This document shows, piece after piece, positions 1 through 64,000 of a DNA stretch of 64,000 nucleotides. The notes under the pieces are model-generated. The model was given only the letters and a program-made list of their open reading frames with translations. It was not told where the DNA came from and did not search any database. Made by a program: the position numbers and the translations under genes. How positions within the stretch are numbered: the first letter of the stretch is position 1; every line of letters begins with the position of its first letter. Location: contig ONMZ01000006.1 in NCBI GenBank assembly GCA_900319075.1, positions 28,032 to 92,031 of the forward strand, in the 5' to 3' direction. The DNA is from an uncultured Eubacteriales bacterium. Lineage in GTDB: Bacteria; Bacillota; Clostridia; Oscillospirales; Ruminococcaceae.

Positions 1-601
1 TAGCGTAGTCTGCCACAGGCAGCAGCTGGACATGGGTCACTCCCAGCTCAAGAAGGTGATCCAGGCAGGTATTTGTGCTGCGGTTCCTTGTGCCGCCCTT
101 TGTCATTGCAAGAAACTTGCCACGATGCTTTGCAGGTACGCCTGAGGAGGGGTGGACGGAAAAGTCCCTTACGTGACACTCATAGATAACTGCGTCACAG
201 GGGTTTTTGCAAAGGGGTCTTTTTACACTTTCCCAGCCGGGAGGATTTGTGGATGCAAAGTCGATCACCGCACCCATATCCCCGTTTACGCCGCAGGCTT
301 TTGCATAAATGTCGATGGTCTCATGGTTCTTTTTATGGTTATATTCAAAGGAATAGGTGTAAAAACAGCCGTCAAGGTCACGCAGTATCTCAACATACCA
401 CACGCCCTTGTCCAGCCGTTCCATAGGCAGGGACTCCATACGGCTCCTGCCCTCCGAGTCAAGATAAAGATTAAGATAGACTCCCGTCGCCAAAGGCGCC
501 CAGGCTTTAAACACCGTCTTATCGCCCTTTATTACGGCGCCCAGGTCGTCGCCGTCGTAAAAAAATTCCTGATCTATCCATGCATAGTTTATTTTATACA
601 A
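1..601 (-). CDS. pulA: Type I pullulanase (alpha-1,6-debranching enzyme), 3' part cut by window edge
   Basis: About 200 N-terminal residues are visible; the gene runs off position 1. The fragment has the layout of type I pullulanases: an N-terminal beta-sandwich-like part (WIDQEFFYDGDDLGAV, KAWAPLATGVYLNLY) leading into the glycosidase barrel with YECHVRDFSVHPSSG and HLLELGVTHVQLLPV. These enzymes hydrolyse alpha-1,6 branches in pullulan, starch or glycogen. No signal peptide is seen, so it is probably cytoplasmic and acts on glycogen or imported dextrins. The start is a TTG at 601, chosen because AGAGAGG lies 8 nt upstream and an in-frame TAG at 620-622 leaves no other start. It follows psd by 39 nt and may be the last gene of that operon. 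The catalytic residues lie outside the window. Confidence 0.85.
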   Translation of the reverse strand, partial: MYKINYAWIDQEFFYDGDDLGAVIKGDKTVFKAWAPLATGVYLNLYLDSEGRSRMESLPMERLDKGVWYVEILRDLDGCFYTYSFEYNHKKNHETIDIYAKACGVNGDMGAVIDFASTNPPGWESVKRPLCKNPCDAVIYECHVRDFSVHPSSGVPAKHRGKFLAMTKGGTRNRSTNTCLDHLLELGVTHVQLLPVADYA

Positions 602-640
602 CGGCTTAACCTCTCTTTCCTAATAGATCAATAATTTTCG

Positions 641-1516
641 TCAATGCTTTACAGCCACGCCCACGGCTTCTCCCTGGAGCAATTTTGTTTCAAAGCCTTT
701 ACGTGTATTTTCCAGAAGGTCGGGGCAGACATCGACCTTATTTTTTTCAAGCAGCAAAACGATAGTTGAGCCGCCAAATTCAAAATAGCCCTTTTCCTCA
801 CCACGCAGCACAGTTCTTCTGCCGTAGGGGTGGGCGTTGGTGATCTTGCCCACAAGAAGCGCTCCCACTTCCATTTGCACAACATCGCCGAAGTTCTCAG
901 TTCTTATAACGCAATAGCGTCTTGAATTTTCACGATAGACGGGGACATACTCATTTACCACCGGATTAACGGTGCTGAGCACTCCGTTGATGATCCTGTC
1001 GTGGCTTTTTATGCCTGTTGCGGCATAGCAATATCTATGGTAATCGTCGGGGGTGAGGCGGATTATAACTGCTGTACCGCCCTCATAGCGCTTTGCCAGC
1101 TTTTTATCACGAAGCAGGCTTCTGACGGAATAGACAGAGTTTTTGATAACAAAGCCGTTGACCTCGTCGATCTTATAGGCTGTGACCTTACCGTCGGAGG
1201 GAGAGATAAGGATATTTTTATCCTTTGGGATAGGTCTTGAGCCGGGCTTTATCTTTCTTGTAAAAAAGTCATTGAAGCTGCGATAGGCTTTGGGTTCGTA
1301 GTCAGAAAGGTCGATATTATTCTTTTCGGCAAAGTCGGAGATAAAGCTTGCGGAGAGCTTACTGTCAAGGATCATCCCCCCAAGCTCGGAAAATCCGGGC
1401 ATACTCAGAAGTCTGAGAAAAGCTCTGCAAAAATAGCTTTTATATGCTTTCTGAAGGAGCTTGTCCTGTGAGGTAGTTTCCTCGAACTGCTCTCCTTTTC
1501 TATTGCGGTATTTCAT
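641..1516 (-). CDS. psd: Phosphatidylserine decarboxylase proenzyme
   Basis: The 291-residue protein converts phosphatidylserine to phosphatidylethanolamine at the membrane. The family signature is visible: a DDYHRYCY segment, then MEVGALLVGKI, then the C-terminal GGST self-cleavage site (FGGSTIVLLLEKN) that makes the pyruvoyl group on the small alpha chain. Length fits the Psd families of Firmicutes. The ATG at 1516 has GGGAGGG 8 nt upstream. It sits 27 nt downstream of pssA, so the two consecutive enzymes of phosphatidylethanolamine synthesis are adjacent and in order. Identification is firm. Confidence 0.95.
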   Translation of the reverse strand: MKYRNRKGEQFEETTSQDKLLQKAYKSYFCRAFLRLLSMPGFSELGGMILDSKLSASFISDFAEKNNIDLSDYEPKAYRSFNDFFTRKIKPGSRPIPKDKNILISPSDGKVTAYKIDEVNGFVIKNSVYSVRSLLRDKKLAKRYEGGTAVIIRLTPDDYHRYCYAATGIKSHDRIINGVLSTVNPVVNEYVPVYRENSRRYCVIRTENFGDVVQMEVGALLVGKITNAHPYGRRTVLRGEEKGYFEFGGSTIVLLLEKNKVDVCPDLLENTRKGFETKLLQGEAVGVAVKH

Positions 1517-1543
1517 TTTTTTAGCCCTCCCTTGATCTTAGTT

Positions 1544-2173
1544 TCAATGTGACGGTGCGAACTTCCAGATGCCCAATATTACCAGCGCTGCAAGGGTAAA
1601 CATCAGGAAAATGCTTTTTGCGGATACTTTTTTGACTTTGATATTAAGTACGAAAAGCACTGCAAGAGCAAGCATAAAGCCCTGGAAAACGTAGGGGTAT
1701 GCGGCGTTGGGGATATTTCTTTTTCCCAGAAACAAAAGGGGAAGGATTATGGAAGATGTGGTAATTGGCAGACCCTGATATTCTTTTCTGTTCTCGGTGG
1801 TGCTTTTCTGGCGCTGTTCTTCCATAACGTTAAAGTACCCCAGGCGGATAAGTCCGCAAAGGACGATAAGGACAGCCGACACAAGACCGAGTCCGTAGTT
1901 AAAGCCCATTTTATAGCCTATGCAGGCGGGCAGGACGCCGAAAGCCACAAGGTCGCACAGAGAGTCGATCTGGATACCGAACAATTTTTCCTCATCGGTC
2001 CTGTCTTTTTTATGCCTTGCCACTTTTCCGTCAAAAAGGTCGCATATTCCTGATATAAGCAGGCACAATATAGCGATCGCTTCATGTCCTTCAAAGACCT
2101 GAGTTATTCCCACCACAGCCGAGCAGAGGCTCAGATAGGTAAGGATAACGGTATAATTATAAAACCCGATCAT
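1544..2173 (-). CDS. pssA: CDP-diacylglycerol--serine O-phosphatidyltransferase
   Basis: A 209-residue membrane enzyme of the CDP-alcohol phosphatidyltransferase family. The active-site signature is complete at about residues 40-75: CDLFDGKVAR, a glycine about nine residues later, and IDSLCD. Several hydrophobic helices follow. It makes phosphatidylserine from CDP-diacylglycerol and serine. The product is then the substrate of the Psd encoded immediately downstream. The ATG has AAGGTG 5 nt upstream. It is the third gene of a minus-strand operon starting at the mraY-like gene, with only 9 nt separating it from the flippase-like gene. Confidence 0.93.
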   Translation of the reverse strand: MIGFYNYTVILTYLSLCSAVVGITQVFEGHEAIAILCLLISGICDLFDGKVARHKKDRTDEEKLFGIQIDSLCDLVAFGVLPACIGYKMGFNYGLGLVSAVLIVLCGLIRLGYFNVMEEQRQKSTTENRKEYQGLPITTSSIILPLLFLGKRNIPNAAYPYVFQGFMLALAVLFVLNIKVKKVSAKSIFLMFTLAALVILGIWKFAPSH

Positions 2174-2182
2174 ATTTTCACC

Positions 2183-3319
2183 TTATTCCTTATTTTCTTT
2201 ATTATCCCTTTTTTTCACCTGTGCCGGTTCCGGGACGGCTATTTCAGCCTGTACCGCATCTTCGGCTTTATCGGTGGATCTTCCGTATTTTTTTATATTC
2301 AGCAGATGGGTAAACAGCGTTACAAGTCCTCCCACGATGATAACGCCATAGAAGCTGATACCACGGTTAAGGAGTATTGCGGGGCTGAGGAGCTCGTCTG
2401 CGAACACGCCTGTGAAAAACGCTATAAAGCAAGCCTCGGTTATACCTGCCGCTCCGGGCAGGGGCAGCATTTCAACTGCCACACCGATAAGCACCTGCAG
2501 GGCTACTATCTGCATAAAGCTTGCCCCGCTCAGGCCATACGCCTTATAGATGACCCATGTGAGCATGAAAAGAGCCAATCTTTGCAGCACGGTGAGCCAG
2601 GTTATGGTGAACAGCGAGCCCATATTGCTGCCGATATATTTAGAGGCTTTTACATAGTTATCAAAGATCCTTGTGACTCTTTTTATATAGCCTTCGGTAT
2701 TTTTCTTATTCAGCACATGAAGGCGGGTCAGAAAGTTTATGAGCTTTATCGCCATTTTTCTTGACCACAGGGGTTTAAGGCAGACGATAAGCAAAAGGGC
2801 GATATAGGCAAGGTTCAGGAAAAAACCCACATACACCAGCCACATATATCCCCCCACGTGCTGTGTAACAAAGTCATGGTAGAAGATATAGAAAAAGATT
2901 CCCAAAAGTACGAGCACGGCTTTATAGACCACAGCGATAACAAGCATTATCAGGGAGGAATAGCCATAATAGATCCCGTCTTTTTTCATATATATCATCT
3001 GTGCAGGCTGGCCGCCTGAGGAAGAGGGGGTTATATAGGAATAGAAAAAACCGATAAAGGAATATTTCAGGCAGCGCCGGAAGGGGATCTTTTCTTTAAA
3101 CAGGCTCAGCATATACTTGATTATCACCGATTCGCCGGCGATAAAACAGAAGGTACACACGCAGCCAAGGATGAGCCACAGTTTGTCTGCACGGTGAAGC
3201 TCACACACGACCTCGGAGATCTCTTTATTATTGAACAATATTCTGAATGTGAGATACCCCACCACGGCTATAAACAGCACATTCAGCACATATTTGAACT
3301 TTTTGTTTATAGTTATCAC
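2183..3319 (-). CDS. Flippase-like / lysylphosphatidylglycerol synthase transmembrane-domain protein (YbhN family)
   Basis: A 378-residue integral membrane protein with about eight hydrophobic helices. It shows the family's central pattern: a helix followed by YITPSSSGGQPAQM, and later LPLPGAAGITEA. This domain is the flippase part of MprF and also occurs alone as YbhN-like proteins, where the substrate is often unknown. The lysyl-transfer domain is absent, so lipid aminoacylation is not supported. Its place between an MraY-like polyprenyl-phosphate transferase and PssA suggests export or flipping of a lipid-linked product (inference). The annotated start is a GTG with no good ribosome site, so the N-terminus is uncertain. 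Confidence 0.8.
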   Translation of the reverse strand: MITINKKFKYVLNVLFIAVVGYLTFRILFNNKEISEVVCELHRADKLWLILGCVCTFCFIAGESVIIKYMLSLFKEKIPFRRCLKYSFIGFFYSYITPSSSGGQPAQMIYMKKDGIYYGYSSLIMLVIAVVYKAVLVLLGIFFYIFYHDFVTQHVGGYMWLVYVGFFLNLAYIALLLIVCLKPLWSRKMAIKLINFLTRLHVLNKKNTEGYIKRVTRIFDNYVKASKYIGSNMGSLFTITWLTVLQRLALFMLTWVIYKAYGLSGASFMQIVALQVLIGVAVEMLPLPGAAGITEACFIAFFTGVFADELLSPAILLNRGISFYGVIIVGGLVTLFTHLLNIKKYGRSTDKAEDAVQAEIAVPEPAQVKKRDNKENKE

Positions 3320-3379
3320 TCCATATTTCTCATGTCCGTATCATCACGGGGCGAAGCAGCGTTATGAGAGTGGCTGCAA

Positions 3380-4363
3380 TCACTCGGTGATAAAGCAGAA
3401 GCAAGCAGCCACAAGGATCTGGATAATAACGAACCTTGCCACCACCTGGGTATCAGACCAGCCTTTATTCTTTCTCACATGGTCATGGATAGGTGTACGG
3501 ATATTCTTCATAAAGTTCTTCAATCTCAGAAAACGGATAAACGAGAGCTTTACAAGTCCCAGCCCTCCGTCTATTATAAGCACGATCGCAAGGGGGATAA
3601 ATATAAGGGGGGATCCGGTTTTAAGACAGATCAGCGCAAGGAACACTCCCAAAGCTCTTGAGCCTGCGTCGCCCATAAGTATCGAGCTTGGTGAGGAGTT
3701 GGACCAAAGGTACGCTCCCAATGCGGCAAGCATTATCAGACAGGCGGTTATCATTGCAGAGTCTTCAAGGAATCTGCTGACAAAGAAGATGGTCACCATA
3801 CAAAGGGTGGCACAAAGTCCGTCGACTCCGTCGGAGCAGTTGGTGACATTTATCGCTGCCCAAACAAGGATAGCTGCAAGGATAATGAAAACTGCCGGGT
3901 GAGGCTCGATGACCACTTTCAAAAAGGGAAGCTTGAACTTTCCGGAGTTGAAGTAATAGTAGGTCCCGGCGATACCACCGGAGATCACAAGGTCGATCAG
4001 TCCTTTTTTGACCTCGCCCCAGGGAACGTCAGAGGCATCGTCCAGATAGCCGCTGAGCATGGCGCCGTAGATAAACACAAGATAAAGCACCTTTTCAAGG
4101 TCAAGAGGTATGAAAAGGGCGGTAAGGATAACAAAGCCCGTGATAAAAATAAGCCCTGCTCCCCTGGCTTTGCCCTGGGAAAGCTCACCGTTCACCGCAA
4201 ACTCACGTCCATGATCCTTGGGAAGCACTTTTCTGAATATTTTTATTGTGAAAAACACAAACAAAAAGCTTACGAGAAACACGATACACAAAGCAAGCCC
4301 TCTTACAGGCTTTCCGTTGATCATAAGATTTTTCCCCAGCTTTTCGATCAGGTCGTAGAGCAT
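3380..4363 (-). CDS. MraY-like phospho-sugar transferase (glycosyltransferase family 4)
   Basis: A 327-residue polytopic protein of the MraY/WecA group, which transfers a phospho-sugar from a nucleotide donor to polyprenyl phosphate. Visible motifs are LSQGKARGAG (loop 1), the catalytic pair in GYLDDASD, NVTNCSDGVDGLC, the nucleophile loop MGDAGSRALG, and PIHDHVRKNKGWSDTQ. The last is the MraY lipid/drug loop, but with His-Asp-His where MraY has three His. That change and its position beside phospholipid genes rather than a mur cluster make it either the main MraY or a specialised paralogue; the sequence alone does not decide. It is the first gene of the operon and has a good promoter upstream. 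Confidence 0.82.
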   Translation of the reverse strand: MLYDLIEKLGKNLMINGKPVRGLALCIVFLVSFLFVFFTIKIFRKVLPKDHGREFAVNGELSQGKARGAGLIFITGFVILTALFIPLDLEKVLYLVFIYGAMLSGYLDDASDVPWGEVKKGLIDLVISGGIAGTYYYFNSGKFKLPFLKVVIEPHPAVFIILAAILVWAAINVTNCSDGVDGLCATLCMVTIFFVSRFLEDSAMITACLIMLAALGAYLWSNSSPSSILMGDAGSRALGVFLALICLKTGSPLIFIPLAIVLIIDGGLGLVKLSFIRFLRLKNFMKNIRTPIHDHVRKNKGWSDTQVVARFVIIQILVAACFCFITE

Positions 4364-4437
4364 TGGTACCCATCCTTTTTTGAAATTATATCAAGATCAC
4401 TCTTTACATTACGCACGCAATTTAAACACGCACAGCT

Positions 4438-4466
4438 ATTATACCATATTTATGCGGAAAATGCAA
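4438..4466 (-). promoter_or_regulatory. Sigma-A-type promoter of the mraY-like / pssA / psd operon
   Basis: Reading the minus strand: -35 TTGCAT, 17-bp spacer, -10 TATAAT, about 75 nt before the mraY-like start. The rest of 4364-4648 holds no gene and no other structure I recognise. Confidence 0.75.
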
Positions 4467-4648
4467 ATATTATAGCAGATAAATTTGCACAAAAAACGCC
4501 TGTGCAAAAAGGATATTTTTAATAGTGGCGTATAAAAGGCGCAAAACAGCTCAAAAACTGCCCAATTACGCCCCGGCAGACGCATAAAATTTCCGGCGGA
4601 AGGGCAGGAAAAAAGGGGGGGTTAAAAACGGAGCACGAACAAAACAAA

Positions 4649-4674
4649 GGGAGACTTTTTTTGAAAAGTCTCCC
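4649..4674 (-). terminator. Intrinsic terminator of the FemAB-type gene
   Basis: An 11-bp perfect stem (AAAAGTCTCCC and its complement) with a 4-nt loop. On the minus strand it is followed by a T-rich run (TTTGTTTTGTT). It lies directly after the stop at 4683. Confidence 0.85.
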
Positions 4675-4682
4675 GATGGTTT

Positions 4683-5783
4683 TTACTGCATATCTTTATT
4701 TCTGTTTTTCAGAAGTTTCTTTGTTTTGCGGTCATGTTTCCACATTACCAGTTTTTCGCAAAGGTCAACGATCTTTTTCATAAAGGGTTTGAACACATAG
4801 AAAAACTCCCCCGCATAGGTCACGACCTCGCCGTTAAAGCCTTTTTTAAACTTATAAACGCCGTAGTTAGGGTGCTCGGGGTCCTTATAGAAGGGTATTC
4901 CCTGGAAGTCATAGATATAATTTTTACCCTCTATCGCCCAGTTTATCATTGTCCACTGCATAAGGTAGTTGGGGTAAAGGTTTCTGTGGTGGTTTGCAGA
5001 TGCCCCATACACGTAGCAGGTCTTGCCTGCATACTGAGTAGTGACCGCTCCGGAAAGGGGGATCTTTTTGCCGTCCTCGTCCACATAGCACATAAACAGC
5101 CGGCAATGCTTTTCGCCCAAGCCGTTTATCATTTTCACAAAATACTCCTTTGAGCGGATAGAAAACCCGTCACGGATACCTGTTGCCTGCATCAGGGGGT
5201 AAAAGTCGTCAAGAGCCTCTGTGCCGCACGCCTGGCAGTACACCCCTTTCCTTCCGGCTTTTCTGATTCTGTTTCGCCAGTCAGGCTGGAAGGTCATCAT
5301 TACCTCATCGGGGGTCTTGCCCTCAATATTGCGAAGCATATAGTTGTTCCTTGCCTGAATGGTGGTGAGCTCCGCTGCGTTATAGGTATGCTTGAAGCCC
5401 ATAGATATTATCATTTCGGAGATGTCCTTATCCTTCTCCTCATGGCAGGGGTCCCACATGAACTGGTAGCACTTATATTTTTTAGCCAGCACCTTTATGC
5501 CCTCAAAGAGATCCTCCATAGTTTTCTTATCACGCCAGTCGCAGACCGGTCCGTGGGGGGCATAGAGGAATGTACAGCCGAAAAAGGGTATCTTTTTTAT
5601 GATAACAAGGCAGGTTCCTTTTATCTTTTCATCGTCATCTCTGGAAATAACTGCGTCCCAGCCCCAGTTGTCCTTTACCTTGGGCCAGAGCAAAGACTGC
5701 ATGAAATTTCCGTACTTGCTTGTGCTTGCAAACTCTTCATACTCATCAAGTATCTTTTGGTCATTTTTATTGATTATCTCCAT
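4683..5783 (-). CDS. FemAB/FemX-family peptidyltransferase (peptidoglycan branch aminoacyl transfer)
   Basis: The 366-residue protein resembles lipid II:glycine glycyltransferase-type enzymes, which use aminoacyl-tRNA to add cross-bridge amino acids to peptidoglycan precursors in the cytoplasm. Supporting features are the early QSLLWPKVK segment, YAPHGPVCDWRD, the DWRNRIRKAGRKG stretch typical of Fem proteins, ATGIRDGFSIRS, and the second-domain FQGIPFYKDP and YKFKKGFNGEVV. The family's coiled-coil arm is not obvious. The ATG at 5783 is chosen over one six codons upstream because GGAAGG lies 7 nt before it. It has its own promoter and terminator, so it is monocistronic. Which amino acid it adds cannot be read from sequence. 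Confidence 0.85.
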   Translation of the reverse strand: MEIINKNDQKILDEYEEFASTSKYGNFMQSLLWPKVKDNWGWDAVISRDDDEKIKGTCLVIIKKIPFFGCTFLYAPHGPVCDWRDKKTMEDLFEGIKVLAKKYKCYQFMWDPCHEEKDKDISEMIISMGFKHTYNAAELTTIQARNNYMLRNIEGKTPDEVMMTFQPDWRNRIRKAGRKGVYCQACGTEALDDFYPLMQATGIRDGFSIRSKEYFVKMINGLGEKHCRLFMCYVDEDGKKIPLSGAVTTQYAGKTCYVYGASANHHRNLYPNYLMQWTMINWAIEGKNYIYDFQGIPFYKDPEHPNYGVYKFKKGFNGEVVTYAGEFFYVFKPFMKKIVDLCEKLVMWKHDRKTKKLLKNRNKDMQ

Positions 5784-5819
5784 ATATGTACCTTCCCGCA
5801 TTTATTCTCAATTATGCTT

Positions 5820-5848
5820 ATTATACACTTTAATTCCCAAAAAATCAA
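5820..5848 (-). promoter_or_regulatory. Promoter of the FemAB-type gene
   Basis: Minus strand: -35 TTGATT, 17-bp spacer, -10 TATAAT, ending about 37 nt before the ATG at 5783. Confidence 0.75.
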
Positions 5849-5908
5849 GGGATTTCCGCATTTTTAGTGATTATCGGCAATTTTTAATATATATATCACG
5901 GCGCTCAC

Positions 5909-5937
5909 TTGATTTTTATAACATATTGTGATATAAT
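5909..5937 (+). promoter_or_regulatory. Promoter of the VanY-type peptidase gene
   Basis: -35 TTGATT, 17-bp spacer, -10 TATAAT. It is divergent from the FemAB-type promoter, whose -35 is about 60 bp away. Confidence 0.75.
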
Positions 5938-6002
5938 GACTGTAAGTGTAAAAATTTCAGAGGCAAAAGGTGCTTCTCTCAAAGGAAAGAAATGAGAAAA
6001 TA

Positions 6003-6974
6003 ATGATTGACGAAAGTAATATATATCAGGCTGAAAAAACTGCCGGGAGCGAAGATCCTCACAAAGAAGATCACCCCGCCGGTGGCAGCAGCAAAAGGGT
6101 GCAAAAGACCTTTCTACAGCGCAACAAATACCGCATAAGACAGATCTGCGGTGTGGCATTTTTACTTATTATCATAACCTCTCTGGCGGTGCTTATCACA
6201 AAGCACAGCGGAAGCGAAATTAAATCAGGCGACAGCGAGGCTCAGGCTTTTGCGGAGAAAACAGAGTCAGCGACACAAAGCACCACGGCTTTGACCACCA
6301 CGACCACAACTTCGCAAAGCACCACCACCTCCGCCACGGTAACAGAGGATACCACCACCACACAGCAGACTACCACCACACAGTCTGCCACAAATAAGCC
6401 ACAGACCTCTACCACCACAAAGGCGGCGGACAACAAGGATCCTGAGGTCATCAAGCCCACGGTCATCAAGGGCATTCTTGTGGTAAACAAGTCATACCCT
6501 CTCCCTGCGGATTACGACCCGGGCGGACTGACTGCGGAAACGGCTGCGGCTTTCAATAAAATGCAAAAGGCGGCGGCTCTGGACGGGATACAGCTTTGGA
6601 TATGCTCCGGATACAGGAGTTATTACACACAGCAGAGCCTGTTTACACAATACTGCTGGCGTGACGGAGTGGCAAAGGCGGAGACATACTCCGCAAGGCC
6701 GGGTCACAGCGAGCACCAGTCGGGGCTTGCAATAGACGTGAACATGGCAAGCAGCTATTTTGACAACACCCCCGAGGCAAAGTGGCTGGCAGAGCATTGC
6801 AACGATTACGGATTTATCATAAGATACAAGCCAGGCAAGGAACAGTACACGGGGTATGTTGCGGAATCGTGGCATATCAGGTATCTGGGCGATGTGGAGC
6901 TTTGCAAGAACATCGAAGCGTCCGGGCTTTGCCTTGAGGAATATCTGGGCATTTCAAGCAAATACAGCAATTGA
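6003..6974 (+). CDS. Membrane-anchored VanY-type D-alanyl-D-alanine carboxypeptidase
   Basis: A 323-residue protein with a single membrane anchor at about residues 45-65, a low-complexity Thr/Ser linker at about 90-142, and a C-terminal VanY (peptidase M15B) domain at about 172-305. The zinc-peptidase motifs are complete: SGYRS, SARPGHSEHQSGLAID (His and Asp ligands) and ESWHIRYLG (third His). It should trim the terminal D-Ala from muropeptides outside the membrane. A GTG at 5970 is an alternative start; I prefer the ATG at 6003, but neither ribosome site is strong. It is monocistronic. No vancomycin-resistance genes are nearby, so a wall-remodelling role is more likely than resistance. Confidence 0.88.
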   Translation: MIDESNIYQAEKTAGSEDPHKEDHPAGGSSKRVQKTFLQRNKYRIRQICGVAFLLIIITSLAVLITKHSGSEIKSGDSEAQAFAEKTESATQSTTALTTTTTTSQSTTTSATVTEDTTTTQQTTTTQSATNKPQTSTTTKAADNKDPEVIKPTVIKGILVVNKSYPLPADYDPGGLTAETAAAFNKMQKAAALDGIQLWICSGYRSYYTQQSLFTQYCWRDGVAKAETYSARPGHSEHQSGLAIDVNMASSYFDNTPEAKWLAEHCNDYGFIIRYKPGKEQYTGYVAESWHIRYLGDVELCKNIEASGLCLEEYLGISSKYSN

Positions 6975-6979
6975 CAACA

Positions 6980-7011
6980 AAACCCCCGCAGCAGATCGCT
7001 GCGGGGGTTTT
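6980..7011 (+). terminator. Terminator of the VanY-type gene
   Basis: A GC-rich stem (AACCCCCGCAGC paired with GCTGCGGGGGTT) followed by TTTT. The tail TTTTATGTTTGCAAA after it recurs behind two other terminators in this window (see findings). Confidence 0.9.
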
Positions 7012-7032
7012 ATGTTTGCAAATCTGTCCTTT

Positions 7033-7166
7033 GAAAGCCCCCTCTATAAGATAGAGGGTAGAAGCTGGAATTTGATTTTGAAAATAGCGATAAACCAATT
7101 CTCTTTTTAGGGGGCTTTCCCTGCCTTGCTATGCAAGGTGGTTGTCCCCCTATAACCCCTTGGGGT
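7033..7166. repeat. Intergenic hairpin cluster with flanking inverted repeat
   Basis: An 11-bp perfect inverted repeat GAAAGCCCCCT / AGGGGGCTTTC (7033-7043 and 7109-7119) encloses a perfect hairpin CCCTCTAT-AAG-ATAGAGGG (7040-7058). It is followed by CCTTGC-GCAAGG (7124-7138) and CCCCTTGGGG (7156-7165). A related CCACCTTGCA segment occurs near 10.63 kb. No coding frame is seen. It lies between two converging genes and may help termination of both, or be a dispersed element. Confidence 0.5.
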
Positions 7167-7172
7167 GCAATA

Positions 7173-9785
7173 TCACCCTTCTGATACTGCGGCTGTGAAA
7201 TCGCTGCCGTCAAAGTCCACCTTGATAAGTGAATCCGGCTCGATGTCCTGTGCGATGATCATACGGGCAACAAGCGTTTCGATATTGCGCTGTATAAACC
7301 TTTTCAGCGGTCTTGCACCGAAATTCTGATCGTACCCCCGTGAGATGACTGCGTCCTTTGCAGCCTCGCTTACCTGTATTCTGAGATGCTTGCTCTCAAG
7401 CCGCTTTTGCAGCTGTTCCAGCATAAGGTCAACTATCTTTCCTATCTGTGAGCGCATAAGGGGCTTGTAGTAGATTATCTCGTCAAGCCTGTTGAGGAAC
7501 TCCGGTCTGAACTGCTGGTGAAGAAGTCCGTCTACCTGCTTTCTTGCGCTTTCTGAGATCTCCCCCTGCTCATTTATGCCCTCAAGGATATACGGCGAGC
7601 CCAGATTAGAGGTGAGTATGATTATGGTGTTTTTGAAATCCACCGTCCTGCCCTGAGAATCGGTTATCCGTCCGTCGTCAAGCACCTGAAGCAGTATGTT
7701 GAAAACATCGGGGTGAGCCTTTTCTATCTCGTCAAGCAAAACTACCGAGTATGGCTTTCTGCGGACTGCCTCGGTAAGCTGTCCGCCCTCCTCGTAGCCC
7801 ACATATCCCGGAGGCGCTCCGATAAGTCTTGATACGCTGAATTTCTCCATGTATTCGGACATATCTATTCTTACAATGTTGTTTTCGTCGTCAAAAAGCG
7901 CCTGTGCAAGCGCCTTGGCAAGCTCTGTCTTGCCCACTCCCGTAGGACCCAGGAACAGGAAAGAGCCGATAGGCTGTGCAGGGTTTGCGATGCCTGCCCG
8001 AGAACGGAGTATTGCCTGAGAAACAAGCTCCACCGCCTCGTCCTGACCGATGACCCTCTGGTGGAGAATATCCGGCAGACGCAAAAGCTTGTCACGCTCG
8101 CTTTCCACCAGCTTTGAAACAGGTATTCCCGTCCAGCGTCCGATGATACGGGCGATCTCCTCCTCTGTGACCTTGTCACGCAAAAGGGTGTTTTTGCTTG
8201 CGGACTTTTCAGCCTTTTCCTCCTCCTGTTCAAGCTGTGACTGAAGCTGTGCCATTTTGCCGTATTTAAGCTCCGCCAGCTTGTTCAGATCGTACTCACG
8301 CTCAGCCTTTTCAATGTCCTTTGAGCACTGTTCTATCTCCTCACGGAGCTTTTGCACCTTGGAGATAGCCGACTTTTCGTTTTCCCACTTTGCCTTCATC
8401 TCGCTGAACTGTTCACGCATCTGTGCAAGCTCCTTCTGAACGTCGTGAAGATGCTCCACAGCCAGCTTGTCGTTTTCTTTTTTCAGCACCGTTTCCTCTA
8501 TCTCGTGCTGAAGTATCTTACGGCGGATCTCGTCAAGCTCTGTGGGCATAGAGTCCATTTCCGTGCGGATAAGGGCGCAAGCCTCGTCCACAAGGTCGAT
8601 AGCCTTGTCGGGAAGGAACCTGTCGCTGATGTACCTGTTTGAAAGCACAGCCGCCGAAACAAGAGCCTGGTCCTGGATCTTTACTCCGTGAAATACCTCG
8701 TACCTTTCCTTTAATCCACGAAGTATGGAGATCGTGTCCTCTACGGTCGGCTCGCTGACCATTACCGGCTGAAAACGTCTTTCAAGGGCAGCGTCCTTTT
8801 CGATATACTGCCTGTATTCGTTAAGTGTCGTTGCACCGATACAGTGCAGCTCTCCCCTTGCCAGCATAGGCTTGAGCAGGTTGCCTGCGTCCATAGCACC
8901 GTCGCTCTTGCCTGCGCCCACAATGTTATGCAGCTCGTCAATAAACAGTATTATCCTGCCCTCTGACTTCTTTATCTCCTGCACCACAGCCTTGAAACGC
9001 TCCTCAAACTCGCCCCGGTATTTTGCTCCTGCGATAAGCGCACCCATGTCAAGGCTGAAAAGCTGCCTGTCTTTCAGGTTGTCCGGCACATCGCCGCTGA
9101 CGATACGCTGAGCAAGCCCCTCGGCGATAGCTGTTTTGCCCACTCCCGGCTCACCGATAAGGCATGGATTGTTCTTTGTCTTTCGTGAAAGAATACGTAT
9201 AACGTTTCTTATCTCGCTGTCACGTCCGATGACCGGGTCAAGCTTGTTTGCCCTTGCCAGCTCCACAAGATCCTGACCGTACTTTTTCAGCACATCGTAT
9301 GTCTCCTCAGGGTTCTGACTGGTGACCTTGGCGTTGCCCCTTACCGATTGGAGCACCTGTAAAAACTCGTTCTTTGTAAGGTTAAAGGTCTTGAAAAGCC
9401 GCTTCATCTCGCTGTTTGGCTGGTTTATCATTCCAAGCATAAGGTGCTCCACCGAAACGAATTCGTCCTTCATCTGCATAGCGCAGTTCTCAGCGTCCGC
9501 CAAAGCCCTGTCAAGCTCGTTTGAGATGTATACCGAATCAGCCTGTCTGCCTCCTGAAATGCTCACCTTCGGTATACCGTTCACCGACTGGGTCAATGCC
9601 AGCTTGAAGTTTTCAGGCTCTATCTCCATTTTTGTCAGCAGCTGAGGTATAAGCCCGTTTTCCTGTGTAAGCAAAGCCAGCATAAGGTGCTGCTGATCCA
9701 CCGCCTGGTTGCCGTATGTGGCAGCCACCGACTGTGCGCTCTGCATTGCCTCGATAGATTTCTGTGTCAGCTTCTGTACATTCAT
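7173..9785 (-). CDS. clpB: ATP-dependent disaggregase ClpB (Hsp100)
   Basis: 870 residues, the normal length. Order: Clp N-domain repeats (1-145); NBD1 with Walker [10 protein letters not shown] near 205-215 and [13 protein letters not shown]; the long coiled-coil M domain near 400-530; NBD2 with [12 protein letters not shown] near 605-620 and [14 protein letters not shown]. The ClpP-binding loop of ClpA/ClpC is absent, as expected for ClpB, which works with DnaK to resolve aggregates in the cytoplasm. AAAGGAG lies 8 nt before the ATG. It is downstream of the ribbon-helix-helix-like gene, 47 nt apart, and no separate promoter, CIRCE or CtsR box is visible. It therefore probably depends on that gene's promoter. 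Confidence 0.97.
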
Positions 9786-9832
9786 TTTACATTTCTCCTT
9801 TCTGCGATCCCTGCCCCCCGGGCAAGGTGATA

Positions 9833-10489
9833 TTATAAGATAAGCACCCCTTGGTCAAGGTACTTTTTGTACGTCTGCTCCGTGAGCCTTGCCGCCCTCT
9901 GTGGGTCGTCAAGGTTGTCAAAATACTTTTGTATGCACCCGTCTATAAGCCTGATATAACGCCCGATGGCGATCCCGATCTCCCGGTCGCTAAGCCTTTC
10001 CTGTGCAGGGGAATAAAAGTCCCTTGTGAAGCAGCCCTGAGATATGCTGCCGGGAAAGCCCCCGGTGAAAAGGTGGGAAAGGTTAGCCTTTTCAAGCTCT
10101 CTCCAAAGGGTGAAAAAGCTTTCCATAAGCCCGATAAGATTTTCCGAGGTGGTCCTCAGCCTTACTTTAAGGCTTCCCACCTTGCCGCCTGTGTCCCTTT
10201 CAAGCTCCACCGAGTAGCGAATGGTGGGTTTATACTTGTATTCCAGCATACTCTTGATAGACATCCTTGAGCTGCTTTGCCTGTCTATAAGCTGAAAGTG
10301 GCTGTCTATAAGGCTCTGCATTGCGGAAAAAATACTCTCCATACGCATCTGCGGCGTGTCAAGCTCCACCTTCTGGGCGAGTATCGTGTTTATAAGATTG
10401 CTCCTGCTGGTGCTCATTGAGTGTGCAAGTTTGTCCACCGCATTCACCACATCGTCGTCAAGCACCAGGCTGTATACGCTTTTACCCAT
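9833..10489 (-). CDS. Unknown protein with ribbon-helix-helix-like N-terminus, upstream of clpB
   Basis: 218 residues. The first 45 look like a MetJ/Arc-type fold: a short basic-hydrophobic strand (KSVYSLVLDD), a helix (VVNAVDKLAH), then STSRSNLINTIL, the usual turn and second helix. The rest is mainly helical, with no family I recognise. A middle segment, YSVELERDTGGKVGSLKVRLR, may be a beta hairpin. It has GGAGGG about 6 nt before the ATG. The gene sits directly upstream of clpB and directly downstream of a promoter with twin palindromic boxes, so autoregulation and control of clpB are likely (inference). It could instead be a structural adaptor. Confidence 0.6.
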   Translation of the reverse strand: MGKSVYSLVLDDDVVNAVDKLAHSMSTSRSNLINTILAQKVELDTPQMRMESIFSAMQSLIDSHFQLIDRQSSSRMSIKSMLEYKYKPTIRYSVELERDTGGKVGSLKVRLRTTSENLIGLMESFFTLWRELEKANLSHLFTGGFPGSISQGCFTRDFYSPAQERLSDREIGIAIGRYIRLIDGCIQKYFDNLDDPQRAARLTEQTYKKYLDQGVLIL

Positions 10490-10518
10490 GACCTTCCCTC
10501 CTTTTTCCTCTGTAAACT

Positions 10519-10546
10519 ATTGTACCACAATTAAATAATTTGTCAA
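10519..10546 (-). promoter_or_regulatory. Promoter of the ribbon-helix-helix gene / clpB operon
   Basis: Minus strand: -35 TTGACA, 16-bp spacer, -10 TACAAT, 30 nt before the ATG at 10489. Confidence 0.8.
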
Positions 10547-10548
10547 TA

Positions 10549-10581
10549 GAATTATATAACTTTGTCTACGAATTATATAAC
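10549..10581. promoter_or_regulatory. Twin 12-bp operator-like direct repeats, 21-bp period
   Basis: GAATTATATAAC occurs twice without mismatch, at 10549-10560 and 10570-10581. Each contains the 8-bp palindrome TTATATAA. The 21-bp period is two helical turns, so both boxes lie on one face of the DNA, immediately upstream of the -35. The remainder of this 318-bp interval (10582-10764) holds only a palindrome TGTTTGCAAACA (10752-10763) and short CCTTGCAAGG-type hairpins. Confidence 0.65.
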
Positions 10582-10764
10582 TGCACAAAAACAGTTTCCC
10601 CTTTTTGGTGACATTTATGCATCTTTGCCCCAGCCACCTTGCAAGGATAACGTGGGGGTAACACAAATAAAAAAATAGCCTGTGTACCTATCGGTTATAG
10701 CCGGCGGTATTAGCTATCACTTTCTTGCTTCTTAGCGGCGTTTAAGTGACGTGTTTGCAAACAT

Positions 10765-10791
10765 AAAACCACCGGAATTACCGGTGGTTTT
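10765..10791 (-). terminator. Terminator of the acyltransferase/CapA/SGNH gene
   Basis: A perfect 11-bp stem AAAACCACCGG / CCGGTGGTTTT with a 5-nt loop. On the minus strand it ends in TTTT and is followed by ATGTTTGCAAA. Confidence 0.9.
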
Positions 10792-10807
10792 GTTTATAAT
10801 GGATATT

Positions 10808-13669
10808 CTATTTTGCGCTCAGCACCGCCTGAGAATACATCTCAACGCCCTTTGATGCATTAGGGTGGATATGATCCAGCAGGAATATCCTATCGGGATA
10901 GTAGGTCAGCTTTTCTTTTATATAGCCGTTTGCGTTTATAAAGCCGAGGGACTTTTCCTTGCAGTATTTTTCAAGGGCATCGCTATACTGTTCATTCATT
11001 TCGGTTTTTTCGCTGAAATCCAGCTTGGTATAAGGGTCGCCGTCGGTGGAATACCATGGCGCAATGAAGATAAATTCAGCCGTCGGGGACTTTTCAGCGA
11101 GCTTGCTTCGCAGCTTTTCGATGCTTTTTGTATAATCCTCCGCCGTCATTGCACACATACTTTCGTCACGGTAGCGCACATCGTTGGTGCCCACTGCGAT
11201 AACGTAAAGATCGGCTTTTGGTATCTCATCGGTGCGCTGTACCATATAGGAAGTGGTGCAGCTGCCCTTTGAATAGTTTTGTATCTTTTTATCCTTGAAA
11301 TTTTCAGCTATAGGCTCATACCAGGGGCAGCCGCCGTTTTTAGTGCCCTCGGTAACGCTGTCACCGATAAAGCAGACGGAATCGGCTTTTTTCAGCTTGG
11401 TGTAAAGCAGCCCGTTTTTCATATCAGAGTCTATCTGAACGGGGGCGGTTTTTGTTCTTATAAAGCCGTTTTCGTCAAAATAATATCTTTTCTGAGCAGA
11501 TGAAGCATTTATGGCGTTGCCGAAAACCACCTTTGTAACGGTATCGTTTGCGACATCTGCACGCAGGATATCGTCGGTGGTGAGCTGTTTTCTCAGCTCC
11601 GCATTGTTCATTATCTCATACACGGGCACTGCACGGAAATTGCCCTGCGCCATTGCGTGAGTGTAAAGGGGGACAACGCTTCCGCCGATGACTTTTTTGG
11701 TAGTGCGGTCGATATAAACATCGGTCAGCATACTTGTATCGCCCTGATTATCACGGTAGACGTTTGCAAAGTTGCCGGGGCAATAGGCTGTGAAAACCGT
11801 CCTGTCGTCCTTCTTTTCCAAAAGTGCAGGTTCAACAACGTGGGGGTGGTCGCCCAGGATTATATCAGCGCCGTTGTCCTTGAAGATATTGAACCAAACG
11901 AGCTGTTCCTCTTGGGGATCGTTGTCAAACTGTGTGCCGATATGGGGAAGCACCACGATCAGATCGGGTGAAAGGGCTTTTGCCTGTTTAAAGTCCTCCT
12001 CCACCTGAGCTTTGAGCTTTTCAAAGGTATTGCCGCTCATACCCGATGCAACGGATGTGATGTAAGAATACTCCCCTTCGATGAGCTTATTGTTGTCCAC
12101 GTAGTTGCTGCCGTAGGTATATGACAAAACTGCAAGTTTCAGTCCGTCTTTTTCTATGATCTTTATGCGATCATTCTGCTTATCCTTGGCGCTGCGGTAG
12201 GAACCTGTGTGGTCAAGCCCTATTTTGTCAAGAACGTCCAGCGTCCGCATTGCGCCCTTTTCGCCCTTATCCAGCAGGTGGTTGTTGGCTGTTGTCACAA
12301 GGTCAAATCCCGAGTCTTTTACGGCTTGGGCAAACGAATCGGGAAAATTCAGGTAAAGCTCTTTGTTGTCGTCAAAGTTGCCTGTTGAATAGCCTGCTTC
12401 TGCGCCAGCCATAGGACCTTCAAAAACGCCTATGGCAAGGTCTGCCGAGGAGATATAGGGCTTTGCATATTCAAACACATCGGTAAAATCGTAGTCCTTG
12501 CCGTTATAGGCACGCTTTACCTGATCTTCAAGCAATATCAGGTCGCCTGCAAAGGTTATCCTGAAAGCACTGTCAAACTCCTTTTGCTTGTCATCGGTCA
12601 TTGTCGGGTACAGCACATCGGTGCTTTGCTGTTCGGAGGCTATCTCTTCTTCCTCGTCCTCGTTGAATATATACTTCTGATAGTAATTCACCACTACCGA
12701 AGCCACAAATCCCAGCGCAACGCACAGCGCTGCCAGCTTTGAAAGGTCAAAGCGTGTTTTCTTTCCTTTGCCGGTAAATATATTTGCACCTGCTGCAAGG
12801 AACATATTAAGATATTTGCAGACAAAATCGTTGCCGAAAACAAGGCATATCACAACGGCTGCCCCTGCAGCGATAAGCATTATCACGGGTACAGACAGCT
12901 TGCCGATACGGTCGCTGAGAAGCAGGGTGACGGGTCTGTGCAGAATAAATATCCAAAGTGAATTTCTGCCAAACATCGTCAGAAGCGGAAGCTTTCTGTT
13001 GGGGGCAAGGCAGCGCAGGGCGTAGATCGCCGAAAAGGCGATGATATAAAGAACGATCCTGCCAAAGGCGTCCTTGGGACCTGCGTAAGACGCCATCTGA
13101 AGGTCCCCATCTTTGTACTCAAAGAATATCCTTGCCGCAACTGCTGCGCCTGATGTTAGGGCAAACAAAAGCAGTCCCAGGGGTGCTCTTTTTGAATACT
13201 TTTTATTTATAAGCTCTTCGCTTTTCTGTGTGCTCAGCTGGTAGCCCAACATATAGTATGGGTAAAAACCGATCATCCTTGCGGCAGAGAAGGTGTTGTC
13301 TATGCTCGGGTAAAAGCCTGCAAAAAGCGCAACGGCGAAAAGTATCAGGTTTATCTCTTTGAACTTTGCTATGTGGTGTGCAGTCAGGCGCCACACTATC
13401 AGCGCAAGCAGATACCAGAACGAATACATAGGTACAAGCAGCGATTCAAATCCATAGATGAAGCCGACAATGCTATTGAAAATAAAGTAAAGGAATATCA
13501 GCTTGACTATGCTTTCAAGGCTGTGCGACTTTTCGCTCTTACCGAAATAGCCCGAAATAAAGACGAATGCAGGCATATGGAAAATATAGATATAGTCTAC
13601 CGTCCTGTCTATATGAGGGGAACTCAGCTGAAGCTGATAGATCACGTGTGCAAATACAACGAGCAGCAT
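10808..13669 (-). CDS. Three-domain fusion: acyltransferase-3 + CapA-type phosphoesterase-like + SGNH hydrolase
   Basis: The 953 residues read from the first usable ATG hold three known modules. Residues 1-300 form a polytopic acyltransferase-3 domain (VVFAHVIYQ, FHMPAFVFISGYFGK, FGRNSLWIFILHRP). After one more helix near 310-330, residues 365-625 form a CapA/PgsA domain (ITFAGDLILL, TANNHLLDKG, GDHPHVVEP). Residues 765-950 form an SGNH esterase (FIGDSVTEG, GTNDV, LLDHIHPN with catalytic Ser, Asp, His). A role in O-acyl transfer to and removal from a surface polymer is likely (inference). The true N-terminus appears to lie upstream: the ATG at 13729 with AAAAGGAGGA is in frame, but codon 7 (13709-13711) is TGA. 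The ATG at 13669 cuts off conserved residues such as YWDNLKGLL, so the gene may be weakly expressed or a recent nonsense mutant. Confidence 0.85.
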   Translation of the reverse strand: MLLVVFAHVIYQLQLSSPHIDRTVDYIYIFHMPAFVFISGYFGKSEKSHSLESIVKLIFLYFIFNSIVGFIYGFESLLVPMYSFWYLLALIVWRLTAHHIAKFKEINLILFAVALFAGFYPSIDNTFSAARMIGFYPYYMLGYQLSTQKSEELINKKYSKRAPLGLLLFALTSGAAVAARIFFEYKDGDLQMASYAGPKDAFGRIVLYIIAFSAIYALRCLAPNRKLPLLTMFGRNSLWIFILHRPVTLLLSDRIGKLSVPVIMLIAAGAAVVICLVFGNDFVCKYLNMFLAAGANIFTGKGKKTRFDLSKLAALCVALGFVASVVVNYYQKYIFNEDEEEEIASEQQSTDVLYPTMTDDKQKEFDSAFRITFAGDLILLEDQVKRAYNGKDYDFTDVFEYAKPYISSADLAIGVFEGPMAGAEAGYSTGNFDDNKELYLNFPDSFAQAVKDSGFDLVTTANNHLLDKGEKGAMRTLDVLDKIGLDHTGSYRSAKDKQNDRIKIIEKDGLKLAVLSYTYGSNYVDNNKLIEGEYSYITSVASGMSGNTFEKLKAQVEEDFKQAKALSPDLIVVLPHIGTQFDNDPQEEQLVWFNIFKDNGADIILGDHPHVVEPALLEKKDDRTVFTAYCPGNFANVYRDNQGDTSMLTDVYIDRTTKKVIGGSVVPLYTHAMAQGNFRAVPVYEIMNNAELRKQLTTDDILRADVANDTVTKVVFGNAINASSAQKRYYFDENGFIRTKTAPVQIDSDMKNGLLYTKLKKADSVCFIGDSVTEGTKNGGCPWYEPIAENFKDKKIQNYSKGSCTTSYMVQRTDEIPKADLYVIAVGTNDVRYRDESMCAMTAEDYTKSIEKLRSKLAEKSPTAEFIFIAPWYSTDGDPYTKLDFSEKTEMNEQYSDALEKYCKEKSLGFINANGYIKEKLTYYPDRIFLLDHIHPNASKGVEMYSQAVLSAK

Positions 13670-13790
13670 GAGCAGACCTTTCAGGTTATCCCAATAGGCA
13701 CTTCGCTGTCACGGCTTGGTTGTGTTCATATTATTTGTTGTCCTCCTTTTGGCGGAATTAGATCTCTCGTTCAGACTTTAAGTCAGTACT

Positions 13791-13819
13791 ATTTTAGCAG
13801 ATAATCCGCTTCAAGTCAA
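13791..13819 (-). promoter_or_regulatory. Promoter of the acyltransferase/CapA/SGNH gene
   Basis: Minus strand: -35 TTGACT, 17-bp spacer, -10 TAAAAT. A near-palindrome GACTTTAAGTC (13773-13783) lies just downstream, at the expected transcription start. Confidence 0.75.
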
Positions 13820-13925
13820 ACACTAATAAAGAGAAATGATCTATTTGTTTTCAAAAATCAACCTCTATCCTCTTGCCTCTATACTCTAGATTCCAGAGAC
13901 AGTCAAGGGATAAGTTTGCAAAAAT

Positions 13926-13948
13926 AAAACCACCGGCATTACCGGTGG
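13926..13948 (-). terminator. Terminator of the dacF operon
   Basis: CCACCGG-CATTA-CCGGTGG hairpin, followed on the minus strand by TTTTATTTTTGCAAA. It is nearly identical to the terminator at 10765-10791. Confidence 0.85.
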
Positions 13949-13966
13949 CTTTTGTGCTTATATTGT

Positions 13967-15100
13967 TTATGCTGCTTTGGCGGTCGTTGTGGTTGCCGGG
14001 GCAGGTGCATCTGCTGCTCCGGGCACTTTAGCCTTGCTTCCGGGGACGTATTTTTCATACATGGATATGGTCTCCCCTCCGCAGGTTGCGGCTGTTGAAC
14101 TTTTGGAGATTATGCAGCAATAGGTATGGCCGTTGGCAGTATCCTTTGCAAAGGTCGCCATTGCAAAGCCTGCTTCATTGGTATAGCCGGTCTTACCGCC
14201 GGTTATGGAGATACTGTCGTCGTTTGAGCCGTTGCCGTTTTTATCAATAAAGAATCCGCTTATTCTTCCAAGGACTGTACTTTGAATCTCGATACCGGTG
14301 GGGTGCTGCTGTGTTTGCCCGGTGGTATACTTCATGGTATTGAGCACCTTTTTGCAGGTCACGTTATGGTTTGCGACTTTCATTATAACAGCCAGGTCCC
14401 CAAGGGTAGTATAGTGCTTTTCGTCATGCAGACCGGTGGTATTTGTAAAGTGGGTATTTTTAAGCCCCAGCTCCTGGACACGCTTATTCATAAGCTCCAG
14501 AAACTTTTCCTTTGAGCCGGCTATGACATTTTCAAGTCCCACGCAGGCATCTGCACCGCTGGGAAGAACAGCTGCATAGAGAAGGTCGGTCACGCTCACC
14601 TTTTCTCCCGGCTTGAAGCCTGCCATTGAAGCGTCTTCACCCTCCAAGGGAGCCAGATCCTCCGCCTTAAAGGTATATGTATCGTCGTAGGATTTTGCAT
14701 TTTCGCAGGCAACCAGCAACGTCATTACTTTTGTAAGGGATGCGGGATAGATCCGCAGATCCATATTGCTGCCGGCAAGGATAACATCATCATCAAGGTC
14801 TGCAAGCAATGTAGCCTGGGAGGTGAGTCCCTTTATGTCCGTCTTTTTAAAGTCGGCACTTTCTTTTATATACAGATCCACTTCCTTCGGGGTTTCCGGC
14901 ACGGGGGCGGTCACGGCGGTGGTTGTTGTTACGACCTCGTTTTTCTTGACCTGGGGATTATCTTCGGTTTCCTTTATATCGTTTCGTCCACCCAGCATCA
15001 TTACTATTGCGCCGATACCGATAAGGATTATCATTATAAGCACCGCCACCAATGCGGCATTGCCGTTTCTGTTATTCTTCAAACTTGTCCTTCCCTTCAT
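13967..15100 (-). CDS. Serine-type D-alanyl-D-alanine carboxypeptidase (peptidase S11, DacF-like)
   Basis: A 377-residue penicillin-binding protein of the DacA/DacF class. An N-terminal membrane anchor (about 18-37) and a Thr/Pro linker precede the catalytic domain. The three active-site motifs are visible: SLTK (in PASLTKVM), SGAD in place of the usual SGN, and KTG (in GGKTGYTNEAG). It should remove the terminal D-Ala of peptidoglycan stem peptides outside the cell. The start overlaps the stop of the CBS gene as ATGA, which indicates translational coupling. A TTG six codons in, with GGAAGGA before it, is an alternative. The Asn-to-Ala change in the second motif is uncommon but occurs in this family. 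Confidence 0.9.
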   Translation of the reverse strand: MKGRTSLKNNRNGNAALVAVLIMIILIGIGAIVMMLGGRNDIKETEDNPQVKKNEVVTTTTAVTAPVPETPKEVDLYIKESADFKKTDIKGLTSQATLLADLDDDVILAGSNMDLRIYPASLTKVMTLLVACENAKSYDDTYTFKAEDLAPLEGEDASMAGFKPGEKVSVTDLLYAAVLPSGADACVGLENVIAGSKEKFLELMNKRVQELGLKNTHFTNTTGLHDEKHYTTLGDLAVIMKVANHNVTCKKVLNTMKYTTGQTQQHPTGIEIQSTVLGRISGFFIDKNGNGSNDDSISITGGKTGYTNEAGFAMATFAKDTANGHTYCCIISKSSTAATCGGETISMYEKYVPGSKAKVPGAADAPAPATTTTAKAA

Positions 15101-15555
15101 TTATTATTATCCCACTGAGGGATATCATATTCCTGCATTTCTTCCGGTTTTGCCAGTTTGCTGTGGCAATACCTGAGCACATCGCTTCTGGTGATTATGC
15201 CGATGAACATTTTTCTGTCGTCGATAACAGGGACAAAGTTCTGGTTCACCAGCATCAGTATCACATCATCTATGGTGGCACTTATCACCACAGGCTTTAC
15301 TTCAATATTACGCTTTACCTGCACATCGCCAACGGTGAACTCTTCAAGCTCTCTGCGTGTACACACAGACTTGTTCACCATAAACCACATAAGGTCTCCC
15401 TCGGAAAGAGTCTTTACATACTCCCCTTCACGGCTGATAACGGGTATAGCCGTAAAGCCGTGGTTTTCCATTATCTCCAGAGCCTGGCGGCAGGTGCTGT
15501 CGCTGTAGACATAATCTATCAGCGCTTTGGGATGAAGCAGCTGTATTATATTCAT
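15097..15555 (-). CDS. CBS-domain-pair protein
   Basis: 152 residues made almost entirely of two CBS motifs: residues 7-60 (YVYSDSTCRQALEIMENHG, TAIPVISREGEYV) and 80-140 (VVISATIDDVILMLVNQN, FVPVIDDRKMFIGIITRSD). CBS pairs bind adenosyl ligands such as AMP, ATP or SAM and usually regulate an attached or partner protein. No effector domain is present. It is cotranscribed with, and overlaps, the DacF-like carboxypeptidase, so it may tie wall metabolism to nucleotide state (inference). The ligand is not readable from sequence. Confidence 0.85.
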   Translation of the reverse strand: MNIIQLLHPKALIDYVYSDSTCRQALEIMENHGFTAIPVISREGEYVKTLSEGDLMWFMVNKSVCTRRELEEFTVGDVQVKRNIEVKPVVISATIDDVILMLVNQNFVPVIDDRKMFIGIITRSDVLRYCHSKLAKPEEMQEYDIPQWDNNK

Positions 15556-15574
15556 TATCTTTCACCTTAAAGTA

Positions 15575-16498
15575 TTATTTTTCCGCTGTCTTAGCGCCTG
15601 CGGCGATGACCGCAGAGGCAAAGTCGCTGTAAGAAACGCTCTTGAGGTCGTAGGTGGTAAGACCAACGTCATAAAGGGTATCGTTGGTTATTTTATTATC
15701 CCTCATTACCTGACGGCAGAATTCTTCACGCTTTTCATCGGTGAAACCCTCAAAATGAACATAGCCCTTATCCGTAAGCTCCTTCTCGCTGAAGGCCGGC
15801 ACATTGACAGGCGCTGCACTCATTTTCTCGATCTCCCTGGTCTCGACCTGGTTATCTCTGCCCTCGATGGAATAGGTCACGGTGTACTTTTTCAGCTCTC
15901 CCGTGGTCTTATCAAAGTAAAAGTCCAGTACTGTAATATATGTGCCGGCGGTATAGGTATATTCCTCCGCATCGTATTTTTTTGATTCCTCCGGGTCTAT
16001 ATGGGTCTTTGTAGGCTCAAGAGACTGTTTCACCGTCTGGACGATAAGGTTGCCTGTGGGATCGTCGTTTATCTCCCCCACTTTTCTGGAAAAGGCTTTG
16101 GTCTTATCATCGTATCTGTATGTAGTATTTCCGGTGCAGACCACATATGACTTTATGTCCCCGTAGTCGGTCGTCTGTCTGATTATGCCCTTATCTTTTG
16201 ATAGGGTGATCTTTGCATCTCTGCCGATGCCTTTTACGGTGCAGACATATTCATAAGACGGGTTCTCAAAAAAAGCAGCCGCCTTTTTTATCTTTTCTCC
16301 CATGACCTTTTCTTCCGGCTTGCTTTCGCTTTGGGAAGAACTATTTTCTGAGGTGCTCTCAGAAGAGGTCTGAGATGAACTTTCGCTGTCCGTGCCGGAT
16401 GAGCTTTCGCTGTCTGATGAGCTTGATTTTGCACAGGCAGCTGCAAACAGGGAAAGGGCAGCGGTAAATATCAGAATCGTTTTTCTCAATTTATCCAT
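15575..16498 (-). CDS. Lipoprotein of unknown function
   Basis: 307 residues. A lipoprotein signal peptide is clear: positively charged start (MDKLRKT), hydrophobic core, and lipobox FAAAC with Cys at about 23. A Ser/Glu-rich spacer of about 40 residues follows, then a folded domain of alternating strands (YEYVCTVKGIG, IKSYVVCTGNTTYRYDD, YTAGTYITVLDFYFD), similar in style to LolA/LppX-like barrels, though I cannot assign a family. The C-terminus has a small helical extension. It is first in a three-gene unit with the CBS protein and DacF-like enzyme and has its own promoter. Confidence 0.8.
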   Translation of the reverse strand: MDKLRKTILIFTAALSLFAAACAKSSSSDSESSSGTDSESSSQTSSESTSENSSSQSESKPEEKVMGEKIKKAAAFFENPSYEYVCTVKGIGRDAKITLSKDKGIIRQTTDYGDIKSYVVCTGNTTYRYDDKTKAFSRKVGEINDDPTGNLIVQTVKQSLEPTKTHIDPEESKKYDAEEYTYTAGTYITVLDFYFDKTTGELKKYTVTYSIEGRDNQVETREIEKMSAAPVNVPAFSEKELTDKGYVHFEGFTDEKREEFCRQVMRDNKITNDTLYDVGLTTYDLKSVSYSDFASAVIAAGAKTAEK

Positions 16499-16562
16499 AA
16501 GTCATCCTTTTTTCATATCACACTTTCAGGGTACGCAGCAAGGCACACCCATACACTTTAAG

Positions 16563-16591
16563 ATTATACTACACATTCCCCTTTCTGTCAA
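16563..16591 (-). promoter_or_regulatory. Promoter of the lipoprotein-CBS-dacF operon
   Basis: Minus strand: -35 TTGACA, 17-bp spacer, -10 TATAAT; an optimal sigma-A-type promoter. It is divergent from the ilvB promoter, 32 bp away. Confidence 0.85.
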
Positions 16592-16622
16592 GACGGCAAT
16601 GCGCAAAAAAGCCCAATTAAAC

Positions 16623-16651
16623 TTGACAATCACAGGGTTGTGATGTATAAT
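16623..16651 (+). promoter_or_regulatory. ilvB promoter with a dyad in its spacer
   Basis: -35 TTGACA, 17-bp spacer, -10 TATAAT. The spacer holds an inverted repeat ATCACA-GGGT-TGTGAT (16629-16644) that would place a repressor between the two hexamers. The leader to the ATG is only about 35 nt, so attenuation or a T-box is excluded. Confidence 0.8.
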
Positions 16652-16691
16652 TATAACTTGAACTATTATATATAAGAAGGAGTGCTTTTTT

Positions 16692-18377
16692 ATGAAGCTC
16701 AACGGTTCTGACGTTATTATGGAATGCCTGCTGGAGCAGGGTGTGGACACCGTTTTCGGTTATCCCGGCGGTGCTGTGCTGAACATTTACGACGCTCTTT
16801 ACAAGTATTCCGATAAGATACACCACGTTATCACCGCCCACGAGCAGGCTGCCTGTCATGCGGCAGACGGATACTCAAGGACCACCGGCAGGACAGGTGT
16901 TGTTTTTGCCACATCCGGTCCGGGCGCAACCAACCTTGTAACGGGCATTGCGACTGCTTACATGGATTCTATCCCTCTTGTGGCTATCACGGGAAACGTA
17001 CCCAGGGGACTTCTTGGACTTGACTCATTCCAGGAGGTAGACATCTGCGGAATAACGATGCCTATATCAAAGCACAACTATATCGTAAAGGACCCCGACA
17101 AGCTGCCCGACATTATCAGAGAGGCGTTTTACATTGCAAACAAGGGCAGAAAGGGACCGGTGCTCATCGACGTTCCAAAGGACATATCTGCGGCGATGAT
17201 AGAATATAAAAAGCAAAAGCCCAAAAAGATAGTCAACCACAACCCGGACACGGTGAACGATGAGATCAAAAAGGCTGTGGAGCTCATCAATGCAAGCAAG
17301 AGGCCTTTTATCTACGCAGGCGGCGGTGTCGTTTCATGCAACGCAGCAGACGAGATGGCGGAGTTTGTTAAAAAGGTCAACGCTCCGGTGGCTCTTTCGC
17401 TTATGGGACAGTGTGCTTTTGACAACACAAAGGAGGAGTACATCGGTATGCTGGGTATGCACGGCACAAAGACCGCTGCACTCACCCTCAGCGAATGCGA
17501 CCTTATGATAGTTCTCGGTTCAAGGTTCTCAGACAGAGTGCTTTGCAACCCAAATACCTTTGCAAACGGCAAGAAGATCATACACATCGAGATAGACCCT
17601 GCGGAGATCGGCAAGAATATCGACGTTTATCACCATGTTACAGGGGATCTTGAATACATAATCGACAAGATGACTTCCATGCTCCAGCAGCAGAGCCACC
17701 CCAAGTGGATGCAGCAGGTAAAGAAGTGGAAGAAGGAATATGCCCTTAAAATGGTCCCTGTGCACAGCGACGACGAGGTTCTTCCTCAGGATGTTATACA
17801 GGAACTTGACAAGCTCACCAAGGGAGAGGCTATCATCACCACCGAGGTGGGACAGCACCAGATGTGGGCTGCACAATTTTACAACTTCAAGTGCGAAAGA
17901 AGCTTTGCTTCCAGCGGCGGACTTGGCACAATGGGTTACGGTCTTGGAGCAGCCATCGGCAGCAAGCTGGGCAACCCGGACAGAACGGTGGTAAATATCG
18001 CCGGAGACGGAAGCTTCTTTATGAACTGCAACGAGCTTTCTTCCCTTGCAAAGCACAATATCCCCGTTATCGAACTTGTTTTTGAAAACGATGTTCTGGG
18101 CATGGTAAGACAGTGGCAGAGACTTTTCTACGGCAAGAGATTTTCTCAGACCGACATACAGCGCCACACAGACTTTATGAAGCTTGCCGAGGCATTCGGC
18201 ATCGAGGGTATACGCATCACCAAAAAAAGCGAGATAAAAGCAGGTCTGAAAAAAGCCCTTACCTGCGGCAGACCCTGCCTGGTGGACGTGGTCATAGATA
18301 AGGACATCAACGTTTTGCCTATGGTGCCTGCGGGAGCAGACGTATCCGAGCCTATAATGGACATCGACCTTACATAA
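16692..18377 (+). CDS. ilvB: Acetolactate (acetohydroxyacid) synthase, large subunit
   Basis: 561 residues, a full-length biosynthetic large subunit. Motifs include the ThDP glutamate region (AHEQAACHAADGYSR), the central FAD-type segment with RFSDR, and the ThDP/Mg motif GDGSFFMNCNELSSLAKHN. Together with the FQEVDICGITMPISKHNY segment these favour the FAD-dependent anabolic enzyme over catabolic AlsS. It makes acetolactate and acetohydroxybutyrate for valine, leucine and isoleucine. AAGGAG lies about 10 nt before the ATG. No ilvN regulatory subunit or other ilv/leu gene is adjacent, which is unusual: the subunit must be encoded elsewhere or be dispensable. Confidence 0.93.
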   Translation: MKLNGSDVIMECLLEQGVDTVFGYPGGAVLNIYDALYKYSDKIHHVITAHEQAACHAADGYSRTTGRTGVVFATSGPGATNLVTGIATAYMDSIPLVAITGNVPRGLLGLDSFQEVDICGITMPISKHNYIVKDPDKLPDIIREAFYIANKGRKGPVLIDVPKDISAAMIEYKKQKPKKIVNHNPDTVNDEIKKAVELINASKRPFIYAGGGVVSCNAADEMAEFVKKVNAPVALSLMGQCAFDNTKEEYIGMLGMHGTKTAALTLSECDLMIVLGSRFSDRVLCNPNTFANGKKIIHIEIDPAEIGKNIDVYHHVTGDLEYIIDKMTSMLQQQSHPKWMQQVKKWKKEYALKMVPVHSDDEVLPQDVIQELDKLTKGEAIITTEVGQHQMWAAQFYNFKCERSFASSGGLGTMGYGLGAAIGSKLGNPDRTVVNIAGDGSFFMNCNELSSLAKHNIPVIELVFENDVLGMVRQWQRLFYGKRFSQTDIQRHTDFMKLAEAFGIEGIRITKKSEIKAGLKKALTCGRPCLVDVVIDKDINVLPMVPAGADVSEPIMDIDLT

Positions 18378-18434
18378 GAGCCAAACTTATACAAGGCGCC
18401 TTGTAAAACAAATGGTGCCTGAAAAGAGGAAAAA

Positions 18435-19796
18435 ATGAAGCTATCAAAGCGTTTCAGAGAAAACCTTATGCTTGTGGTCCTGGGCGTTGTACTGTTTTTT
18501 GTGCTGACCAACTACAAGCTGGTGCTGAACATTCTGGACTACATAAAAAACATTCTTTATCCTGTAATGCTGGGGGGACTTTTTGCATTTATTCTCAACG
18601 TTCCCATGTCTGCAATAGAGCGGACGATCTTCCGCACCCCGAAAAAGGAAAAGCCCAAAAAGATCGTGTGCGCTATAAAGCGTCCCTGCTCAATAGTGCT
18701 TACGCTGCTTATTGCTGTGGGAATACTGTCCCTTTTGCTGATCCTGGTCATTCCTTCGCTGGCGGAAACGCTTTCAACACTTTCAGAAAGTGCACAGACT
18801 ATTGTTGACAACATCTCCGAAAAGGTTGAGAGCAACGGGGCACTCAAGGCTATATTCAACGCCTTTAACATCAAAAAAGAATCGTTCTCAACGGGATTCA
18901 TGGACTTTCTTAAAAGCAGCGTGAGCGCACTTGAATCAATGAACTCCCCCGGTTCGGCTGCGGCTGCGATCTTCTCATCTATAATTAACGTTGTGCTTGG
19001 AATCTTCTTTTCCATCTATTTTCTTGCACAAAAAGAAAAGCTTAAAGAACAGGCAAGAAAGACCTGCGTCGCTTTTCTTCCTGCAAGAGCCAATTCCAAG
19101 ATAACAAGGATAGGTCAGCGTACAGTTGATACCTTCGGCAAGTTCCTTACGGGACAGTGTACGGACGCTGCACTTCTGGGCACGCTTTGTGCACTGGGAA
19201 TGCTTGTGTTCGGCTTCCCTTACCCGCTTCTTATCGGCGTTGTTGTTGCCGTTGCGGCACTTATCCCTGTGCTTGGCTCATGTATCGGAATGGCAATAGG
19301 ATTTTTGCTTATCAGCGCAACGAGCATCACACAGGCTGTGTGGTTCGTGGTATTTTTGCTTATACTTATCCAGATAGACTGTAATTTCATCTATCCACGT
19401 ATCGTGGGCAACTCGGTGGGTCTGCCTGCATTGTGGGTGCTTTTCGCCGTTACGGTGGGCGGCAGGATGTGGGGCGTTCTGGGAATGTTCCTTGCGGTGC
19501 CTGCGTGCGCTATCGTTTACAGCGCCCTTACAGTTATCGTTAACGAGAGATACTCAAAGAATATAAGGCTCAAAAATATAAAGCAGTCAGCCAAGCCCAA
19601 CAATAAGCATTTTTTCTCGGAAGACGAGGAGTGCGATGAGAACTGTGAGGAGGAGGATTACGACTTCGAGCCTGATGAGCAGGACACAGATCAGCTCTCG
19701 TTTGAGGAAATAGACGAACAGACACAAAGCCCGGCAGAAAACTCAGAGCAACAGGAGGACAACAAAGGTCCCTCTGCTTTGGGTAACACAGATTAG
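18435..19796 (+). CDS. AI-2E family transporter (YdbI/PerM type)
   Basis: 453 residues with seven to eight membrane segments and the family core (VLLGTLCALGMLVFGFPYPL-like region, then LIPVLGSCIG and FIYPRIVGNSVGLPALWVL). Members of this permease-like family are linked to autoinducer export or Na+/H+ antiport, and the substrate here is unknown. The last 75 residues form an acidic, Glu/Asp-rich cytoplasmic tail without predicted fold, longer than usual. It begins 57 nt after ilvB on the same strand and may be cotranscribed with it. No terminator is seen between them. Confidence 0.85.
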   Translation: MKLSKRFRENLMLVVLGVVLFFVLTNYKLVLNILDYIKNILYPVMLGGLFAFILNVPMSAIERTIFRTPKKEKPKKIVCAIKRPCSIVLTLLIAVGILSLLLILVIPSLAETLSTLSESAQTIVDNISEKVESNGALKAIFNAFNIKKESFSTGFMDFLKSSVSALESMNSPGSAAAAIFSSIINVVLGIFFSIYFLAQKEKLKEQARKTCVAFLPARANSKITRIGQRTVDTFGKFLTGQCTDAALLGTLCALGMLVFGFPYPLLIGVVVAVAALIPVLGSCIGMAIGFLLISATSITQAVWFVVFLLILIQIDCNFIYPRIVGNSVGLPALWVLFAVTVGGRMWGVLGMFLAVPACAIVYSALTVIVNERYSKNIRLKNIKQSAKPNNKHFFSEDEECDENCEEEDYDFEPDEQDTDQLSFEEIDEQTQSPAENSEQQEDNKGPSALGNTD

Positions 19797-19889
19797 TTGT
19801 TTATGTACGAAATGCACCAAGGGAAGCACATGAGTATTTACAGTTTTTGAACAAGTTTACAATTTTGAAATTACTTCAGGCTGATTTCA

Positions 19890-19918
19890 TTGACAGGTGC
19901 AGGATGCTGTGTTATACT
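19890..19918 (+). promoter_or_regulatory. Promoter of the orphan small RNA
   Basis: -35 TTGACA, 17-bp spacer, -10 TATACT. No protein gene follows on this strand before a terminator 125 bp downstream. Confidence 0.75.
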
Positions 19919-19924
19919 CTTATC

Positions 19925-20070
19925 ATCCGATAGATTATTCGGAAACTGTTAAGAGAGTAAGCAAAAGAGAGAGCAAAAAGAACGTGCAAATTAAAAAAGC
20001 CTTCCGCCGGATATGACAGAAGACTTGATATTGATTTCCACTCCCACGGTTTTTACACCGTGGGCTTTTT
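19925..20070 (+). ncRNA. Candidate orphan small RNA of about 145 nt
   Basis: A complete transcription unit without a reading frame: strong promoter, about 145 nt, intrinsic terminator. The 5' part UCAUCCG can pair with CGGAUAUGA near 20010-20020, closing an A-rich, purine-rich interior (AAGCAAAAGAGAGAGCAAAAAG). I could not match it to 6S RNA, tmRNA, SRP RNA, or any riboswitch. It lies between the AI-2E family gene and the convergent small exporter gene. The exact ends are inferred from the promoter and terminator. Confidence 0.5.
20043..20070 (+). terminator. Terminator of the orphan small RNA
   Basis: 8-bp perfect stem CCCACGGT / ACCGTGGG, 6-nt loop, then CTTTTT. Confidence 0.85.
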
Positions 20071-20108
20071 GTTTATTCTTGTGTTTTCGTTTATAAGATA
20101 TATTAAGA

Positions 20109-20576
20109 TCAGGTGAAAAGGCTTGCCACGCCCTGACTGGCAATGGTCATTATCAGACCTGCAAGAAGTACGCCAAGCACTACTGCGATTATGCTCTTTT
20201 TAAAGTCAAGGTCAAGTATGCTGGCTGCAAGGGTACCTGTCCATGCGCCTGTTCCGGGAAGAGGTATTCCCACAAAAAGCAAAAGGGCAATATATACGCT
20301 GCCGCCTGCTTTCTGCTGAAGCTTTTTGCCGCCACGTTCACCTTTTTTCAGACAGAAGCTGCAGAACTTGCCAACAACTTTTTTGTCGCTGCCCCACACA
20401 AGCAGCTTTCTTGCGAAAAAGAATATAAACGGCACAGGCAGCATATTTCCAAGCATACAAACAAGCAGACACCAGTGCCAGGGGATCCCCCAGCCTGTTC
20501 CAACGGGTACGCCGCCTCTTAACTCAATAAGGGGTACCATGGATATAAGAAAAGCCATTATATATTTTTTGAACAT
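20109..20576 (-). CDS. Small multidrug-export family membrane protein (Sm_multidrug_ex)
   Basis: 155 residues from the ATG at 20576, preferred because AGAAGGAG precedes it by 7 nt. It has four to five membrane helices with family landmarks: ELRGGVPVG near the N-terminus, an amphipathic Cys/Lys-rich loop, and VGIPLPGTGAWTGTLAA. The family name comes from an early annotation and transport of drugs is not well established; the architecture also recalls DedA-like re-entrant loops. It is monocistronic with its own promoter. Confidence 0.85.
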   Translation of the reverse strand: MFKKYIMAFLISMVPLIELRGGVPVGTGWGIPWHWCLLVCMLGNMLPVPFIFFFARKLLVWGSDKKVVGKFCSFCLKKGERGGKKLQQKAGGSVYIALLLFVGIPLPGTGAWTGTLAASILDLDFKKSIIAVVLGVLLAGLIMTIASQGVASLFT

Positions 20577-20610
20577 AATAAAACTCCTTCTCACAAAACG
20601 CTACCTGATA

Positions 20611-20639
20611 AGTATAGCATACAGGTGCTGCATTGTAAA
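20611..20639 (-). promoter_or_regulatory. Promoter of the small exporter gene
   Basis: Minus strand: -35 TTTACA, 17-bp spacer, -10 TATACT. Confidence 0.65.
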
Positions 20640-20646
20640 GAGCACC

Positions 20647-20675
20647 TTGACATTTTTGGTGTTATCTGCTATAAT
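20647..20675 (+). promoter_or_regulatory. Promoter of the lipid kinase gene
   Basis: -35 TTGACA, 17-bp spacer, -10 TATAAT. It overlaps the divergent exporter promoter region and leaves a leader of about 115 nt. Confidence 0.85.
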
Positions 20676-20797
20676 TGGTGCTGATAAACTTAAACGATTT
20701 CGGTAAAAAACACCCATAATTATTGTCTGCCCCGATAGGTGCTCAAGAGCGCTTATTAAGGGCACATTTATTACAAATATTACAAAGGAGCATAAAA

Positions 20798-21802
20798 ATG
20801 GAACAACGGGAAAAAATGCTGTTCGTTTTTAACCCCCATGCGGGCAAGGGTCTTATACAGAAAAATCTTTGTGATATAATAAATATGTTCACCGCAGGCG
20901 GATATGACGTTCTGGCTTATCCCACCCAGGCTCAGGGAGACGGTTACCAAAAGATAGTCAGCGTTGGAAAGGAGTATGACATAATCGTTTGCTCCGGAGG
21001 AGACGGGACTCTCTCGGAAAGCGTAGGGGCGGTGATGAAGCTGCGTGAAAGTGACAAGGAGCTGAAGATACCCCTTGGATACATACCGGCAGGCTCTACC
21101 AACGATTTTGCAAATTCACTTGGAATATCCAAAAAAATGCTTCAGGCTGCATTCGGCATAATTGAGGGAGAGACTTTTGACTGCGACATGGGACAGTTCA
21201 ACGACGATTATTTTGTCTATGTGGCAGGCTTTGGTGCGTTTACAGACGTTTCTTACGAAACCTCGCAGACTATGAAAAACCGCTTTGGCCATGCGGCATA
21301 CATCGCAGAGGCGCTTAAAAGGCTGCCGAAAATAACCGGTCAGACGGTCACGGTGGAGCACGACGGAGAGACTATCACAGGGAATTTCATTCTCGGACTT
21401 GTTTCAAATTCACGCTCTATCGGCGGAATGAAAAAGCTCATCTCCAAGGATGTATCCTTTGACGACGGACTGTTTGAAGTGGTGCTTGCCAAAACGCCAA
21501 AGAACGCATTTGAATTAAACAGTCTTATCGGTAACGCCGCAAAGAACAAGCTCACAGATAAGAACTTTGTTACGTTCAAAGCATCCAACATCGTATTCAA
21601 AAGTGAAAACGAGATACCCTGGACCCGTGACGGCGAGGCAGGGGGAGTACACAAAGAAGTTACCATCAAAAACCACCAGCAGGCCATCAGATTTATCCTC
21701 ACCTCTGACAAGGTGGATACGGAGCACCAGTCTGCACCCCTTAACGAAGACAGCGGGCAGCCGGATTATATCATTGAGGATCAGGAAGATATAGAAACGT
21801 AA
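20798..21802 (+). CDS. Diacylglycerol/lipid kinase family protein (YegS/DgkB type)
   Basis: 334 residues. The catalytic DAGK domain shows FNPHAGKG at the N-terminus, CSGGDGTLSE (ATP-binding GGDGT) and YIPAGSTNDFANSLG, followed by the C-terminal beta-sandwich with IGGMKKLISKDVSFDDG. The family phosphorylates diacylglycerol or related lipids on the inner face of the membrane, recycling lipid headgroups. The ATG at 20798 has AAAGGAG 8 nt upstream. The C-terminal 30 residues are acidic and not conserved in the family. It is followed directly by the RNase P RNA gene, with no terminator between. Confidence 0.92.
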   Translation: MEQREKMLFVFNPHAGKGLIQKNLCDIINMFTAGGYDVLAYPTQAQGDGYQKIVSVGKEYDIIVCSGGDGTLSESVGAVMKLRESDKELKIPLGYIPAGSTNDFANSLGISKKMLQAAFGIIEGETFDCDMGQFNDDYFVYVAGFGAFTDVSYETSQTMKNRFGHAAYIAEALKRLPKITGQTVTVEHDGETITGNFILGLVSNSRSIGGMKKLISKDVSFDDGLFEVVLAKTPKNAFELNSLIGNAAKNKLTDKNFVTFKASNIVFKSENEIPWTRDGEAGGVHKEVTIKNHQQAIRFILTSDKVDTEHQSAPLNEDSGQPDYIIEDQEDIET

Positions 21803-21819
21803 GGTTTTGATAACAAACA

Positions 21820-22195
21820 AAGCAGCACCTGAAAGTGAGCAGGCTATGCGGTAGCGGGAACGAATACAGTTCATGAGGAAAGTCCGAGCATCACAGAGCA
21901 GGATAGCTGATAACGTCAGCCGAGGGTGACCTCCGAGCAAGTGCAACAGAGATATACCGCCGTCTTTATGACGGTAAGGGTGGAAAGGCGGGGTAAGAGC
22001 CCACCGGAGCGGCAGAGATGCCGCTGCCATGTAAACCTTATCCGATGCAACACCAATGGTGACACGCAATTCAATGGCTGCTCGTCAGGATTGCGGTCAT
22101 AGGTGGCTTGAGCCGTGCGGCGACGCACGGAGTAGATAGATTACCGCACTCGACAAAACTCGGCTTACAGGCAGGCTCACTTTCAGATGCTGCTT
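21820..22195 (+). ncRNA. rnpB: RNase P RNA
   Basis: The catalytic RNA that matures the 5' ends of tRNAs. Conserved blocks are clear: GAGGAAAGTCCGAGC near the 5' end, ACAGAGA, GGTAAGGGTGGAAAGG, GTAAGAGCCCACCG, and AGATTACC...ACAAAACTCGGCTTACAG near the 3' end. The terminal helix P1 is long and nearly perfect: 21820-21840 pairs with 22175-22195. Length of about 376 nt and the helical order suit the ancestral type A fold; I did not model every helix. It may be cotranscribed with the kinase gene. Confidence 0.96.
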
Positions 22196-22212
22196 TGAAA
22201 TATCGGTGCGTT

Positions 22213-22243
22213 AAAAGCTCTCACTTGTATGGGGAGCTTTTTT
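22213..22243 (+). terminator. Terminator after rnpB
   Basis: AAAAGCTC / GAGCTTTT stem with a 13-nt loop, followed by TT. Confidence 0.75.
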
Positions 22244-22294
22244 GTTTAAATCTAAGAAAATAATTGTGAAGTTGTAACAATTCTTTGACCTTTG

Positions 22295-22323
22295 TTGTAA
22301 TATTATTTCTTGTGTGCTATAAT
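22295..22323 (+). promoter_or_regulatory. Promoter of the GH5 cellulase gene
   Basis: -35 TTGTAA, 17-bp spacer, -10 TATAAT. Transcription would begin near 22330, too close to the ATG at 22338 for a ribosome site, which supports the later GTG start. Confidence 0.6.
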
Positions 22324-22382
22324 GGGCAGGAGTGATAATGGGAAAATGTCCCGAAAATCTGAATTATCCGGAGATGATAACA

Positions 22383-24425
22383 GTGAGTGAAAAAGATACA
22401 AAAAATCAGCTGGCTGAACAAGACCAGCAGCCTCAGGATCAGCAGAGCGCACAGGAGCAGCAAGCTCCCAAGGAGGAAGTTACAGCCCAGGACAGCGGAC
22501 TTTCCAAGCCTAAGGAAGGGTTAAATAAAAAGGTGCTCATAGGGTTTATCGCTATGGGCGTGGTCATCATCATACTTTTGGTGGTGCTTATAGTCGTTAT
22601 GGTCTCCGGCAAAAAAAATGACTCGGACAGCAGCGAAAGCTCGGAAGAGGGATCTTCCCAAAGCAGCGAAAGTGCAGCTGAACAAAGCGACAGTATCACC
22701 GACGTGAGCGGAGTTTCCGATGACTCTCTCTCCGGCGGGGACGACAGCTCTTCATCTTCATCCGGCTCAAACGGCAAGCTGGAAAAGGGGCTTTATCTTG
22801 GATACACCGCAGGCAACACCTGGGAGGACGGAGATAAGAAAATGTGCGGCCTTGCACTTTCTATCGTAAATAACACCGACGAGGATATAAAGGGCTGGAC
22901 GCTGGTGCTTGAGGTGGAGAACCTTAAATCATGCAGCGGCTGGTGCGGCAACTTTACCGTCAGCGGCAACACCCTTACGATAACCAACGCTCCTCACAAC
23001 GGCGAGATCGCCAAGGGGGCAAGCATCACCGACGTTGGATGCAACATCGGTACAGGCAGCAAGCTCAACATAAAGTCCGCCAAACTCAACGGCAAGGATA
23101 TGACAATAGTTTCAGGAAAGATCGACCTCACAGGCGGCGATGATAAGGTGCAGACCCAGACAGGCGAGAAAAAGACCAACGTTTCAGCTTTGCTTACAAG
23201 AACAAAGAACGCAAAGCAGGGTGACGACTGGCTCCACACCGACGGCAATAAGATACTTGACAAAGACGGCAAACAGGTATGGCTCACGGGAGTGAACTGG
23301 TTTGGATACAACACCGGTACAAATACCTTCGACGGACTGTGGAACAGCCAGCTGGTGCCTACGGTAAAATCTATCGCAGACCACGGCTTTAACCTTATCA
23401 GAGTGCCCATTTCCGCAGAGCTTATACTTCAGTGGAAAAAGGGCGAGTACCCCAAGGCAAACTATAACAACGCCTATAACCCGGCTCTCAACGATCTTAA
23501 CAGCCTTCAGATCTTTGACTATTTCTTAAAGCTCGCTGAGGAGAACGGAATGAAGGTAATGCCCGATATTCACAGCGCAGAGACTAACGCCAGCGGACAT
23601 AACGTTAATTTGTGGTTTACCGAGAAGATAAGCACAGATAAGTTCTATGAGGCGCTTGAATGGATGGCGGACAGGTACAAGGGCAACGATACTATTATAG
23701 CATACGACCTTAAAAACGAGCCTCACGGAAAACCAAACGAGGGCAAGAACGCTGCTATCTGGAACGACTCAAAGGACGCTAACAACTGGAAATACGTTGC
23801 AGAGACTGCGGCTGCCAAGATACTGGCTAAAAACCCAAATGTACTTATTATGATAGAGGGTACAGAGATCTACCCCAAAAACTCAAAGGGTGATTATTCC
23901 TCCACCGACGAGAAGGATTATTACTTTAACTGGTGGGGCGGCAACCTCAGAGCGGTCAGAGACTTCCCTATCGACCTGGGCAAGTATCAGAACAAACTGG
24001 TCTACTCTCCCCACGACTACGGTCCGACAGTTTACGAGCAGCCCTGGTTCAAGAGCGATTATACCTTTGACAGCCTTATGAAGGACTGCTGGCAGGACAA
24101 CTGGTTCTATATCCATAAGGAGAACAAGGCTCCGCTGCTTATCGGTGAATGGGGCGGCTTTATGAAGGATCCTAACCTTAAATGGATGACCTATATGAGA
24201 AAGCTTATCAAGGACAACCACCTTAACCACACATTCTGGTGCTTCAACGCAAACTCCGGAGACACCGGCGGACTTGTTAAGGACGATTTCAGAACATGGG
24301 ATACGGAAAAGTATAACTTCGTTAAGGAGGTCCTGTGGCAGCAGGACGGTAAGTTCGTTGGACTTGACCACGCTGTAAAGCTTGGTGCAAACGGAATGAC
24401 CCTCACAGAGGCAAAATCACTTTAA
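22383..24425 (+). CDS. Membrane-anchored GH5 endoglucanase with cellulose-binding module
   Basis: About 680 residues. Order: Gln/Glu-rich cytoplasmic tail; one signal-anchor helix near 45-70; Ser/Asp linker; a beta-sandwich near 140-230 resembling CBM2/CBM37-type modules ([24 protein letters not shown]); then a GH5 barrel. The GH5 signature is complete: [21 protein letters not shown] with the acid/base Glu near 445, and IGEWGG with the nucleophile Glu near 590. It should cleave beta-1,4-glucan at the cell surface. No dockerin is present, so it is cell-anchored rather than cellulosomal. The GTG at 22383 follows GGAG by 9 nt; ATG codons at 22338 and 22374 are alternatives. Confidence 0.92.
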
Positions 24426-24431
24426 TAGTAC

Positions 24432-24468
24432 AAGGGGAACTCTTTTATCAGAAGAGCTCCCCTTTTTT
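24432..24468 (+). terminator. Terminator of the cellulase gene
   Basis: A long hairpin AAGGGGAACTCTT / AAGAGCTCCCCTT with one mismatch, then TTTT. Confidence 0.88.
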
Positions 24469-24606
24469 CTGCAATTTCACACCCCGCAAACGTCAACAAT
24501 TTTGTTGGCGTTTTTCGTTTTTTATGCAAAATAAGCAAAAGCCCCGGGAAGTTTCGCTGCGGCGCTGTGCAAAGCGACAGATTTTTCAAAAAAGCATAAT
24601 ATCCTA

Positions 24607-24635
24607 TTGACAAATAATATTATATGTCGTATAAT
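24607..24635 (+). promoter_or_regulatory. Promoter of the PadR-HAAS-DUF4097-PspC operon
   Basis: -35 TTGACA, 17-bp AT-only spacer containing the palindrome ATAATATTAT, -10 TATAAT. An optimal promoter likely held down by the PadR protein (inference). Confidence 0.8.
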
Positions 24636-24725
24636 ATGCACAGTGATAGAATATAACAGAAAAACAAGTATAGAGCAAAAGAGAAAAGACAACAAAAGAA
24701 AAATCTTGAGAAAGGAGTGTGGCGT

Positions 24726-25097
24726 ATGAGCTTTCCGATAAGCGCAGGTCTTTTGGATTCAATGGTACTTGCCATTGTGGAAAGAGAAGATACCTACGGT
24801 TATGAAATAACCCAGACCATGCGTAAGGCGGTGGACGTTTCCGAATCTACTTTGTACCCGGTGCTCAAGCGGCTGCAAAAAAACCAGATGCTTGAAACTT
24901 ACGATAAAGAGTTTATGGGGCGCAACAGGCGATATTATCACGTGACAGAAAAGGGACAACTACAGCTGAGAGATTATAAGCAACAGTGGAAAGAACACAA
25001 ACGAATGGTTGACAGCATACTATTAAAAGAGACTGAAAGTAAAAAAGAGGAGCCAAAAATAGAAGAAAAGGAGGATGTGCTTCCACAGGAAGCGTAA
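24726..25097 (+). CDS. PadR family transcriptional regulator
   Basis: 123 residues. The winged-helix core is typical: SAGLLDSMVLAIVEREDTYGYEI, then STLYPVLKRLQKNQMLE (recognition helix and wing start), GRNRRYYHVTEKGQLQL (wing), and a C-terminal dimerisation helix with an acidic Lys/Glu-rich tail. PadR proteins repress neighbouring membrane or transport genes and respond to small molecules or wall stress. The ATG at 24726 has AAAGGAG 8 nt upstream. It is first in a four-gene operon whose members resemble the PadR/DUF1700/DUF4097/PspC envelope-stress cassettes common in Firmicutes. Confidence 0.93.
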   Translation: MSFPISAGLLDSMVLAIVEREDTYGYEITQTMRKAVDVSESTLYPVLKRLQKNQMLETYDKEFMGRNRRYYHVTEKGQLQLRDYKQQWKEHKRMVDSILLKETESKKEEPKIEEKEDVLPQEA

Positions 25098-25107
25098 AAG
25101 GGGTAAT

Positions 25108-25779
25108 ATGAAAAGACTGGAATATATGACTATTCTCCGCCAGAAACTTGTTGACGGCGGATTGAGTAACGATGAGGTCAACGACGCACTTGAATTTTAT
25201 GAGGAGCTTTTCCTTGACGGCGGATATGAAAACGAGGAAAAGACTGCACAAAACCTTGGAGACCCGGAAAAGCTTGCGGCACATATACTTGCGGAAAACG
25301 GCTCTATCGTTCCCGTAAAGCCGGCAGAGGATATGGAGGACGCTTACGATAATACAAACGCAAACGCTCAGCAGACTCCCCCGCCGGTCAACAACGGATA
25401 CGACATCGCACCGGATAACAGAAAAAAAGCCATAGTGATAATTCTTCTTGTTACAGCCATAGTCTGGGTGCCCACCTTGTTCGGACTTGCAGCAGGTGCA
25501 TTCGGACTGATGATAGGGATACTGGCTGCGATCTTTGCCATCGGTGCAGCAGGTGTGGGACTGCTTGTTTCAGGGGTGGTAAGTATGTTTACAGCGCCGC
25601 CGGTAGGCTTGCTGCTTTTCGGAACGGGAATGTTCCTTATGGGGCTTTCGGTGCTTATCATGGTACCTGTTGTCAAGGGGCTGACTGCTTTGGCGAAAAA
25701 GCTTATCAACCTTATCGTCAAAGGCTTCAGAAAGATCATGGGTACCGATAATGCAAAGGCGGTGAGCAGCAATGGCTAA
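25108..25779 (+). CDS. HAAS-domain (DUF1700) membrane protein
   Basis: 223 residues. The N-terminal 75 form the helical HAAS sensor-like domain (YMTILRQKLVDGG, DALEFYEELFLDGG, AQNLGDPEKLAAHIL). A linker and three to four membrane helices follow (about 110-200). Proteins of this class are encoded next to PadR regulators and are thought to relay envelope signals to them. It starts 11 nt after padR and ends 8 nt into the next gene, so the cassette is tightly coupled. Confidence 0.85.
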   Translation: MKRLEYMTILRQKLVDGGLSNDEVNDALEFYEELFLDGGYENEEKTAQNLGDPEKLAAHILAENGSIVPVKPAEDMEDAYDNTNANAQQTPPPVNNGYDIAPDNRKKAIVIILLVTAIVWVPTLFGLAAGAFGLMIGILAAIFAIGAAGVGLLVSGVVSMFTAPPVGLLLFGTGMFLMGLSVLIMVPVVKGLTALAKKLINLIVKGFRKIMGTDNAKAVSSNG

Positions 25780-26671
25780 ATACGATGCAATGGGCGACAA
25801 GGTGCAAAGACGTGTTCCCGTGGCGGTGTGGATAATGCTGGCAGGGTTTGTTATAGCTGCCATCGGACTCGTATGGTGCCTTAACACCGACCTTAAAAAG
25901 TACGCCAAGACCGAAAATCTTGGTACAGTTCAGGCCCTGGAGGATATAAAGGATCTTGAGCTTACATTCGACGCAGCTACCACAAGTATAACAAAGTCAA
26001 CAGACGACAAGATCCATGTTACCATAGACAACGCACCAAAGGATGTTTATTCTATCGGCAAAAAGGACGGCAAGTTCTACATAAAGACAGATAATTTCTC
26101 AAGCTTTATCAAGTGGTCAGGGATAAAGGATATCCCATTTTTGAAAGATGTCTATCCCCACGCAAAGATCACCGTGGAGCTTCCCGACGCAGCCTTTGAA
26201 AAGGTCAAGATCGAAAACGGCGGCGGCGATCTGAGCATAAACGGCATCAGCTGCACCGATCTTGAAATAGATAACGGCGTGGGCGAGCTTACCATAAGCA
26301 ACTGCACCGCTAAGGCGACCGATATAGAAAACGGCATTGGCAAGGTCGAAGCTAAAAACTGTAATTTTGGCAAAACACAAATAGATAACGGCATTGGTGA
26401 AACCGACATCAAAGACTGCCTGATGGGTAAAAGCGAGATCGACAACGGCATTGGCAAAACAAATATCGATTCGAAAATAAACGGCGATATTGACGTTGAC
26501 AACGGCATAGGAGAGATAAACCTCAAAGTCAAGGGCAGCGCAGGAGATTATAGTTTCAAAGGCGATGACGACGGAATAAAGATCATCGGAAAGATAGATT
26601 CCGGCGATGCAAAGTACAAGATAGACCTTGATAACGGCATCGGAGATATTACGATAGAATTTGTATCCTGA
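25772..26671 (+). CDS. Membrane-anchored DUF4097-like beta-repeat protein
   Basis: 299 residues. One N-terminal membrane helix (about 15-38) precedes an extracellular beta-rich region. From about residue 146 to the end there are seven short repeats built on (D/E)NG(I/V/G)G followed by Glu, Lys or Asp, one per 19-20 residues; this spacing suggests one turn of a right-handed beta helix each. DUF4097 proteins are putative adhesin-like surface proteins often encoded with HAAS and PspC proteins. Function here is unknown. It overlaps the HAAS gene by 8 nt. Confidence 0.82.
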   Translation: MAKYDAMGDKVQRRVPVAVWIMLAGFVIAAIGLVWCLNTDLKKYAKTENLGTVQALEDIKDLELTFDAATTSITKSTDDKIHVTIDNAPKDVYSIGKKDGKFYIKTDNFSSFIKWSGIKDIPFLKDVYPHAKITVELPDAAFEKVKIENGGGDLSINGISCTDLEIDNGVGELTISNCTAKATDIENGIGKVEAKNCNFGKTQIDNGIGETDIKDCLMGKSEIDNGIGKTNIDSKINGDIDVDNGIGEINLKVKGSAGDYSFKGDDDGIKIIGKIDSGDAKYKIDLDNGIGDITIEFVS

Positions 26672-26689
26672 CAAAAGGAGGAATAAGAG

Positions 26690-26875
26690 ATGACAGAACA
26701 GAAAAGACTATACCGGCTTCGTTCAAACCGTATCCTGTGCGGTGTGTGTGCAGGTATCGGGGAATACTTCGGAGTTGACGCCAACGTGGTACGCATAGCG
26801 ACGGTACTGCTCGGCTGCACGGGAACAGGCTTGATCGCATATATCGTTGCGGCAGTTCTTCTTCCCGAAAAGTAA
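26690..26875 (+). CDS. PspC-domain membrane protein
   Basis: 61 residues, a stand-alone PspC domain. It shows the family pattern: YRLRSNRILCGVCAGIGEYF, GVDANVVRIATVLL, and a C-terminal helix ending in AVLLPEK. PspC proteins sense or buffer membrane stress. GGAGGA lies 8 nt before the ATG. It is last in the PadR-led operon and is followed by an intrinsic terminator. Confidence 0.93.
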   Translation: MTEQKRLYRLRSNRILCGVCAGIGEYFGVDANVVRIATVLLGCTGTGLIAYIVAAVLLPEK

Positions 26876-26896
26876 AAAAGCATATCACCCCACTTC

Positions 26897-26936
26897 AAAA
26901 ACCCGGCACGCTCCAGTCTTTCGTGTCGGGTTTTTT
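26897..26936 (+). terminator. Terminator of the PadR operon
   Basis: AAAAACCCGGCACG / CGTGTCGGGTTTTTT hairpin with one mismatch. Confidence 0.9.
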
Positions 26937-26943
26937 ATGCTAT

Positions 26944-26978
26944 AAAAAAGAGGTAAGAAATGCTCTTACCTCTTTTTT
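26944..26978 (-). terminator. Terminator of pta
   Basis: A perfect 15-bp stem AAAAAAGAGGTAAGA / TCTTACCTCTTTTTT with a 5-nt loop. The flanking A and T runs make it usable in both directions. Confidence 0.9.
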
Positions 26979-27000
26979 GCTTATTTTATTCTTGTCCCTA

Positions 27001-28017
27001 TCAAGCCATTCCTGCTGTGATAATAGCCATCTTGTAGACCTCATCAGCTGTACAGCCTCTTGAAAGGTCGTTGATGGGAGCGTTAAGTCCCTGAAGGATA
27101 GGACCGTAAGCCTCAAAGCCGCCAAGTCTCTGAGCGATCTTATAACCGATATTACCTGCCTCGATAAGCGGGAAGATAAATGTGTTAGCCTGTCCTGCAA
27201 CCTTTGAATCGGGGCACTTTGTTTTAGCTACCTCTGCGGAAACGGCTGCGTCGAACTGGAACTCACCGTCGATAACAAGCTCAGGATCGATATTTCTTGC
27301 CTCAATAACAGCATCGTGCGAAAGCTGTACTGTGCCGCCCTTGCCCGAGCCATAGGTGGAAAAGCTCAGCACTGCTACCTTTGGATCAATGCCGAAGAAA
27401 GCAGCTGTCCTTGCAGTTTCAACAGCCACCTCACCCAGCTGTCTTGCAGCGGAAAGAACAACGTTGCCGTCCTTATCCAGCCTGTCTGTGTAGCCAAGGT
27501 TGATAGCGCAGTCGCCCATAGCTATCTTTTCCTCTGCTCCGTCCTTTTCTCTGAAAAGGATAAATGAGGAGCTTACAAGGTTGGAGCCTTTCTTGGTCTT
27601 GATTATCTGAAGTGCAGGTCTTACTGTGTCGGCTGTGGAATAGGTCGCACCGCCCAGAAGAGCGTCAGCCTTGCCTGCCTTTACAAGCATGGTGCCGAAG
27701 TAGTTTGATTTTGCAAGAGCTGCTCTTACCTCATCCTCGGTCATCTTGCCCTTTCTCAGCTCGACCATCTGAGCCACAAGAGCCTCCATCTCCGGATAGG
27801 TCGCAGCGTCAAGGATCTCAGCCTTTGAAACGTCAAAACCGCCCTTTTCAGCAGCAGCCTTTACCTGGTCAACGTTTCCGCAAAGGATAACGCCCATAAG
27901 GTCCTCTTTGAGCAGCTTATCGGCAGCCCACAGGATACGCTCGTCTGTACCCTCTGTGAAAACTATAGTTTTTCTGCTTGCTTTAAGGTTTTCGATCAGT
28001 TTATCGAACATTCCCAT
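27001..28017 (-). CDS. pta: Phosphate acetyltransferase
   Basis: 338 residues, the short PTA-only form common in Firmicutes. It converts acetyl-CoA and phosphate to acetyl phosphate for acetate production. Family features are TEGTDERILWAADKLL, LLGGATYSTADTVRPALQI, MGDCAIN, LSFSTYGSGKG and the C-terminal FIFPLIEAGNIGYKIAQRLG. GGAGG lies 9 nt before the ATG. Acetate kinase, usually adjacent, is not next to it here. It is monocistronic with its own promoter and terminator. Confidence 0.96.
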   Translation of the reverse strand: MGMFDKLIENLKASRKTIVFTEGTDERILWAADKLLKEDLMGVILCGNVDQVKAAAEKGGFDVSKAEILDAATYPEMEALVAQMVELRKGKMTEDEVRAALAKSNYFGTMLVKAGKADALLGGATYSTADTVRPALQIIKTKKGSNLVSSSFILFREKDGAEEKIAMGDCAINLGYTDRLDKDGNVVLSAARQLGEVAVETARTAAFFGIDPKVAVLSFSTYGSGKGGTVQLSHDAVIEARNIDPELVIDGEFQFDAAVSAEVAKTKCPDSKVAGQANTFIFPLIEAGNIGYKIAQRLGGFEAYGPILQGLNAPINDLSRGCTADEVYKMAIITAGMA

Positions 28018-28054
28018 TTGTTTATACCTCCAGTTAAATAATTATTGCCTTATA

Positions 28055-28083
28055 AGTATAACACATTGCTTCTGTTTTTTCAA
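28055..28083 (-). promoter_or_regulatory. Promoter of pta
   Basis: Minus strand: -35 TTGAAA, 17-bp spacer, -10 TATACT. Confidence 0.75.
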
Positions 28084-28105
28084 TAGTGATAATGTTACAA
28101 AAAAG

Positions 28106-28270
28106 AAAAACTGCTCTCGTTAAGGTAGGTACCTATATAGAAGATTTATAAAACGTTTTGCGGAACATCTTTTATTGCGAAGGACTGTTTCCTAACTGCA
28201 TTTCTTGACCATAACTATAAGCGTTTATAATACTTCTGTATGAGTACCATACTTAACGAGAGCAGTTTTT
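28106..28270. repeat. Palindromic dispersed repeat, copy 1 (165 bp)
   Basis: Outer arms of 19 bp are perfectly complementary (28106-28124 AAAAACTGCTCTCGTTAAG and 28252-28270), with GGTAC pairing beyond. The interior is homologous to the element at 41.23-41.44 kb: TATATAGAAG..TTAT, GTTTTG.GGAACATCTTTT, ATTGC and, at the other end, TACAGAAG.ATTATAAAC (minus strand). No coding frame. It separates pta from the convergent end of the ABC permease gene. Confidence 0.7.
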
Positions 28271-28281
28271 TGTTAGGTTTA

Positions 28282-30357
28282 TCATCCTTTTTTCTTTACG
28301 ATACTGTAATACATTTTTGCAGTCAGAAGGTATATCACCGTATATATCAGCGTATATCCCACAAAGCCTGCAAGGGTGCATTTAAGGTAAATCTTTGTGC
28401 TGTCAAGTCCCATGTATGCAAGCAGTCTGCCCACCATCGGGAAAGCAAATGCCGTATGCACAATAGCGGTGACAAGTGGAAGGAAGAATACCATCAAGAT
28501 CTGTGAGCGTATGGAGCTTCTTACCTCGGCCTCGCTCATGCCAACGCTTTGCATGATCTGGAACCTGTCTGCGTCCTCGTAGCCCTCGGTGAGCTGCTTA
28601 TAGTAGATAATAAGTATCGTTTCAAAAATAAACAGCGTTCCAAGGAACAGTCCCAGGAAGAAGAATGAACCGTAAGCCATCATCGCATCAGCCTTTTCTA
28701 CCGAGCGCAGTTTCATAATGTCCATATATATCATATCACCGAGATTTTTGCTCTGGCTTATATCCCCGATGGTCTTCATGGCTTCATCCGCCTTTTCCAT
28801 TGGCTCGTCATAATCTATATCCAGCTGATAGAATTCTTCCGCTTTTATCGGTGACTGCTCATTAAATGCCTTTACCAGTTCCGTTACCTCATCGCTTGAT
28901 GAGAAGAACAGCTTCAGGAATTCACTATTGACATTTGTATTTTTCTTTACCTCTCTGATCTTGAATGTCTTGCCCAGCAGCTCAAGCTCCTTCATGCCAT
29001 CAAACACATCTGATGATGTTTCAACTATCACCTCACCCTTTTCAGTGCGGTAAGATTCACGTATCTCGTCAGCTTCCTTTTTGAACAGAACATCTTCATC
29101 TTCATTATCGCTGAATCGGGTATTCACCATATACCATGGATTGATCCTTACGTCAAATCTGTCATCGCTCTTTACTCCGCCGTCGATACCGGACTTTGTA
29201 TCGTAAAGATGTGTTGCTCCGTCAGTGTAATCCTGCTTCTCAAAAGGCACGAGATTCATTGTTTTCTTGCCCTTGAGCATAAGACGAGCCTCAACGTTCT
29301 TGTCTACCTTCTTCGTCTTGACCTTTTCAGCGATCTTAGCTTCTATCTTAGTGGTCTCCTTGCCGTCGTAATCATAGTTTACATTGATTATCGCATCGTG
29401 CTTTGGCAGCTGCCCTTCAACCCCTGCCATCAGCGCCATAGTCGAACACACGGTTATAAGCACCATTGTGGAAAGTATAGCGGTGCTGGCAAGTCCCACC
29501 GAGTTGCGCTTCATGCGGTAGATCATACCCGAAAGAGAGGTAAAGTGCTTTGTTTTATAATAGTAGCTCTTTTTCTTTTTAAGCAGCTTGAGCATTGCGA
29601 TTATTCCCGCAAAGAACAGGCAATATGTGCCCAGAATAACAAAGATCACTGCCGTAAACATCATGGAGATGTTTTTGCTAAGGTCGGTAACAAAGAAGGA
29701 AAGTCCGTATCCGGCAAAAATGAACAAAAAGCCCACGATTGTCATGAACAGCTTGGTCTTAGGCTCCTTTTCTCCTTTCTTAGAGCCCGAAAGCAGTTCG
29801 ATGGGGTTAGAAAAGTGCAGCTTTCTTATGGTGAAAAGATATGTTGCAAAAAGTGTCACGGCTATCATGATAACAGCGTCGATCATGGACTTCACGGAAA
29901 TGTGATAACCGATGTTCACCGCATCGTCACCGAGCATCTTCGTAAATATAACGTGCACTACCCTTTCAAGGACGAGTCCGGTGACACAGCCTGCGACGAA
30001 GGTTACCACTGCAACATATATCGTTTCAAGGAGCATCAGCTTTGCGATATGTCTTTTTTCCATTCCCAGAATATTCAAAAGACCGAACTCTTTATTTCTG
30101 CGCTTGAGTATAAAGCTGTTTGAATAAAACATTATAACGACTGCAAACACAGCCGTTACATAAGAGCCGTATCTCATCAGTGTGGGCAGAGCCTCGGCTC
30201 CACGCTGGAGCTTGCTGAAATCCGGGTTTGCCGAAAGGGAGCGGATAACATACATCATGGACATCATCAAAACACAGATAAGAAGGTAGGGAATATACAT
30301 TTTTCTGTTTTTTTTGATGTTTTCCTTAGCCAGCTTGAAATAATAGCGATTAGTCAT
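28282..30357 (-). CDS. BceB-like ABC transporter permease (FtsX domains)
   Basis: 691 residues with about ten membrane helices in the BceB arrangement: two FtsX-type core regions near 60-200 and 590-685, and a large extracytoplasmic domain near 330-545 rich in charged residues. Such permeases detect or remove peptide antibiotics from lipid-linked wall precursors. The ATG at 30357 overlaps the ATPase stop by 8 nt. No BceRS-type two-component system is adjacent, unlike many Bce modules. Bacitracin-type specificity is family knowledge, not shown here. Confidence 0.88.
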   Translation of the reverse strand: MTNRYYFKLAKENIKKNRKMYIPYLLICVLMMSMMYVIRSLSANPDFSKLQRGAEALPTLMRYGSYVTAVFAVVIMFYSNSFILKRRNKEFGLLNILGMEKRHIAKLMLLETIYVAVVTFVAGCVTGLVLERVVHVIFTKMLGDDAVNIGYHISVKSMIDAVIMIAVTLFATYLFTIRKLHFSNPIELLSGSKKGEKEPKTKLFMTIVGFLFIFAGYGLSFFVTDLSKNISMMFTAVIFVILGTYCLFFAGIIAMLKLLKKKKSYYYKTKHFTSLSGMIYRMKRNSVGLASTAILSTMVLITVCSTMALMAGVEGQLPKHDAIINVNYDYDGKETTKIEAKIAEKVKTKKVDKNVEARLMLKGKKTMNLVPFEKQDYTDGATHLYDTKSGIDGGVKSDDRFDVRINPWYMVNTRFSDNEDEDVLFKKEADEIRESYRTEKGEVIVETSSDVFDGMKELELLGKTFKIREVKKNTNVNSEFLKLFFSSSDEVTELVKAFNEQSPIKAEEFYQLDIDYDEPMEKADEAMKTIGDISQSKNLGDMIYMDIMKLRSVEKADAMMAYGSFFFLGLFLGTLFIFETILIIYYKQLTEGYEDADRFQIMQSVGMSEAEVRSSIRSQILMVFFLPLVTAIVHTAFAFPMVGRLLAYMGLDSTKIYLKCTLAGFVGYTLIYTVIYLLTAKMYYSIVKKKG

Positions 30358-31117
30358 TCGGTTCACCGCCTGCTATTATTTGAGTAAGAGCATGGGATAT
30401 TTTCTGATACATCTGCTCTGTCGTTGCCTCTTCACGGTAAATCTGGTGGAAAAGTGTTCCGTCCTTTATAAAGATCACTCTGCTTGCACGGCTTGCAGCC
30501 TTGATGGAGTGGGTAACCATAAGGATAGTCTGTCCGTCCTTATTAAGCACATCGAAAATGTCCAGCACGCTGTCTGTGGATTTTGAATCCAGCGCTCCCG
30601 TAGGCTCATCGGCAAGGATAAGCTTAGGCTGGGTTATCATAGCTCTTGCTATGGCGGTACGCTGCTTCTGACCGCCGGAAAGCTCATAGGGGTACTTTTC
30701 GATAAGCTGGTCTATACCAAGCATCTTAACGATGGGCATAAGCCTTTTTTCCATATCATCATACTTCATGCCCAAAAGTACAAGGGGCAGAAGGATATTA
30801 TCCTTGATGGAGAAATTGTCCAGCAGATTAAAGTCCTGAAATACAAATCCCAGGTTATCACGGCGGAAAGCGGAGATCTCTTTTTCGTTTATCTGGGAAA
30901 GCTTTTTGCCGTCAAGGATCACCTCTCCGCTGGTGGCTTTATCAAGTGAAGCCAGGATATTCAAAAGCGTAGTCTTGCCCGAGCCGGATTCACCCATAAT
31001 TGCCACGTACTCGCCCTTTTCCACCTCAAAGGTCACACTTTTAAGTGCCTCCACCTTATTGCCCCCAAGGCGGGTGGTATATATCTTTCCAACATCCGAA
31101 ACGTTTAAAATTGCCAT
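30350..31117 (-). CDS. BceA-like ABC transporter ATP-binding protein
   Basis: 255 residues of the MacB/BceA class. It has Walker A GESGSGKTT, signature LSGGQKQR, Walker B LILADEPTGALD and the switch His in MVTHS. The C-terminal extension of about 30 residues is typical of Bce ATPases. It energises the permease encoded by the overlapping downstream gene. It starts 24 nt after the YfhO-like gene, with no promoter visible between, so the three genes likely form one operon. Confidence 0.93.
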   Translation of the reverse strand: MAILNVSDVGKIYTTRLGGNKVEALKSVTFEVEKGEYVAIMGESGSGKTTLLNILASLDKATSGEVILDGKKLSQINEKEISAFRRDNLGFVFQDFNLLDNFSIKDNILLPLVLLGMKYDDMEKRLMPIVKMLGIDQLIEKYPYELSGGQKQRTAIARAMITQPKLILADEPTGALDSKSTDSVLDIFDVLNKDGQTILMVTHSIKAASRASRVIFIKDGTLFHQIYREEATTEQMYQKISHALTQIIAGGEPND

Positions 31118-31141
31118 ATTGTCCTCCTATAATTTTGTTCT

Positions 31142-33850
31142 TTATCTTTTCTTTCCAAAACAATTGACCAGCACAGGATAGATATATATCCCTGCCAGCA
31201 CCGCCGCACCTGCAATGATCGCCACCACACGAAAGACCACATACACCGTGTTATCCAGCTTGATCTTTTTGCCAAACAGCCAGATCCCAAGGCAGGCTGC
31301 GATGCCAAAAAGGCTCAGAGCGATGCCTGCTGAGATGCCAAAGGGCATATTTGTGATCCTTATACTGTTCTCACCCTCTTGAAGGTCAAAAACGACAAAG
31401 TCACCAAACGCTTTTTCAAGCTTTGCCTCCTGTCCGTTTATCTCAAGCCTCAGACTTTCGCTGTATGGGATAAACACCAGACATTTTTCACCCTTTTGGG
31501 CAGTATACTCACCGCTTATGACTCCCTTTTCCTCTTTAAGACCGGCGCACTTTGCATTTTCAAGGGCAGTGGAAAGTTTATTGAGGTCAAGTCCGTAAAC
31601 TCCGAAAGAGGTACACTCAACGTTCTTTTCCACCCTTACGGTGACCTCCACCGTGCGATTGCTGAACTCACCCAGCCAGAGCAGACCGTTTGAGCTTTGG
31701 GATGGGAAACCTGTTTTTATAGGCAGTCCGTCAACGCTTATGGTAAACGCTGAATACTCGGGCTCGTTAAGATTTGAGCTTGGTTTGTTGAAACAGTCAA
31801 AGTAAAGCACCTGTTTACCCTTAACGTCGATATGATAATCTATATCGCTGCCTCCCGACATGGGGCTTATATCTATCAAACCATCTTCGTCTTCCCTGAT
31901 AAGCACTCTGCCTGTGGCATCCGGCTCATACTTTGTCATGAGCTTGTCATCGGGACCATTGCTGAGAAGGGTGGTATAGATATTTTGCTGTACCTCAAAG
32001 CGGTCCATATCGTCAAGACTTTCCATAGGGGAGATGTCCCGATCTGTTACAAGACCCAGACCGATGGTATTTGTGCGTTTATATATCCCATATTTTTGGC
32101 TCATATACACGCTGTCCCGGAGGGTATCGTCGGAAAGCCCTATCTGATATTTGATGCTGAAAAGTGCATCGGTAAGCTCTGTGCCCCCGTGGGAGCCTAC
32201 CTCCATCCAATAGGAGGAATAGCCCAGCTTTTTCATTGCATACATATAATTCTTATTTGTAAGGGAGGTATAGTGGCTTATGCTGCGGTATCCCAGCGCT
32301 CCGATATTATTCACATCAAACTGTTTCGCTGCGGTTTTCACCCTATAAAAATCATCGTCGTGTATCTTACCTTCAAGCTTGAACACCTCACGGCTCGCCA
32401 CAGTCTTTTCCAGCGCCTGATCCTTTGAGCCGGTCATATACATACCTGTGGAGCTTACCGCTTGCAGCACCACGAAACAGCCCAGCATTGCAGCAAAGAA
32501 ATTCCTGTTGAGCTTGCCTTTTTTGTAGATATAAAACACGATCCCGAATCCTGCGGCGGTCAGGGCAAAGACCTTTGCCTCTATGGAAAAGCTTTTATCG
32601 TCCGACCACAATCTTCTTGCGTAAAGGTCGATTATATCCGCATTTTTGTTCATTACCGTCTTTACGAGAAATGCACAAAGCAGGAAAACGAACACCGACA
32701 CAACGGCAAAGCCTGTCTTATTCTGTTTATTTGTACCCCCGTCGTATTCACAGATATGGCCACTGCCGTCTTCAAGGAACATTGCGCTGCATATAAGCAG
32801 GAAAAACACGGTGATGAATGCAAATCTGCATGGGAACGACATATAGCTGCCTGTGTGCCACATAAGGTTGACCGGCTCTATTATCATAGGCAGCAGCATC
32901 AGCACCAGCATTATCAGCATTGTCTTTGTTTCACGGGTATGTTTTTTCTTGTCAAGGACACACCCTGCACAGATAACTATTGCACAGACGCTGTAAAGCA
33001 GCAATGGCAGCGCCGTTTGGAACTCGGAAAGGAAATTTGCATTCTGAAGGTTCTTTGTGACCGATGTGGTCCTTCCGCTGGCAAAAAACTGCAAAAGGCT
33101 TGGCAGCCACACCACAGCGGTCATGAGCATGGAAAGCATACTTCCCATGATAAACAAAAATGCTGTCTGCAAGCGCTCTTTTTTCCTGTCACGTATACAT
33201 AAAAGAGCGATGAATAAAATACAAAAAAGCGCTATCATATAACAGATATAGTAGTTCACCACCGCCATAAGGCTCAGCATAGCAACATAAAGCGCCATTT
33301 TGTTTTTGGTAACAAGTCTGTGTATGCCTATCATCAGCAAGGGGAAAAGATACATTATATCCAGCCAGATGCTGTTTTGATAGTAAAGGACCGTATAGCC
33401 GCAAAAGGCATAGGAAACGCTCAGGCACGCCGAGATAAAAGGGTCGGTCTTACTGAGGCACTTGCGGAAAAAAAGCATTGCCGTGACCCCGGCGGTCATC
33501 ATTTTTAGCATAGTTGCGATATTTACAAAATATATAAGGTCCTCCTTGGGAACAAAAAGAGCAAGAAGGTTGAAAGGGCTTGCCACAAAAAAGAATATGA
33601 CGCCCACCATGCTCATTCCGCCTGCATTTTGCATATTAAGGAAAAGCGAGGTTTTCCCCATAAGGATATCCTTCAGATCCGCCGTCATGGGGATCACCTG
33701 CTGGGTCATATCGCACCAGGCGATGGTGCCGTTGCCGAAGGGATAAAGGCCGTTTATAAAAAATACCACGAATAAAATAAACATTATAGCAAAAGGTACA
33801 GAGAAAAAGGCAGCTATATTTTTGTATGGTATTTTGGTTCTGTCGTTCAT
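31142..33850 (-). CDS. YfhO-family membrane protein (GT-C-like glycosyltransferase)
   Basis: 902 residues. The N-terminal half has about eleven membrane helices with the YfhO pattern: FINGLYPFGNGTIAWCDM, QNAGGMSMVG, and NFLSEFQTALPLLLY-like loops. A large extracytoplasmic beta-rich domain follows (about 480-850), and a final pair of helices. In Bacillus and Listeria YfhO-type proteins glycosylate lipoteichoic acid. Here it heads an operon with a BceAB-like exporter, suggesting envelope defence (inference). The ATG at 33850 is chosen because AGGTG precedes it and the promoter start point is near 33883. Confidence 0.88.
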   Translation of the reverse strand: MNDRTKIPYKNIAAFFSVPFAIMFILFVVFFINGLYPFGNGTIAWCDMTQQVIPMTADLKDILMGKTSLFLNMQNAGGMSMVGVIFFFVASPFNLLALFVPKEDLIYFVNIATMLKMMTAGVTAMLFFRKCLSKTDPFISACLSVSYAFCGYTVLYYQNSIWLDIMYLFPLLMIGIHRLVTKNKMALYVAMLSLMAVVNYYICYMIALFCILFIALLCIRDRKKERLQTAFLFIMGSMLSMLMTAVVWLPSLLQFFASGRTTSVTKNLQNANFLSEFQTALPLLLYSVCAIVICAGCVLDKKKHTRETKTMLIMLVLMLLPMIIEPVNLMWHTGSYMSFPCRFAFITVFFLLICSAMFLEDGSGHICEYDGGTNKQNKTGFAVVSVFVFLLCAFLVKTVMNKNADIIDLYARRLWSDDKSFSIEAKVFALTAAGFGIVFYIYKKGKLNRNFFAAMLGCFVVLQAVSSTGMYMTGSKDQALEKTVASREVFKLEGKIHDDDFYRVKTAAKQFDVNNIGALGYRSISHYTSLTNKNYMYAMKKLGYSSYWMEVGSHGGTELTDALFSIKYQIGLSDDTLRDSVYMSQKYGIYKRTNTIGLGLVTDRDISPMESLDDMDRFEVQQNIYTTLLSNGPDDKLMTKYEPDATGRVLIREDEDGLIDISPMSGGSDIDYHIDVKGKQVLYFDCFNKPSSNLNEPEYSAFTISVDGLPIKTGFPSQSSNGLLWLGEFSNRTVEVTVRVEKNVECTSFGVYGLDLNKLSTALENAKCAGLKEEKGVISGEYTAQKGEKCLVFIPYSESLRLEINGQEAKLEKAFGDFVVFDLQEGENSIRITNMPFGISAGIALSLFGIAACLGIWLFGKKIKLDNTVYVVFRVVAIIAGAAVLAGIYIYPVLVNCFGKKR

Positions 33851-33889
33851 AATTACACCTGAATTTTGTTTAACTTTTTTATCCATATC

Positions 33890-33918
33890 ATTATACACTG
33901 TTATATGCCATAATGCAA
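33890..33918 (-). promoter_or_regulatory. Promoter of the YfhO-BceAB-like operon
   Basis: Minus strand: -35 TTGCAT, 17-bp spacer, -10 TATAAT. Confidence 0.75.
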
Positions 33919-34012
33919 GGGGTATTCAGCTATTTTTGCAGGCGATATATATTTTTTACCGGTGCAAAAAACCGTGATATATGTAATAACAAATAACTGC
34001 CTGCATATGCTA

Positions 34013-34041
34013 TTGACAAAAGGGGGAAAATGTGTTATCAT
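34013..34041 (+). promoter_or_regulatory. Promoter of csoR-copA
   Basis: -35 TTGACA, 17-bp spacer, -10 TATCAT, giving a start near 34048 just ahead of the G/C palindrome below. The rest of 33919-34154 has no gene. Confidence 0.75.
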
Positions 34042-34055
34042 TCAAATAAAAGGAA

Positions 34056-34070
34056 CACCCCCGGGGGGTG
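34056..34070. promoter_or_regulatory. Candidate CsoR operator
   Basis: CACCCCC-G-GGGGGTG, 7-bp perfect arms around one base, directly at or after the transcription start. CsoR proteins bind C-run/G-run palindromes of this form. A second pair, GGGGTAT (34071-34077) and ATACCCC, lies further into the leader. Confidence 0.65.
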
Positions 34071-34154
34071 GGGTATCGGAGCAGAGATATAAAGGGCTGC
34101 ACACCCTGCCTATTTCCGGGAAATACCCCCGTCAGAGTCAGGAGGAATGAAAAG

Positions 34155-34418
34155 ATGATGGCAGACAAAACCCAGGTCAGCAAGCTCCTCAAAACTGCCA
34201 AGGGACAGATAGAGGGGATATTACGCATGATAGAGGAAGACAGATACTGTATAGACATTTCAAATCAGATAATGTCCACCCAGGCAATACTAAAAAAAGC
34301 AAACACAGTGGTGCTCACCGCCCATTGCAGGGGCTGTGTGGCGGACGCACGCACCGACGAGGAGAAGGCTGAGAAGGTGGACGAGATGGTGGAGCTTCTT
34401 ACAAAGCTTCTAAAATAA
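34155..34418 (+). CDS. csoR: CsoR-type copper-sensing repressor
   Basis: 87 residues, an all-helical CsoR/RcnR family protein. The Cu(I) ligands are in place: Cys in DRYCIDI, then TAHCRGC providing His and Cys with the correct H-x3-C spacing. TAKGQIEGILRMIEEDRYC is the typical N-terminal DNA-binding helix region. Copper binding should release it from the operator upstream, inducing itself and copA. AGGAGG is 9 nt before the ATG at 34155; the next codon is also ATG. The copA gene follows after 44 nt. Confidence 0.93.
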   Translation: MMADKTQVSKLLKTAKGQIEGILRMIEEDRYCIDISNQIMSTQAILKKANTVVLTAHCRGCVADARTDEEKAEKVDEMVELLTKLLK

Positions 34419-34462
34419 TGTATACCGCACAAAAGTGTGCATAGAAAGGTCATAAGCAAAAT

Positions 34463-36985
34463 ATGAAACAACGATTTGATGTAACGGGGATGACCTGTTC
34501 CGCCTGCAGCGCAAGGGTAGAAAAGGCTGTAAAAAAGCTTGAAGGCGCAAACGATGTACAGGTCAACCTGCTCACCGCAAGCATGAATGTGGATTACGAC
34601 CCTGATAAGCTTGACGAAAGCGGGATCATCTCGGCGGTGACAAAAGCCGGCTACGGAGCAAGGGTAAAAGGCGAGGCCGGCAGAAAAGCCTCCCACACAC
34701 CTCAGGGTCCCACACCTGCCGAGGAGGCACGAAGGGCTATGAAGTCACGGACAATCTGGTCCTTTGTACTGCTGATCCCCCTTATGTACATCTCTATGGG
34801 GCATATGGCAGGGCTTCCCCTCCCCTTTTTCCTTGAGGGAAAGGAAAACAGCGTAAGCTACGCCTTTGCACAGTTCCTGCTGTGCCTGCCTGTGGCATAT
34901 ATCAATTCATTCTACTACACAAGAGGCTGGAAAAACATCTTCCGCCTTTCTCCGAATATGGATTCACTTATCGCCGTTGGCTCCACAGCGTCGGTGGTTT
35001 ACGGCATATTCGGCATCTTTATGATGAGCTATGGTATTTCCCACGGGGATATGGAAACGGTTGAGCGTTACCGCCACGATCTTTATTTTGAATCTGCGGT
35101 GATGATACTTACCCTTGTTGACCTGGGCAAGTACCTTGAGGCAAGGTCAAAAAGCAAGACCGGCAGTGCAATTTCCGCCCTTATGGATCTTTCACCGAAA
35201 AGCGCCTCGGTGGAGCGTGAGGGGACGGTGCAGCGGATCCCTGTGGAGGAGCTTGAAAAGGGCGACATAGTCGTAATAAAAGCCGGTGAAAGTATCCCCT
35301 GCGACGGAGTGGTGGTCTTTGGATCCGCTTCGGTGGATCAGTCAGCCATAACCGGCGAGAGCATACCCGTTGAAAAAAGCACCGGTGACAAGGTCATCAG
35401 CGCAACGATAAACAAAAGCGGTTTTGTGAAAATAAAAGCTACCCGTGTGGGGGACGAGACCACCCTTTCGGGAATAATCCGGCTGGTGGAGGAGGCCTCC
35501 TCATCAAAGGCGCCTATTGCAAAGCTTGCGGATAAGATCGCAGGATTTTTCGTTCCCGTGGTCATGGGTATCGCCCTTGTTACCGCTCTGGTGTGGCTGC
35601 TTGTGTGGCAAAGTGCAGAATTTGCACTTTCCTGTGCTATCTGCGTGCTGGTGATCTCCTGTCCCTGCGCTTTGGGGCTTGCTACTCCTGTGGCAATAAT
35701 GGTGGGCACTGGCAAGGGTGCAGAAAACGGGATCCTCATAAAATCCGGCGAGGCACTTGAGACCCTTTGCAAAGCAGATACGGTGGTGCTTGATAAAACA
35801 GGTACCGTTACATGGGGAAAGCCCCGTGTAACAGAGGTCTGCGCTGTAAACGCAGACAAACAGGAGCTTTTGCAGATCGCCTGCTCTCTTGAAAACCGCA
35901 GCGAACACCCCCTTGCAAAAGCGGTGTGCGACTATTGCAAGGATATAGAGCTTTTGCCTGTAACGGACTTTCGCACCCACGCAGGACTTGGCGTCAGCGC
36001 ACAGGTGGGAGGAGTCATGTGCTATGGGGGAAGCCCCAGATTTCTTGAACAGCAGGGAGTTCTCGTCAAAAGCAGGGAGCTTGAGGGGATATTGGACAAA
36101 ATGCTCACTCCCCTTGTGTTTGCCACAGACAAAAAGATCCTTGGGGCGATCTGCGTTGAGGATACCGTAAAACCCGACAGTCCACAGGCTGTAAGGGAGC
36201 TTAAAGCCAGAGGGATAAAGGTAGTGCTGCTCACCGGGGACAGTAAGGCAGCCGGCGAAAAAACAGGAGCACAGATAGGTGCCGACGAAGTGATCGCACA
36301 GGTGCTCCCGGAGGATAAGGAAAAGGTGGTCTCCAAGCTTCAGCAGCAAGGCAGGATCGTGGCGATGGTGGGCGACGGCATAAACGACGCCCCTGCCCTT
36401 GCAAGAGCAGATGTGGGCATAGCCATAGGAGCAGGCACGGATATCGCCATTGAAAGCGCAGATGCGGTGCTTATGAAAAACACTCTGTCAGACGTTATAT
36501 CCGCCATAGACCTTAGCCGCAAGGTGATAACAAACATAAAACAAAACCTTTTCTGGGCGCTGTTTTACAATGTCCTTGCAATACCCCTTGCAGCAGGGGT
36601 GTTCTTCAGCGCCCTGGGCTGGCGTTTAAGCCCTATGATAGGCGCTGCTGCCATGAGCATGAGCAGCATTTTCGTGGTGAGCAACGCTCTTAGGCTGCGC
36701 CGCTTCAAGCCATCAGCTGCCGATCCCCTGCCGGATCAGGGGGATAACGATATAACACAGATCAAGGAGGAAAAAGAAATGAAAAACTACACTATGAAGA
36801 TCAAAGGTATGATGTGCCAGCACTGTGTGGCTCACGTTAAAAAAGCCCTTGAGACCGCCGGTGCAGACGCACAGGTGGACCTTGACAAGGGTGAGGCTTA
36901 TATAAAAGCCGACAGCAGCATTTCCACAGATACCCTCACCAAGGCTGTCACCGATGCAGGCTATGAGGTGACCGGGATAGAATAG
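34463..36985 (+). CDS. copA: Copper-exporting P1B-type ATPase with fused C-terminal CopZ domain
   Basis: 840 residues. Order: N-terminal metal-binding domain (GMTCSACSARVEKAV), eight membrane helices, A-domain SAITGESIPVEK, the CPC metal channel motif in ISCPCALGLATPV, phosphorylation site DKTGTVTWGKP, SEHPLAKAV, and GDGINDAPALARADVGIAIG. It pumps Cu(I) out. Beyond the normal end (VVSNALRLRRFKP) the frame runs through a charged linker into a second heavy-metal domain of 68 residues (MKIKGMMCQHC). That domain starts with its own Met and ribosome site, so a stop codon has apparently been lost between copA and copZ. Confidence 0.95.
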   Translation: MKQRFDVTGMTCSACSARVEKAVKKLEGANDVQVNLLTASMNVDYDPDKLDESGIISAVTKAGYGARVKGEAGRKASHTPQGPTPAEEARRAMKSRTIWSFVLLIPLMYISMGHMAGLPLPFFLEGKENSVSYAFAQFLLCLPVAYINSFYYTRGWKNIFRLSPNMDSLIAVGSTASVVYGIFGIFMMSYGISHGDMETVERYRHDLYFESAVMILTLVDLGKYLEARSKSKTGSAISALMDLSPKSASVEREGTVQRIPVEELEKGDIVVIKAGESIPCDGVVVFGSASVDQSAITGESIPVEKSTGDKVISATINKSGFVKIKATRVGDETTLSGIIRLVEEASSSKAPIAKLADKIAGFFVPVVMGIALVTALVWLLVWQSAEFALSCAICVLVISCPCALGLATPVAIMVGTGKGAENGILIKSGEALETLCKADTVVLDKTGTVTWGKPRVTEVCAVNADKQELLQIACSLENRSEHPLAKAVCDYCKDIELLPVTDFRTHAGLGVSAQVGGVMCYGGSPRFLEQQGVLVKSRELEGILDKMLTPLVFATDKKILGAICVEDTVKPDSPQAVRELKARGIKVVLLTGDSKAAGEKTGAQIGADEVIAQVLPEDKEKVVSKLQQQGRIVAMVGDGINDAPALARADVGIAIGAGTDIAIESADAVLMKNTLSDVISAIDLSRKVITNIKQNLFWALFYNVLAIPLAAGVFFSALGWRLSPMIGAAAMSMSSIFVVSNALRLRRFKPSAADPLPDQGDNDITQIKEEKEMKNYTMKIKGMMCQHCVAHVKKALETAGADAQVDLDKGEAYIKADSSISTDTLTKAVTDAGYEVTGIE
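36779..36985 (+). CDS. Nested in-frame CopZ-like copper chaperone (candidate internal initiation product)
   Basis: Within the last part of copA, ATG at 36779 is codon 773 of that frame and is preceded by AAGGAGG with 8-nt spacing, as good as any start in the window. The 68-residue product would be a complete heavy-metal-associated domain (GMMCQHCVAHVKKAL; Cys-x2-Cys). Free CopZ delivers Cu(I) to CopA. Translation of both a fused and a free form is therefore possible; only protein data can decide. Confidence 0.55.
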   Translation: MKNYTMKIKGMMCQHCVAHVKKALETAGADAQVDLDKGEAYIKADSSISTDTLTKAVTDAGYEVTGIE

Positions 36986-37003
36986 ACCCGCCAAGGAGCA
37001 GCT

Positions 37004-37276
37004 ATGGATATTATCAGACGAAGATATACCTTTTACGGCAGGGTCCAGGGCGTGGGTTTCAGATACCGTGCGTACTATGCCGCCCGTGAATTTGGCGTTG
37101 CCGGCTGGGTAAAAAACGAGTACGACGGAAGCGTTGTAATGGAAGTCCAGGGTACAAGGGAAAACATCGACAGTATGCTGCAAAGCATCGAAAACGGCAG
37201 ATTTGTCAGCATCGACAACTTCCTGTGCCAAAGCGTACCCACCGGTGAGGGCAGCACATTCGAGATAATCGGTTAA
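37004..37276 (+). CDS. acyP: Acylphosphatase
   Basis: 90 residues, full length. It hydrolyses carboxyl-phosphate bonds in small acyl phosphates. The signature GRVQGVGFRYRAYYAAREFG holds the phosphate-binding loop and catalytic Arg, and GWVKNEYDGSV holds the catalytic Asn. AAGGAG lies just before the ATG. It begins 18 nt after copA, so it may be read through from the copper operon, though a functional link is not obvious. Confidence 0.95.
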   Translation: MDIIRRRYTFYGRVQGVGFRYRAYYAAREFGVAGWVKNEYDGSVVMEVQGTRENIDSMLQSIENGRFVSIDNFLCQSVPTGEGSTFEIIG

Positions 37277-37337
37277 GAATAATACAAGCAGCTGAGTGCA
37301 TATATTTCACCAAGAACAAATTTAACGTGGTGATGAT

Positions 37338-38030
37338 ATGCTATTTCAGCTGCTTGAACTTTTATGCTCAAATTTTCTGTTTTTTGCCCTCCACTTTGAC
37401 AGCTCCGGAGCTAACTTTCCAAAGCCCCTTTCCGCCAAAGAAGAACGTCGCTGCTTTGAAGCCATGGCGGCAGGCGACAAAAAAGCCCGTGACAAGCTTA
37501 TCGAGCATAACCTGCGCCTTGTGGCTCACATTATCAAAAAATATTACTCCGCCTCAGCCGATCAGGACGATCTTATCTCGGTGGGTACCATCGGGCTTAT
37601 AAAGGCAGTTTCCACATTTGACTACAAAAAAGGCTGCCGCTTTGCCACCTACGGCAGCAGATGTGTGGAAAACGAGATACTTATGTATTTTCGCAGCCAG
37701 AAAAAAACTGCCCTTGACAGGCATTTCGACGACCCGGTGGACTCGGATAAGGACGGAAATAAGCTTTGCCTTATCGACCTTATATCCGACGGAACAGATG
37801 TTGGGGACAAGATCGAGCTGGCAATTCGCTGCGAACAGCTCTATAAGTTTATCAGCTCCGAGCTGGATGAGCGGGAACAGACCATAATACGTCTGCGGTA
37901 CGGCCTTTGTAACGGAAAATCCCTTACTCAGCGTGAAGTCGCCGCAAAGCTGGGGATATCACGCTCGTATGTTTCAAGGATAGAAAAGAAAGCCCTGGAA
38001 GTGCTTAGGAGAAAATACGAGGGAAAATAA
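37338..38030 (+). CDS. sigK: Sporulation-type RNA polymerase sigma factor, SigK-like
   Basis: 230 residues. Region 2 (ARDKLIEHNLRLVAHIIKKYY, DDLISVGTIGLIKAV, TFDYKKGCRFATYGSRCVENEI) and region 4 (ELDEREQTIIRLRYGLCNGK, TQREVAAKLGISRSYVSRIEKKAL) match sigma-K/sigma-E. A short hydrophobic N-terminal stretch (LFQLLELLCSNFLFF) looks like the pro-sequence removed in mother-cell activation. The gene is uninterrupted: no skin-type element is present. It suggests a sporulation lineage even if the organism does not sporulate visibly. Confidence 0.88.
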   Translation: MLFQLLELLCSNFLFFALHFDSSGANFPKPLSAKEERRCFEAMAAGDKKARDKLIEHNLRLVAHIIKKYYSASADQDDLISVGTIGLIKAVSTFDYKKGCRFATYGSRCVENEILMYFRSQKKTALDRHFDDPVDSDKDGNKLCLIDLISDGTDVGDKIELAIRCEQLYKFISSELDEREQTIIRLRYGLCNGKSLTQREVAAKLGISRSYVSRIEKKALEVLRRKYEGK

Positions 38031-38114
38031 CCAAAAACAACATTTAAGATTTGTGAAAAGAGTAAAATTCGGCGTCCAAACCCCTGCTTTTGTGCACTTG
38101 ATACTAAAATCCTC

Positions 38115-38143
38115 TTGAAATAAAAGATGCAATATGTTATAAT
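38115..38143 (+). promoter_or_regulatory. Promoter of the multidomain c-di-GMP gene
   Basis: -35 TTGAAA, 17-bp spacer, -10 TATAAT. Confidence 0.75.
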
Positions 38144-38182
38144 GACTATGAACGGATCTTGCACCAAAGGAGGGATAATGAT

Positions 38183-41100
38183 ATGGATAATCTTAAAACT
38201 GTGCTTATCGTTGACGATGCTTTTATTAACCGTGCTCTCCTTAAAAAACTTCTCTCCGGCTCATATAACGTGATCGAAGCCGAAGACGGCAAACAGGCGC
38301 TGGAAACTCTCCGCAAAGACCCCCAGAGCGTGTCTTGCGTCCTGTTGGATCTTGATATGCCTGTAATGAGCGGCTATGAGGTGCTCAGCGCTGTGCGGAT
38401 GGATCAGCAGCTCAACAAGATCCCTGTTGTTGTCACCACCTCCGGAGACAGCACAGACAGCGAGATAAAAGCCCTTTCATTCGGAGCCTGGGACTTTATC
38501 AAAAAGCCTATCGCTCCACAGGTGCTTAAATTCAGGATAAATAACGCCATTGAGCGCAGCCAGTTCACCGCCTATGAACAGCTGAAATACATGGCGGAGT
38601 TTGACCCACTTACAGATATTTTCAATAAGGACAAATTCTACTCTGAGACCGAAAAGCTTATTGCACAGCACCCGGACAAGCGCTTTGCGATCATCAGGCT
38701 TGACATAAACAATTTCAGCCTTATCAATTCCTTCTTTGGAATGGAAGAGGGCAATTCCCTTTTGCGCTATATCGCAAAGCATCTGCGTGTAAACACCGCC
38801 GATTTTATCGGCAGCGCTTTCGGAAGGATAGAGACGGACATCTTCGGTATCTGCGTTCCCTTCTCGGACAAGCAGAGCGTTGAGCATTTTGTTATGCGAA
38901 GCATGAACGCTTTGCAGAGCTTTTCCAACGCCTACTATATTGTCCCCTGCTTTGGCATATATATCACCGGGGAGGAAGATATCCCCGTGTCCATAATGTT
39001 TGACAGAGCCACCCTTGCGGCAAAGCACTGCAAAGGGAACTTTGTGAACTATTTTGAATATTATAACGACGATATGCGCCTTCGCATCGAGAAGGAGCAG
39101 GAGATAACCAACGATATGAATATTGCCCTCCAGGACAGACAGTTCACTATCTACGTACAGCCAAAGTATAACATTATGACCAACACACCCGCAGGAGGCG
39201 AGGTGCTCGTCAGATGGATACACCCCACAAAGGGAATGATACCTCCGGGATTTTTCATACCCCTGTTTGAAAAGAACGGCTTTGTGGTAAAGCTTGACGC
39301 ATATGTGTGGGAAGAGGCCTGCATAATGCTGAAAAAATGGATAGACCAGGGCAGAGAGCCTAACCCTATCTCCGTTAACGTTTCAAGAGTTAATATTTAT
39401 AACCCACACTTTGTGGAGAATATCATAAAGCTGGTGGACAGGTACCAGATACCCCATAACCTGTTCAATGTGGAGCTTACCGAAAGCGCATATACCGACA
39501 ACCCTGAAATGATGGTAAAAGCCATCGAGGTGCTGCGTAACAACGGCTTTACCGTAATGATGGACGACTTCGGCAGCGGGTATTCATCTCTTAGTATGCT
39601 GAAAAATATACCTGTGGACGTTCTTAAAATAGATATGAACTTCTTTATCGACGCAAACAGCCAGAGCCGCTGTGAAAGCATCGTGGCATCTGTCGTAAGA
39701 ATGAGCAAGTGGCTGAATATCCCCGTTGTTGCCGAGGGTGTGGAAACCGAGGAGCAGATCGGATTTCTCAGAGAGATCGGCTGCGATTTTGTCCAGGGCT
39801 ACTACTACGCAAAGCCTATGAGCGTCAAGGATTACGAGCGCTATGCATTTGCCTCGGACGGAAACCTTAACGACCTTATCAATATGGGCAGAAATGCCTC
39901 TGAGATAATGAGCCTTATAAACAGCAAGGTGGTATTTACCGACAACCTCTCCCCTGCAGCGGTAATAGAGTGCGATATCTATGACCCGGAGGATATGGAA
40001 ATAATCCGTGTGAACGATGCGTTTTTTGAGCTTCTAAACTCCCCTTCAAGGGTCCTTTATAAGTATAACCCCATGGATATAGTCTACGAAAAGGACAGAT
40101 GGAAAATAGTTGAAACTGCCCGTGAAGCAATCGACTCAATGGGTACAGCCGAGTGCGAATACAACAGGTATATCTCGTTCAGCAACAGCTATAAGACTAT
40201 CCACGCCACAATGGAGTACATAGATACCATCGGCAGCAAGGCTATCGTCCTTGTACAGCTTGAGGACGTTACGGTGGAAAGAGAGTTCCAGAAAAAGCTG
40301 GACAAGCTCCGCCAGTCCATGCACTCGGATTCCGGGCTGTCAAATCGTATGCTTATTGTGGACAATGAAAAGACAGAGCTTGATACACTTAGCTCTTTCT
40401 TCAGCGATAAATTCATTATCACCACCGCATCGGACGGCAAACAGGCGCTTGAAGCCCTGAAGGAAAACAACAACGTGGACATAATCATCGTTGATGTGGA
40501 TATGCCTGTGATGAACGGCATCGAATTTATGAAGATCAAAAATCAGGATCCTGCCCTTCAAAGCATACCTGTGGTCATAACCACCGCAGAAAATTCCGCC
40601 TCTTTGCAGCAGACCCTGCTCAGCATGAACGTTAACGATTATGTGGTCAAGCCCTATGTCCGTGAGACAATGGTCCGCAGAGTTGACAACGTTCTGGGCT
40701 CGGATAAGTATTTCCGTGAGGTCATCAACAGGCACAGCAATTCCCCTTGGGTCATAAACGACTACACCACCGGGATATATACCCGCAGCACCGCCGAAAA
40801 GCTCATCAATAAAATGATGAAGGAAAATGTGGGTATGTGTGCTTTTCTGACTATAACCGTGGACAGGTTCAAAGAGATAACCAAGGAAAACGGTGTACAG
40901 ATGACCGACAGGATGATCTTTGAGCTTGCACAGATGCTTGTATCCATGTTCAGGACAAACGACGTTGTTGCAAGGGTAAACGACGACGAGATATGTGTAC
41001 TTATGAGCAACATCGCCGGAGAGGAAACGGTCGAGGCAAAGTGCATACAGGTGACCGAAAAGATCGCCAATCTTGATCTGAAGCTTACCGCAGCCTACCT

Positions 41101-41236
41101 GTCCTGCACCATAGGAGCGGTTGTTCTTGCAAACAATATGCGTTTTGCCGAGATGCTCGACCTTTCTCACAGCGAGCTTGAAAAGGCAAAAAAGGACGGC
41201 ACAAGCTGGTCGGTAAAGCTCCTTGAAAACAAATAA
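38183..41236 (+). CDS. REC-GGDEF-EAL-linker-REC-GGDEF cyclic-di-GMP signalling protein
   Basis: 1017 residues. REC1 (1-120) has its phospho-Asp in LLDLDMPVMSG. GGDEF1 (about 135-290) is degenerate: RIETD replaces the active motif near 215. EAL (about 305-555) looks catalytic: GGEVLVRW, NVELTES, MDDFGSGYSS, LKIDMNFF, AEGVETEEQ. A PAS-like linker (560-700) leads to REC2 (about 715-840; VDVDMPVMNG, but VDN where the acidic pair is expected). GGDEF2 (860-1010) is also degenerate (RVNDDE). Net activity is therefore predicted to be c-di-GMP hydrolysis controlled by two receivers. GGAGGG is 9 nt before the ATG. No histidine kinase is adjacent on this strand. Confidence 0.9.
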   Translation: MDNLKTVLIVDDAFINRALLKKLLSGSYNVIEAEDGKQALETLRKDPQSVSCVLLDLDMPVMSGYEVLSAVRMDQQLNKIPVVVTTSGDSTDSEIKALSFGAWDFIKKPIAPQVLKFRINNAIERSQFTAYEQLKYMAEFDPLTDIFNKDKFYSETEKLIAQHPDKRFAIIRLDINNFSLINSFFGMEEGNSLLRYIAKHLRVNTADFIGSAFGRIETDIFGICVPFSDKQSVEHFVMRSMNALQSFSNAYYIVPCFGIYITGEEDIPVSIMFDRATLAAKHCKGNFVNYFEYYNDDMRLRIEKEQEITNDMNIALQDRQFTIYVQPKYNIMTNTPAGGEVLVRWIHPTKGMIPPGFFIPLFEKNGFVVKLDAYVWEEACIMLKKWIDQGREPNPISVNVSRVNIYNPHFVENIIKLVDRYQIPHNLFNVELTESAYTDNPEMMVKAIEVLRNNGFTVMMDDFGSGYSSLSMLKNIPVDVLKIDMNFFIDANSQSRCESIVASVVRMSKWLNIPVVAEGVETEEQIGFLREIGCDFVQGYYYAKPMSVKDYERYAFASDGNLNDLINMGRNASEIMSLINSKVVFTDNLSPAAVIECDIYDPEDMEIIRVNDAFFELLNSPSRVLYKYNPMDIVYEKDRWKIVETAREAIDSMGTAECEYNRYISFSNSYKTIHATMEYIDTIGSKAIVLVQLEDVTVEREFQKKLDKLRQSMHSDSGLSNRMLIVDNEKTELDTLSSFFSDKFIITTASDGKQALEALKENNNVDIIIVDVDMPVMNGIEFMKIKNQDPALQSIPVVITTAENSASLQQTLLSMNVNDYVVKPYVRETMVRRVDNVLGSDKYFREVINRHSNSPWVINDYTTGIYTRSTAEKLINKMMKENVGMCAFLTITVDRFKEITKENGVQMTDRMIFELAQMLVSMFRTNDVVARVNDDEICVLMSNIAGEETVEAKCIQVTEKIANLDLKLTAAYLSCTIGAVVLANNMRFAEMLDLSHSELEKAKKDGTSWSVKLLENK

Positions 41237-41438
41237 AGCCGCACTTTATGGACTGCACTTGTACAGAAGCATTATAAACTCTTTTTGGGGAAAACCCTTT
41301 TGCAAAAGGGTTATTCCCCAAACCCCTTTCCTAAAACTCTTAATGATTTTTAAACCCCGAGCAATAAAAAGATGTTCCTCAAAACAGTTCATAAGGCTTC
41401 TATATAAGTACTGCCCTTAATGTGCGGCTTTTTTATTA
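41231..41438. repeat. Palindromic dispersed repeat, copy 2 (about 208 bp)
   Basis: Outer arms AAGCCGCAC (41236-41244) and GTGCGGCTT (41422-41430) bound the element. Read on the minus strand, 41345-41416 is about 75% identical over 60 nt to 28124-28185 of copy 1. Plus-strand 41255-41281 matches the other end of copy 1 in 22 of 27 positions. An extra hairpin GGGGAAAACCCTTTT / AAAAGGGTTATTCCCC (41287-41319) sits in the middle. It separates two convergent genes. Confidence 0.7.
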
Positions 41439-42761
41439 CATATCCTCTATCAGATACGGCAGCTGTACCGTAAAGCATACGCCCGTCGGCTCGGTGTTTT
41501 CCACCCATACGCTTCCGTTGCAAAGCTGGACCACCCTTTGCACAAGGGCAAGTCCCAGTCCGTTGCCCTCGGTCGACCTGGAACGGTCGCCCTGATAGAA
41601 CTTTTCAAATATCTTCTTGCGCTTTTCGTCGGGTATACAAGGCCCGTCGTCGGATATCTTCACCACGATGCACTGCTCCCCGTGGTAAAGCTTCACCCCG
41701 ATGTGTCCGTTCTCGTCGGTGAACTTTATGGCGTTGTTGATAATGTTTTGCCATATCTGCGCCATAAGCTCCTCATTGCCTATGTATGTGGTCTGTTCAA
41801 GATCTACCTCAAGCTCGATATTCTTCTTTGACCACTCCGGCTCAAGGACAAGCAGTATCTTTCTTATCTGCTCGTCAAGCAGGAACTTGGACTTTTTACC
41901 GATAGTCTTTTGGTTTTCCAGCTTGGTAAGGCTGAGAATGTTGGTGGAAAGCTTGGTAAGCCTTGATGTCTCGTCAATTATTATCTGGGTGTATTCACGT
42001 CTGTCCTCCTCGGAAAGGTTCTCGTCCTGCAAAAGCTTGGCAAAACCCTGGATCGAGGCAAGGGGCGTTTTGAACTCGTGGGATACGCTGGATATGAAAT
42101 CTCCACGAAGGGTCTCGATCTCGGAAAGCTGCACCGCCATTTTATTGAAGTTGTTTGCAAGCATTCCGTACTCCATATCGTCCGGCACACGCACACGCAC
42201 CGTAAAGTTTCCCCTTGCGATCTCTGAGGTGGCACGGCTCATGTCGTGCAAAGGCTGAAGTATGGTCTTACCCACGAATGAGGTTATTATCGTACCGATA
42301 ACTATACAGCCCACAAAGGCAAGTATTATAACAAAGTTCACTATCCAGTACAAACTGTCGTTTGAAAAGTTGTCGATGTGATAATAGCTGTCAAATACCT
42401 TTATGACCATTGTGGCTTTGGGGATAATACCGGTGGCTTCTATATGATAGCCCTTGTCTTTTATGTCCGTGAGGTTTTCCCCGACTTCATAACTGTCCTC
42501 TTCAAGCAGCTCAACATTGAACCCGGAATTGGTCACCAGCGAAACGACCTTTGCCGCATCATATGTACCGTCGGCTTTTTTATCCCTGACCAGATCCGTA
42601 AGGGCGCTCACCGAAGCAGCAACTTCCGTAAGCTGTGTCTCTGCATTCTTTTTCATTATTGGTGAAAAGATCAGCAGCAGCAAAGATACCGAAACAGAGG
42701 CAGAAATAAGCATGACCATAAAAAACATAAACGAAAGCTTGAATTGCAGTGTGGTCTTCAT
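41436..42761 (-). CDS. Membrane sensor histidine kinase (PhoR-like)
   Basis: 441 residues. Helix 1 (12-34), an extracytoplasmic domain of about 110 residues, helix 2 (146-166), HAMP (167-220), HisKA with the phospho-His in SSVSHEFKTPLASIQ near 228, and HATPase with NNAIKF, DDGP and GLGLALVQR. It should autophosphorylate and pass phosphate to the regulator encoded 24 nt upstream. The neighbouring Na/Pi cotransporter and the Pho-type boxes in the adjacent interval support a phosphate-sensing role (inference). GGAGGTGAG precedes the ATG. Confidence 0.9.
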   Translation of the reverse strand: MKTTLQFKLSFMFFMVMLISASVSVSLLLLIFSPIMKKNAETQLTEVAASVSALTDLVRDKKADGTYDAAKVVSLVTNSGFNVELLEEDSYEVGENLTDIKDKGYHIEATGIIPKATMVIKVFDSYYHIDNFSNDSLYWIVNFVIILAFVGCIVIGTIITSFVGKTILQPLHDMSRATSEIARGNFTVRVRVPDDMEYGMLANNFNKMAVQLSEIETLRGDFISSVSHEFKTPLASIQGFAKLLQDENLSEEDRREYTQIIIDETSRLTKLSTNILSLTKLENQKTIGKKSKFLLDEQIRKILLVLEPEWSKKNIELEVDLEQTTYIGNEELMAQIWQNIINNAIKFTDENGHIGVKLYHGEQCIVVKISDDGPCIPDEKRKKIFEKFYQGDRSRSTEGNGLGLALVQRVVQLCNGSVWVENTEPTGVCFTVQLPYLIEDM

Positions 42762-42785
42762 ATTTTCCGCTCACCTCCATATCTT

Positions 42786-43460
42786 TTAGCCCTTGACAGC
42801 CTTATAACCCAGTCCTCTCACGGTAACGATGTTAAAATCCTTACAATCGCCGTATCTTTCACGCAGACGCTTTATGTGAACGTCCACCGTTCTTTCGTCA
42901 ACTTCCTTTTCCATTCCCCACAGCTCATCAAGGAGCTGGCGGCGGGTAAAGATCTTGTTGGGGTAAGAAAGAAGCTTGAAAAGCAGCATAAATTCCTTTG
43001 TGGGTATGGTCTCCGCCTGACCTCCCCCGATAGATACGCTTTGTGCATCGTAATCCAGCACGCTGTCACCTACGACAAGCGAGTGCTCCGAAGCCATTTT
43101 CGACCTTCTAAGCAGCGCTCCCACACGCAGCACCATCTCGTTGAGATCAATAGGCTTGACCATGTAATCGTCCGTGCCGGCAGTAAACCCCTCCTGCTTA
43201 TCCTCAAAAGTCTCCTTTGCGGTGACCATAAGTATAGGCAGGTCGTATTTTGCACGGCGCAGCTGTCTTGTAAGCTCATAGCCGTCCATATTTGGCATCA
43301 TAACGTCCGAGATGATAAGATCAATATTAGTCTTTTCCATAACGTCCAGCGCTTCAAGCCCGTCGTTTGCCGTATGGCATGAATATCCGTGCTGTTTCAG
43401 CGTTGCGCTGATAAGCTTTCTGAGGCTGGCGTCGTCTTCAACGATAAGTATCTGAAACAT
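42786..43460 (-). CDS. OmpR/PhoB-family response regulator (PhoP-like)
   Basis: 224 residues. The receiver has the acidic pocket (IVEDDASL), phospho-Asp in IISDVMMPNMDG near 54, and Lys in MVKPIDLNE. The winged-helix output domain ends with RRQLLDELWGMEKEVDERTVDVHIKRL-type sequence. Upstream on the same strand is an untranslated leader with UGAAAGGUGAGGGG before the ATG. That leader is complementary to a segment shared by the two small RNAs described below. It is cotranscribed with the kinase and is likely the activator of the Pho-type boxes at 43.69 and 44.06 kb (inference). Confidence 0.9.
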   Translation of the reverse strand: MFQILIVEDDASLRKLISATLKQHGYSCHTANDGLEALDVMEKTNIDLIISDVMMPNMDGYELTRQLRRAKYDLPILMVTAKETFEDKQEGFTAGTDDYMVKPIDLNEMVLRVGALLRRSKMASEHSLVVGDSVLDYDAQSVSIGGGQAETIPTKEFMLLFKLLSYPNKIFTRRQLLDELWGMEKEVDERTVDVHIKRLRERYGDCKDFNIVTVRGLGYKAVKG

Positions 43461-43578
43461 TTACCCCTCACCTTTCACATAATTCCATTTTTTCCATTCA
43501 AACCGCCCCCGGATAAACCCCGAAAAGGCATTTCCCTTTATTAGACAAGTTTACAACAAAATTATGAACTTGTGATTA

Positions 43579-43682
43579 AAATTTCCTGCGAAGCCATAAT
43601 CTTGTACACAATGCACAACTAAAGCAGCGAAAACGTTTAAGAAGTTTATATATTATGTGTAAGAGAAATTTCCTGCAAAGCC
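43579..43682 (+). repeat. 17-bp direct repeat upstream of small-RNA unit A
   Basis: AAATTTCCTGCGAAGCC at 43579-43595 and the same with one change at 43666-43682. Between them, TATATTATGTGT near 43649 resembles the -10 region of the two units, so this may be a decayed third unit. An inverted repeat ACAAGTT / AACTTGT lies at 43545-43573, in the presumed promoter region of the response regulator. Confidence 0.45.
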
Positions 43683-43689
43683 CCTGAAA

Positions 43690-43721
43690 TTCATATTCGG
43701 TTCACGTTGGACTGTTATTAT
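43690..43721 (+). promoter_or_regulatory. Pho-box promoter of small RNA A
   Basis: TTCATA, 5 bp, TTCACG (43690-43706), then 9 bp to TATTAT (43716-43721). There is no TTGACA-like -35. Two TTnA(C/T)A-type hexamers with 5-bp spacing in place of the -35 are the layout of PhoP/PhoB-activated promoters. Confidence 0.65.
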
Positions 43722-43727
43722 GTATAC

Positions 43728-43900
43728 AACAAAGAGAGAAATGACTTAATCGTTTGACACTGAGTAAAACTTAAAATCCCCTCACACTAATGCGGCCCCC
43801 AATCCGCCTGACCGGATTTCAGCTTTTACTGAATGTCAAAAAAATCCCTTTCATAATTCCATAGATTAAAACCCATTCAAAGGAATGGGTTTTAATTTTT
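43728..43900 (+). ncRNA. Candidate phosphate-responsive small RNA A
   Basis: About 173 nt from the expected start to the terminator, with no frame longer than a few codons. It contains a small hairpin AATCCG-CCTGAC-CGGATT (43801-43818), a CCCCUCAC segment (43778-43785), and the 18-nt segment UCCCUUUCAUAAUUCCAU (43845-43862) immediately before the terminator. The 18-mer is identical in RNA B. Both segments are complementary to parts of the response-regulator leader (GUGAGGGG and AUGGAAUUAUGUGAAAGG). It probably acts by base pairing on mRNA ribosome sites. Ends are inferred; expression is not shown. Confidence 0.6.
43865..43900 (+). terminator. Terminator of small RNA A
   Basis: A perfect 14-bp stem ATTAAAACCCATTC / GAATGGGTTTTAAT, 4-nt loop, then TTTT. 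Confidence 0.92.
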
Positions 43901-44059
43901 GTGTTTTTGCTTATCTTTGCGGATCGTAAAAAAACATACCGAAAGAAAATTTTTTCAAAGTTCTTTTGATGTTTTTCAAAAGCCTGCGTATTTAAGCCGT
44001 TTCAGCCGTTTCAGGGTGTCCAAAAAATTTCTCAAAAAATTTTGGAAAGTTCCCGAAAA

Positions 44060-44091
44060 TTCATATTCAATTCACACAGGGCTGTTATTAT
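44060..44091 (+). promoter_or_regulatory. Pho-box promoter of small RNA B
   Basis: TTCATA, 5 bp, TTCACA (44060-44076), then 9 bp to TATTAT (44086-44091). The geometry is identical to unit A, exactly 370 bp upstream. Confidence 0.65.
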
Positions 44092-44097
44092 GTATTT

Positions 44098-44244
44098 GTC
44101 AAAGGAAATAGTGACAAGATCTTACCTTTCATGCTGTCCCCAATATTCGGCTTGAAAGTTTCAATACGCTAATTCTTAATTTCCCTTTCATAATTCCATG
44201 AATTTAACACTTACTTCCCATGTGGGAGTGGGTGTTAAATTTTT
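44098..44244 (+). ncRNA. Candidate phosphate-responsive small RNA B
   Basis: About 147 nt. It shares with RNA A the promoter, a short 5' block (CAAAG...TGAC), and the 18-mer UCCCUUUCAUAAUUCCAU (44182-44199) before the terminator. It also has ACCUUUCAU (44124-44132), complementary to UGAAAGGU in the response-regulator leader. The middle differs from RNA A, including a palindrome TTGAAA-G-TTTCAA (44152-44164). A 14-codon GTG frame near 44111 is not conserved in RNA A. The rest of this interval (44245-44328) shows nothing. Confidence 0.6.
44202..44244 (+). terminator. Terminator of small RNA B
   Basis: ATTTAACAC / GTGTTAAAT outer stem with an inner ACTTCCC / GGGAGT extension, then TTTTT. Confidence 0.88.
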
Positions 44245-44328
44245 ATACGCCTTTTTGCGTTATTTGCCACGTTCATCAGCACACTCAGCCTTGTGACCTA
44301 TGGCTTTTCCCATTTAAAGGCATATGCA

Positions 44329-44367
44329 AAAAACCACCTTTGCGAAAAGACTCGCAAGGGTGGTTTT
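44329..44367 (-). terminator. Terminator of the Na/Pi cotransporter gene
   Basis: AAAACCACC..TTGCG / CGCAA..GGTGGTTTT hairpin. The minus strand ends in TTTTTT. Confidence 0.88.
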
Positions 44368-44374
44368 GTATTTT

Positions 44375-46153
44375 TTATTTGCTCAAAGCATATTTTGCCG
44401 TATACTCCTCAATGCTCCGCTCATAGGATTCAGGTCCGTTCGTATGGAGCTTATCAAGGTATTCGTGCTTTTTAAGGGAAGAATACTCTTTTTTGCACGC
44501 AAGAAGGTATACCGCAATGTTGGAACAGTGGTCGGATATTCTTTCCACATTGGTGAGGATATCAATAAAGTGTACGCCCACCTCAACCTTGCATATTCCG
44601 CTCTTAGCCCTGTCGATATGTATAGATTTAAGCTCCTCCACAAGCCTGTCCACGACCTCCTCAAGGGGCTCGATGCGGACCATATCCTCCACCTCCATAG
44701 TTTTGGTGGCTTTTATGGCAAGAGAGATTATCTCGCTTATTGCATCAAAAGTAATGTTCAGCTCTCTCATGGCTTCATCAGAGAAGCTTACCTCGTCTTC
44801 AAACAGAGCCTCGGCAGTTTCAAGGATATTTATTGTATAATCGCCGATCCTCTCGTACTCTGAGATAAGGTGGAAATAAGCGGTGACCTTTGCGGATTCG
44901 TCCTCGCTAAGTCCGCAGTCGTTAAGCTTGATAAGGTACTGTCCCACCCTGTCCTCAAGCCTGTCGATGGTATCCTCACGTTCTCTTATTTTTTCAGCAA
45001 GCTTAGGATCAAACTGCTGATAAATCTTCATAACGGACTTAAAGTTCTTCTGTGCCTGCACACCCATCTGCACCACAGCCTCGCTGGTCTGAGAGATGGC
45101 AACATTTGGTGTAACAAGGAATCTTTCGTCCAGATGGTCCTCTTTTATATCGTCCTCGTCGTCCTCCGGCTTATCCCTGACCGTAAGGCAGGCAAGCTTT
45201 TCAAGCACCCCTGCAAATGGTATAAAGATAGCTGTTACCACAATATTGAAGATGGTGTGGAAGTTTGCGATGTTGCCCGTGGTGAACTCACTGTCCCAGA
45301 AGGACCACCCCACCAGGATCTGATATGTATAAATACCGATGAGGAATATTATGGTGCCGATAAGGTTGAAATAGAAATGGAGCAGACCCGCTCTTTTTGC
45401 GTTCTTTGAAGAGTTAAGGCTTGAAAGCATAGGCGTTACACAGGTTCCTATGTTTGTGCCCATGATAATTGGGAACGCCGATGCAAAAAGAATAGCTCCC
45501 GAGCCGGAAATGGCCTGCAAAATACCCACCGCAGCCGCACTGCTCTGCGTACAAACAGTGACAACCGCACCTGCAAGTATACCAAGCAAAGGGTTTTCAA
45601 GCACCTGGAATATCTTTTTGAATGCCTCCAGCTGAGCCATAGGCTCCACCGCCGCTCTCATGGTGGTCATACCCGTAAGAAGTATCGCCACGCCCACAAG
45701 TATCTCGCCCACCGTCTTTTTGCGGCTGCGTTTTGAAAACATAATAAATATTATTCCTGCAATAGCAAGTATAGCCGAAAGGTTCGTGGGCTTTATAAAG
45801 TTAACAAAAAAGCTGCTGTCGCCCGATCCTTCAAGGTTTGCAAGGCGAAGTATCTGTGCAGTCATTGTGGTCCCGATATTGGCACCCATAATTATTCCCA
45901 CCGCACCACGCAGCTTTAAGATACCTGCATTTACAAGACCTATGACTATTACCGTGGTAGCTGTTGAGGACTGTACCGCCGCTGTGACCACCGCACCGAA
46001 AAAGATGCTGCTGAAAATATTTCCCGACATTTTTGCCAGAACCTTCTCAAGCAGACCGCCTGATGCCTTTTCAAGTCCGGAGCTGAGGGTGTTCATGCCG
46101 AACATGAAAAACGCCAGGCCTCCCACAGCAGCAATGATGTTAAAAATGCTCAA
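44375..46153 (-). CDS. Na+/phosphate cotransporter family protein with PhoU-like C-terminus
   Basis: 592 residues. Two inverted-topology Na/Pi repeats carry the paired motifs QSSTATTVIVIGLVNAG and QSSAAAVGILQAISGSG. About eight helices occupy residues 1-330. The C-terminal 230 residues are helical and PhoU-like (RLEDRVGQYLIKL, YERIGDYTINILETAEALF, ISDHCSNIAVYLL). It should import phosphate with sodium. The TTG at 46153 is chosen because UGAAAGGG lies 9 nt upstream and the protein then begins MSIFNII as in relatives; a TTG at 46162 is the alternative. Its position beside the PhoPR-like pair and small RNAs makes a phosphate locus. Confidence 0.9.
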   Translation of the reverse strand: MSIFNIIAAVGGLAFFMFGMNTLSSGLEKASGGLLEKVLAKMSGNIFSSIFFGAVVTAAVQSSTATTVIVIGLVNAGILKLRGAVGIIMGANIGTTMTAQILRLANLEGSGDSSFFVNFIKPTNLSAILAIAGIIFIMFSKRSRKKTVGEILVGVAILLTGMTTMRAAVEPMAQLEAFKKIFQVLENPLLGILAGAVVTVCTQSSAAAVGILQAISGSGAILFASAFPIIMGTNIGTCVTPMLSSLNSSKNAKRAGLLHFYFNLIGTIIFLIGIYTYQILVGWSFWDSEFTTGNIANFHTIFNIVVTAIFIPFAGVLEKLACLTVRDKPEDDEDDIKEDHLDERFLVTPNVAISQTSEAVVQMGVQAQKNFKSVMKIYQQFDPKLAEKIREREDTIDRLEDRVGQYLIKLNDCGLSEDESAKVTAYFHLISEYERIGDYTINILETAEALFEDEVSFSDEAMRELNITFDAISEIISLAIKATKTMEVEDMVRIEPLEEVVDRLVEELKSIHIDRAKSGICKVEVGVHFIDILTNVERISDHCSNIAVYLLACKKEYSSLKKHEYLDKLHTNGPESYERSIEEYTAKYALSK

Positions 46154-46223
46154 TTTCTCCAACCCTTTCAGTTACCCACATAACGTGGATATCTACCTGT
46201 TTTCCTAATTACTTCCCTTAACC

Positions 46224-46268
46224 AAAACAAAACCAAAGCCCCAAATGCTCCTTTGAGACTTCGGTTTT
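46224..46268 (-). terminator. Terminator of the atp operon
   Basis: AAAACCGAAG / CTTTGGTTTT stem on the minus strand followed by TGTTTTGG; it begins 6 bp after the atpC stop. Confidence 0.8.
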
Positions 46269-46273
46269 ACTTT

Positions 46274-46678
46274 CTAATGTTTTTTGTCTGCCACCATAAG
46301 CCTGTTAAGGGCACGTTTGAGCTTCTTTTCCGCCCTGTCAAACTCCTTCTGGCTCTCGTGACGTTTCATACGTTCCTCAGCGTTCTGCTTTGAGCGCTGT
46401 GCCCTGGCAACGTCTATGTCCTCTGCCCATTCTATAGCGTATGTCACCACAACAACGTCCTGTGGGGAAACCTTAAGAAAGCCGCCCGAAAGCGCAGCCT
46501 CTTTAAGCTCTCCGTCCACCTCTATCATCATTGGCGATGACACAAGGTTTGCCACATACGGCACGTGTCCGTGAAGGATGCCCACGTTGCCCATGGTAGT
46601 CTTGGCAATTATCTGAGTTGTTTCCCCGTTGAAAAATGTTTTCTCCGGGGTGATTATCTTTAACTTGAATGGGGTCAT
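46274..46678 (-). CDS. atpC: ATP synthase F1 epsilon subunit
   Basis: 134 residues. The N-terminal beta-sandwich has TPEKTFFNGET, GNVGILHGHVPYVANL and SGGFLKVSPQDVVVV; the C-terminal helical hairpin (RAQRSKQNAEERMKRHES) is present and could extend to inhibit rotation. It is the last gene of the operon, 19 nt after atpD, and is followed by a terminator. Confidence 0.95.
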   Translation of the reverse strand: MTPFKLKIITPEKTFFNGETTQIIAKTTMGNVGILHGHVPYVANLVSSPMMIEVDGELKEAALSGGFLKVSPQDVVVVTYAIEWAEDIDVARAQRSKQNAEERMKRHESQKEFDRAEKKLKRALNRLMVADKKH

Positions 46679-46697
46679 GGTCTATCTCCTGATTTCA

Positions 46698-48128
<1,431 letters not shown>

Positions 48129-48158
48129 TTATTAAAAGCAAGGGATATATCCCTGCGG

Positions 48159-48283
48159 TCACTTGTTTTTGAATATCTTTTTCACAGCATAAGAGACCAC
48201 AGTGAAGACCGCAAAGATCCATGCTCATACAAAGCACACCAAAGTTACAAGAAGACTTAATATGCTTTTGCTTAGATTTTCAT
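48159..48283 (-). pseudogene. Decayed small membrane-protein frame between atpG and atpD
   Basis: The minus-strand frame ending at 48159 reads SKSILSLLVTLVCFV, then TGA (48225-48227), then AWIFAVFTVVSYAVKKIFKNK. This looks like a small two-segment membrane protein with a basic tail. The only ATG with a ribosome site (GGGGGAG before 48283) is in another frame and stops after three codons. Two defects suggest a broken gene; no homologue is recognised. Confidence 0.4.
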
Positions 48284-48308
48284 TTTTTTACTCCCCCATA
48301 ATTTGCGT

Positions 48309-49178
48309 TTAAACGCTGTCGTTGAGACTTGCCGATGAGATCTCTGTAAGTTCCTGAGTGATCTGTGCCTGTCTTGCACGGTTATACATAAGCGACAGAT
48401 TTTCGATCATCTCGTCAGCATTATCCGAAGCCGACTCCATTGCCGCACGTCTTGCAGCCTGTTCGGAAGCGAACGAATCCACGATCGCCGAGTAAAGGAG
48501 TCCGCACAGATAAGTGGGGATCATACCCTCGAAAACCTCCTCCGGCGAGGGGTCATATATAGGTGCCGCATGGCGTGTGTTAGCCCATGAAGTAAGATTT
48601 TCCACAGGCAGTATCGCCATTTCGCAAGGCTCCTGAGTTATCGCCGAAACGAATGTAGTATATATAAGGTCAACGCTGTCGAACTCTCCGGCTTTGAATC
48701 TTGCCGCAATGTCCTCTGCAATGTCCATAGAGCCGTACATACTAAGCCCCTCTGCGATCTCGCTGAAAGAGTCCGTCACGTTGTAATCACGCTTTGAAAA
48801 ATACTCCACAGCCTTTTTGCCGATAGCCATGATGCTTACGGTCCTGCCCTTTTGTTTAAGCTCCTCAGCCTTTGCTGCCGCCTTTTTAAGGACATTGACG
48901 TTAAAGCCCCCCGCAAGACCTCTGTCCCCGGCAATAACTATCATCAGCGTTTTTTTCTTTTCCACCTTTGTGGTAAAAACAGATGTAAAATTGCTGTCTG
49001 AGGAAATGTCGCACATGGCGTTGAACAGCGTCTCGAAAAACGGCTGCACCGCCACAGCTCTCTCCTTGGCACGGCGCATTTTTGAGGTCGCCACCAGCTG
49101 CATGGCTTTGGTTATCTGCTTGGTGCTCTCAACGCTCTTGATACGCCTTTTTACATCCTTCATATTGGCAGTTGCCAT
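48309..49178 (-). CDS. atpG: ATP synthase F1 gamma subunit
   Basis: 289 residues. The two terminal helices that form the rotor axle are evident: MKDVKRRIKSVESTKQITKA at the N-terminus and NADEMIENLSLMYNRARQ near the C-terminus. The middle Rossmann-like part has GDRGLAGGFN. AAGGAG lies 9 nt before the ATG. It is 13 nt after atpA. Confidence 0.97.
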   Translation of the reverse strand: MATANMKDVKRRIKSVESTKQITKAMQLVATSKMRRAKERAVAVQPFFETLFNAMCDISSDSNFTSVFTTKVEKKKTLMIVIAGDRGLAGGFNVNVLKKAAAKAEELKQKGRTVSIMAIGKKAVEYFSKRDYNVTDSFSEIAEGLSMYGSMDIAEDIAARFKAGEFDSVDLIYTTFVSAITQEPCEMAILPVENLTSWANTRHAAPIYDPSPEEVFEGMIPTYLCGLLYSAIVDSFASEQAARRAAMESASDNADEMIENLSLMYNRARQAQITQELTEISSASLNDSV

Positions 49179-49191
49179 ACCTCAGCGCTCC

Positions 49192-50706
49192 TTACTTGGA
49201 TTTAAGGAATTTTTCCACATAATTTTTAAGGACTTCCTTGATAGCCTCCTCGTTTTCCGCAGTAAGCTCTTTGGTCTTGGTTATAGAGGAATAGATATCC
49301 GGGTGGCTTTCTTCTATCTCCTTGAGAAGATCCACCTCAAACTCCCTCACCATGTTCACAGGGATATCCTTTAGGTAGTTGTTTACCACCGCATAGATCA
49401 TGACCACCTGTTTTTCAACGTCCATAGGGGAGTTTTTGCTCTGTTTGAGCACCTCAACTATACGCTCGCCCTGTGCAAGTCTGTCCTTTGTATCCTGATC
49501 AAGGTCGGAACCGAACTGTGAGAAGTTCTGAAGCTCTCTGTACTGGGAATAAAGCAGCTTCAAAGGACCCGAGACCTTTTTCATAGCCTTTATCTGGGCA
49601 CTTCCTCCAACTCGTGATACCGAGATACCCGGGTTTACCGCAGGTCTTACACCCGAGAAGAAAAGCTCCGTTTCAAGGAATATCTGACCGTCGGTGATAG
49701 ATATAACGTTTGTCGGGATATACGCCGAAACGTCACCTGCCTGTGTCTCGATAATAGGAAGTGCGGTTATGGAGCCGCCGCCGTTTTCCTGGTTAAGGCA
49801 GCAAGCCCTTTCAAGAAGTCTTGAATGAAGATAGAAAACGTCTCCCGGATACGCCTCACGCCCGGTAGGACGCTTCAGCAGCAGCGACATAGTTCTGTAT
49901 GCCACAGCGTGCTTTGAAAGGTCGTCGTAAACGCAAAGCACATCCTTGCCCTGAAGCATGAAATACTCTGCCATAGCAACGCCGGCATAAGGAGCGATAT
50001 ACTGCAAAGGAGCCATTTCCGAAGCCGTAGCCGAAACAACCACGCAATAATCCATCGCACCTGCCTTAGTCAGCGTATCCACCACGTTTGCCACGGTAGA
50101 TCTCTTCTGTCCGATAGCGACATAGATACAGATAACGTCCTTACCCTTCTGATTGATGATAGTATCAAGGGCGATAGTGGTCTTACCCGTCTGTCTGTCG
50201 CCGATTATAAGCTCACGCTGTCCTCTGCCTATGGGTATCATGGAGTCTATTGCCTTGATACCTGTTTGCAGCGGTCTGTTTACCGACTGTCTTGTGATAA
50301 TGCCGAATGCAGGGCTTTCAACGGGTCTGTATTCATTCGTAAGAATGCTGCCCTTTCCGTCGATAGGCGCACCAAGGGCATTGACCACTCTGCCCAGCAT
50401 AGCATCGCCCACCGGCACAGAAACTATCTTGCCTGTTCTTTTAACGCTTGAGCCTTCGGTGATGCCCTCTTCCGAACCGAGAAGAACGCAGCCCACAAAG
50501 TCCTGCTCAAGGTTCATAGCCATACCGTATGTACCGTTACAGAACTCAAGCAGCTCCCCGGACATACACTTTTCTATGCCGTGAACTCTCGATATTCCGT
50601 CGCCCACCGTACAAACGGCGCCCACATCGTCAAGAACGAGCTTTGAACGATAGTCCTTTATCTGCTGTTTTATCAAACCTGTAATTTCATCAGGACGTAA
50701 TTTCAT
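49192..50706 (-). CDS. atpA: ATP synthase F1 alpha subunit
   Basis: 504 residues from the ATG at 50706, matching the usual MKLRP-type start. The P-loop is [13 protein letters not shown], followed by [15 protein letters not shown] and [11 protein letters not shown] with the arginine finger. Alpha subunits bind non-catalytic nucleotides. GAAAGG lies about 13 nt before the ATG, rather far; an in-frame TTG seven codons upstream is the alternative. Confidence 0.97.
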
Positions 50707-50757
50707 AACAAAGACCGAACCTTTCAATTTATTTGCTGATACGCTTTATAACGCATA

Positions 50758-51306
50758 TCACACGATAGCGCTGTCAATCTGCGCTTTTATCTTATCCAGC
50801 TTTGTCCTGACGCTGGAATCTATCTGAGTGTTGCCGTATCTCAGCACGATACCGCCGAGAATGGACTTATCCTGCTTTTCGTGGAGTATTATGCTTTTGC
50901 CCGACGCTCCCTCCAGCTTTTGCACAAGCTTTTCACGCAGCTTTTCTGAAAGGGGCTGGACCGTGGTAGCAGTCACCTCAAGGATATTCTTTTTATCATA
51001 ATACATCTGTTTGAACTGCTGTGTTATGGAAGGCAGCTTCCTTATCCTGCCTTTTTGTGTAACAACGCACAAAAAGTCCAGCGTAACGTCGCTGAGCCTG
51101 CCGGAGAACACCTCAAAAAGCACCTTTTGCTTGTCCTCAAAAGAGATAAGCGGCGATGAAAGCAGCTCTAAAAACTCCGCCTGGGACGGATCCGACAGGA
51201 TCTTTGAGACCTCCGTCAGCTCTTGGTATGTATCCTCAAGTGTGCCCTGCTCGTCGCACAGTTCAAAAATCGCTGTACTGTATACATTTTCAACGCTGTT
51301 TGCCAT
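50758..51306 (-). CDS. atpH: ATP synthase F1 delta subunit (OSCP)
   Basis: 182 residues with the N-terminal six-helix domain (NVYSTAIFELCDEQG) and the C-terminal signature ILGGIVLRYGNTQIDSSVRTKL. It joins the peripheral stalk to F1. Its ATG overlaps the atpF stop by one base (TAATG), indicating coupled translation. Confidence 0.95.
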   Translation of the reverse strand: MANSVENVYSTAIFELCDEQGTLEDTYQELTEVSKILSDPSQAEFLELLSSPLISFEDKQKVLFEVFSGRLSDVTLDFLCVVTQKGRIRKLPSITQQFKQMYYDKKNILEVTATTVQPLSEKLREKLVQKLEGASGKSIILHEKQDKSILGGIVLRYGNTQIDSSVRTKLDKIKAQIDSAIV

Positions 51307-51821
51307 TATACTTCACCCACATTGTCAATGAATTTCTCTATGAGTCTTTCATTATCCTCGCTGGTGAGATCCTTCTCAACAACAGCCGCAGCCGCAGAGA
51401 AAGCGATCTGTGAGATCTCGTCCTTGATGGCATTGACGGCGATCTTCTTTTCCCGCTCGATCTCGTTTTCCGCATTGGTGCGGATACCCTTTGCCTCAAC
51501 TCTTGCCTCGTCGATTATCTCGTCGGCACGCACCTGAGCCTTTTTGGTAGCCTCTCTGATGATCTCGGCGGACTCCTGTTTTGCCTGACCTATCTTTTCG
51601 TTATAGTCAGCCTCAAGCTTCTGGGCGTTCTTTTCCGCCTCATCGGCTCTGTCGTAGGAAGCCCGGATCTCCTCCTGCCTGTCCTTTATCACCTTGTTGA
51701 CCTTGTCAAAAAGAAAGTGTTTCAAGATCAGAAAAAGGATAAGGGTGTTGAGCAAAGTAGCGATTATGGTTGTCAGGTCAATGGACATAAATTCGGTTAT
51801 ATCCCCTGATGCAAAGATCAT
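51306..51821 (-). CDS. atpF: ATP synthase F0 b subunit
   Basis: 171 residues: one N-terminal membrane helix (TTIIATLLNTLILFLILKHF) then a long charged coiled coil rich in Glu, Lys and Ala, as in the peripheral stalk. GGAGGT is 7 nt before the ATG. Only one b-type gene is present, so the stalk is probably a homodimer. Confidence 0.95.
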   Translation of the reverse strand: MIFASGDITEFMSIDLTTIIATLLNTLILFLILKHFLFDKVNKVIKDRQEEIRASYDRADEAEKNAQKLEADYNEKIGQAKQESAEIIREATKKAQVRADEIIDEARVEAKGIRTNAENEIEREKKIAVNAIKDEISQIAFSAAAAVVEKDLTSEDNERLIEKFIDNVGEV

Positions 51822-51870
51822 TTACTTTACCTCCGTTCCTCTGTTTTTGAAAACAGAGCTGTTATTCCAA

Positions 51871-52152
<282 letters not shown>

Positions 52153-52200
52153 TTATGTTTTACTGTATTATAAAACCGCAATTTGCGGGTATGTCCTCTC

Positions 52201-52926
52201 TTATTCCTCTGCTGCCGCACCCACGTTTACCATGGTGAGCATAGAGAAGATGTACGCCTGTATGCACCCTGAGAACAGATCAAAATACACCGACAGCACC
52301 GCCGGTATACCCACCTGGAACACGCTGAATCCCCAGGAGCCTGCCGCAAAGCTAAGGCCCACCGCTTTGGAAAGAGCCCCAAGAGCGCCGTAAAGAAGGC
52401 TTGTTATGACCATGCCTCCCGCAACGTTTCCGAAAAGACGGAACGCCATAGATGCAGGTGTTGCCACCTCGCCCACTATATTCAGGGGCAGGATGAACGC
52501 CACAGGCTGACCGAAGCTCTTTAAGTATCCTCCGAAGCCGTTTGCTTTTATCTTGTGGAAGGTGATAAGCATAAACGTCATCAGAGCCCATGTGCCCGTA
52601 ACGTTTATGTCCGCCGTCATGGACCGAAGCCCGATCATGCTAACCAGTGCGCCCAGCAGAGCGTACACCAGCAGAGTTGCTATGTAAGGAGCATAGTACA
52701 TAAGCTTAACGCCCATATTGTCCCTTACGAGCCCGTTAACGAAGTTTACGAAAGTCTCTGCAATGATCTGTCTTTTCTTATCGGGTATCTTTTTGAGCCC
52801 CCGTGTAAGCCACAGACACACAAAAAGCACCGCCACAATAATGATCCAGCCCGTCACCACCGTTTCGGTGATACGTATAGGTCCTATTTCAAAGACGACC
52901 TTTGGACCCTGTCCGATACCGTCCAT
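52201..52926 (-). CDS. atpB: ATP synthase F0 a subunit
   Basis: 241 residues with five to six membrane helices. The essential Arg lies in SMAFRLFGNVAGG, and the C-terminal QAYIFSMLTMVNVG segment is typical. The a subunit forms the ion half-channels against the c ring. AAGGAAGG precedes the ATG. It begins 7 nt after the atpI-like gene. Confidence 0.96.
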   Translation of the reverse strand: MDGIGQGPKVVFEIGPIRITETVVTGWIIIVAVLFVCLWLTRGLKKIPDKKRQIIAETFVNFVNGLVRDNMGVKLMYYAPYIATLLVYALLGALVSMIGLRSMTADINVTGTWALMTFMLITFHKIKANGFGGYLKSFGQPVAFILPLNIVGEVATPASMAFRLFGNVAGGMVITSLLYGALGALSKAVGLSFAAGSWGFSVFQVGIPAVLSVYFDLFSGCIQAYIFSMLTMVNVGAAAEE

Positions 52927-52933
52927 TATTCAA

Positions 52934-53365
52934 CTAACCTTCCTTTCCTGCTGTAAATTGCTTCACCGTCAGAATTATCCTTGGAAAAAACTGAGGCACC
53001 AGCACCCCCACAGCACTTATGTATCCCGTGAGCATAGCCGCCGCACAAAGGGCAAAAAGCCCTGCGAACCTCACCAGGTAGCAAACCAGCATCACCCGTT
53101 TTGCCTTTGTCACATCAAGCTCCACAGCCCGTTCACAGCTGCGTGCAAGGTACTCATAACATACCCAGACATATGCAAATCCCACAGCGAACCCTGCCAG
53201 ATTTGACAGCTTAAAGCCCCATATAAGCGTAAAAGCCCAGCAAACAGCAGTCATAATGCCCATGGGAACAATCATTTCCCTGACAAGCTTACGCACAGTC
53301 GCCTTATCATCCACTGTCCTTGCCTCCACTGTCGGTTTTTTACGCACTAAAACAGGTCTATGCAC
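52934..53365 (-). CDS. AtpI-like protein (ATP synthase operon subunit I)
   Basis: 143 residues with four membrane helices and a basic N-terminus; position at the head of an atp operon supports AtpI, a proposed c-ring assembly factor and cation-uptake helper. Sequence similarity within this family is low, so the call rests partly on context. The GTG start at 53365 has no clear ribosome site; the ATG for MIVPMG, 23 codons in, is a possible alternative. Confidence 0.7.
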   Translation of the reverse strand: MHRPVLVRKKPTVEARTVDDKATVRKLVREMIVPMGIMTAVCWAFTLIWGFKLSNLAGFAVGFAYVWVCYEYLARSCERAVELDVTKAKRVMLVCYLVRFAGLFALCAAAMLTGYISAVGVLVPQFFPRIILTVKQFTAGKEG

Positions 53366-53384
53366 ACATTTTGAATTCCATGAT

Positions 53385-53413
53385 ATTATATCATTTTCTG
53401 CAATGTTTTTAAA
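53385..53413 (-). promoter_or_regulatory. Candidate promoter of the atp operon
   Basis: Minus strand: weak -35 TTTAAA, 17-bp spacer, -10 TATAAT, about 20 nt ahead of the atpI-like start. Confidence 0.5.
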
Positions 53414-53490
53414 GTATCTCCGCCCACATTTTATATATATTTTACCTGTTATTCATCTTTCGTTAACTTAACGTTTACATAGTTCAAGAC

Positions 53491-53517
53491 AAAAAAAGAG
53501 CGGCACCTGCCGCCCTC
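53491..53517 (-). terminator. Terminator of the small lipoprotein gene
   Basis: GAGGGCGGCA / TGCCGCTC hairpin with a small bulge, then TTTTTTT on the minus strand. Confidence 0.85.
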
Positions 53518-53532
53518 TGCTGAAGATCTCTC

Positions 53533-53799
53533 TTACTTTGTAATATTGTCCACAACGTCGTTTGCGGTGCTGACCGTATCGTCAACGACCTTTTTGCCGC
53601 CGTCCGCAATGTCCTCAGCCATGCTTTGAGCACGATCCACAACGCTCTTTGAGGATCCGTCCTGCTCGCTGCTGTCCACAGAGCTTTCCCTTACTGAAGA
53701 AGGTGGGTTTGAATCCACGTTGTCGTTTCTTTCCGCACAGCCTGCAAAAACAGATGTGCAAACTGCCGCACCAAGTACAAATGCAAGTATTTTTTTCAT
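53533..53799 (-). CDS. Small lipoprotein of unknown function
   Basis: 88 residues. Signal peptide with lipobox VFAGC, Cys at about 20, then a Ser/Asp-rich, apparently unstructured stretch and a C-terminal amphipathic part (AQSMAEDIADGGKKVVDDTV) that could be a helix. No family is recognised. The ATG at 53799 is chosen for its 10-nt spacing from AAAGGA; the ATG three codons upstream is too close to it. Monocistronic with its own terminator. Confidence 0.75.
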   Translation of the reverse strand: MKKILAFVLGAAVCTSVFAGCAERNDNVDSNPPSSVRESSVDSSEQDGSSKSVVDRAQSMAEDIADGGKKVVDDTVSTANDVVDNITK

Positions 53800-53902
53800 A
53801 TATCTCATTTCCTTTCCGATAACGAATCGTTATTTGCCAAAATCCATTGACTAAGCTTATTATCTCACCCAAACCCAAGCTTATTCAGGAATTTTTTTCA
53901 AA

Positions 53903-53931
53903 TAAAAAAAGCGAGGGTAAATTGCCCTCGC
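53903..53931 (-). terminator. Terminator of the unknown membrane protein gene
   Basis: GCGAGGG / CCCTCGC stem with a 7-nt loop, then TTTTTTT on the minus strand. Confidence 0.9.
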
Positions 53932-53948
53932 CTGTTGGTTCACTATTT

Positions 53949-54812
53949 TTACTTGATACCGAGAAAATCGAAATACTGCTTTTTCGGCATTGTATTATCC
54001 GTAATTGTGGAATACCCTCGTTTTGCCCCCGGTGTAAGGGTGTAATAAACTCTGAGGTTGCCCTTGTCGTCCTTTTCCCAACCAAACTCCGGCACCGTGC
54101 CTCTTGTACCCTTGTTGGAAACTGTCTTTTCGATGCCCTTTTGTTTGAGGGTAAAGAATTTAAGCTCAACGTCCTGTCCGTAAGGAACAACGCAGATCTT
54201 TATTCTTCCCTTATCGTTGTCCTGAACATCGTAAAGGACGATCTTGTACTTTCCGTCCGGTGAGATTATATTATCGTCCTTTGTGAACTCCACCAGCTTA
54301 GCGAACTGCTGCCCCTTGTAAAGGTTGTAAACGTCCTCGTTTTCCTGTAAATTACGGTCAAGGGTAGTTTCCACGCTGGAGCCGCCAAAGAGCATCTTTA
54401 GCACGAAGAATCCCACAAGACCCAGCACATAAAGCAGCAGGTATATGGTGCCCAGCACCACCTTTGTGGTCTCCCGCACACCCGATGCGAAAAACATTAC
54501 CAGAGCCACCACGAAAGGCGGAACGATAAGTATCCAGTTGCCCCAGTTGAAAAGGATCAGGCAAAAGCAAACCGGCGGCAGCGCCACGCTGACCAGCTTT
54601 GTGATTACCTCCCGTCTTGAATAGACCATAAGGGTCATGAAAAGCACGCTTGCAATAAAATATATCACAAAGAACGAGACCTCTTTGCCCTCAACGAACT
54701 GGATATCATATATGAACGTGGCAAAAGTAAACATACATATAACGGCAAAATAGGCAAGGTTGAATATCGAGACTGCCCTTTTCACCCAAGGATTTGAAAT
54801 AAAGTCCTTCAT
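53949..54812 (-). CDS. Membrane protein of unknown function
   Basis: 287 residues. Residues 1-150 contain five hydrophobic helices; residues 150-287 form a soluble domain with DNLQ-type helix then beta strands (GKYKIVLYDVQDND, RIKICVVPYGQD, KGNLRVYYTLTPGAK). No family is recognised. AAGGAG lies 8 nt before the ATG. It is a single-gene unit. The 182 bp upstream (54813-54994) contain only two GC hairpins (54943-54963, 54977-54993). Confidence 0.75.
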   Translation of the reverse strand: MKDFISNPWVKRAVSIFNLAYFAVICMFTFATFIYDIQFVEGKEVSFFVIYFIASVLFMTLMVYSRREVITKLVSVALPPVCFCLILFNWGNWILIVPPFVVALVMFFASGVRETTKVVLGTIYLLLYVLGLVGFFVLKMLFGGSSVETTLDRNLQENEDVYNLYKGQQFAKLVEFTKDDNIISPDGKYKIVLYDVQDNDKGRIKICVVPYGQDVELKFFTLKQKGIEKTVSNKGTRGTVPEFGWEKDDKGNLRVYYTLTPGAKRGYSTITDNTMPKKQYFDFLGIK

Positions 54813-54994
54813 TTTACTGTCTCCTTTTTCAATACCGTGTTATTGAAAATCTTTATTTGTTTAATTTTGATCATGGGCTTATCGCCCAAAGGTATGTTAC
54901 CGTTTCTTATTTTATAACATATCTGCGAAAAAATCAAGTGCCGGGGCAATTTTTATTTTTGCCCGCCTTAAAGCTCCGGGGCATACTGCCCCTT

Positions 54995-56104
54995 TCAGCG
55001 CCCCGATGCAAGCTGTTCAAGCTCAGCAATTATGCTGTTTGAGACCAGCCAGCCCCTTGGTGTAAGGCATATTTTTTCCCCGTCAAAGCTGCAAAGCCCC
55101 GCCTTGGTGTAAAGCCCTGCCCTTTGCGCCACAGCCTCTGTCTGCGCCCCGAGCTGTTCAAGCCTTTCAAGGCTTATGCCCCTTTTGAGCCTCAGACCCA
55201 GCATTATGTACTCCTCAAGCCTGTCCGGCGACTCCTCGTCCACCACTATCGCCTGGGTGTCTTTGCGTATAAAGTCCTGTATGTCCCGTGGACAATGGTA
55301 TCTTTTTCCCCCGAAAAACGAGTATGCCGAGGGACCTATCCCTATATACTGTTCCCCTGTCCAGTATTTCATATTGTGCCCTGACTCAAATCCGTTTTTT
55401 GCGAAATTTGAGATCTCGTACTGCTCAAACCCGGCTTTTTCAAACTTTTCAGCCATACGAAGATACATTTCGCTGACGATCTCCTCCTCCGGGACACTGT
55501 TTCGTATTTTTTCACAGTCAAACCCTGTCCCCTGCTCTATCCTGAGCAGATAAGCGGAAATATGCTCTATCGGCAGCTCCGTCAAAGCGTCTGCCGTCTG
55601 TTCAAGACTTTCAAGGCTCTGTCCCGGGATCCCTGCCATAATGTCACAGGATATATTATCAAAACCCACGCTTACAGCGTCCCTGACCGTCATCTCAGCC
55701 CTTGAAAAGTCGTGCAGCCGTCCCAATGTCTCAAGCTCTTTCCTGTCCGAGGACTGAACGCCCACAGAAAGCCTGTTCACTCCTGCTTTGCGGTATCCCT
55801 CAAGCTTTTTTCTGTCCGCCGTGCAAGGGTTAACCTCAAGGGTGATCTCAGGCTCTGAAAGCTCAAACGCCCTTTGCGCTGCGTTAAGTATAGCCTCTGT
55901 CTGGGGCACCGAAAGCAGCGAGGGTGTGCCGCCCCCGAAATAAATGCTGTCCGCCTTTATCTCCTTGTCCGCCAAACTTTCAATGTTTCTCACAACAGCC
56001 TGAACATACCCCTGCACCGTATCCTTTTGGTACGCTGCCGAGTAAAAGTCGCAGTAGGGGCATTTTCTGGCACAGAAAGGAACATGGATATATATCCCCG
56101 TCAT
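54995..56104 (-). CDS. hemW: Radical SAM heme chaperone HemW
   Basis: 369 residues. The cluster motif is C-x3-C-x2-C followed by DF (CARKCPYCDFYSA), which fits HemW rather than HemN, whose motif has a fourth Cys. FGGGTPSLL, EVNPCTADRKKL and GVQSSDRKELETLGRLHD follow, then the C-terminal wing (LRLKRGISLERLEQLG). HemW transfers heme to membrane enzymes and lacks coproporphyrinogen oxidase activity. Its ATG overlaps the stop of the upstream gene (TAATG). Confidence 0.92.
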   Translation of the reverse strand: MTGIYIHVPFCARKCPYCDFYSAAYQKDTVQGYVQAVVRNIESLADKEIKADSIYFGGGTPSLLSVPQTEAILNAAQRAFELSEPEITLEVNPCTADRKKLEGYRKAGVNRLSVGVQSSDRKELETLGRLHDFSRAEMTVRDAVSVGFDNISCDIMAGIPGQSLESLEQTADALTELPIEHISAYLLRIEQGTGFDCEKIRNSVPEEEIVSEMYLRMAEKFEKAGFEQYEISNFAKNGFESGHNMKYWTGEQYIGIGPSAYSFFGGKRYHCPRDIQDFIRKDTQAIVVDEESPDRLEEYIMLGLRLKRGISLERLEQLGAQTEAVAQRAGLYTKAGLCSFDGEKICLTPRGWLVSNSIIAELEQLASGR

Positions 56105-56574
56105 TATTCCTCACCGTTTTCGCTGAAAGCGTTTTCAATATAGCTGCCTGTCTTTTCGCTGTTGGAGCGGAGCTTTTTTACCGCCCTGCTCACCCCTGCA
56201 CGGGCGATCCACACCATGAACATCAAAAGGAATATTATCCCCACAGCCCCGAGGAACCGAAGCTGTGCGCTCAGATCAAGCTGAAAATACTTTGACTTTT
56301 TCTCCAGCCACCCCTTGACTGCCGGGTGTATCACAAGATACAAGGGTATTGCCAGCACACCGCTGTACGCCGCCGTACAAACCATGCCCAGCATAGCCTC
56401 TCTGGCTTTTAAAGGGGAAAACTTCACCCCTGCAAAAATAACATATGCAGAAAAGATCCACAGCGCCGCATCCTTGGAAACGTTGGCATATATCTCGTAT
56501 ATCACCGGTATTACCCCTGCGCCGCATATCCCGAAAATAAGCGAATATTTCATCGCCTTTTTCATTTCCTCCAT
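56104..56574 (-). CDS. Small membrane protein of unknown function
   Basis: 156 residues with four hydrophobic helices (about 8-28, 36-52, 62-84, 108-130) and a charged C-terminal tail. No family is recognised. AAAGGAG lies 7 nt before the ATG. It overlaps hemW by one base and follows another small membrane protein gene, so the order lepA, two membrane proteins, hemW looks like one operon. Confidence 0.75.
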   Translation of the reverse strand: MEEMKKAMKYSLIFGICGAGVIPVIYEIYANVSKDAALWIFSAYVIFAGVKFSPLKAREAMLGMVCTAAYSGVLAIPLYLVIHPAVKGWLEKKSKYFQLDLSAQLRFLGAVGIIFLLMFMVWIARAGVSRAVKKLRSNSEKTGSYIENAFSENGEE

Positions 56575-56605
56575 TTTGTTCTCCTTTTTCCTTTTGGATA
56601 TGGTC

Positions 56606-57007
56606 TCAGATTATTCTTTTTATCACCAGTATCAAAATTATAATATTCACCAGACAAAACATCAGCGTAAACACCCTCAGCGTCGTTATATACATCTGTG
56701 AAGGGTAAACTCTGCTTCTTTCGATACCCTTTGCCCTTGCTATGATCGAGGTAAGGCTGAACCATCTGTAAAAAAGCCCCTTGCACAAAACCGCAAATGC
56801 CACCACCAGATCTGCCAGCGAGAAAATGATGCTTGACCTGTAATAAGCCTTATCCGCCGTCAAAGATTCCGGTGCAGCCATAAAGATCGCCCCAAGGGTT
56901 ATGGCAAATCCCAGCAGCAATATCCCCATGATAATATCGCTGCCGTTTGGCTTGAGCATTTTTTCCACCTGATCATTATAAAACTGTTTCTTTTTTTCCC
57001 TGCTCAT
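56606..57007 (-). CDS. Small membrane protein of unknown function
   Basis: 133 residues from the ATG at 57007, which has AAAGGG 6 nt upstream; longer starts would overlap lepA. Three hydrophobic helices (about 25-45, 58-78, 108-130). No family is recognised. The ribosome site lies 17 nt from the lepA stop. UAUGAAAGGGA there is complementary over 11 nt to the shared segment of the small RNAs at 43.8 and 44.2 kb, which may be chance because the segment resembles an anti-Shine-Dalgarno. Confidence 0.75.
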   Translation of the reverse strand: MSREKKKQFYNDQVEKMLKPNGSDIIMGILLLGFAITLGAIFMAAPESLTADKAYYRSSIIFSLADLVVAFAVLCKGLFYRWFSLTSIIARAKGIERSRVYPSQMYITTLRVFTLMFCLVNIIILILVIKRII

Positions 57008-57023
57008 AACTTTCCCTTTCATA

Positions 57024-58826
57024 TCATTCATCAAGCTTCAGCACCGACATAAATGCCTCCTGGGGCACCGCCACCGAGCCGAGCTGTCTCATACGCTTTT
57101 TACCTTCCTTTTGCTTTTCAAGCAGCTTTTTCTTTCTGGTTATATCTCCTCCATAGCACTTTGCAAGTACGTCCTTTCGCAGGGCCTTTATGGTTTCTCT
57201 TGCGATTATCTTTCCTCCGATAGCTGCCTGAACAGGAACCTCGAAAAGCTGGCGAGGGATATTTTCCTTCAGCTTTTCCGTAAGCCTTCTGCCACGGGAA
57301 TATGCCTTTTCCTCATGGACGATAAAGGAAAGTGCGTCCACTATCTCCCCGTTGAGGAGCACATCCAGCTTTACCAGCTTTGAAGGCTCGTATCCCTTCA
57401 TCTCGTAATCAAACGAAGCGTAGCCCTTTGTCTTGGATTTAAGGGCGTCGAAGAAATCGTAAACTATCTCGTTAAGGGGGAGGATATAGTGCAGATCCAC
57501 CCTGTTCGTGTCAATGTATTTCATATCCTTGAAAGTGCCCCGCCTGTCCTGACAAAGCTCCATGATGTTGCCCACAAACTCACTTGGGGTATAGATATGG
57601 GCATTGACCACCGGCTCCTGTGCCGATGCGATAAGCCCCGGGTCGGGGTAATTTGTGGGGTTATATATCATCACCGTCTCGCCGCTTGTGAGAGTTACCT
57701 TGTAAGTTACGCTGGGAGCGGTAGTTATAAGGTCAAGATTATATTCCCTTTCAAGCCTCTCCTGGATAATTTCCATATGCAAAAGCCCCAGAAAGCCGCA
57801 TCTGAACCCAAAACCGAGAGCCACCGAAGTCTCCGGCTCAAAAGAAAGGGAAGCGTCGTTGAGCAAAAGCTTTTCCAAAGCGTCACGCAGATCCCCGTAC
57901 TTTGACCCGTCCGCAGGGTATATACCGCAGTAGACCATAGGGTTTACCTTCTTGTAGCCCGGCAAAGCCTCTGCACAAGGGTCGTTTGCATTTGTGACCG
58001 TGTCGCCCACACGGGTATCACCGATGTCCTTTATGGAAGCGGCGATGTAACCCACATCTCCCGCATGGAGCTCTCCCACAGGCACAAGATCCTTTGCGCC
58101 CATATATCCTATCTCCACCGTCTGGAACTGAGCACCCGTTGCCATAAGGCGAATGGTGTCCCCCACCTTTATATGTCCGTCCTTCACACGGCAGTAGATT
58201 ATAACTCCCTTATACTGGTCGTAGTAGCTGTCAAAGATAAGCGCCTTCAAAGGAGCATTGTCGTCCCCTTTCGGAGCCGGTATGTCCGTAACCACCCTTT
58301 CAAGCACCTCTTTAATGTTCGTGCCCATTTTTGCGGAGATCCTCGGAGCGTCCATCGCAGGTATCCCGATAATATTTTCCACCTCGCTGCAAGCCCTATC
58401 CGGGTCTGCGCTTGGCAGGTCTATCTTGTTTATTACCGGCACCACCTCAAGGTCATTTTCTATTGCAAGGTATGTGTTTGCCAGCGTCTGCGCCTCGATA
58501 CCCTGTGAAGCGTCAACAATAAGTATCGCCCCCTCACAGGCTACCAGCGAGCGTGACACCTCGTAGTTGAAGTCCACGTGACCCGGGGTGTCGATAAGGT
58601 TAAAAACATAATCCTCCCCGTCGTCGGCATGGTATTTCAGCCGTACAGCACGGGCTTTTATGGTTATGCCCCTTTCCCGCTCGATATCCATGTTATCCAG
58701 CAGCTGATCCTCCATCTCCCGCAGCTCCACCGAATCGGTAAGTTCCAATATCCTGTCTGCAAGGGTGGATTTTCCGTGGTCTATATGTGCGATTATGCAA
58801 AAATTTCTTATCCTGTTCTGATCCAT
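57024..58826 (-). CDS. lepA: Elongation factor 4 (LepA)
   Basis: 600 residues, exactly the usual length. GTPase motifs [29 protein letters not shown] and [10 protein letters not shown] are intact, followed by EF-G-like domains and the LepA-specific C-terminus ([37 protein letters not shown]). It back-translocates stalled ribosomes. The ATG at 58826 has GAAAGGA 8 nt upstream. Confidence 0.97.
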
Positions 58827-58911
58827 TGAAACTATCCTTTCAAAACAACAGCCCACTATTCCATATTAGCACATTATACCATATCATTAGTATATTGTCA
58901 AACAAAACCCC

Positions 58912-58953
58912 AAAAAAAGTATACCCTTTGCACCGTGACTGCAAAAGGTATAC
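58912..58953 (-). terminator. Terminator of degV
   Basis: 14-bp stem GTATACC.TTTGCA / TGCAAA.GGTATAC with a 7-nt loop, then TTTTTTT on the minus strand. Confidence 0.92.
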
Positions 58954-58964
58954 CAAAAAGCTTT

Positions 58965-59837
58965 TTATCTTTCCTCGCCCATAAAGAATAATGCCAGTGT
59001 GCCGGGGCCGGAATGTGATCCGATGACCGTTCCCGTGTAGCATATCTTCACCTCGGTCTGTTTGCCAAAGCGCTCCTTAACAAGGCGTTCCACATACTCT
59101 GCGTCCTTTATGGCATCTCCGTGGCAGATCATAACCACCGGGTTCTCCCAGCCGCCCACTCTTTCCTCCATCATGTCCACAAGCTTGTTCAGGGACTGAT
59201 TTCTGCCCCTTACCTTTCCAAGGGGTATAAGATGCCCGTCGTTGTCAACGTGCAAAAGAGGCTTTATGCCCAAAAGTGTGCCGGCAAATGCTGCCGTTGC
59301 GCTGACTCTGCCGCCTCTGCGGAGAAATTTAAGATCGTCTACCGTGAAAACATGGCAAAGATGCAGCTTTGTTGCCTCGATCCACTTGGCAAGCTCATCA
59401 ATGTCCATTCCGCTTTTCTTCTTTTCATCGGCTTTGTAAAGCAGCAGCCCTTCTCCCGTTGATGCACACAGAGAATCAATACAGATTATCTTTGCCTGTG
59501 GATATTTTTCCATAAGATTGTCCCTTGCGATACATGAGCTGTTGTAGCTTCCGCTGAGCCCCGAGGAAAATCCCATATACAAAATGTCGTACCCTGCCTG
59601 GATCTCTTTTTCAAACACTTCCTCGTAAGTGGAAGGAGGTATCTGCGCCGTCTTTGACACCGCACCCTCACGCAGTTTTTTATAAAAAGTCTCCATTGAC
59701 ATATCGCCGTCACAGTAAGTCTTTCCGTTCATCTCAAAGGAAAGCTTTACAATGCTCACATCCATCTCACGCAGCAAGTCCTCCGAAAGGTCAGCTGTGG
59801 AATCCGAATAAAGCTTGTAAGGTCTGTTTTCAGCCAT
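58965..59837 (-). CDS. DegV family fatty-acid-binding protein
   Basis: 290 residues. DegV landmarks are LYSDSTADLSEDLL at the N-terminus, TAQIPPSTYEEVFE, LYMGFSSGLSGSYNS, and VDDLKFLRRGGRVSATAAFAG. Such proteins (FakB-like) bind a fatty acid and present it to the FakA kinase for phosphorylation. No fakA is adjacent. The ATG at 59837 has GGGAG about 10 nt upstream. Confidence 0.92.
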   Translation of the reverse strand: MAENRPYKLYSDSTADLSEDLLREMDVSIVKLSFEMNGKTYCDGDMSMETFYKKLREGAVSKTAQIPPSTYEEVFEKEIQAGYDILYMGFSSGLSGSYNSSCIARDNLMEKYPQAKIICIDSLCASTGEGLLLYKADEKKKSGMDIDELAKWIEATKLHLCHVFTVDDLKFLRRGGRVSATAAFAGTLLGIKPLLHVDNDGHLIPLGKVRGRNQSLNKLVDMMEERVGGWENPVVMICHGDAIKDAEYVERLVKERFGKQTEVKICYTGTVIGSHSGPGTLALFFMGEER

Positions 59838-59963
59838 TTGCAACACGCTCCCACCTGTTTATTTTCGTATATATCTTACTAATTATAACATAGTAAAGAG
59901 CTGTTGTCACTTATTTTCCCACGAAAAAAGTAAATTTTTTGTTAACATACCCTGCGGTCGTTC

Positions 59964-62309
59964 CTAAGCACCGTTTGCCACAGTCTCCCCCTGATCCAGG
60001 CAGAACCTGCCTTTTTGCTTATCTGTGGTAAGGTATACCCTGTCTGCCTGATCTGAAAGAAGCCCCGTGCTGATAACGTCCTCTATCTGTCCCCTTACCG
60101 TCTTTCTGACCTCTCTTGCCGAGCCGCCGTTTTTCAAAGCAAGCTCCGCCGTATATTCAACAACGCTCCTGTCGTATCTCATCTCATGCCCCATTTCCCT
60201 GAGCCGCAAAGCCAGTGCATCAAGCTCGATCTGTGCCACCTTTTCAAGCTCACTGCGTCCCAGATCTTCAAAAACTATGACCCTGTCTATCCTGCCCAGA
60301 AGCTCCGGCGACATAAATTTTTCCAGTTCCTTTTTAAGCTCTCCCCCTGTGTCCTGCTGCCTGTGGGAAAATCCCACGCCCTTTCTCATGGCAAGTTCCT
60401 TTACCCCCGCATTTGAGGTCATTATCAGCAAAACGTTTGCAAAGCTCACCCTTCTTGCGCTGCTGTCCGTAAGCTCTCCCTCTTCAAGGATCTGCAAAAG
60501 CAGGTTGAAAATATCCGGGTGCGCCTTTTCTATCTCGTCCAGCAAGACCAGGCTGTAAGGTCTGTTTTTCACCCTTGCGGTAAGCTGTCCCCCCTGCTCA
60601 AAGCCCACATATCCCGGAGGGGCACCTATAAGCTTTGAAACGCTGTGCCGCTCCATATATTCGGACATATCCAGCCTTATAAGCGCCTTTTCGTCCCCGA
60701 AAAACTCCCTTGCAAGCTCCTTGGCAAGAAGGCTTTTGCCTACCCCCGTAGAGCCGAGAAAAATAAAGCTTCCCATGGGTCTTGCCGGATCCTTCAGCCC
60801 GGCGCAGCATCTTTTCAAAGCGCTGCATAAAGCCTCCACCGCCCTGCTTTGCCCCACAACACGCCGGCTCAGCACCTTTTCAAGCCGCTGTATCCGCTGC
60901 ATCTCGTCCCGGGGACCCTTGGTACAGTCTATACCCGTCCACCTTGTTACCACCTGATCCACGTCGTCTGTGCTTATGCTGATCCTGCGCTTTCCCGCTT
61001 TGCCCGTTACAAGGGAAATGTACTTTTGTCTGTCTATCCGTCCGTTTATATAATCCTCAAAAGCCGAGCCTTCCACCGCCCGTGCCCCACGGCTGTCTGC
61101 GTTTATTACCGCACAGGCGCAGGCCTCGTCAAGGACATCTATCGCCTTGTCGGGGAAAGCTCTGCCGGTTATATATCTTGCCGAAAGCTCCACCGTGCGC
61201 TTTATCACCTCCTGCGGTATGCTTACCCCGTGGTGCTGCTCGTAGCGCTGCTTCAAACCGGTGAGTATCTGTGCTGTCTGCTCTGTGTCCGGCTCGCCTA
61301 TGATGACCTTCTGGAAGCGTCTGTCCATTGCGCTGTCCTTTTCCACCCTGCTGCGGTATTCTTCAAAGGTAGTCGCACCTATGATCTGTACGCCCCTTCG
61401 TGCAAGTCCCGGCTTTAAAATGTTTGCCGCATCTATGGCGCCCTCTGCCGCACCTGCACCCATGATGTTGTGCATCTCGTCAATGAACAAAATACAGTTG
61501 CCTGCCTTTTCCGCCTCAGAAAGGCACTCTTTCAGCCTCTCCTCAAAGTCCCCCCTGTACTTTGCCCCTGCCAGCAAAAGAGTTATGTCAAGAGCAAATA
61601 TCCGCCTGCCGCAAAGAATATCCGGCACCTCGCCGTTTGTCATGCGCCATGCCAGACCCTCTACCACAGCGGTCTTTCCCACTCCTGCCTCTCCCACAAG
61701 ACAGGGGTTGTTTTTTGTGCGCCTGCAAAGTATCTCCGTAATGCGTCTTATCTCCTTGTCACGGCACAGCACCGGGTCAAATTCCTGACAGTTTCTGTGT
61801 CCCGTAAGCTCCCTTGAGTATTTCTCCAAAGCCTTGAGCTTCACATCGCTTTTTGCCGCCGCCTTTAAAAGATCCGCCGAGGAACACTCCCTGCATATAA
61901 GCTCCGGCTTGACTCCGCAATCGGTAATTATCCTGTATGCGCTGCAATGCCTGTTGGCAGCCATAGCCCCAAGGATATATTCCGTTCCCGTCTTGTCCTC
62001 TCTGAAAAGCCGTGCGGTACGAATTGCGCTTTGTATAACGCTTTTTGCGTTTGCAGTCATATCTGCTGTCCCCACCCTGCAAGGTGTCCCCCTGCCGATA
62101 GTCCTGACGATCTGCGTCTGGATCACCGACGGCAGCAGACTGAACTTTAAAAGCACCGCACTTGCCGCACACCTGTCAAGGCTTGCCGCCCCAAGCAGCA
62201 GGTGTTCTGTGCCCACATATGTGTGACCTAATTCTCCTGCCGCAATGACAGCCTGTTTAATAAGCCTCTGCCCCTCTTTGGTGAACTCTTCGGTCTCAAA
62301 CTTATCCAT
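59964..62309 (-). CDS. ClpC-like Hsp100 ATPase (ClpP partner) with short middle domain
   Basis: 781 residues. Clp N repeats (to about 140), NBD1 with GEAGVGKTAVVE near 205 and LFIDEMHNIMGAG, a short middle region of about 40 residues, NBD2 with GSTGVGKSLLAKEL near 520, and VGF in a loop near 645, the tripeptide that ClpC uses to dock on ClpP. ClpB lacks this loop. It should unfold proteins for degradation. Unlike classical ClpC it stands alone: no ctsR, mcsA or mcsB. The ATG at 62309 is a choice; its ribosome site is poor. Confidence 0.88.
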   Translation of the reverse strand: MDKFETEEFTKEGQRLIKQAVIAAGELGHTYVGTEHLLLGAASLDRCAASAVLLKFSLLPSVIQTQIVRTIGRGTPCRVGTADMTANAKSVIQSAIRTARLFREDKTGTEYILGAMAANRHCSAYRIITDCGVKPELICRECSSADLLKAAAKSDVKLKALEKYSRELTGHRNCQEFDPVLCRDKEIRRITEILCRRTKNNPCLVGEAGVGKTAVVEGLAWRMTNGEVPDILCGRRIFALDITLLLAGAKYRGDFEERLKECLSEAEKAGNCILFIDEMHNIMGAGAAEGAIDAANILKPGLARRGVQIIGATTFEEYRSRVEKDSAMDRRFQKVIIGEPDTEQTAQILTGLKQRYEQHHGVSIPQEVIKRTVELSARYITGRAFPDKAIDVLDEACACAVINADSRGARAVEGSAFEDYINGRIDRQKYISLVTGKAGKRRISISTDDVDQVVTRWTGIDCTKGPRDEMQRIQRLEKVLSRRVVGQSRAVEALCSALKRCCAGLKDPARPMGSFIFLGSTGVGKSLLAKELAREFFGDEKALIRLDMSEYMERHSVSKLIGAPPGYVGFEQGGQLTARVKNRPYSLVLLDEIEKAHPDIFNLLLQILEEGELTDSSARRVSFANVLLIMTSNAGVKELAMRKGVGFSHRQQDTGGELKKELEKFMSPELLGRIDRVIVFEDLGRSELEKVAQIELDALALRLREMGHEMRYDRSVVEYTAELALKNGGSAREVRKTVRGQIEDVISTGLLSDQADRVYLTTDKQKGRFCLDQGETVANGA

Positions 62310-62492
62310 ATATGTTCCACGCCCTTTCTGATCTTTCGCTTTACCGCTTTTGCTTTTCAAAAAGTATTGACCGCAAAAAGGAGTTTTATACTCCTGCGCC
62401 CCCCTCAGGGGCAGTATACTTTATGTTATGCAAAGGACAAAATCCACTTTCACAAAATTCCCATAAAGCCGGTTTTCAAATGCCTGTCATGC

Positions 62493-62521
62493 TTGACACC
62501 CTGTGAGAAAGATGTTATAAT
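62493..62521 (+). promoter_or_regulatory. Promoter of the paralogous pair
   Basis: -35 TTGACA, 17-bp spacer, -10 TATAAT. The 130 bp before it hold a GGAGT-TTTAT-ACTCC hairpin and a CCCC-TCA-GGGG hairpin near 62380-62415, perhaps belonging to the divergent clpC-like promoter region. Confidence 0.8.
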
Positions 62522-62574
62522 TTGTGTATCTTTGGAGGGTAAACGCAGGAAAAATGATCGAGGGGGATCAACGA

Positions 62575-63054
62575 ATGTTTGCATTTGAAACCTATCAGGG
62601 CGCAATAAACTGTTTCGCCCAGCTCAATTACGTCGGGCAGAATAACTGCATTTTCTATGCGACCAATGCCGTTCCTACCTCAGCACTTATGTTCGGCGCA
62701 GTCGGCGGAGCTGTTTATGGCGCATCAATAGCAGCCAACAACAGAAACTGGGCAGCCTATCTGCTCAACGTGAACGAAATGGGCTTTGGAATCCTTCCGT
62801 TGGAAAGCACAAAGGGTCTTGGCATCAAGCCAGAAAATCTTGCACCGAGATTTGACCAGTTTTTCTACATTCCTTATCAGCAGCTTGCGTCCGTAACAGT
62901 CAAAAAATACACCATCGGTTCATCGATAAAGCACCTTATCATCGAGATAGCCAACGCACCGAAATTTGACCTTCTTGTGCAAGTCAAGGAAAACAAAATG
63001 CCGTATCACCAGGGCTGTTTCAAAGCGTTCTGCGATTTTTACCAAAGAAAATAA
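62575..63054 (+). CDS. Unknown protein, first of a tandem paralogous pair
   Basis: 159 residues. I do not recognise the family. It aligns along its whole length with the next gene: FETYQGAINCF, YVGQNNCIFYAT, then an insert with a Gly/Ala hydrophobic stretch (FGAVGGAVYGASIAA), then GFGILPL, FDQFFYIPYQQLASV, SIKHLIIEIANAPKFDLLV and a C-terminal FKAFCDFY. Alternating strands plus a final helix would fit a PH-like fold, but this is only a guess. No signal peptide. The ATG at 62575 matches the start of its paralogue and has GAGGGGGA 6 nt upstream. Confidence 0.7.
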   Translation: MFAFETYQGAINCFAQLNYVGQNNCIFYATNAVPTSALMFGAVGGAVYGASIAANNRNWAAYLLNVNEMGFGILPLESTKGLGIKPENLAPRFDQFFYIPYQQLASVTVKKYTIGSSIKHLIIEIANAPKFDLLVQVKENKMPYHQGCFKAFCDFYQRK

Positions 63055-63103
63055 ACGATCATAAAAGCGCAAATGCCGCTTAAAAAACAGGGGATAATAT
63101 AAA

Positions 63104-63562
63104 ATGTTTGAATTTGAAACTTTTAAAGGAGCAATGGCTTGCTTTTCTCAGGTCGGATATATAGGACAAAATAACTGCATTTTCTATGCCACGACCTTTC
63201 TCACCGGCGGAGGATTTGTGGGCGGTATGGAACAGGCGCAAAACGGACGTGCCTGGGCAGGCTATCTTGTAAACGTAAACGAAAACGGCTTTGGGATACT
63301 GCCCCTTGACCGTACACAGCATAAACTGCGTGTGCTTATGGAAGACCTGACCCCACGCTACGACGAGTTTACCTATATACCCTACCAGCAGCTTGTAGAG
63401 GTCAAGATAAAAAGAGCCGGACTGAACAGCGCCATCAAGCACGTTATAATAAAGCTTGCAAACGCACCCCAGTACGACCTGCAAGTGCTGACCAGAGAGA
63501 AAAAGCTTGCCTACCAGGAGCCTAATTTTGCAAACTTCTGCAGCTTCTACGGCAAAAAATAG
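63104..63562 (+). CDS. Unknown protein, second of a tandem paralogous pair
   Basis: 152 residues, paralogous to the preceding protein, with a shorter Gly-rich insert (TGGGFVGGMEQAQNG). Shared anchors are FE(T/F)..GA..CF, GQNNCIFYAT, LVNVNE.GFGILPL, YIPYQQL, IKH.II.(L/I)ANAP and F..FY. Two Cys near the N-terminus are conserved in both. AGGGGA lies 9 nt before the ATG. Fifty nt separate the genes; a shared promoter and terminator imply coexpression, perhaps as a heteromer (inference). Confidence 0.7.
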   Translation: MFEFETFKGAMACFSQVGYIGQNNCIFYATTFLTGGGFVGGMEQAQNGRAWAGYLVNVNENGFGILPLDRTQHKLRVLMEDLTPRYDEFTYIPYQQLVEVKIKRAGLNSAIKHVIIKLANAPQYDLQVLTREKKLAYQEPNFANFCSFYGKK

Positions 63563-63577
63563 CTTTATATAATGTAT

Positions 63578-63613
63578 AAAAGAAGCTCACCCTGAGGTGA
63601 GCTTCTTTTTTTG
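63578..63613 (+). terminator. Terminator of the paralogous pair
   Basis: 11-bp perfect stem AGAAGCTCACC / GGTGAGCTTCT, 4-nt loop, then TTTTTTT. Confidence 0.93.
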
Positions 63614-63698
63614 TAACCCTTCTGCCACGGTGTCATATAATGTATCATAAAGCGCAAAGCAAAGCGCTTTAAATCTCAACAAAAGGAGAACTGTTCTT

Positions 63699-63827
63699 AT
63701 GTGCGGAAACAATGGCTGCTGGTGGATAATCATCCTCATTCTCATCATTTCCTGCTCCGGTAACTGCGGATGCGGCTGCGGAAATAATAATAACGGCTGC
63801 GGCTGCGGCGGATGTGGCTGCAACTAA
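63699..63827 (+). CDS. 42-residue Cys/Gly-rich peptide with a hydrophobic helix
   Basis: The product has 10 Cys in 42 residues: two near the N-terminus (MCGNNGCWW), a hydrophobic run IIILILIIS, then CGCGCGNNNNGCGCGGCGC. AAAGGAG lies 11 nt before the ATG and a terminator follows the stop, so it is a proper gene. A leader hairpin AAAGCGC / GCGCTTT (63649-63670) precedes it. It could be a membrane-bound metal-binding peptide or a small surface protein; no family is recognised. Confidence 0.7.
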   Translation: MCGNNGCWWIIILILIISCSGNCGCGCGNNNNGCGCGGCGCN

Positions 63828-63836
63828 TATGCAAAA

Positions 63837-63864
63837 AAAGGAGAGCTATTTGCTCTCCTTTACA
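63837..63864 (+). terminator. Terminator of the Cys-rich peptide gene
   Basis: Perfect 10-bp stem AAAGGAGAGC / GCTCTCCTTT with a 5-nt loop, flanked by A-rich and T-rich sequence. Confidence 0.85.
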
Positions 63865-63907
63865 TATTTACAAATCAGAATTTACCGCAGCACCCTTGCG
63901 TGGCAGC

Positions 63908-63998
63908 TGGGGGAAACCCTTTTGGAGAATGGGTTCCGCTAACGGCTTTGCCGTTAGCTACGGAGAATTGACCTTTTGGTCAATTCTCTGCCCCAACC
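63908..63998. repeat. Cloverleaf-like hairpin cluster at right edge
   Basis: Three hairpins in a row: GGAAACCC / GGGTTCC (63912-63937), GCTAACGGC-TTT-GCCGTTAGC (63938-63958), AGAATTGACC-TTTT-GGTCAATTCT (63964-63987). They are closed by TGGGG (63908-63912) with CCCCA (63991-63995). The opening sequence resembles the hairpin inside the 41.2-kb repeat (GGGGAAAACCCTTTTG). It may continue past the window. Confidence 0.5.
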
Positions 63999-64000
63999 GA

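Follow-up and report, generated by a model that had tools for sequence, protein, structure and literature searches.

Tandem sibling small RNAs predicted beside an HssR-related two-component system in Ruminococcus and neighbouring genera

The locus described here (43690-44245 of the window, i.e. of the whole 64,000-nucleotide stretch that was analysed) consists of two diverged small RNA (sRNA) units placed 370 bp apart. Each unit carries a TTCATA-N5-TTCAC(G/A) box, reading TTCATATTCGGTTCACG in unit 1 and TTCATATTCAATTCACA in unit 2, followed after 9 bp by TATTAT, a non-coding body, an 18-mer common to both units (TCCCTTTCATAATTCCAT) and, directly behind this 18-mer, a terminator-like hairpin (Table 1). 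Promoter, seed, and terminator are common to the two units; the bodies differ. A preliminary description of this DNA had already listed the diverged pair with its spacing, boxes, 9-nt gap, and TATTAT elements, and all of these are confirmed in the sequence, as is an intrinsic terminator for each unit behind the shared 18-mer. Its statement that a -35 hexamer is lacking agrees with a promoter scan that lists no sigma-70-type site for either start, and its RNA without a frame agrees with inspection by eye, in which no conserved reading frame was seen in the units. Upon folding, both RNAs beat 200 of 200 shuffles (z -5.4 for unit 1 and -4.5 for unit 2). Divergent from the sRNAs is the gene of an OmpR-family response regulator, accompanied by that of a sensor histidine kinase in which Pfam finds no PAS domain, HisKA coming directly after HAMP. 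No ABC transporter of an hrtAB-like efflux pump adjoins this pair in the window, as judged by eye. Positions 38159-41236, convergent with the kinase gene, encode a protein of 1025 aa in which receiver-like stretches and others resembling GGDEF/EAL are seen by eye. Positions 37338-38030 encode a sigma factor that by eye is similar to sporulation sigma factors.

Table 1. Features of the sRNA locus and the adjoining two-component system (positions in the window).
Feature	Position	Strand	Basis
Sensor histidine kinase (HAMP, HisKA, HATPase; no PAS found)	41436..42761	-	
OmpR-family response regulator (HssR-related), divergent from the sRNAs	42786..43460	-	orthologues beside the family in 37 genomes
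Predicted sRNA target over the ribosome-binding site of the regulator mRNA (ATGGAATTATGTGAAAGG)	43471..43488	-	
Activator box of unit 1, TTCATA-N5-TTCACG, direct repeat replacing the -35	43690..43706	+	sequence, shuffles, genus pattern counts
Extended -10 of unit 1 (TGT TATTAT), 9 nt past the box; TATTAT at 43716-43721	43713..43721	+	sequence, unit tally
sRNA 1 (class A), extent predicted, with a start deduced from the -10	43728..43903	+	
Long covarying stem P1 around hairpin P2 (43792-43807; C-rich loop)	43753..43841	+	
Conserved seed of sRNA 1, TCCCTTTCATAATTCCAT, unpaired in the consensus	43845..43862	+	
Intrinsic terminator of sRNA 1, covarying; hairpin at 43863-43898	43863..43903	+	
Activator box of unit 2	44060..44076	+	
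Extended -10 of unit 2; TATTAT at 44086-44091, 9 nt past the box	44083..44091	+	
sRNA 2 (class C), predicted extent	44098..44245	+	
Conserved seed of sRNA 2	44182..44199	+	
Intrinsic terminator of sRNA 2	44201..44241	+	

With up to two mismatches allowed, the box core occurs at only these two places in the window, both of them exact (shuffle mean 0.51; 6 of 100 shuffles reach two such matches). The -10 elements are preceded by TG, making them of the extended type, a feature absent from the preliminary description and present in 47 of 47 units tallied; because the box half-sites served to select the units, only the TG and the -10 are independent in this tally. Among seed-defined units, 47 of 48 have box and -10 in register, and the 48th begins at a contig end. 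The box plus -10 pattern was counted at 65 sites in 29 genomes of the genus Ruminococcus, versus 2 for the reversed pattern, and we read 52 of these sites as promoters of this sRNA. The RNAs therefore look like the main box-bearing output of the system. The genome to which the window belongs holds just two exact sites of this pattern, both sRNA promoters. Its box sites with up to two mismatches number 32 (two exact) versus 21 for the reversed control, and none convincing of a wider regulon was seen among 25 viewed of the 30 non-exact ones. At one locus (L040), TATACT stands at a similar distance from the box, with no clear gene close downstream. Ten of the 13 non-sRNA sites in the genus were read: five lie upstream of an ftsH-like gene and one (in G001) upstream of a membrane permease-like gene; two of the remaining three show ftsH-type box letters. 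The box 5' of the ftsH-like gene in five genus genomes (L133, L134, L140, L154, L157) has the form TTCAC-N6-TTCAC-N10-TATAAT, and the clade concerned is, we presume, R. albus-like. At four loci (L011, L012, L013, L015), a further box and -10, with no seed of their own, stand some 140 bp 5' of the sRNA promoter, as if they were a decayed unit or gave a longer transcript.

The family is present in 28 of the 29 genus genomes and, beyond the genus, in nine genomes accepted from three other genera, which makes 37. DNA similarity alone finds the unit in 23 of the 29, own genome included, while the 17-mer CCCTTTCATAATTCYAT, with at most one mismatch and in sRNA context, occurs in 27 of them (57 copies); in G026, the promoter and the 5' part of the unit lie at a contig end. 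One genome that is 80% complete (G007) has no unit by DNA similarity, seed, or box pattern. Copies number one to five per genome, in tandem, with repeats ca. 280-310 nt apart. An extra sRNA copy was seen in G010 (L075, G010:C18:8551), with no regulator gene within the 1.5 kb fetched. A search of relatives with a covariance model, as proposed in the preliminary description, used a model built from 29 units. Under the stricter filters set for large genome samples, which miss weak matches, 15 family genomes out of 297 sampled gave a match (nine from other genera, five from this genus, and G270); in a sample of 394 from the order, only the own genome and G405 did. The nine from other genera were accepted on the box and the neighbouring regulator; the matches in G270 and G405 lack box, seed, and regulator and were rejected. 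Conservation of the boxes and the 18-mer in relatives, on which the preliminary description had staked its reading, is borne out by the seed (27 of 29 genomes) and by box and -10 (47 of 48 units). In 37 of 37 genomes (28 of the genus and nine others) a cluster is divergent from the same regulator gene, whose orthologues next to the sRNAs are ca. 70-99% identical to the window regulator. No Rfam family matches the units, the whole window giving RNase P only, and six loci searched with an E-value limit of 5 gave nothing close to a gathering score. The literature on Ruminococcus and Ruminococcaceae RNAs, among the matches listed and with few subscription journals covered, holds no description of the sRNA family; within that compass the earlier remark that no described family fits is upheld. 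Family, synteny, box, structure, and seed are computationally established, and we regard the RNAs as a genuine sRNA family that seems not to have been described before, ordinary as to kind, though its members are new.

The RNAs fall into several structural classes. In class A (16 units aligned), a long-range stem (P1) and a hairpin (P2) whose loop is C-rich are followed by an unpaired seed and the terminator. Its 37 pairs have standard pairs in 97.4% of the cells, and 12 of them change on both sides. Covariation amounts to 0.329 versus 0.206 in shuffles, none of 500 being as high, although related sequences may inflate this test; slid structures reach at most 0.109. The further pair types (29, versus 30.4 in shuffles) are not above the shuffles, which speaks against our main reading. 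Class C (8 units, including unit 2) has a hairpin of its own with a CCCC loop and the same 3' part as class A, and in five-copy genomes most units are of a shorter class made up of P1, seed, and terminator. The seed, CCCUUUCAUAAUUCYAU, is nearly invariant; it is unpaired in the class A consensus and partly paired in that of class C. In the unit 1 fold and in the class C consensus, though not in the unit 2 fold, part of the seed is taken up in pairing with the purine-rich 5' end. Three of the nine other-genus genomes (G063, G170, G292) have a seed altered by insertion or substitution, again a point against the main reading.

To place the regulator, a tree of 24 regulator rows was computed and also run without PhoB. 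On one side of a 100/99 split are the window regulator, HssR, and their relatives; on the other are PhoB, four further own-genome regulators, and the PhoP-like ones of G001 and G012. The split is kept without PhoB, with a long-branch warning. All seven sRNA-linked regulators that the tree includes fall into a single clade (99/91). Staphylococcus aureus HssR and a Listeria relative fall just outside the clade of the window regulator (fork 100/98), which is therefore a relative of HssR and not an orthologue. Pairwise scores, from a comparison that took in a few named regulators, agree with the tree. With the Listeria HssR-like protein the window regulator reaches 209 bits and with S. aureus HssR 179, whereas a PhoB gives 142 and the PhoP-like regulators of the own genome (C29) and of G001 give 130-131. 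The best matches of window regulator and kinase adjoin each other in a 2.9-Mb Listeria record, and in an annotated Listeria record the corresponding pair stands upstream of two ABC transporter genes. We call this pair HssRS because of the 52% identity to the annotated S. aureus HssR, because of the two ABC transporter genes that come after it, and because a study of Listeria, in its accessible part, describes hssRS upstream of hrtAB and reports that heme induction requires the HssR repeat of the hrtAB promoter (PMC6305404). Distant relatives of the regulator were sought in contigs with a regulator alignment, a search whose short patterns match many OmpR regulators and which served for these alone. 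It gave 80 loci among the matches listed, none above 64% identity, and in five of ten viewed by eye (L191, L193, L194, L198, L202) ABC transporter genes adjoin the regulator; the RNA array may therefore have replaced a transporter. Upstream of the Listeria transporter gene, which we take to be hrtB, lies TTCACATTCCGTTTACA-N9-TAAACT, in which 14 of 17 box positions have the commonest letters of the sRNA family. The published HssR repeat of S. aureus is GTTCATATT-N2-GTTCATATT. Altogether the system looks tied to an envelope or heme-type sensor, and not to phosphate.

Of immediate interest are the possible targets of the seed, which is complementary to GAAAGG-type ribosome-binding sites. Duplexes were ranked in the own genome over 415 crudely called leaders (from the window, 400 kb of other stretches, and small stretches) and two excisionase leaders added by pattern search, with energies that disregard accessibility. 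Among these 417, the two excisionase leaders come first and second (-33.2 and -28.7 kcal/mol), a GGDEF-EAL gene third, and the cognate regulator fourth (-20.0 kcal/mol). A GGDEF-EAL-like gene (L316:16646-18931), other than that of the 1025-aa window protein, has the chromosomal leader that pairs best with the seed in the sample. With each genome's own seed, the regulator leader ranks among the best 5% of this null in 11 of 35 genomes, where 1.75 would be expected, and among the best 10% in 13; in 11 it falls into the worse half. These genomes are related to one another, and the null was drawn from a single genome and contains the window's own regulator leader. The regulator mRNA is thus a plausible feedback target, not a universal one. 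The pattern GAATTATGAAAGGH has 14 sites in the 29 genomes versus 1 for the reversed pattern; a fairer control that keeps GAAAGG and AT-rich flanks gives a mean of 4.9 per variant (313 matches, 64 variants), which undercuts that excess, and a genome-wide target motif is not claimed. Seven of the 14 sites belong to one excisionase-like family, so the excess outside it is small. No perfectly complementary site common to all was found among the 29 genomes, which counts against our main reading, as the long conservation of the seed is not accounted for. Copies of the 17-mer with one mismatch outside sRNAs and mobile elements occur in G009:C22, G009:C44, and G023:C19.

Outside the sRNAs, the 29 genomes hold six exact copies of the 17-mer, and each runs antisense across the start region of an excisionase-like gene, small and of the helix-turn-helix type; two further antisense excisionase copies carry one mismatch. 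In four stretches read by eye, the excisionase-like gene is situated between relaxase-like and integrase-like genes, and a second excisionase-like subfamily has GAATTATGAAAGGA at the same place. The copies occur in genomes whose sRNAs have the matching TTCCAT variant, a match that may stem from common descent. Short matches are common, and only long ones are therefore counted as evidence. The loci L295 (C56) and L296 (C35) of the own genome and L297 and L298 of G016 appear by eye to be small integrative mobilizable elements, with 16-19 nt of complementarity between the sRNA seed and the excisionase start region. Viral contigs were searched as well and gave 29 exact matches.

Reading these genomes alone, we think that the locus probably represents a two-component system with tandem sibling sRNAs that block ribosome-binding sites, among them those of its own regulator mRNA and of an excisionase. 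A sensor kinase related to the HssS type (heme or envelope stress) would phosphorylate the divergently encoded regulator, which would bind the TTCATATTCGGTTCAC-type direct repeat and activate the extended -10 promoters of one to five sRNAs. Transcription would end at the intrinsic terminators, and each RNA would display a C-rich seed of 17-20 nt (AAUCCCUUUCAUAAUUCYAU) between a structured 5' domain and the terminator. By pairing with GAAUUAUGAAAGG-type ribosome-binding sites, the seed would block translation, giving negative feedback on the regulator mRNA in some genomes and silencing the excisionase of integrative mobilizable elements.

The preliminary description had interpreted the locus otherwise, as phosphate-starvation sRNAs between a PhoPR-like system and a phosphate importer. 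In the full form of this reading, a PhoPR system would act through PHO boxes, and the RNAs would tune metabolism at low phosphate together with the Na/Pi transporter. Of that interpretation, the duplicated unit, the direct-repeat box in place of the -35, and the tie to the adjacent OmpR-type system stand in silico; PhoPR and phosphate are not supported. PHO boxes are repeats of the hexamer TT(A/T/C)A(C/T)A with 5-bp spacing, a rule that TTCATA-N5-TTCACA fits, and so does the sequence upstream of the presumed Listeria hrtB. The Na/Pi-PhoU gene does adjoin the sRNAs in this clade, but it converges on them, its start is 1.9 kb away, and nine of the 28 genus genomes show it there within the ca. 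1.5 kb fetched; what lies on the far side of the sRNAs differs among genomes. PhoB and PnpS are the best NCBIfam matches of regulator and kinase, both below the cut-off; against this, the regulator groups with HssR relatives and away from both PhoB and the PhoP-like regulators of the genus, by the tree and by the pairwise scores, and by the PhoB model (TIGR02154) it ranks sixth in its own genome (191 bits; best 232), although this model does not discriminate, S. aureus HssR also having 191 bits. A different regulator lies beside a Na/Pi-PhoU gene and a kinase in G001 (by eye), ca. 5 kb from PstS; the C29 regulator of the own genome groups with it at 100/99, and the C29 kinase has 251/232 bits on the PnpS/PhoR models versus 212/171 for the window kinase. 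These kinase models do not separate the types, the Listeria kinase having 242/214 bits and that of G001, cut by the locus end, 179/146, below the window kinase. In a test of eight genus genomes, PstS (TIGR02136) was matched in only two, with scores short of the cut-off; transporters of the Na/Pi-PhoU type may therefore account for phosphate uptake. Other systems of the same genomes are better PhoPR candidates, phosphate is unlikely to be the signal, and we hold the phosphate-starvation reading as a whole to be quite improbable.

Other explanations concern the mode of action of the RNAs. They might mainly bind a protein or another RNA, as a titrating sponge for which the 17-mer would be a binding site and not an antisense seed. 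The multiple copies would fit titration, the 17-mer is conserved over its full length, beyond what a short anti-Shine-Dalgarno seed needs, and no universal, perfectly complementary target was found; but the motif is the C-rich complement of ribosome-binding sites, its six exact copies outside the sRNAs are antisense over excisionase-like start regions, and in pairing the leader of the own regulator ranks high among those sampled, which makes this alternative an unlikely one. That the units are cis-acting leaders, attenuators, or read-through elements is very improbable: such leaders also use a hairpin and T-run, yet here a promoter-like site and a terminator go with every unit, up to five copies follow one another at ca. 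280-310 nt, and in the window the next gene is on the opposite strand. Small peptides, suggested by AAAGGAAATG near the 5' end of some class-B copies, are hardly credible as the product, for the ATG is not in all copies, indels shift the frames, and the changes follow pairing.

The preferred model, sibling RNAs that act on ribosome-binding sites, can be set beside known systems. In the PhoB/PhoP regulon, a hexamer repeat takes the place of the -35, and this regulon shares with the present locus an OmpR-family regulator and such a repeat; it differs in that better PhoPR candidates exist among the other systems of the same genomes. HssRS-HrtAB (with the related HitRS) appears to be the nearest of the few named two-component systems compared, and a similar box architecture precedes the Listeria transporter; HssRS, however, controls an ABC efflux pump, and here sRNAs hold the divergent position. 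The csRNAs of streptococci likewise are multi-copy sibling sRNAs under a response regulator (CiaRH) with a direct repeat of 5-bp spacing, their CiaRH-dependent box being TTTAAG-N5-TTTAAG in the part of the source available (PMC8186281). Regulator and box are different, the present copies lie in one cluster beside the regulator gene (except for the extra one in G010), and their seed is longer and conserved; the two are likened by descriptions, not by sequence. LhrC1-5 of Listeria monocytogenes is a multi-copy sRNA family under a two-component system (LisRK). Its five copies are induced by envelope stress and heme, and UCCC motifs in loops and a single-stranded stretch bind Shine-Dalgarno sequences, as given in the accessible parts of three papers (PMC4132741; PMC6305404; PMC5880928). 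Unlike the LisR-driven LhrC, the present RNAs have no Rfam match and are always beside the regulator gene. Traits of the csRNA/LhrC kind found here are the one to five copies with a shared seed and their own promoters and terminators, and the C-rich seed that is complementary to ribosome-binding sites and unpaired in the class A consensus.

Ruminococcaceae are major fibre degraders of the gut, and their regulatory RNAs seem little studied. The family is conserved, structured, multi-copy, and bound to one regulator gene, and is therefore testable by a single RNA-seq experiment in a cultured member. If our model is true, the Ruminococcaceae gain a two-component-sRNA circuit like that of the csRNAs or LhrC. 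Going further, and rather doubtfully, an HssRS-related system in Ruminococcus and three neighbouring genera may have swapped its efflux-pump output for an array of sibling RNAs, the seed of which restrains the mRNA of its own regulator and silences the excisionase. This contains a testable claim, namely that a host sRNA controls the excision of integrated elements; if it is true, a stress signal of the host would decide whether integrative mobilizable elements can leave the chromosome.
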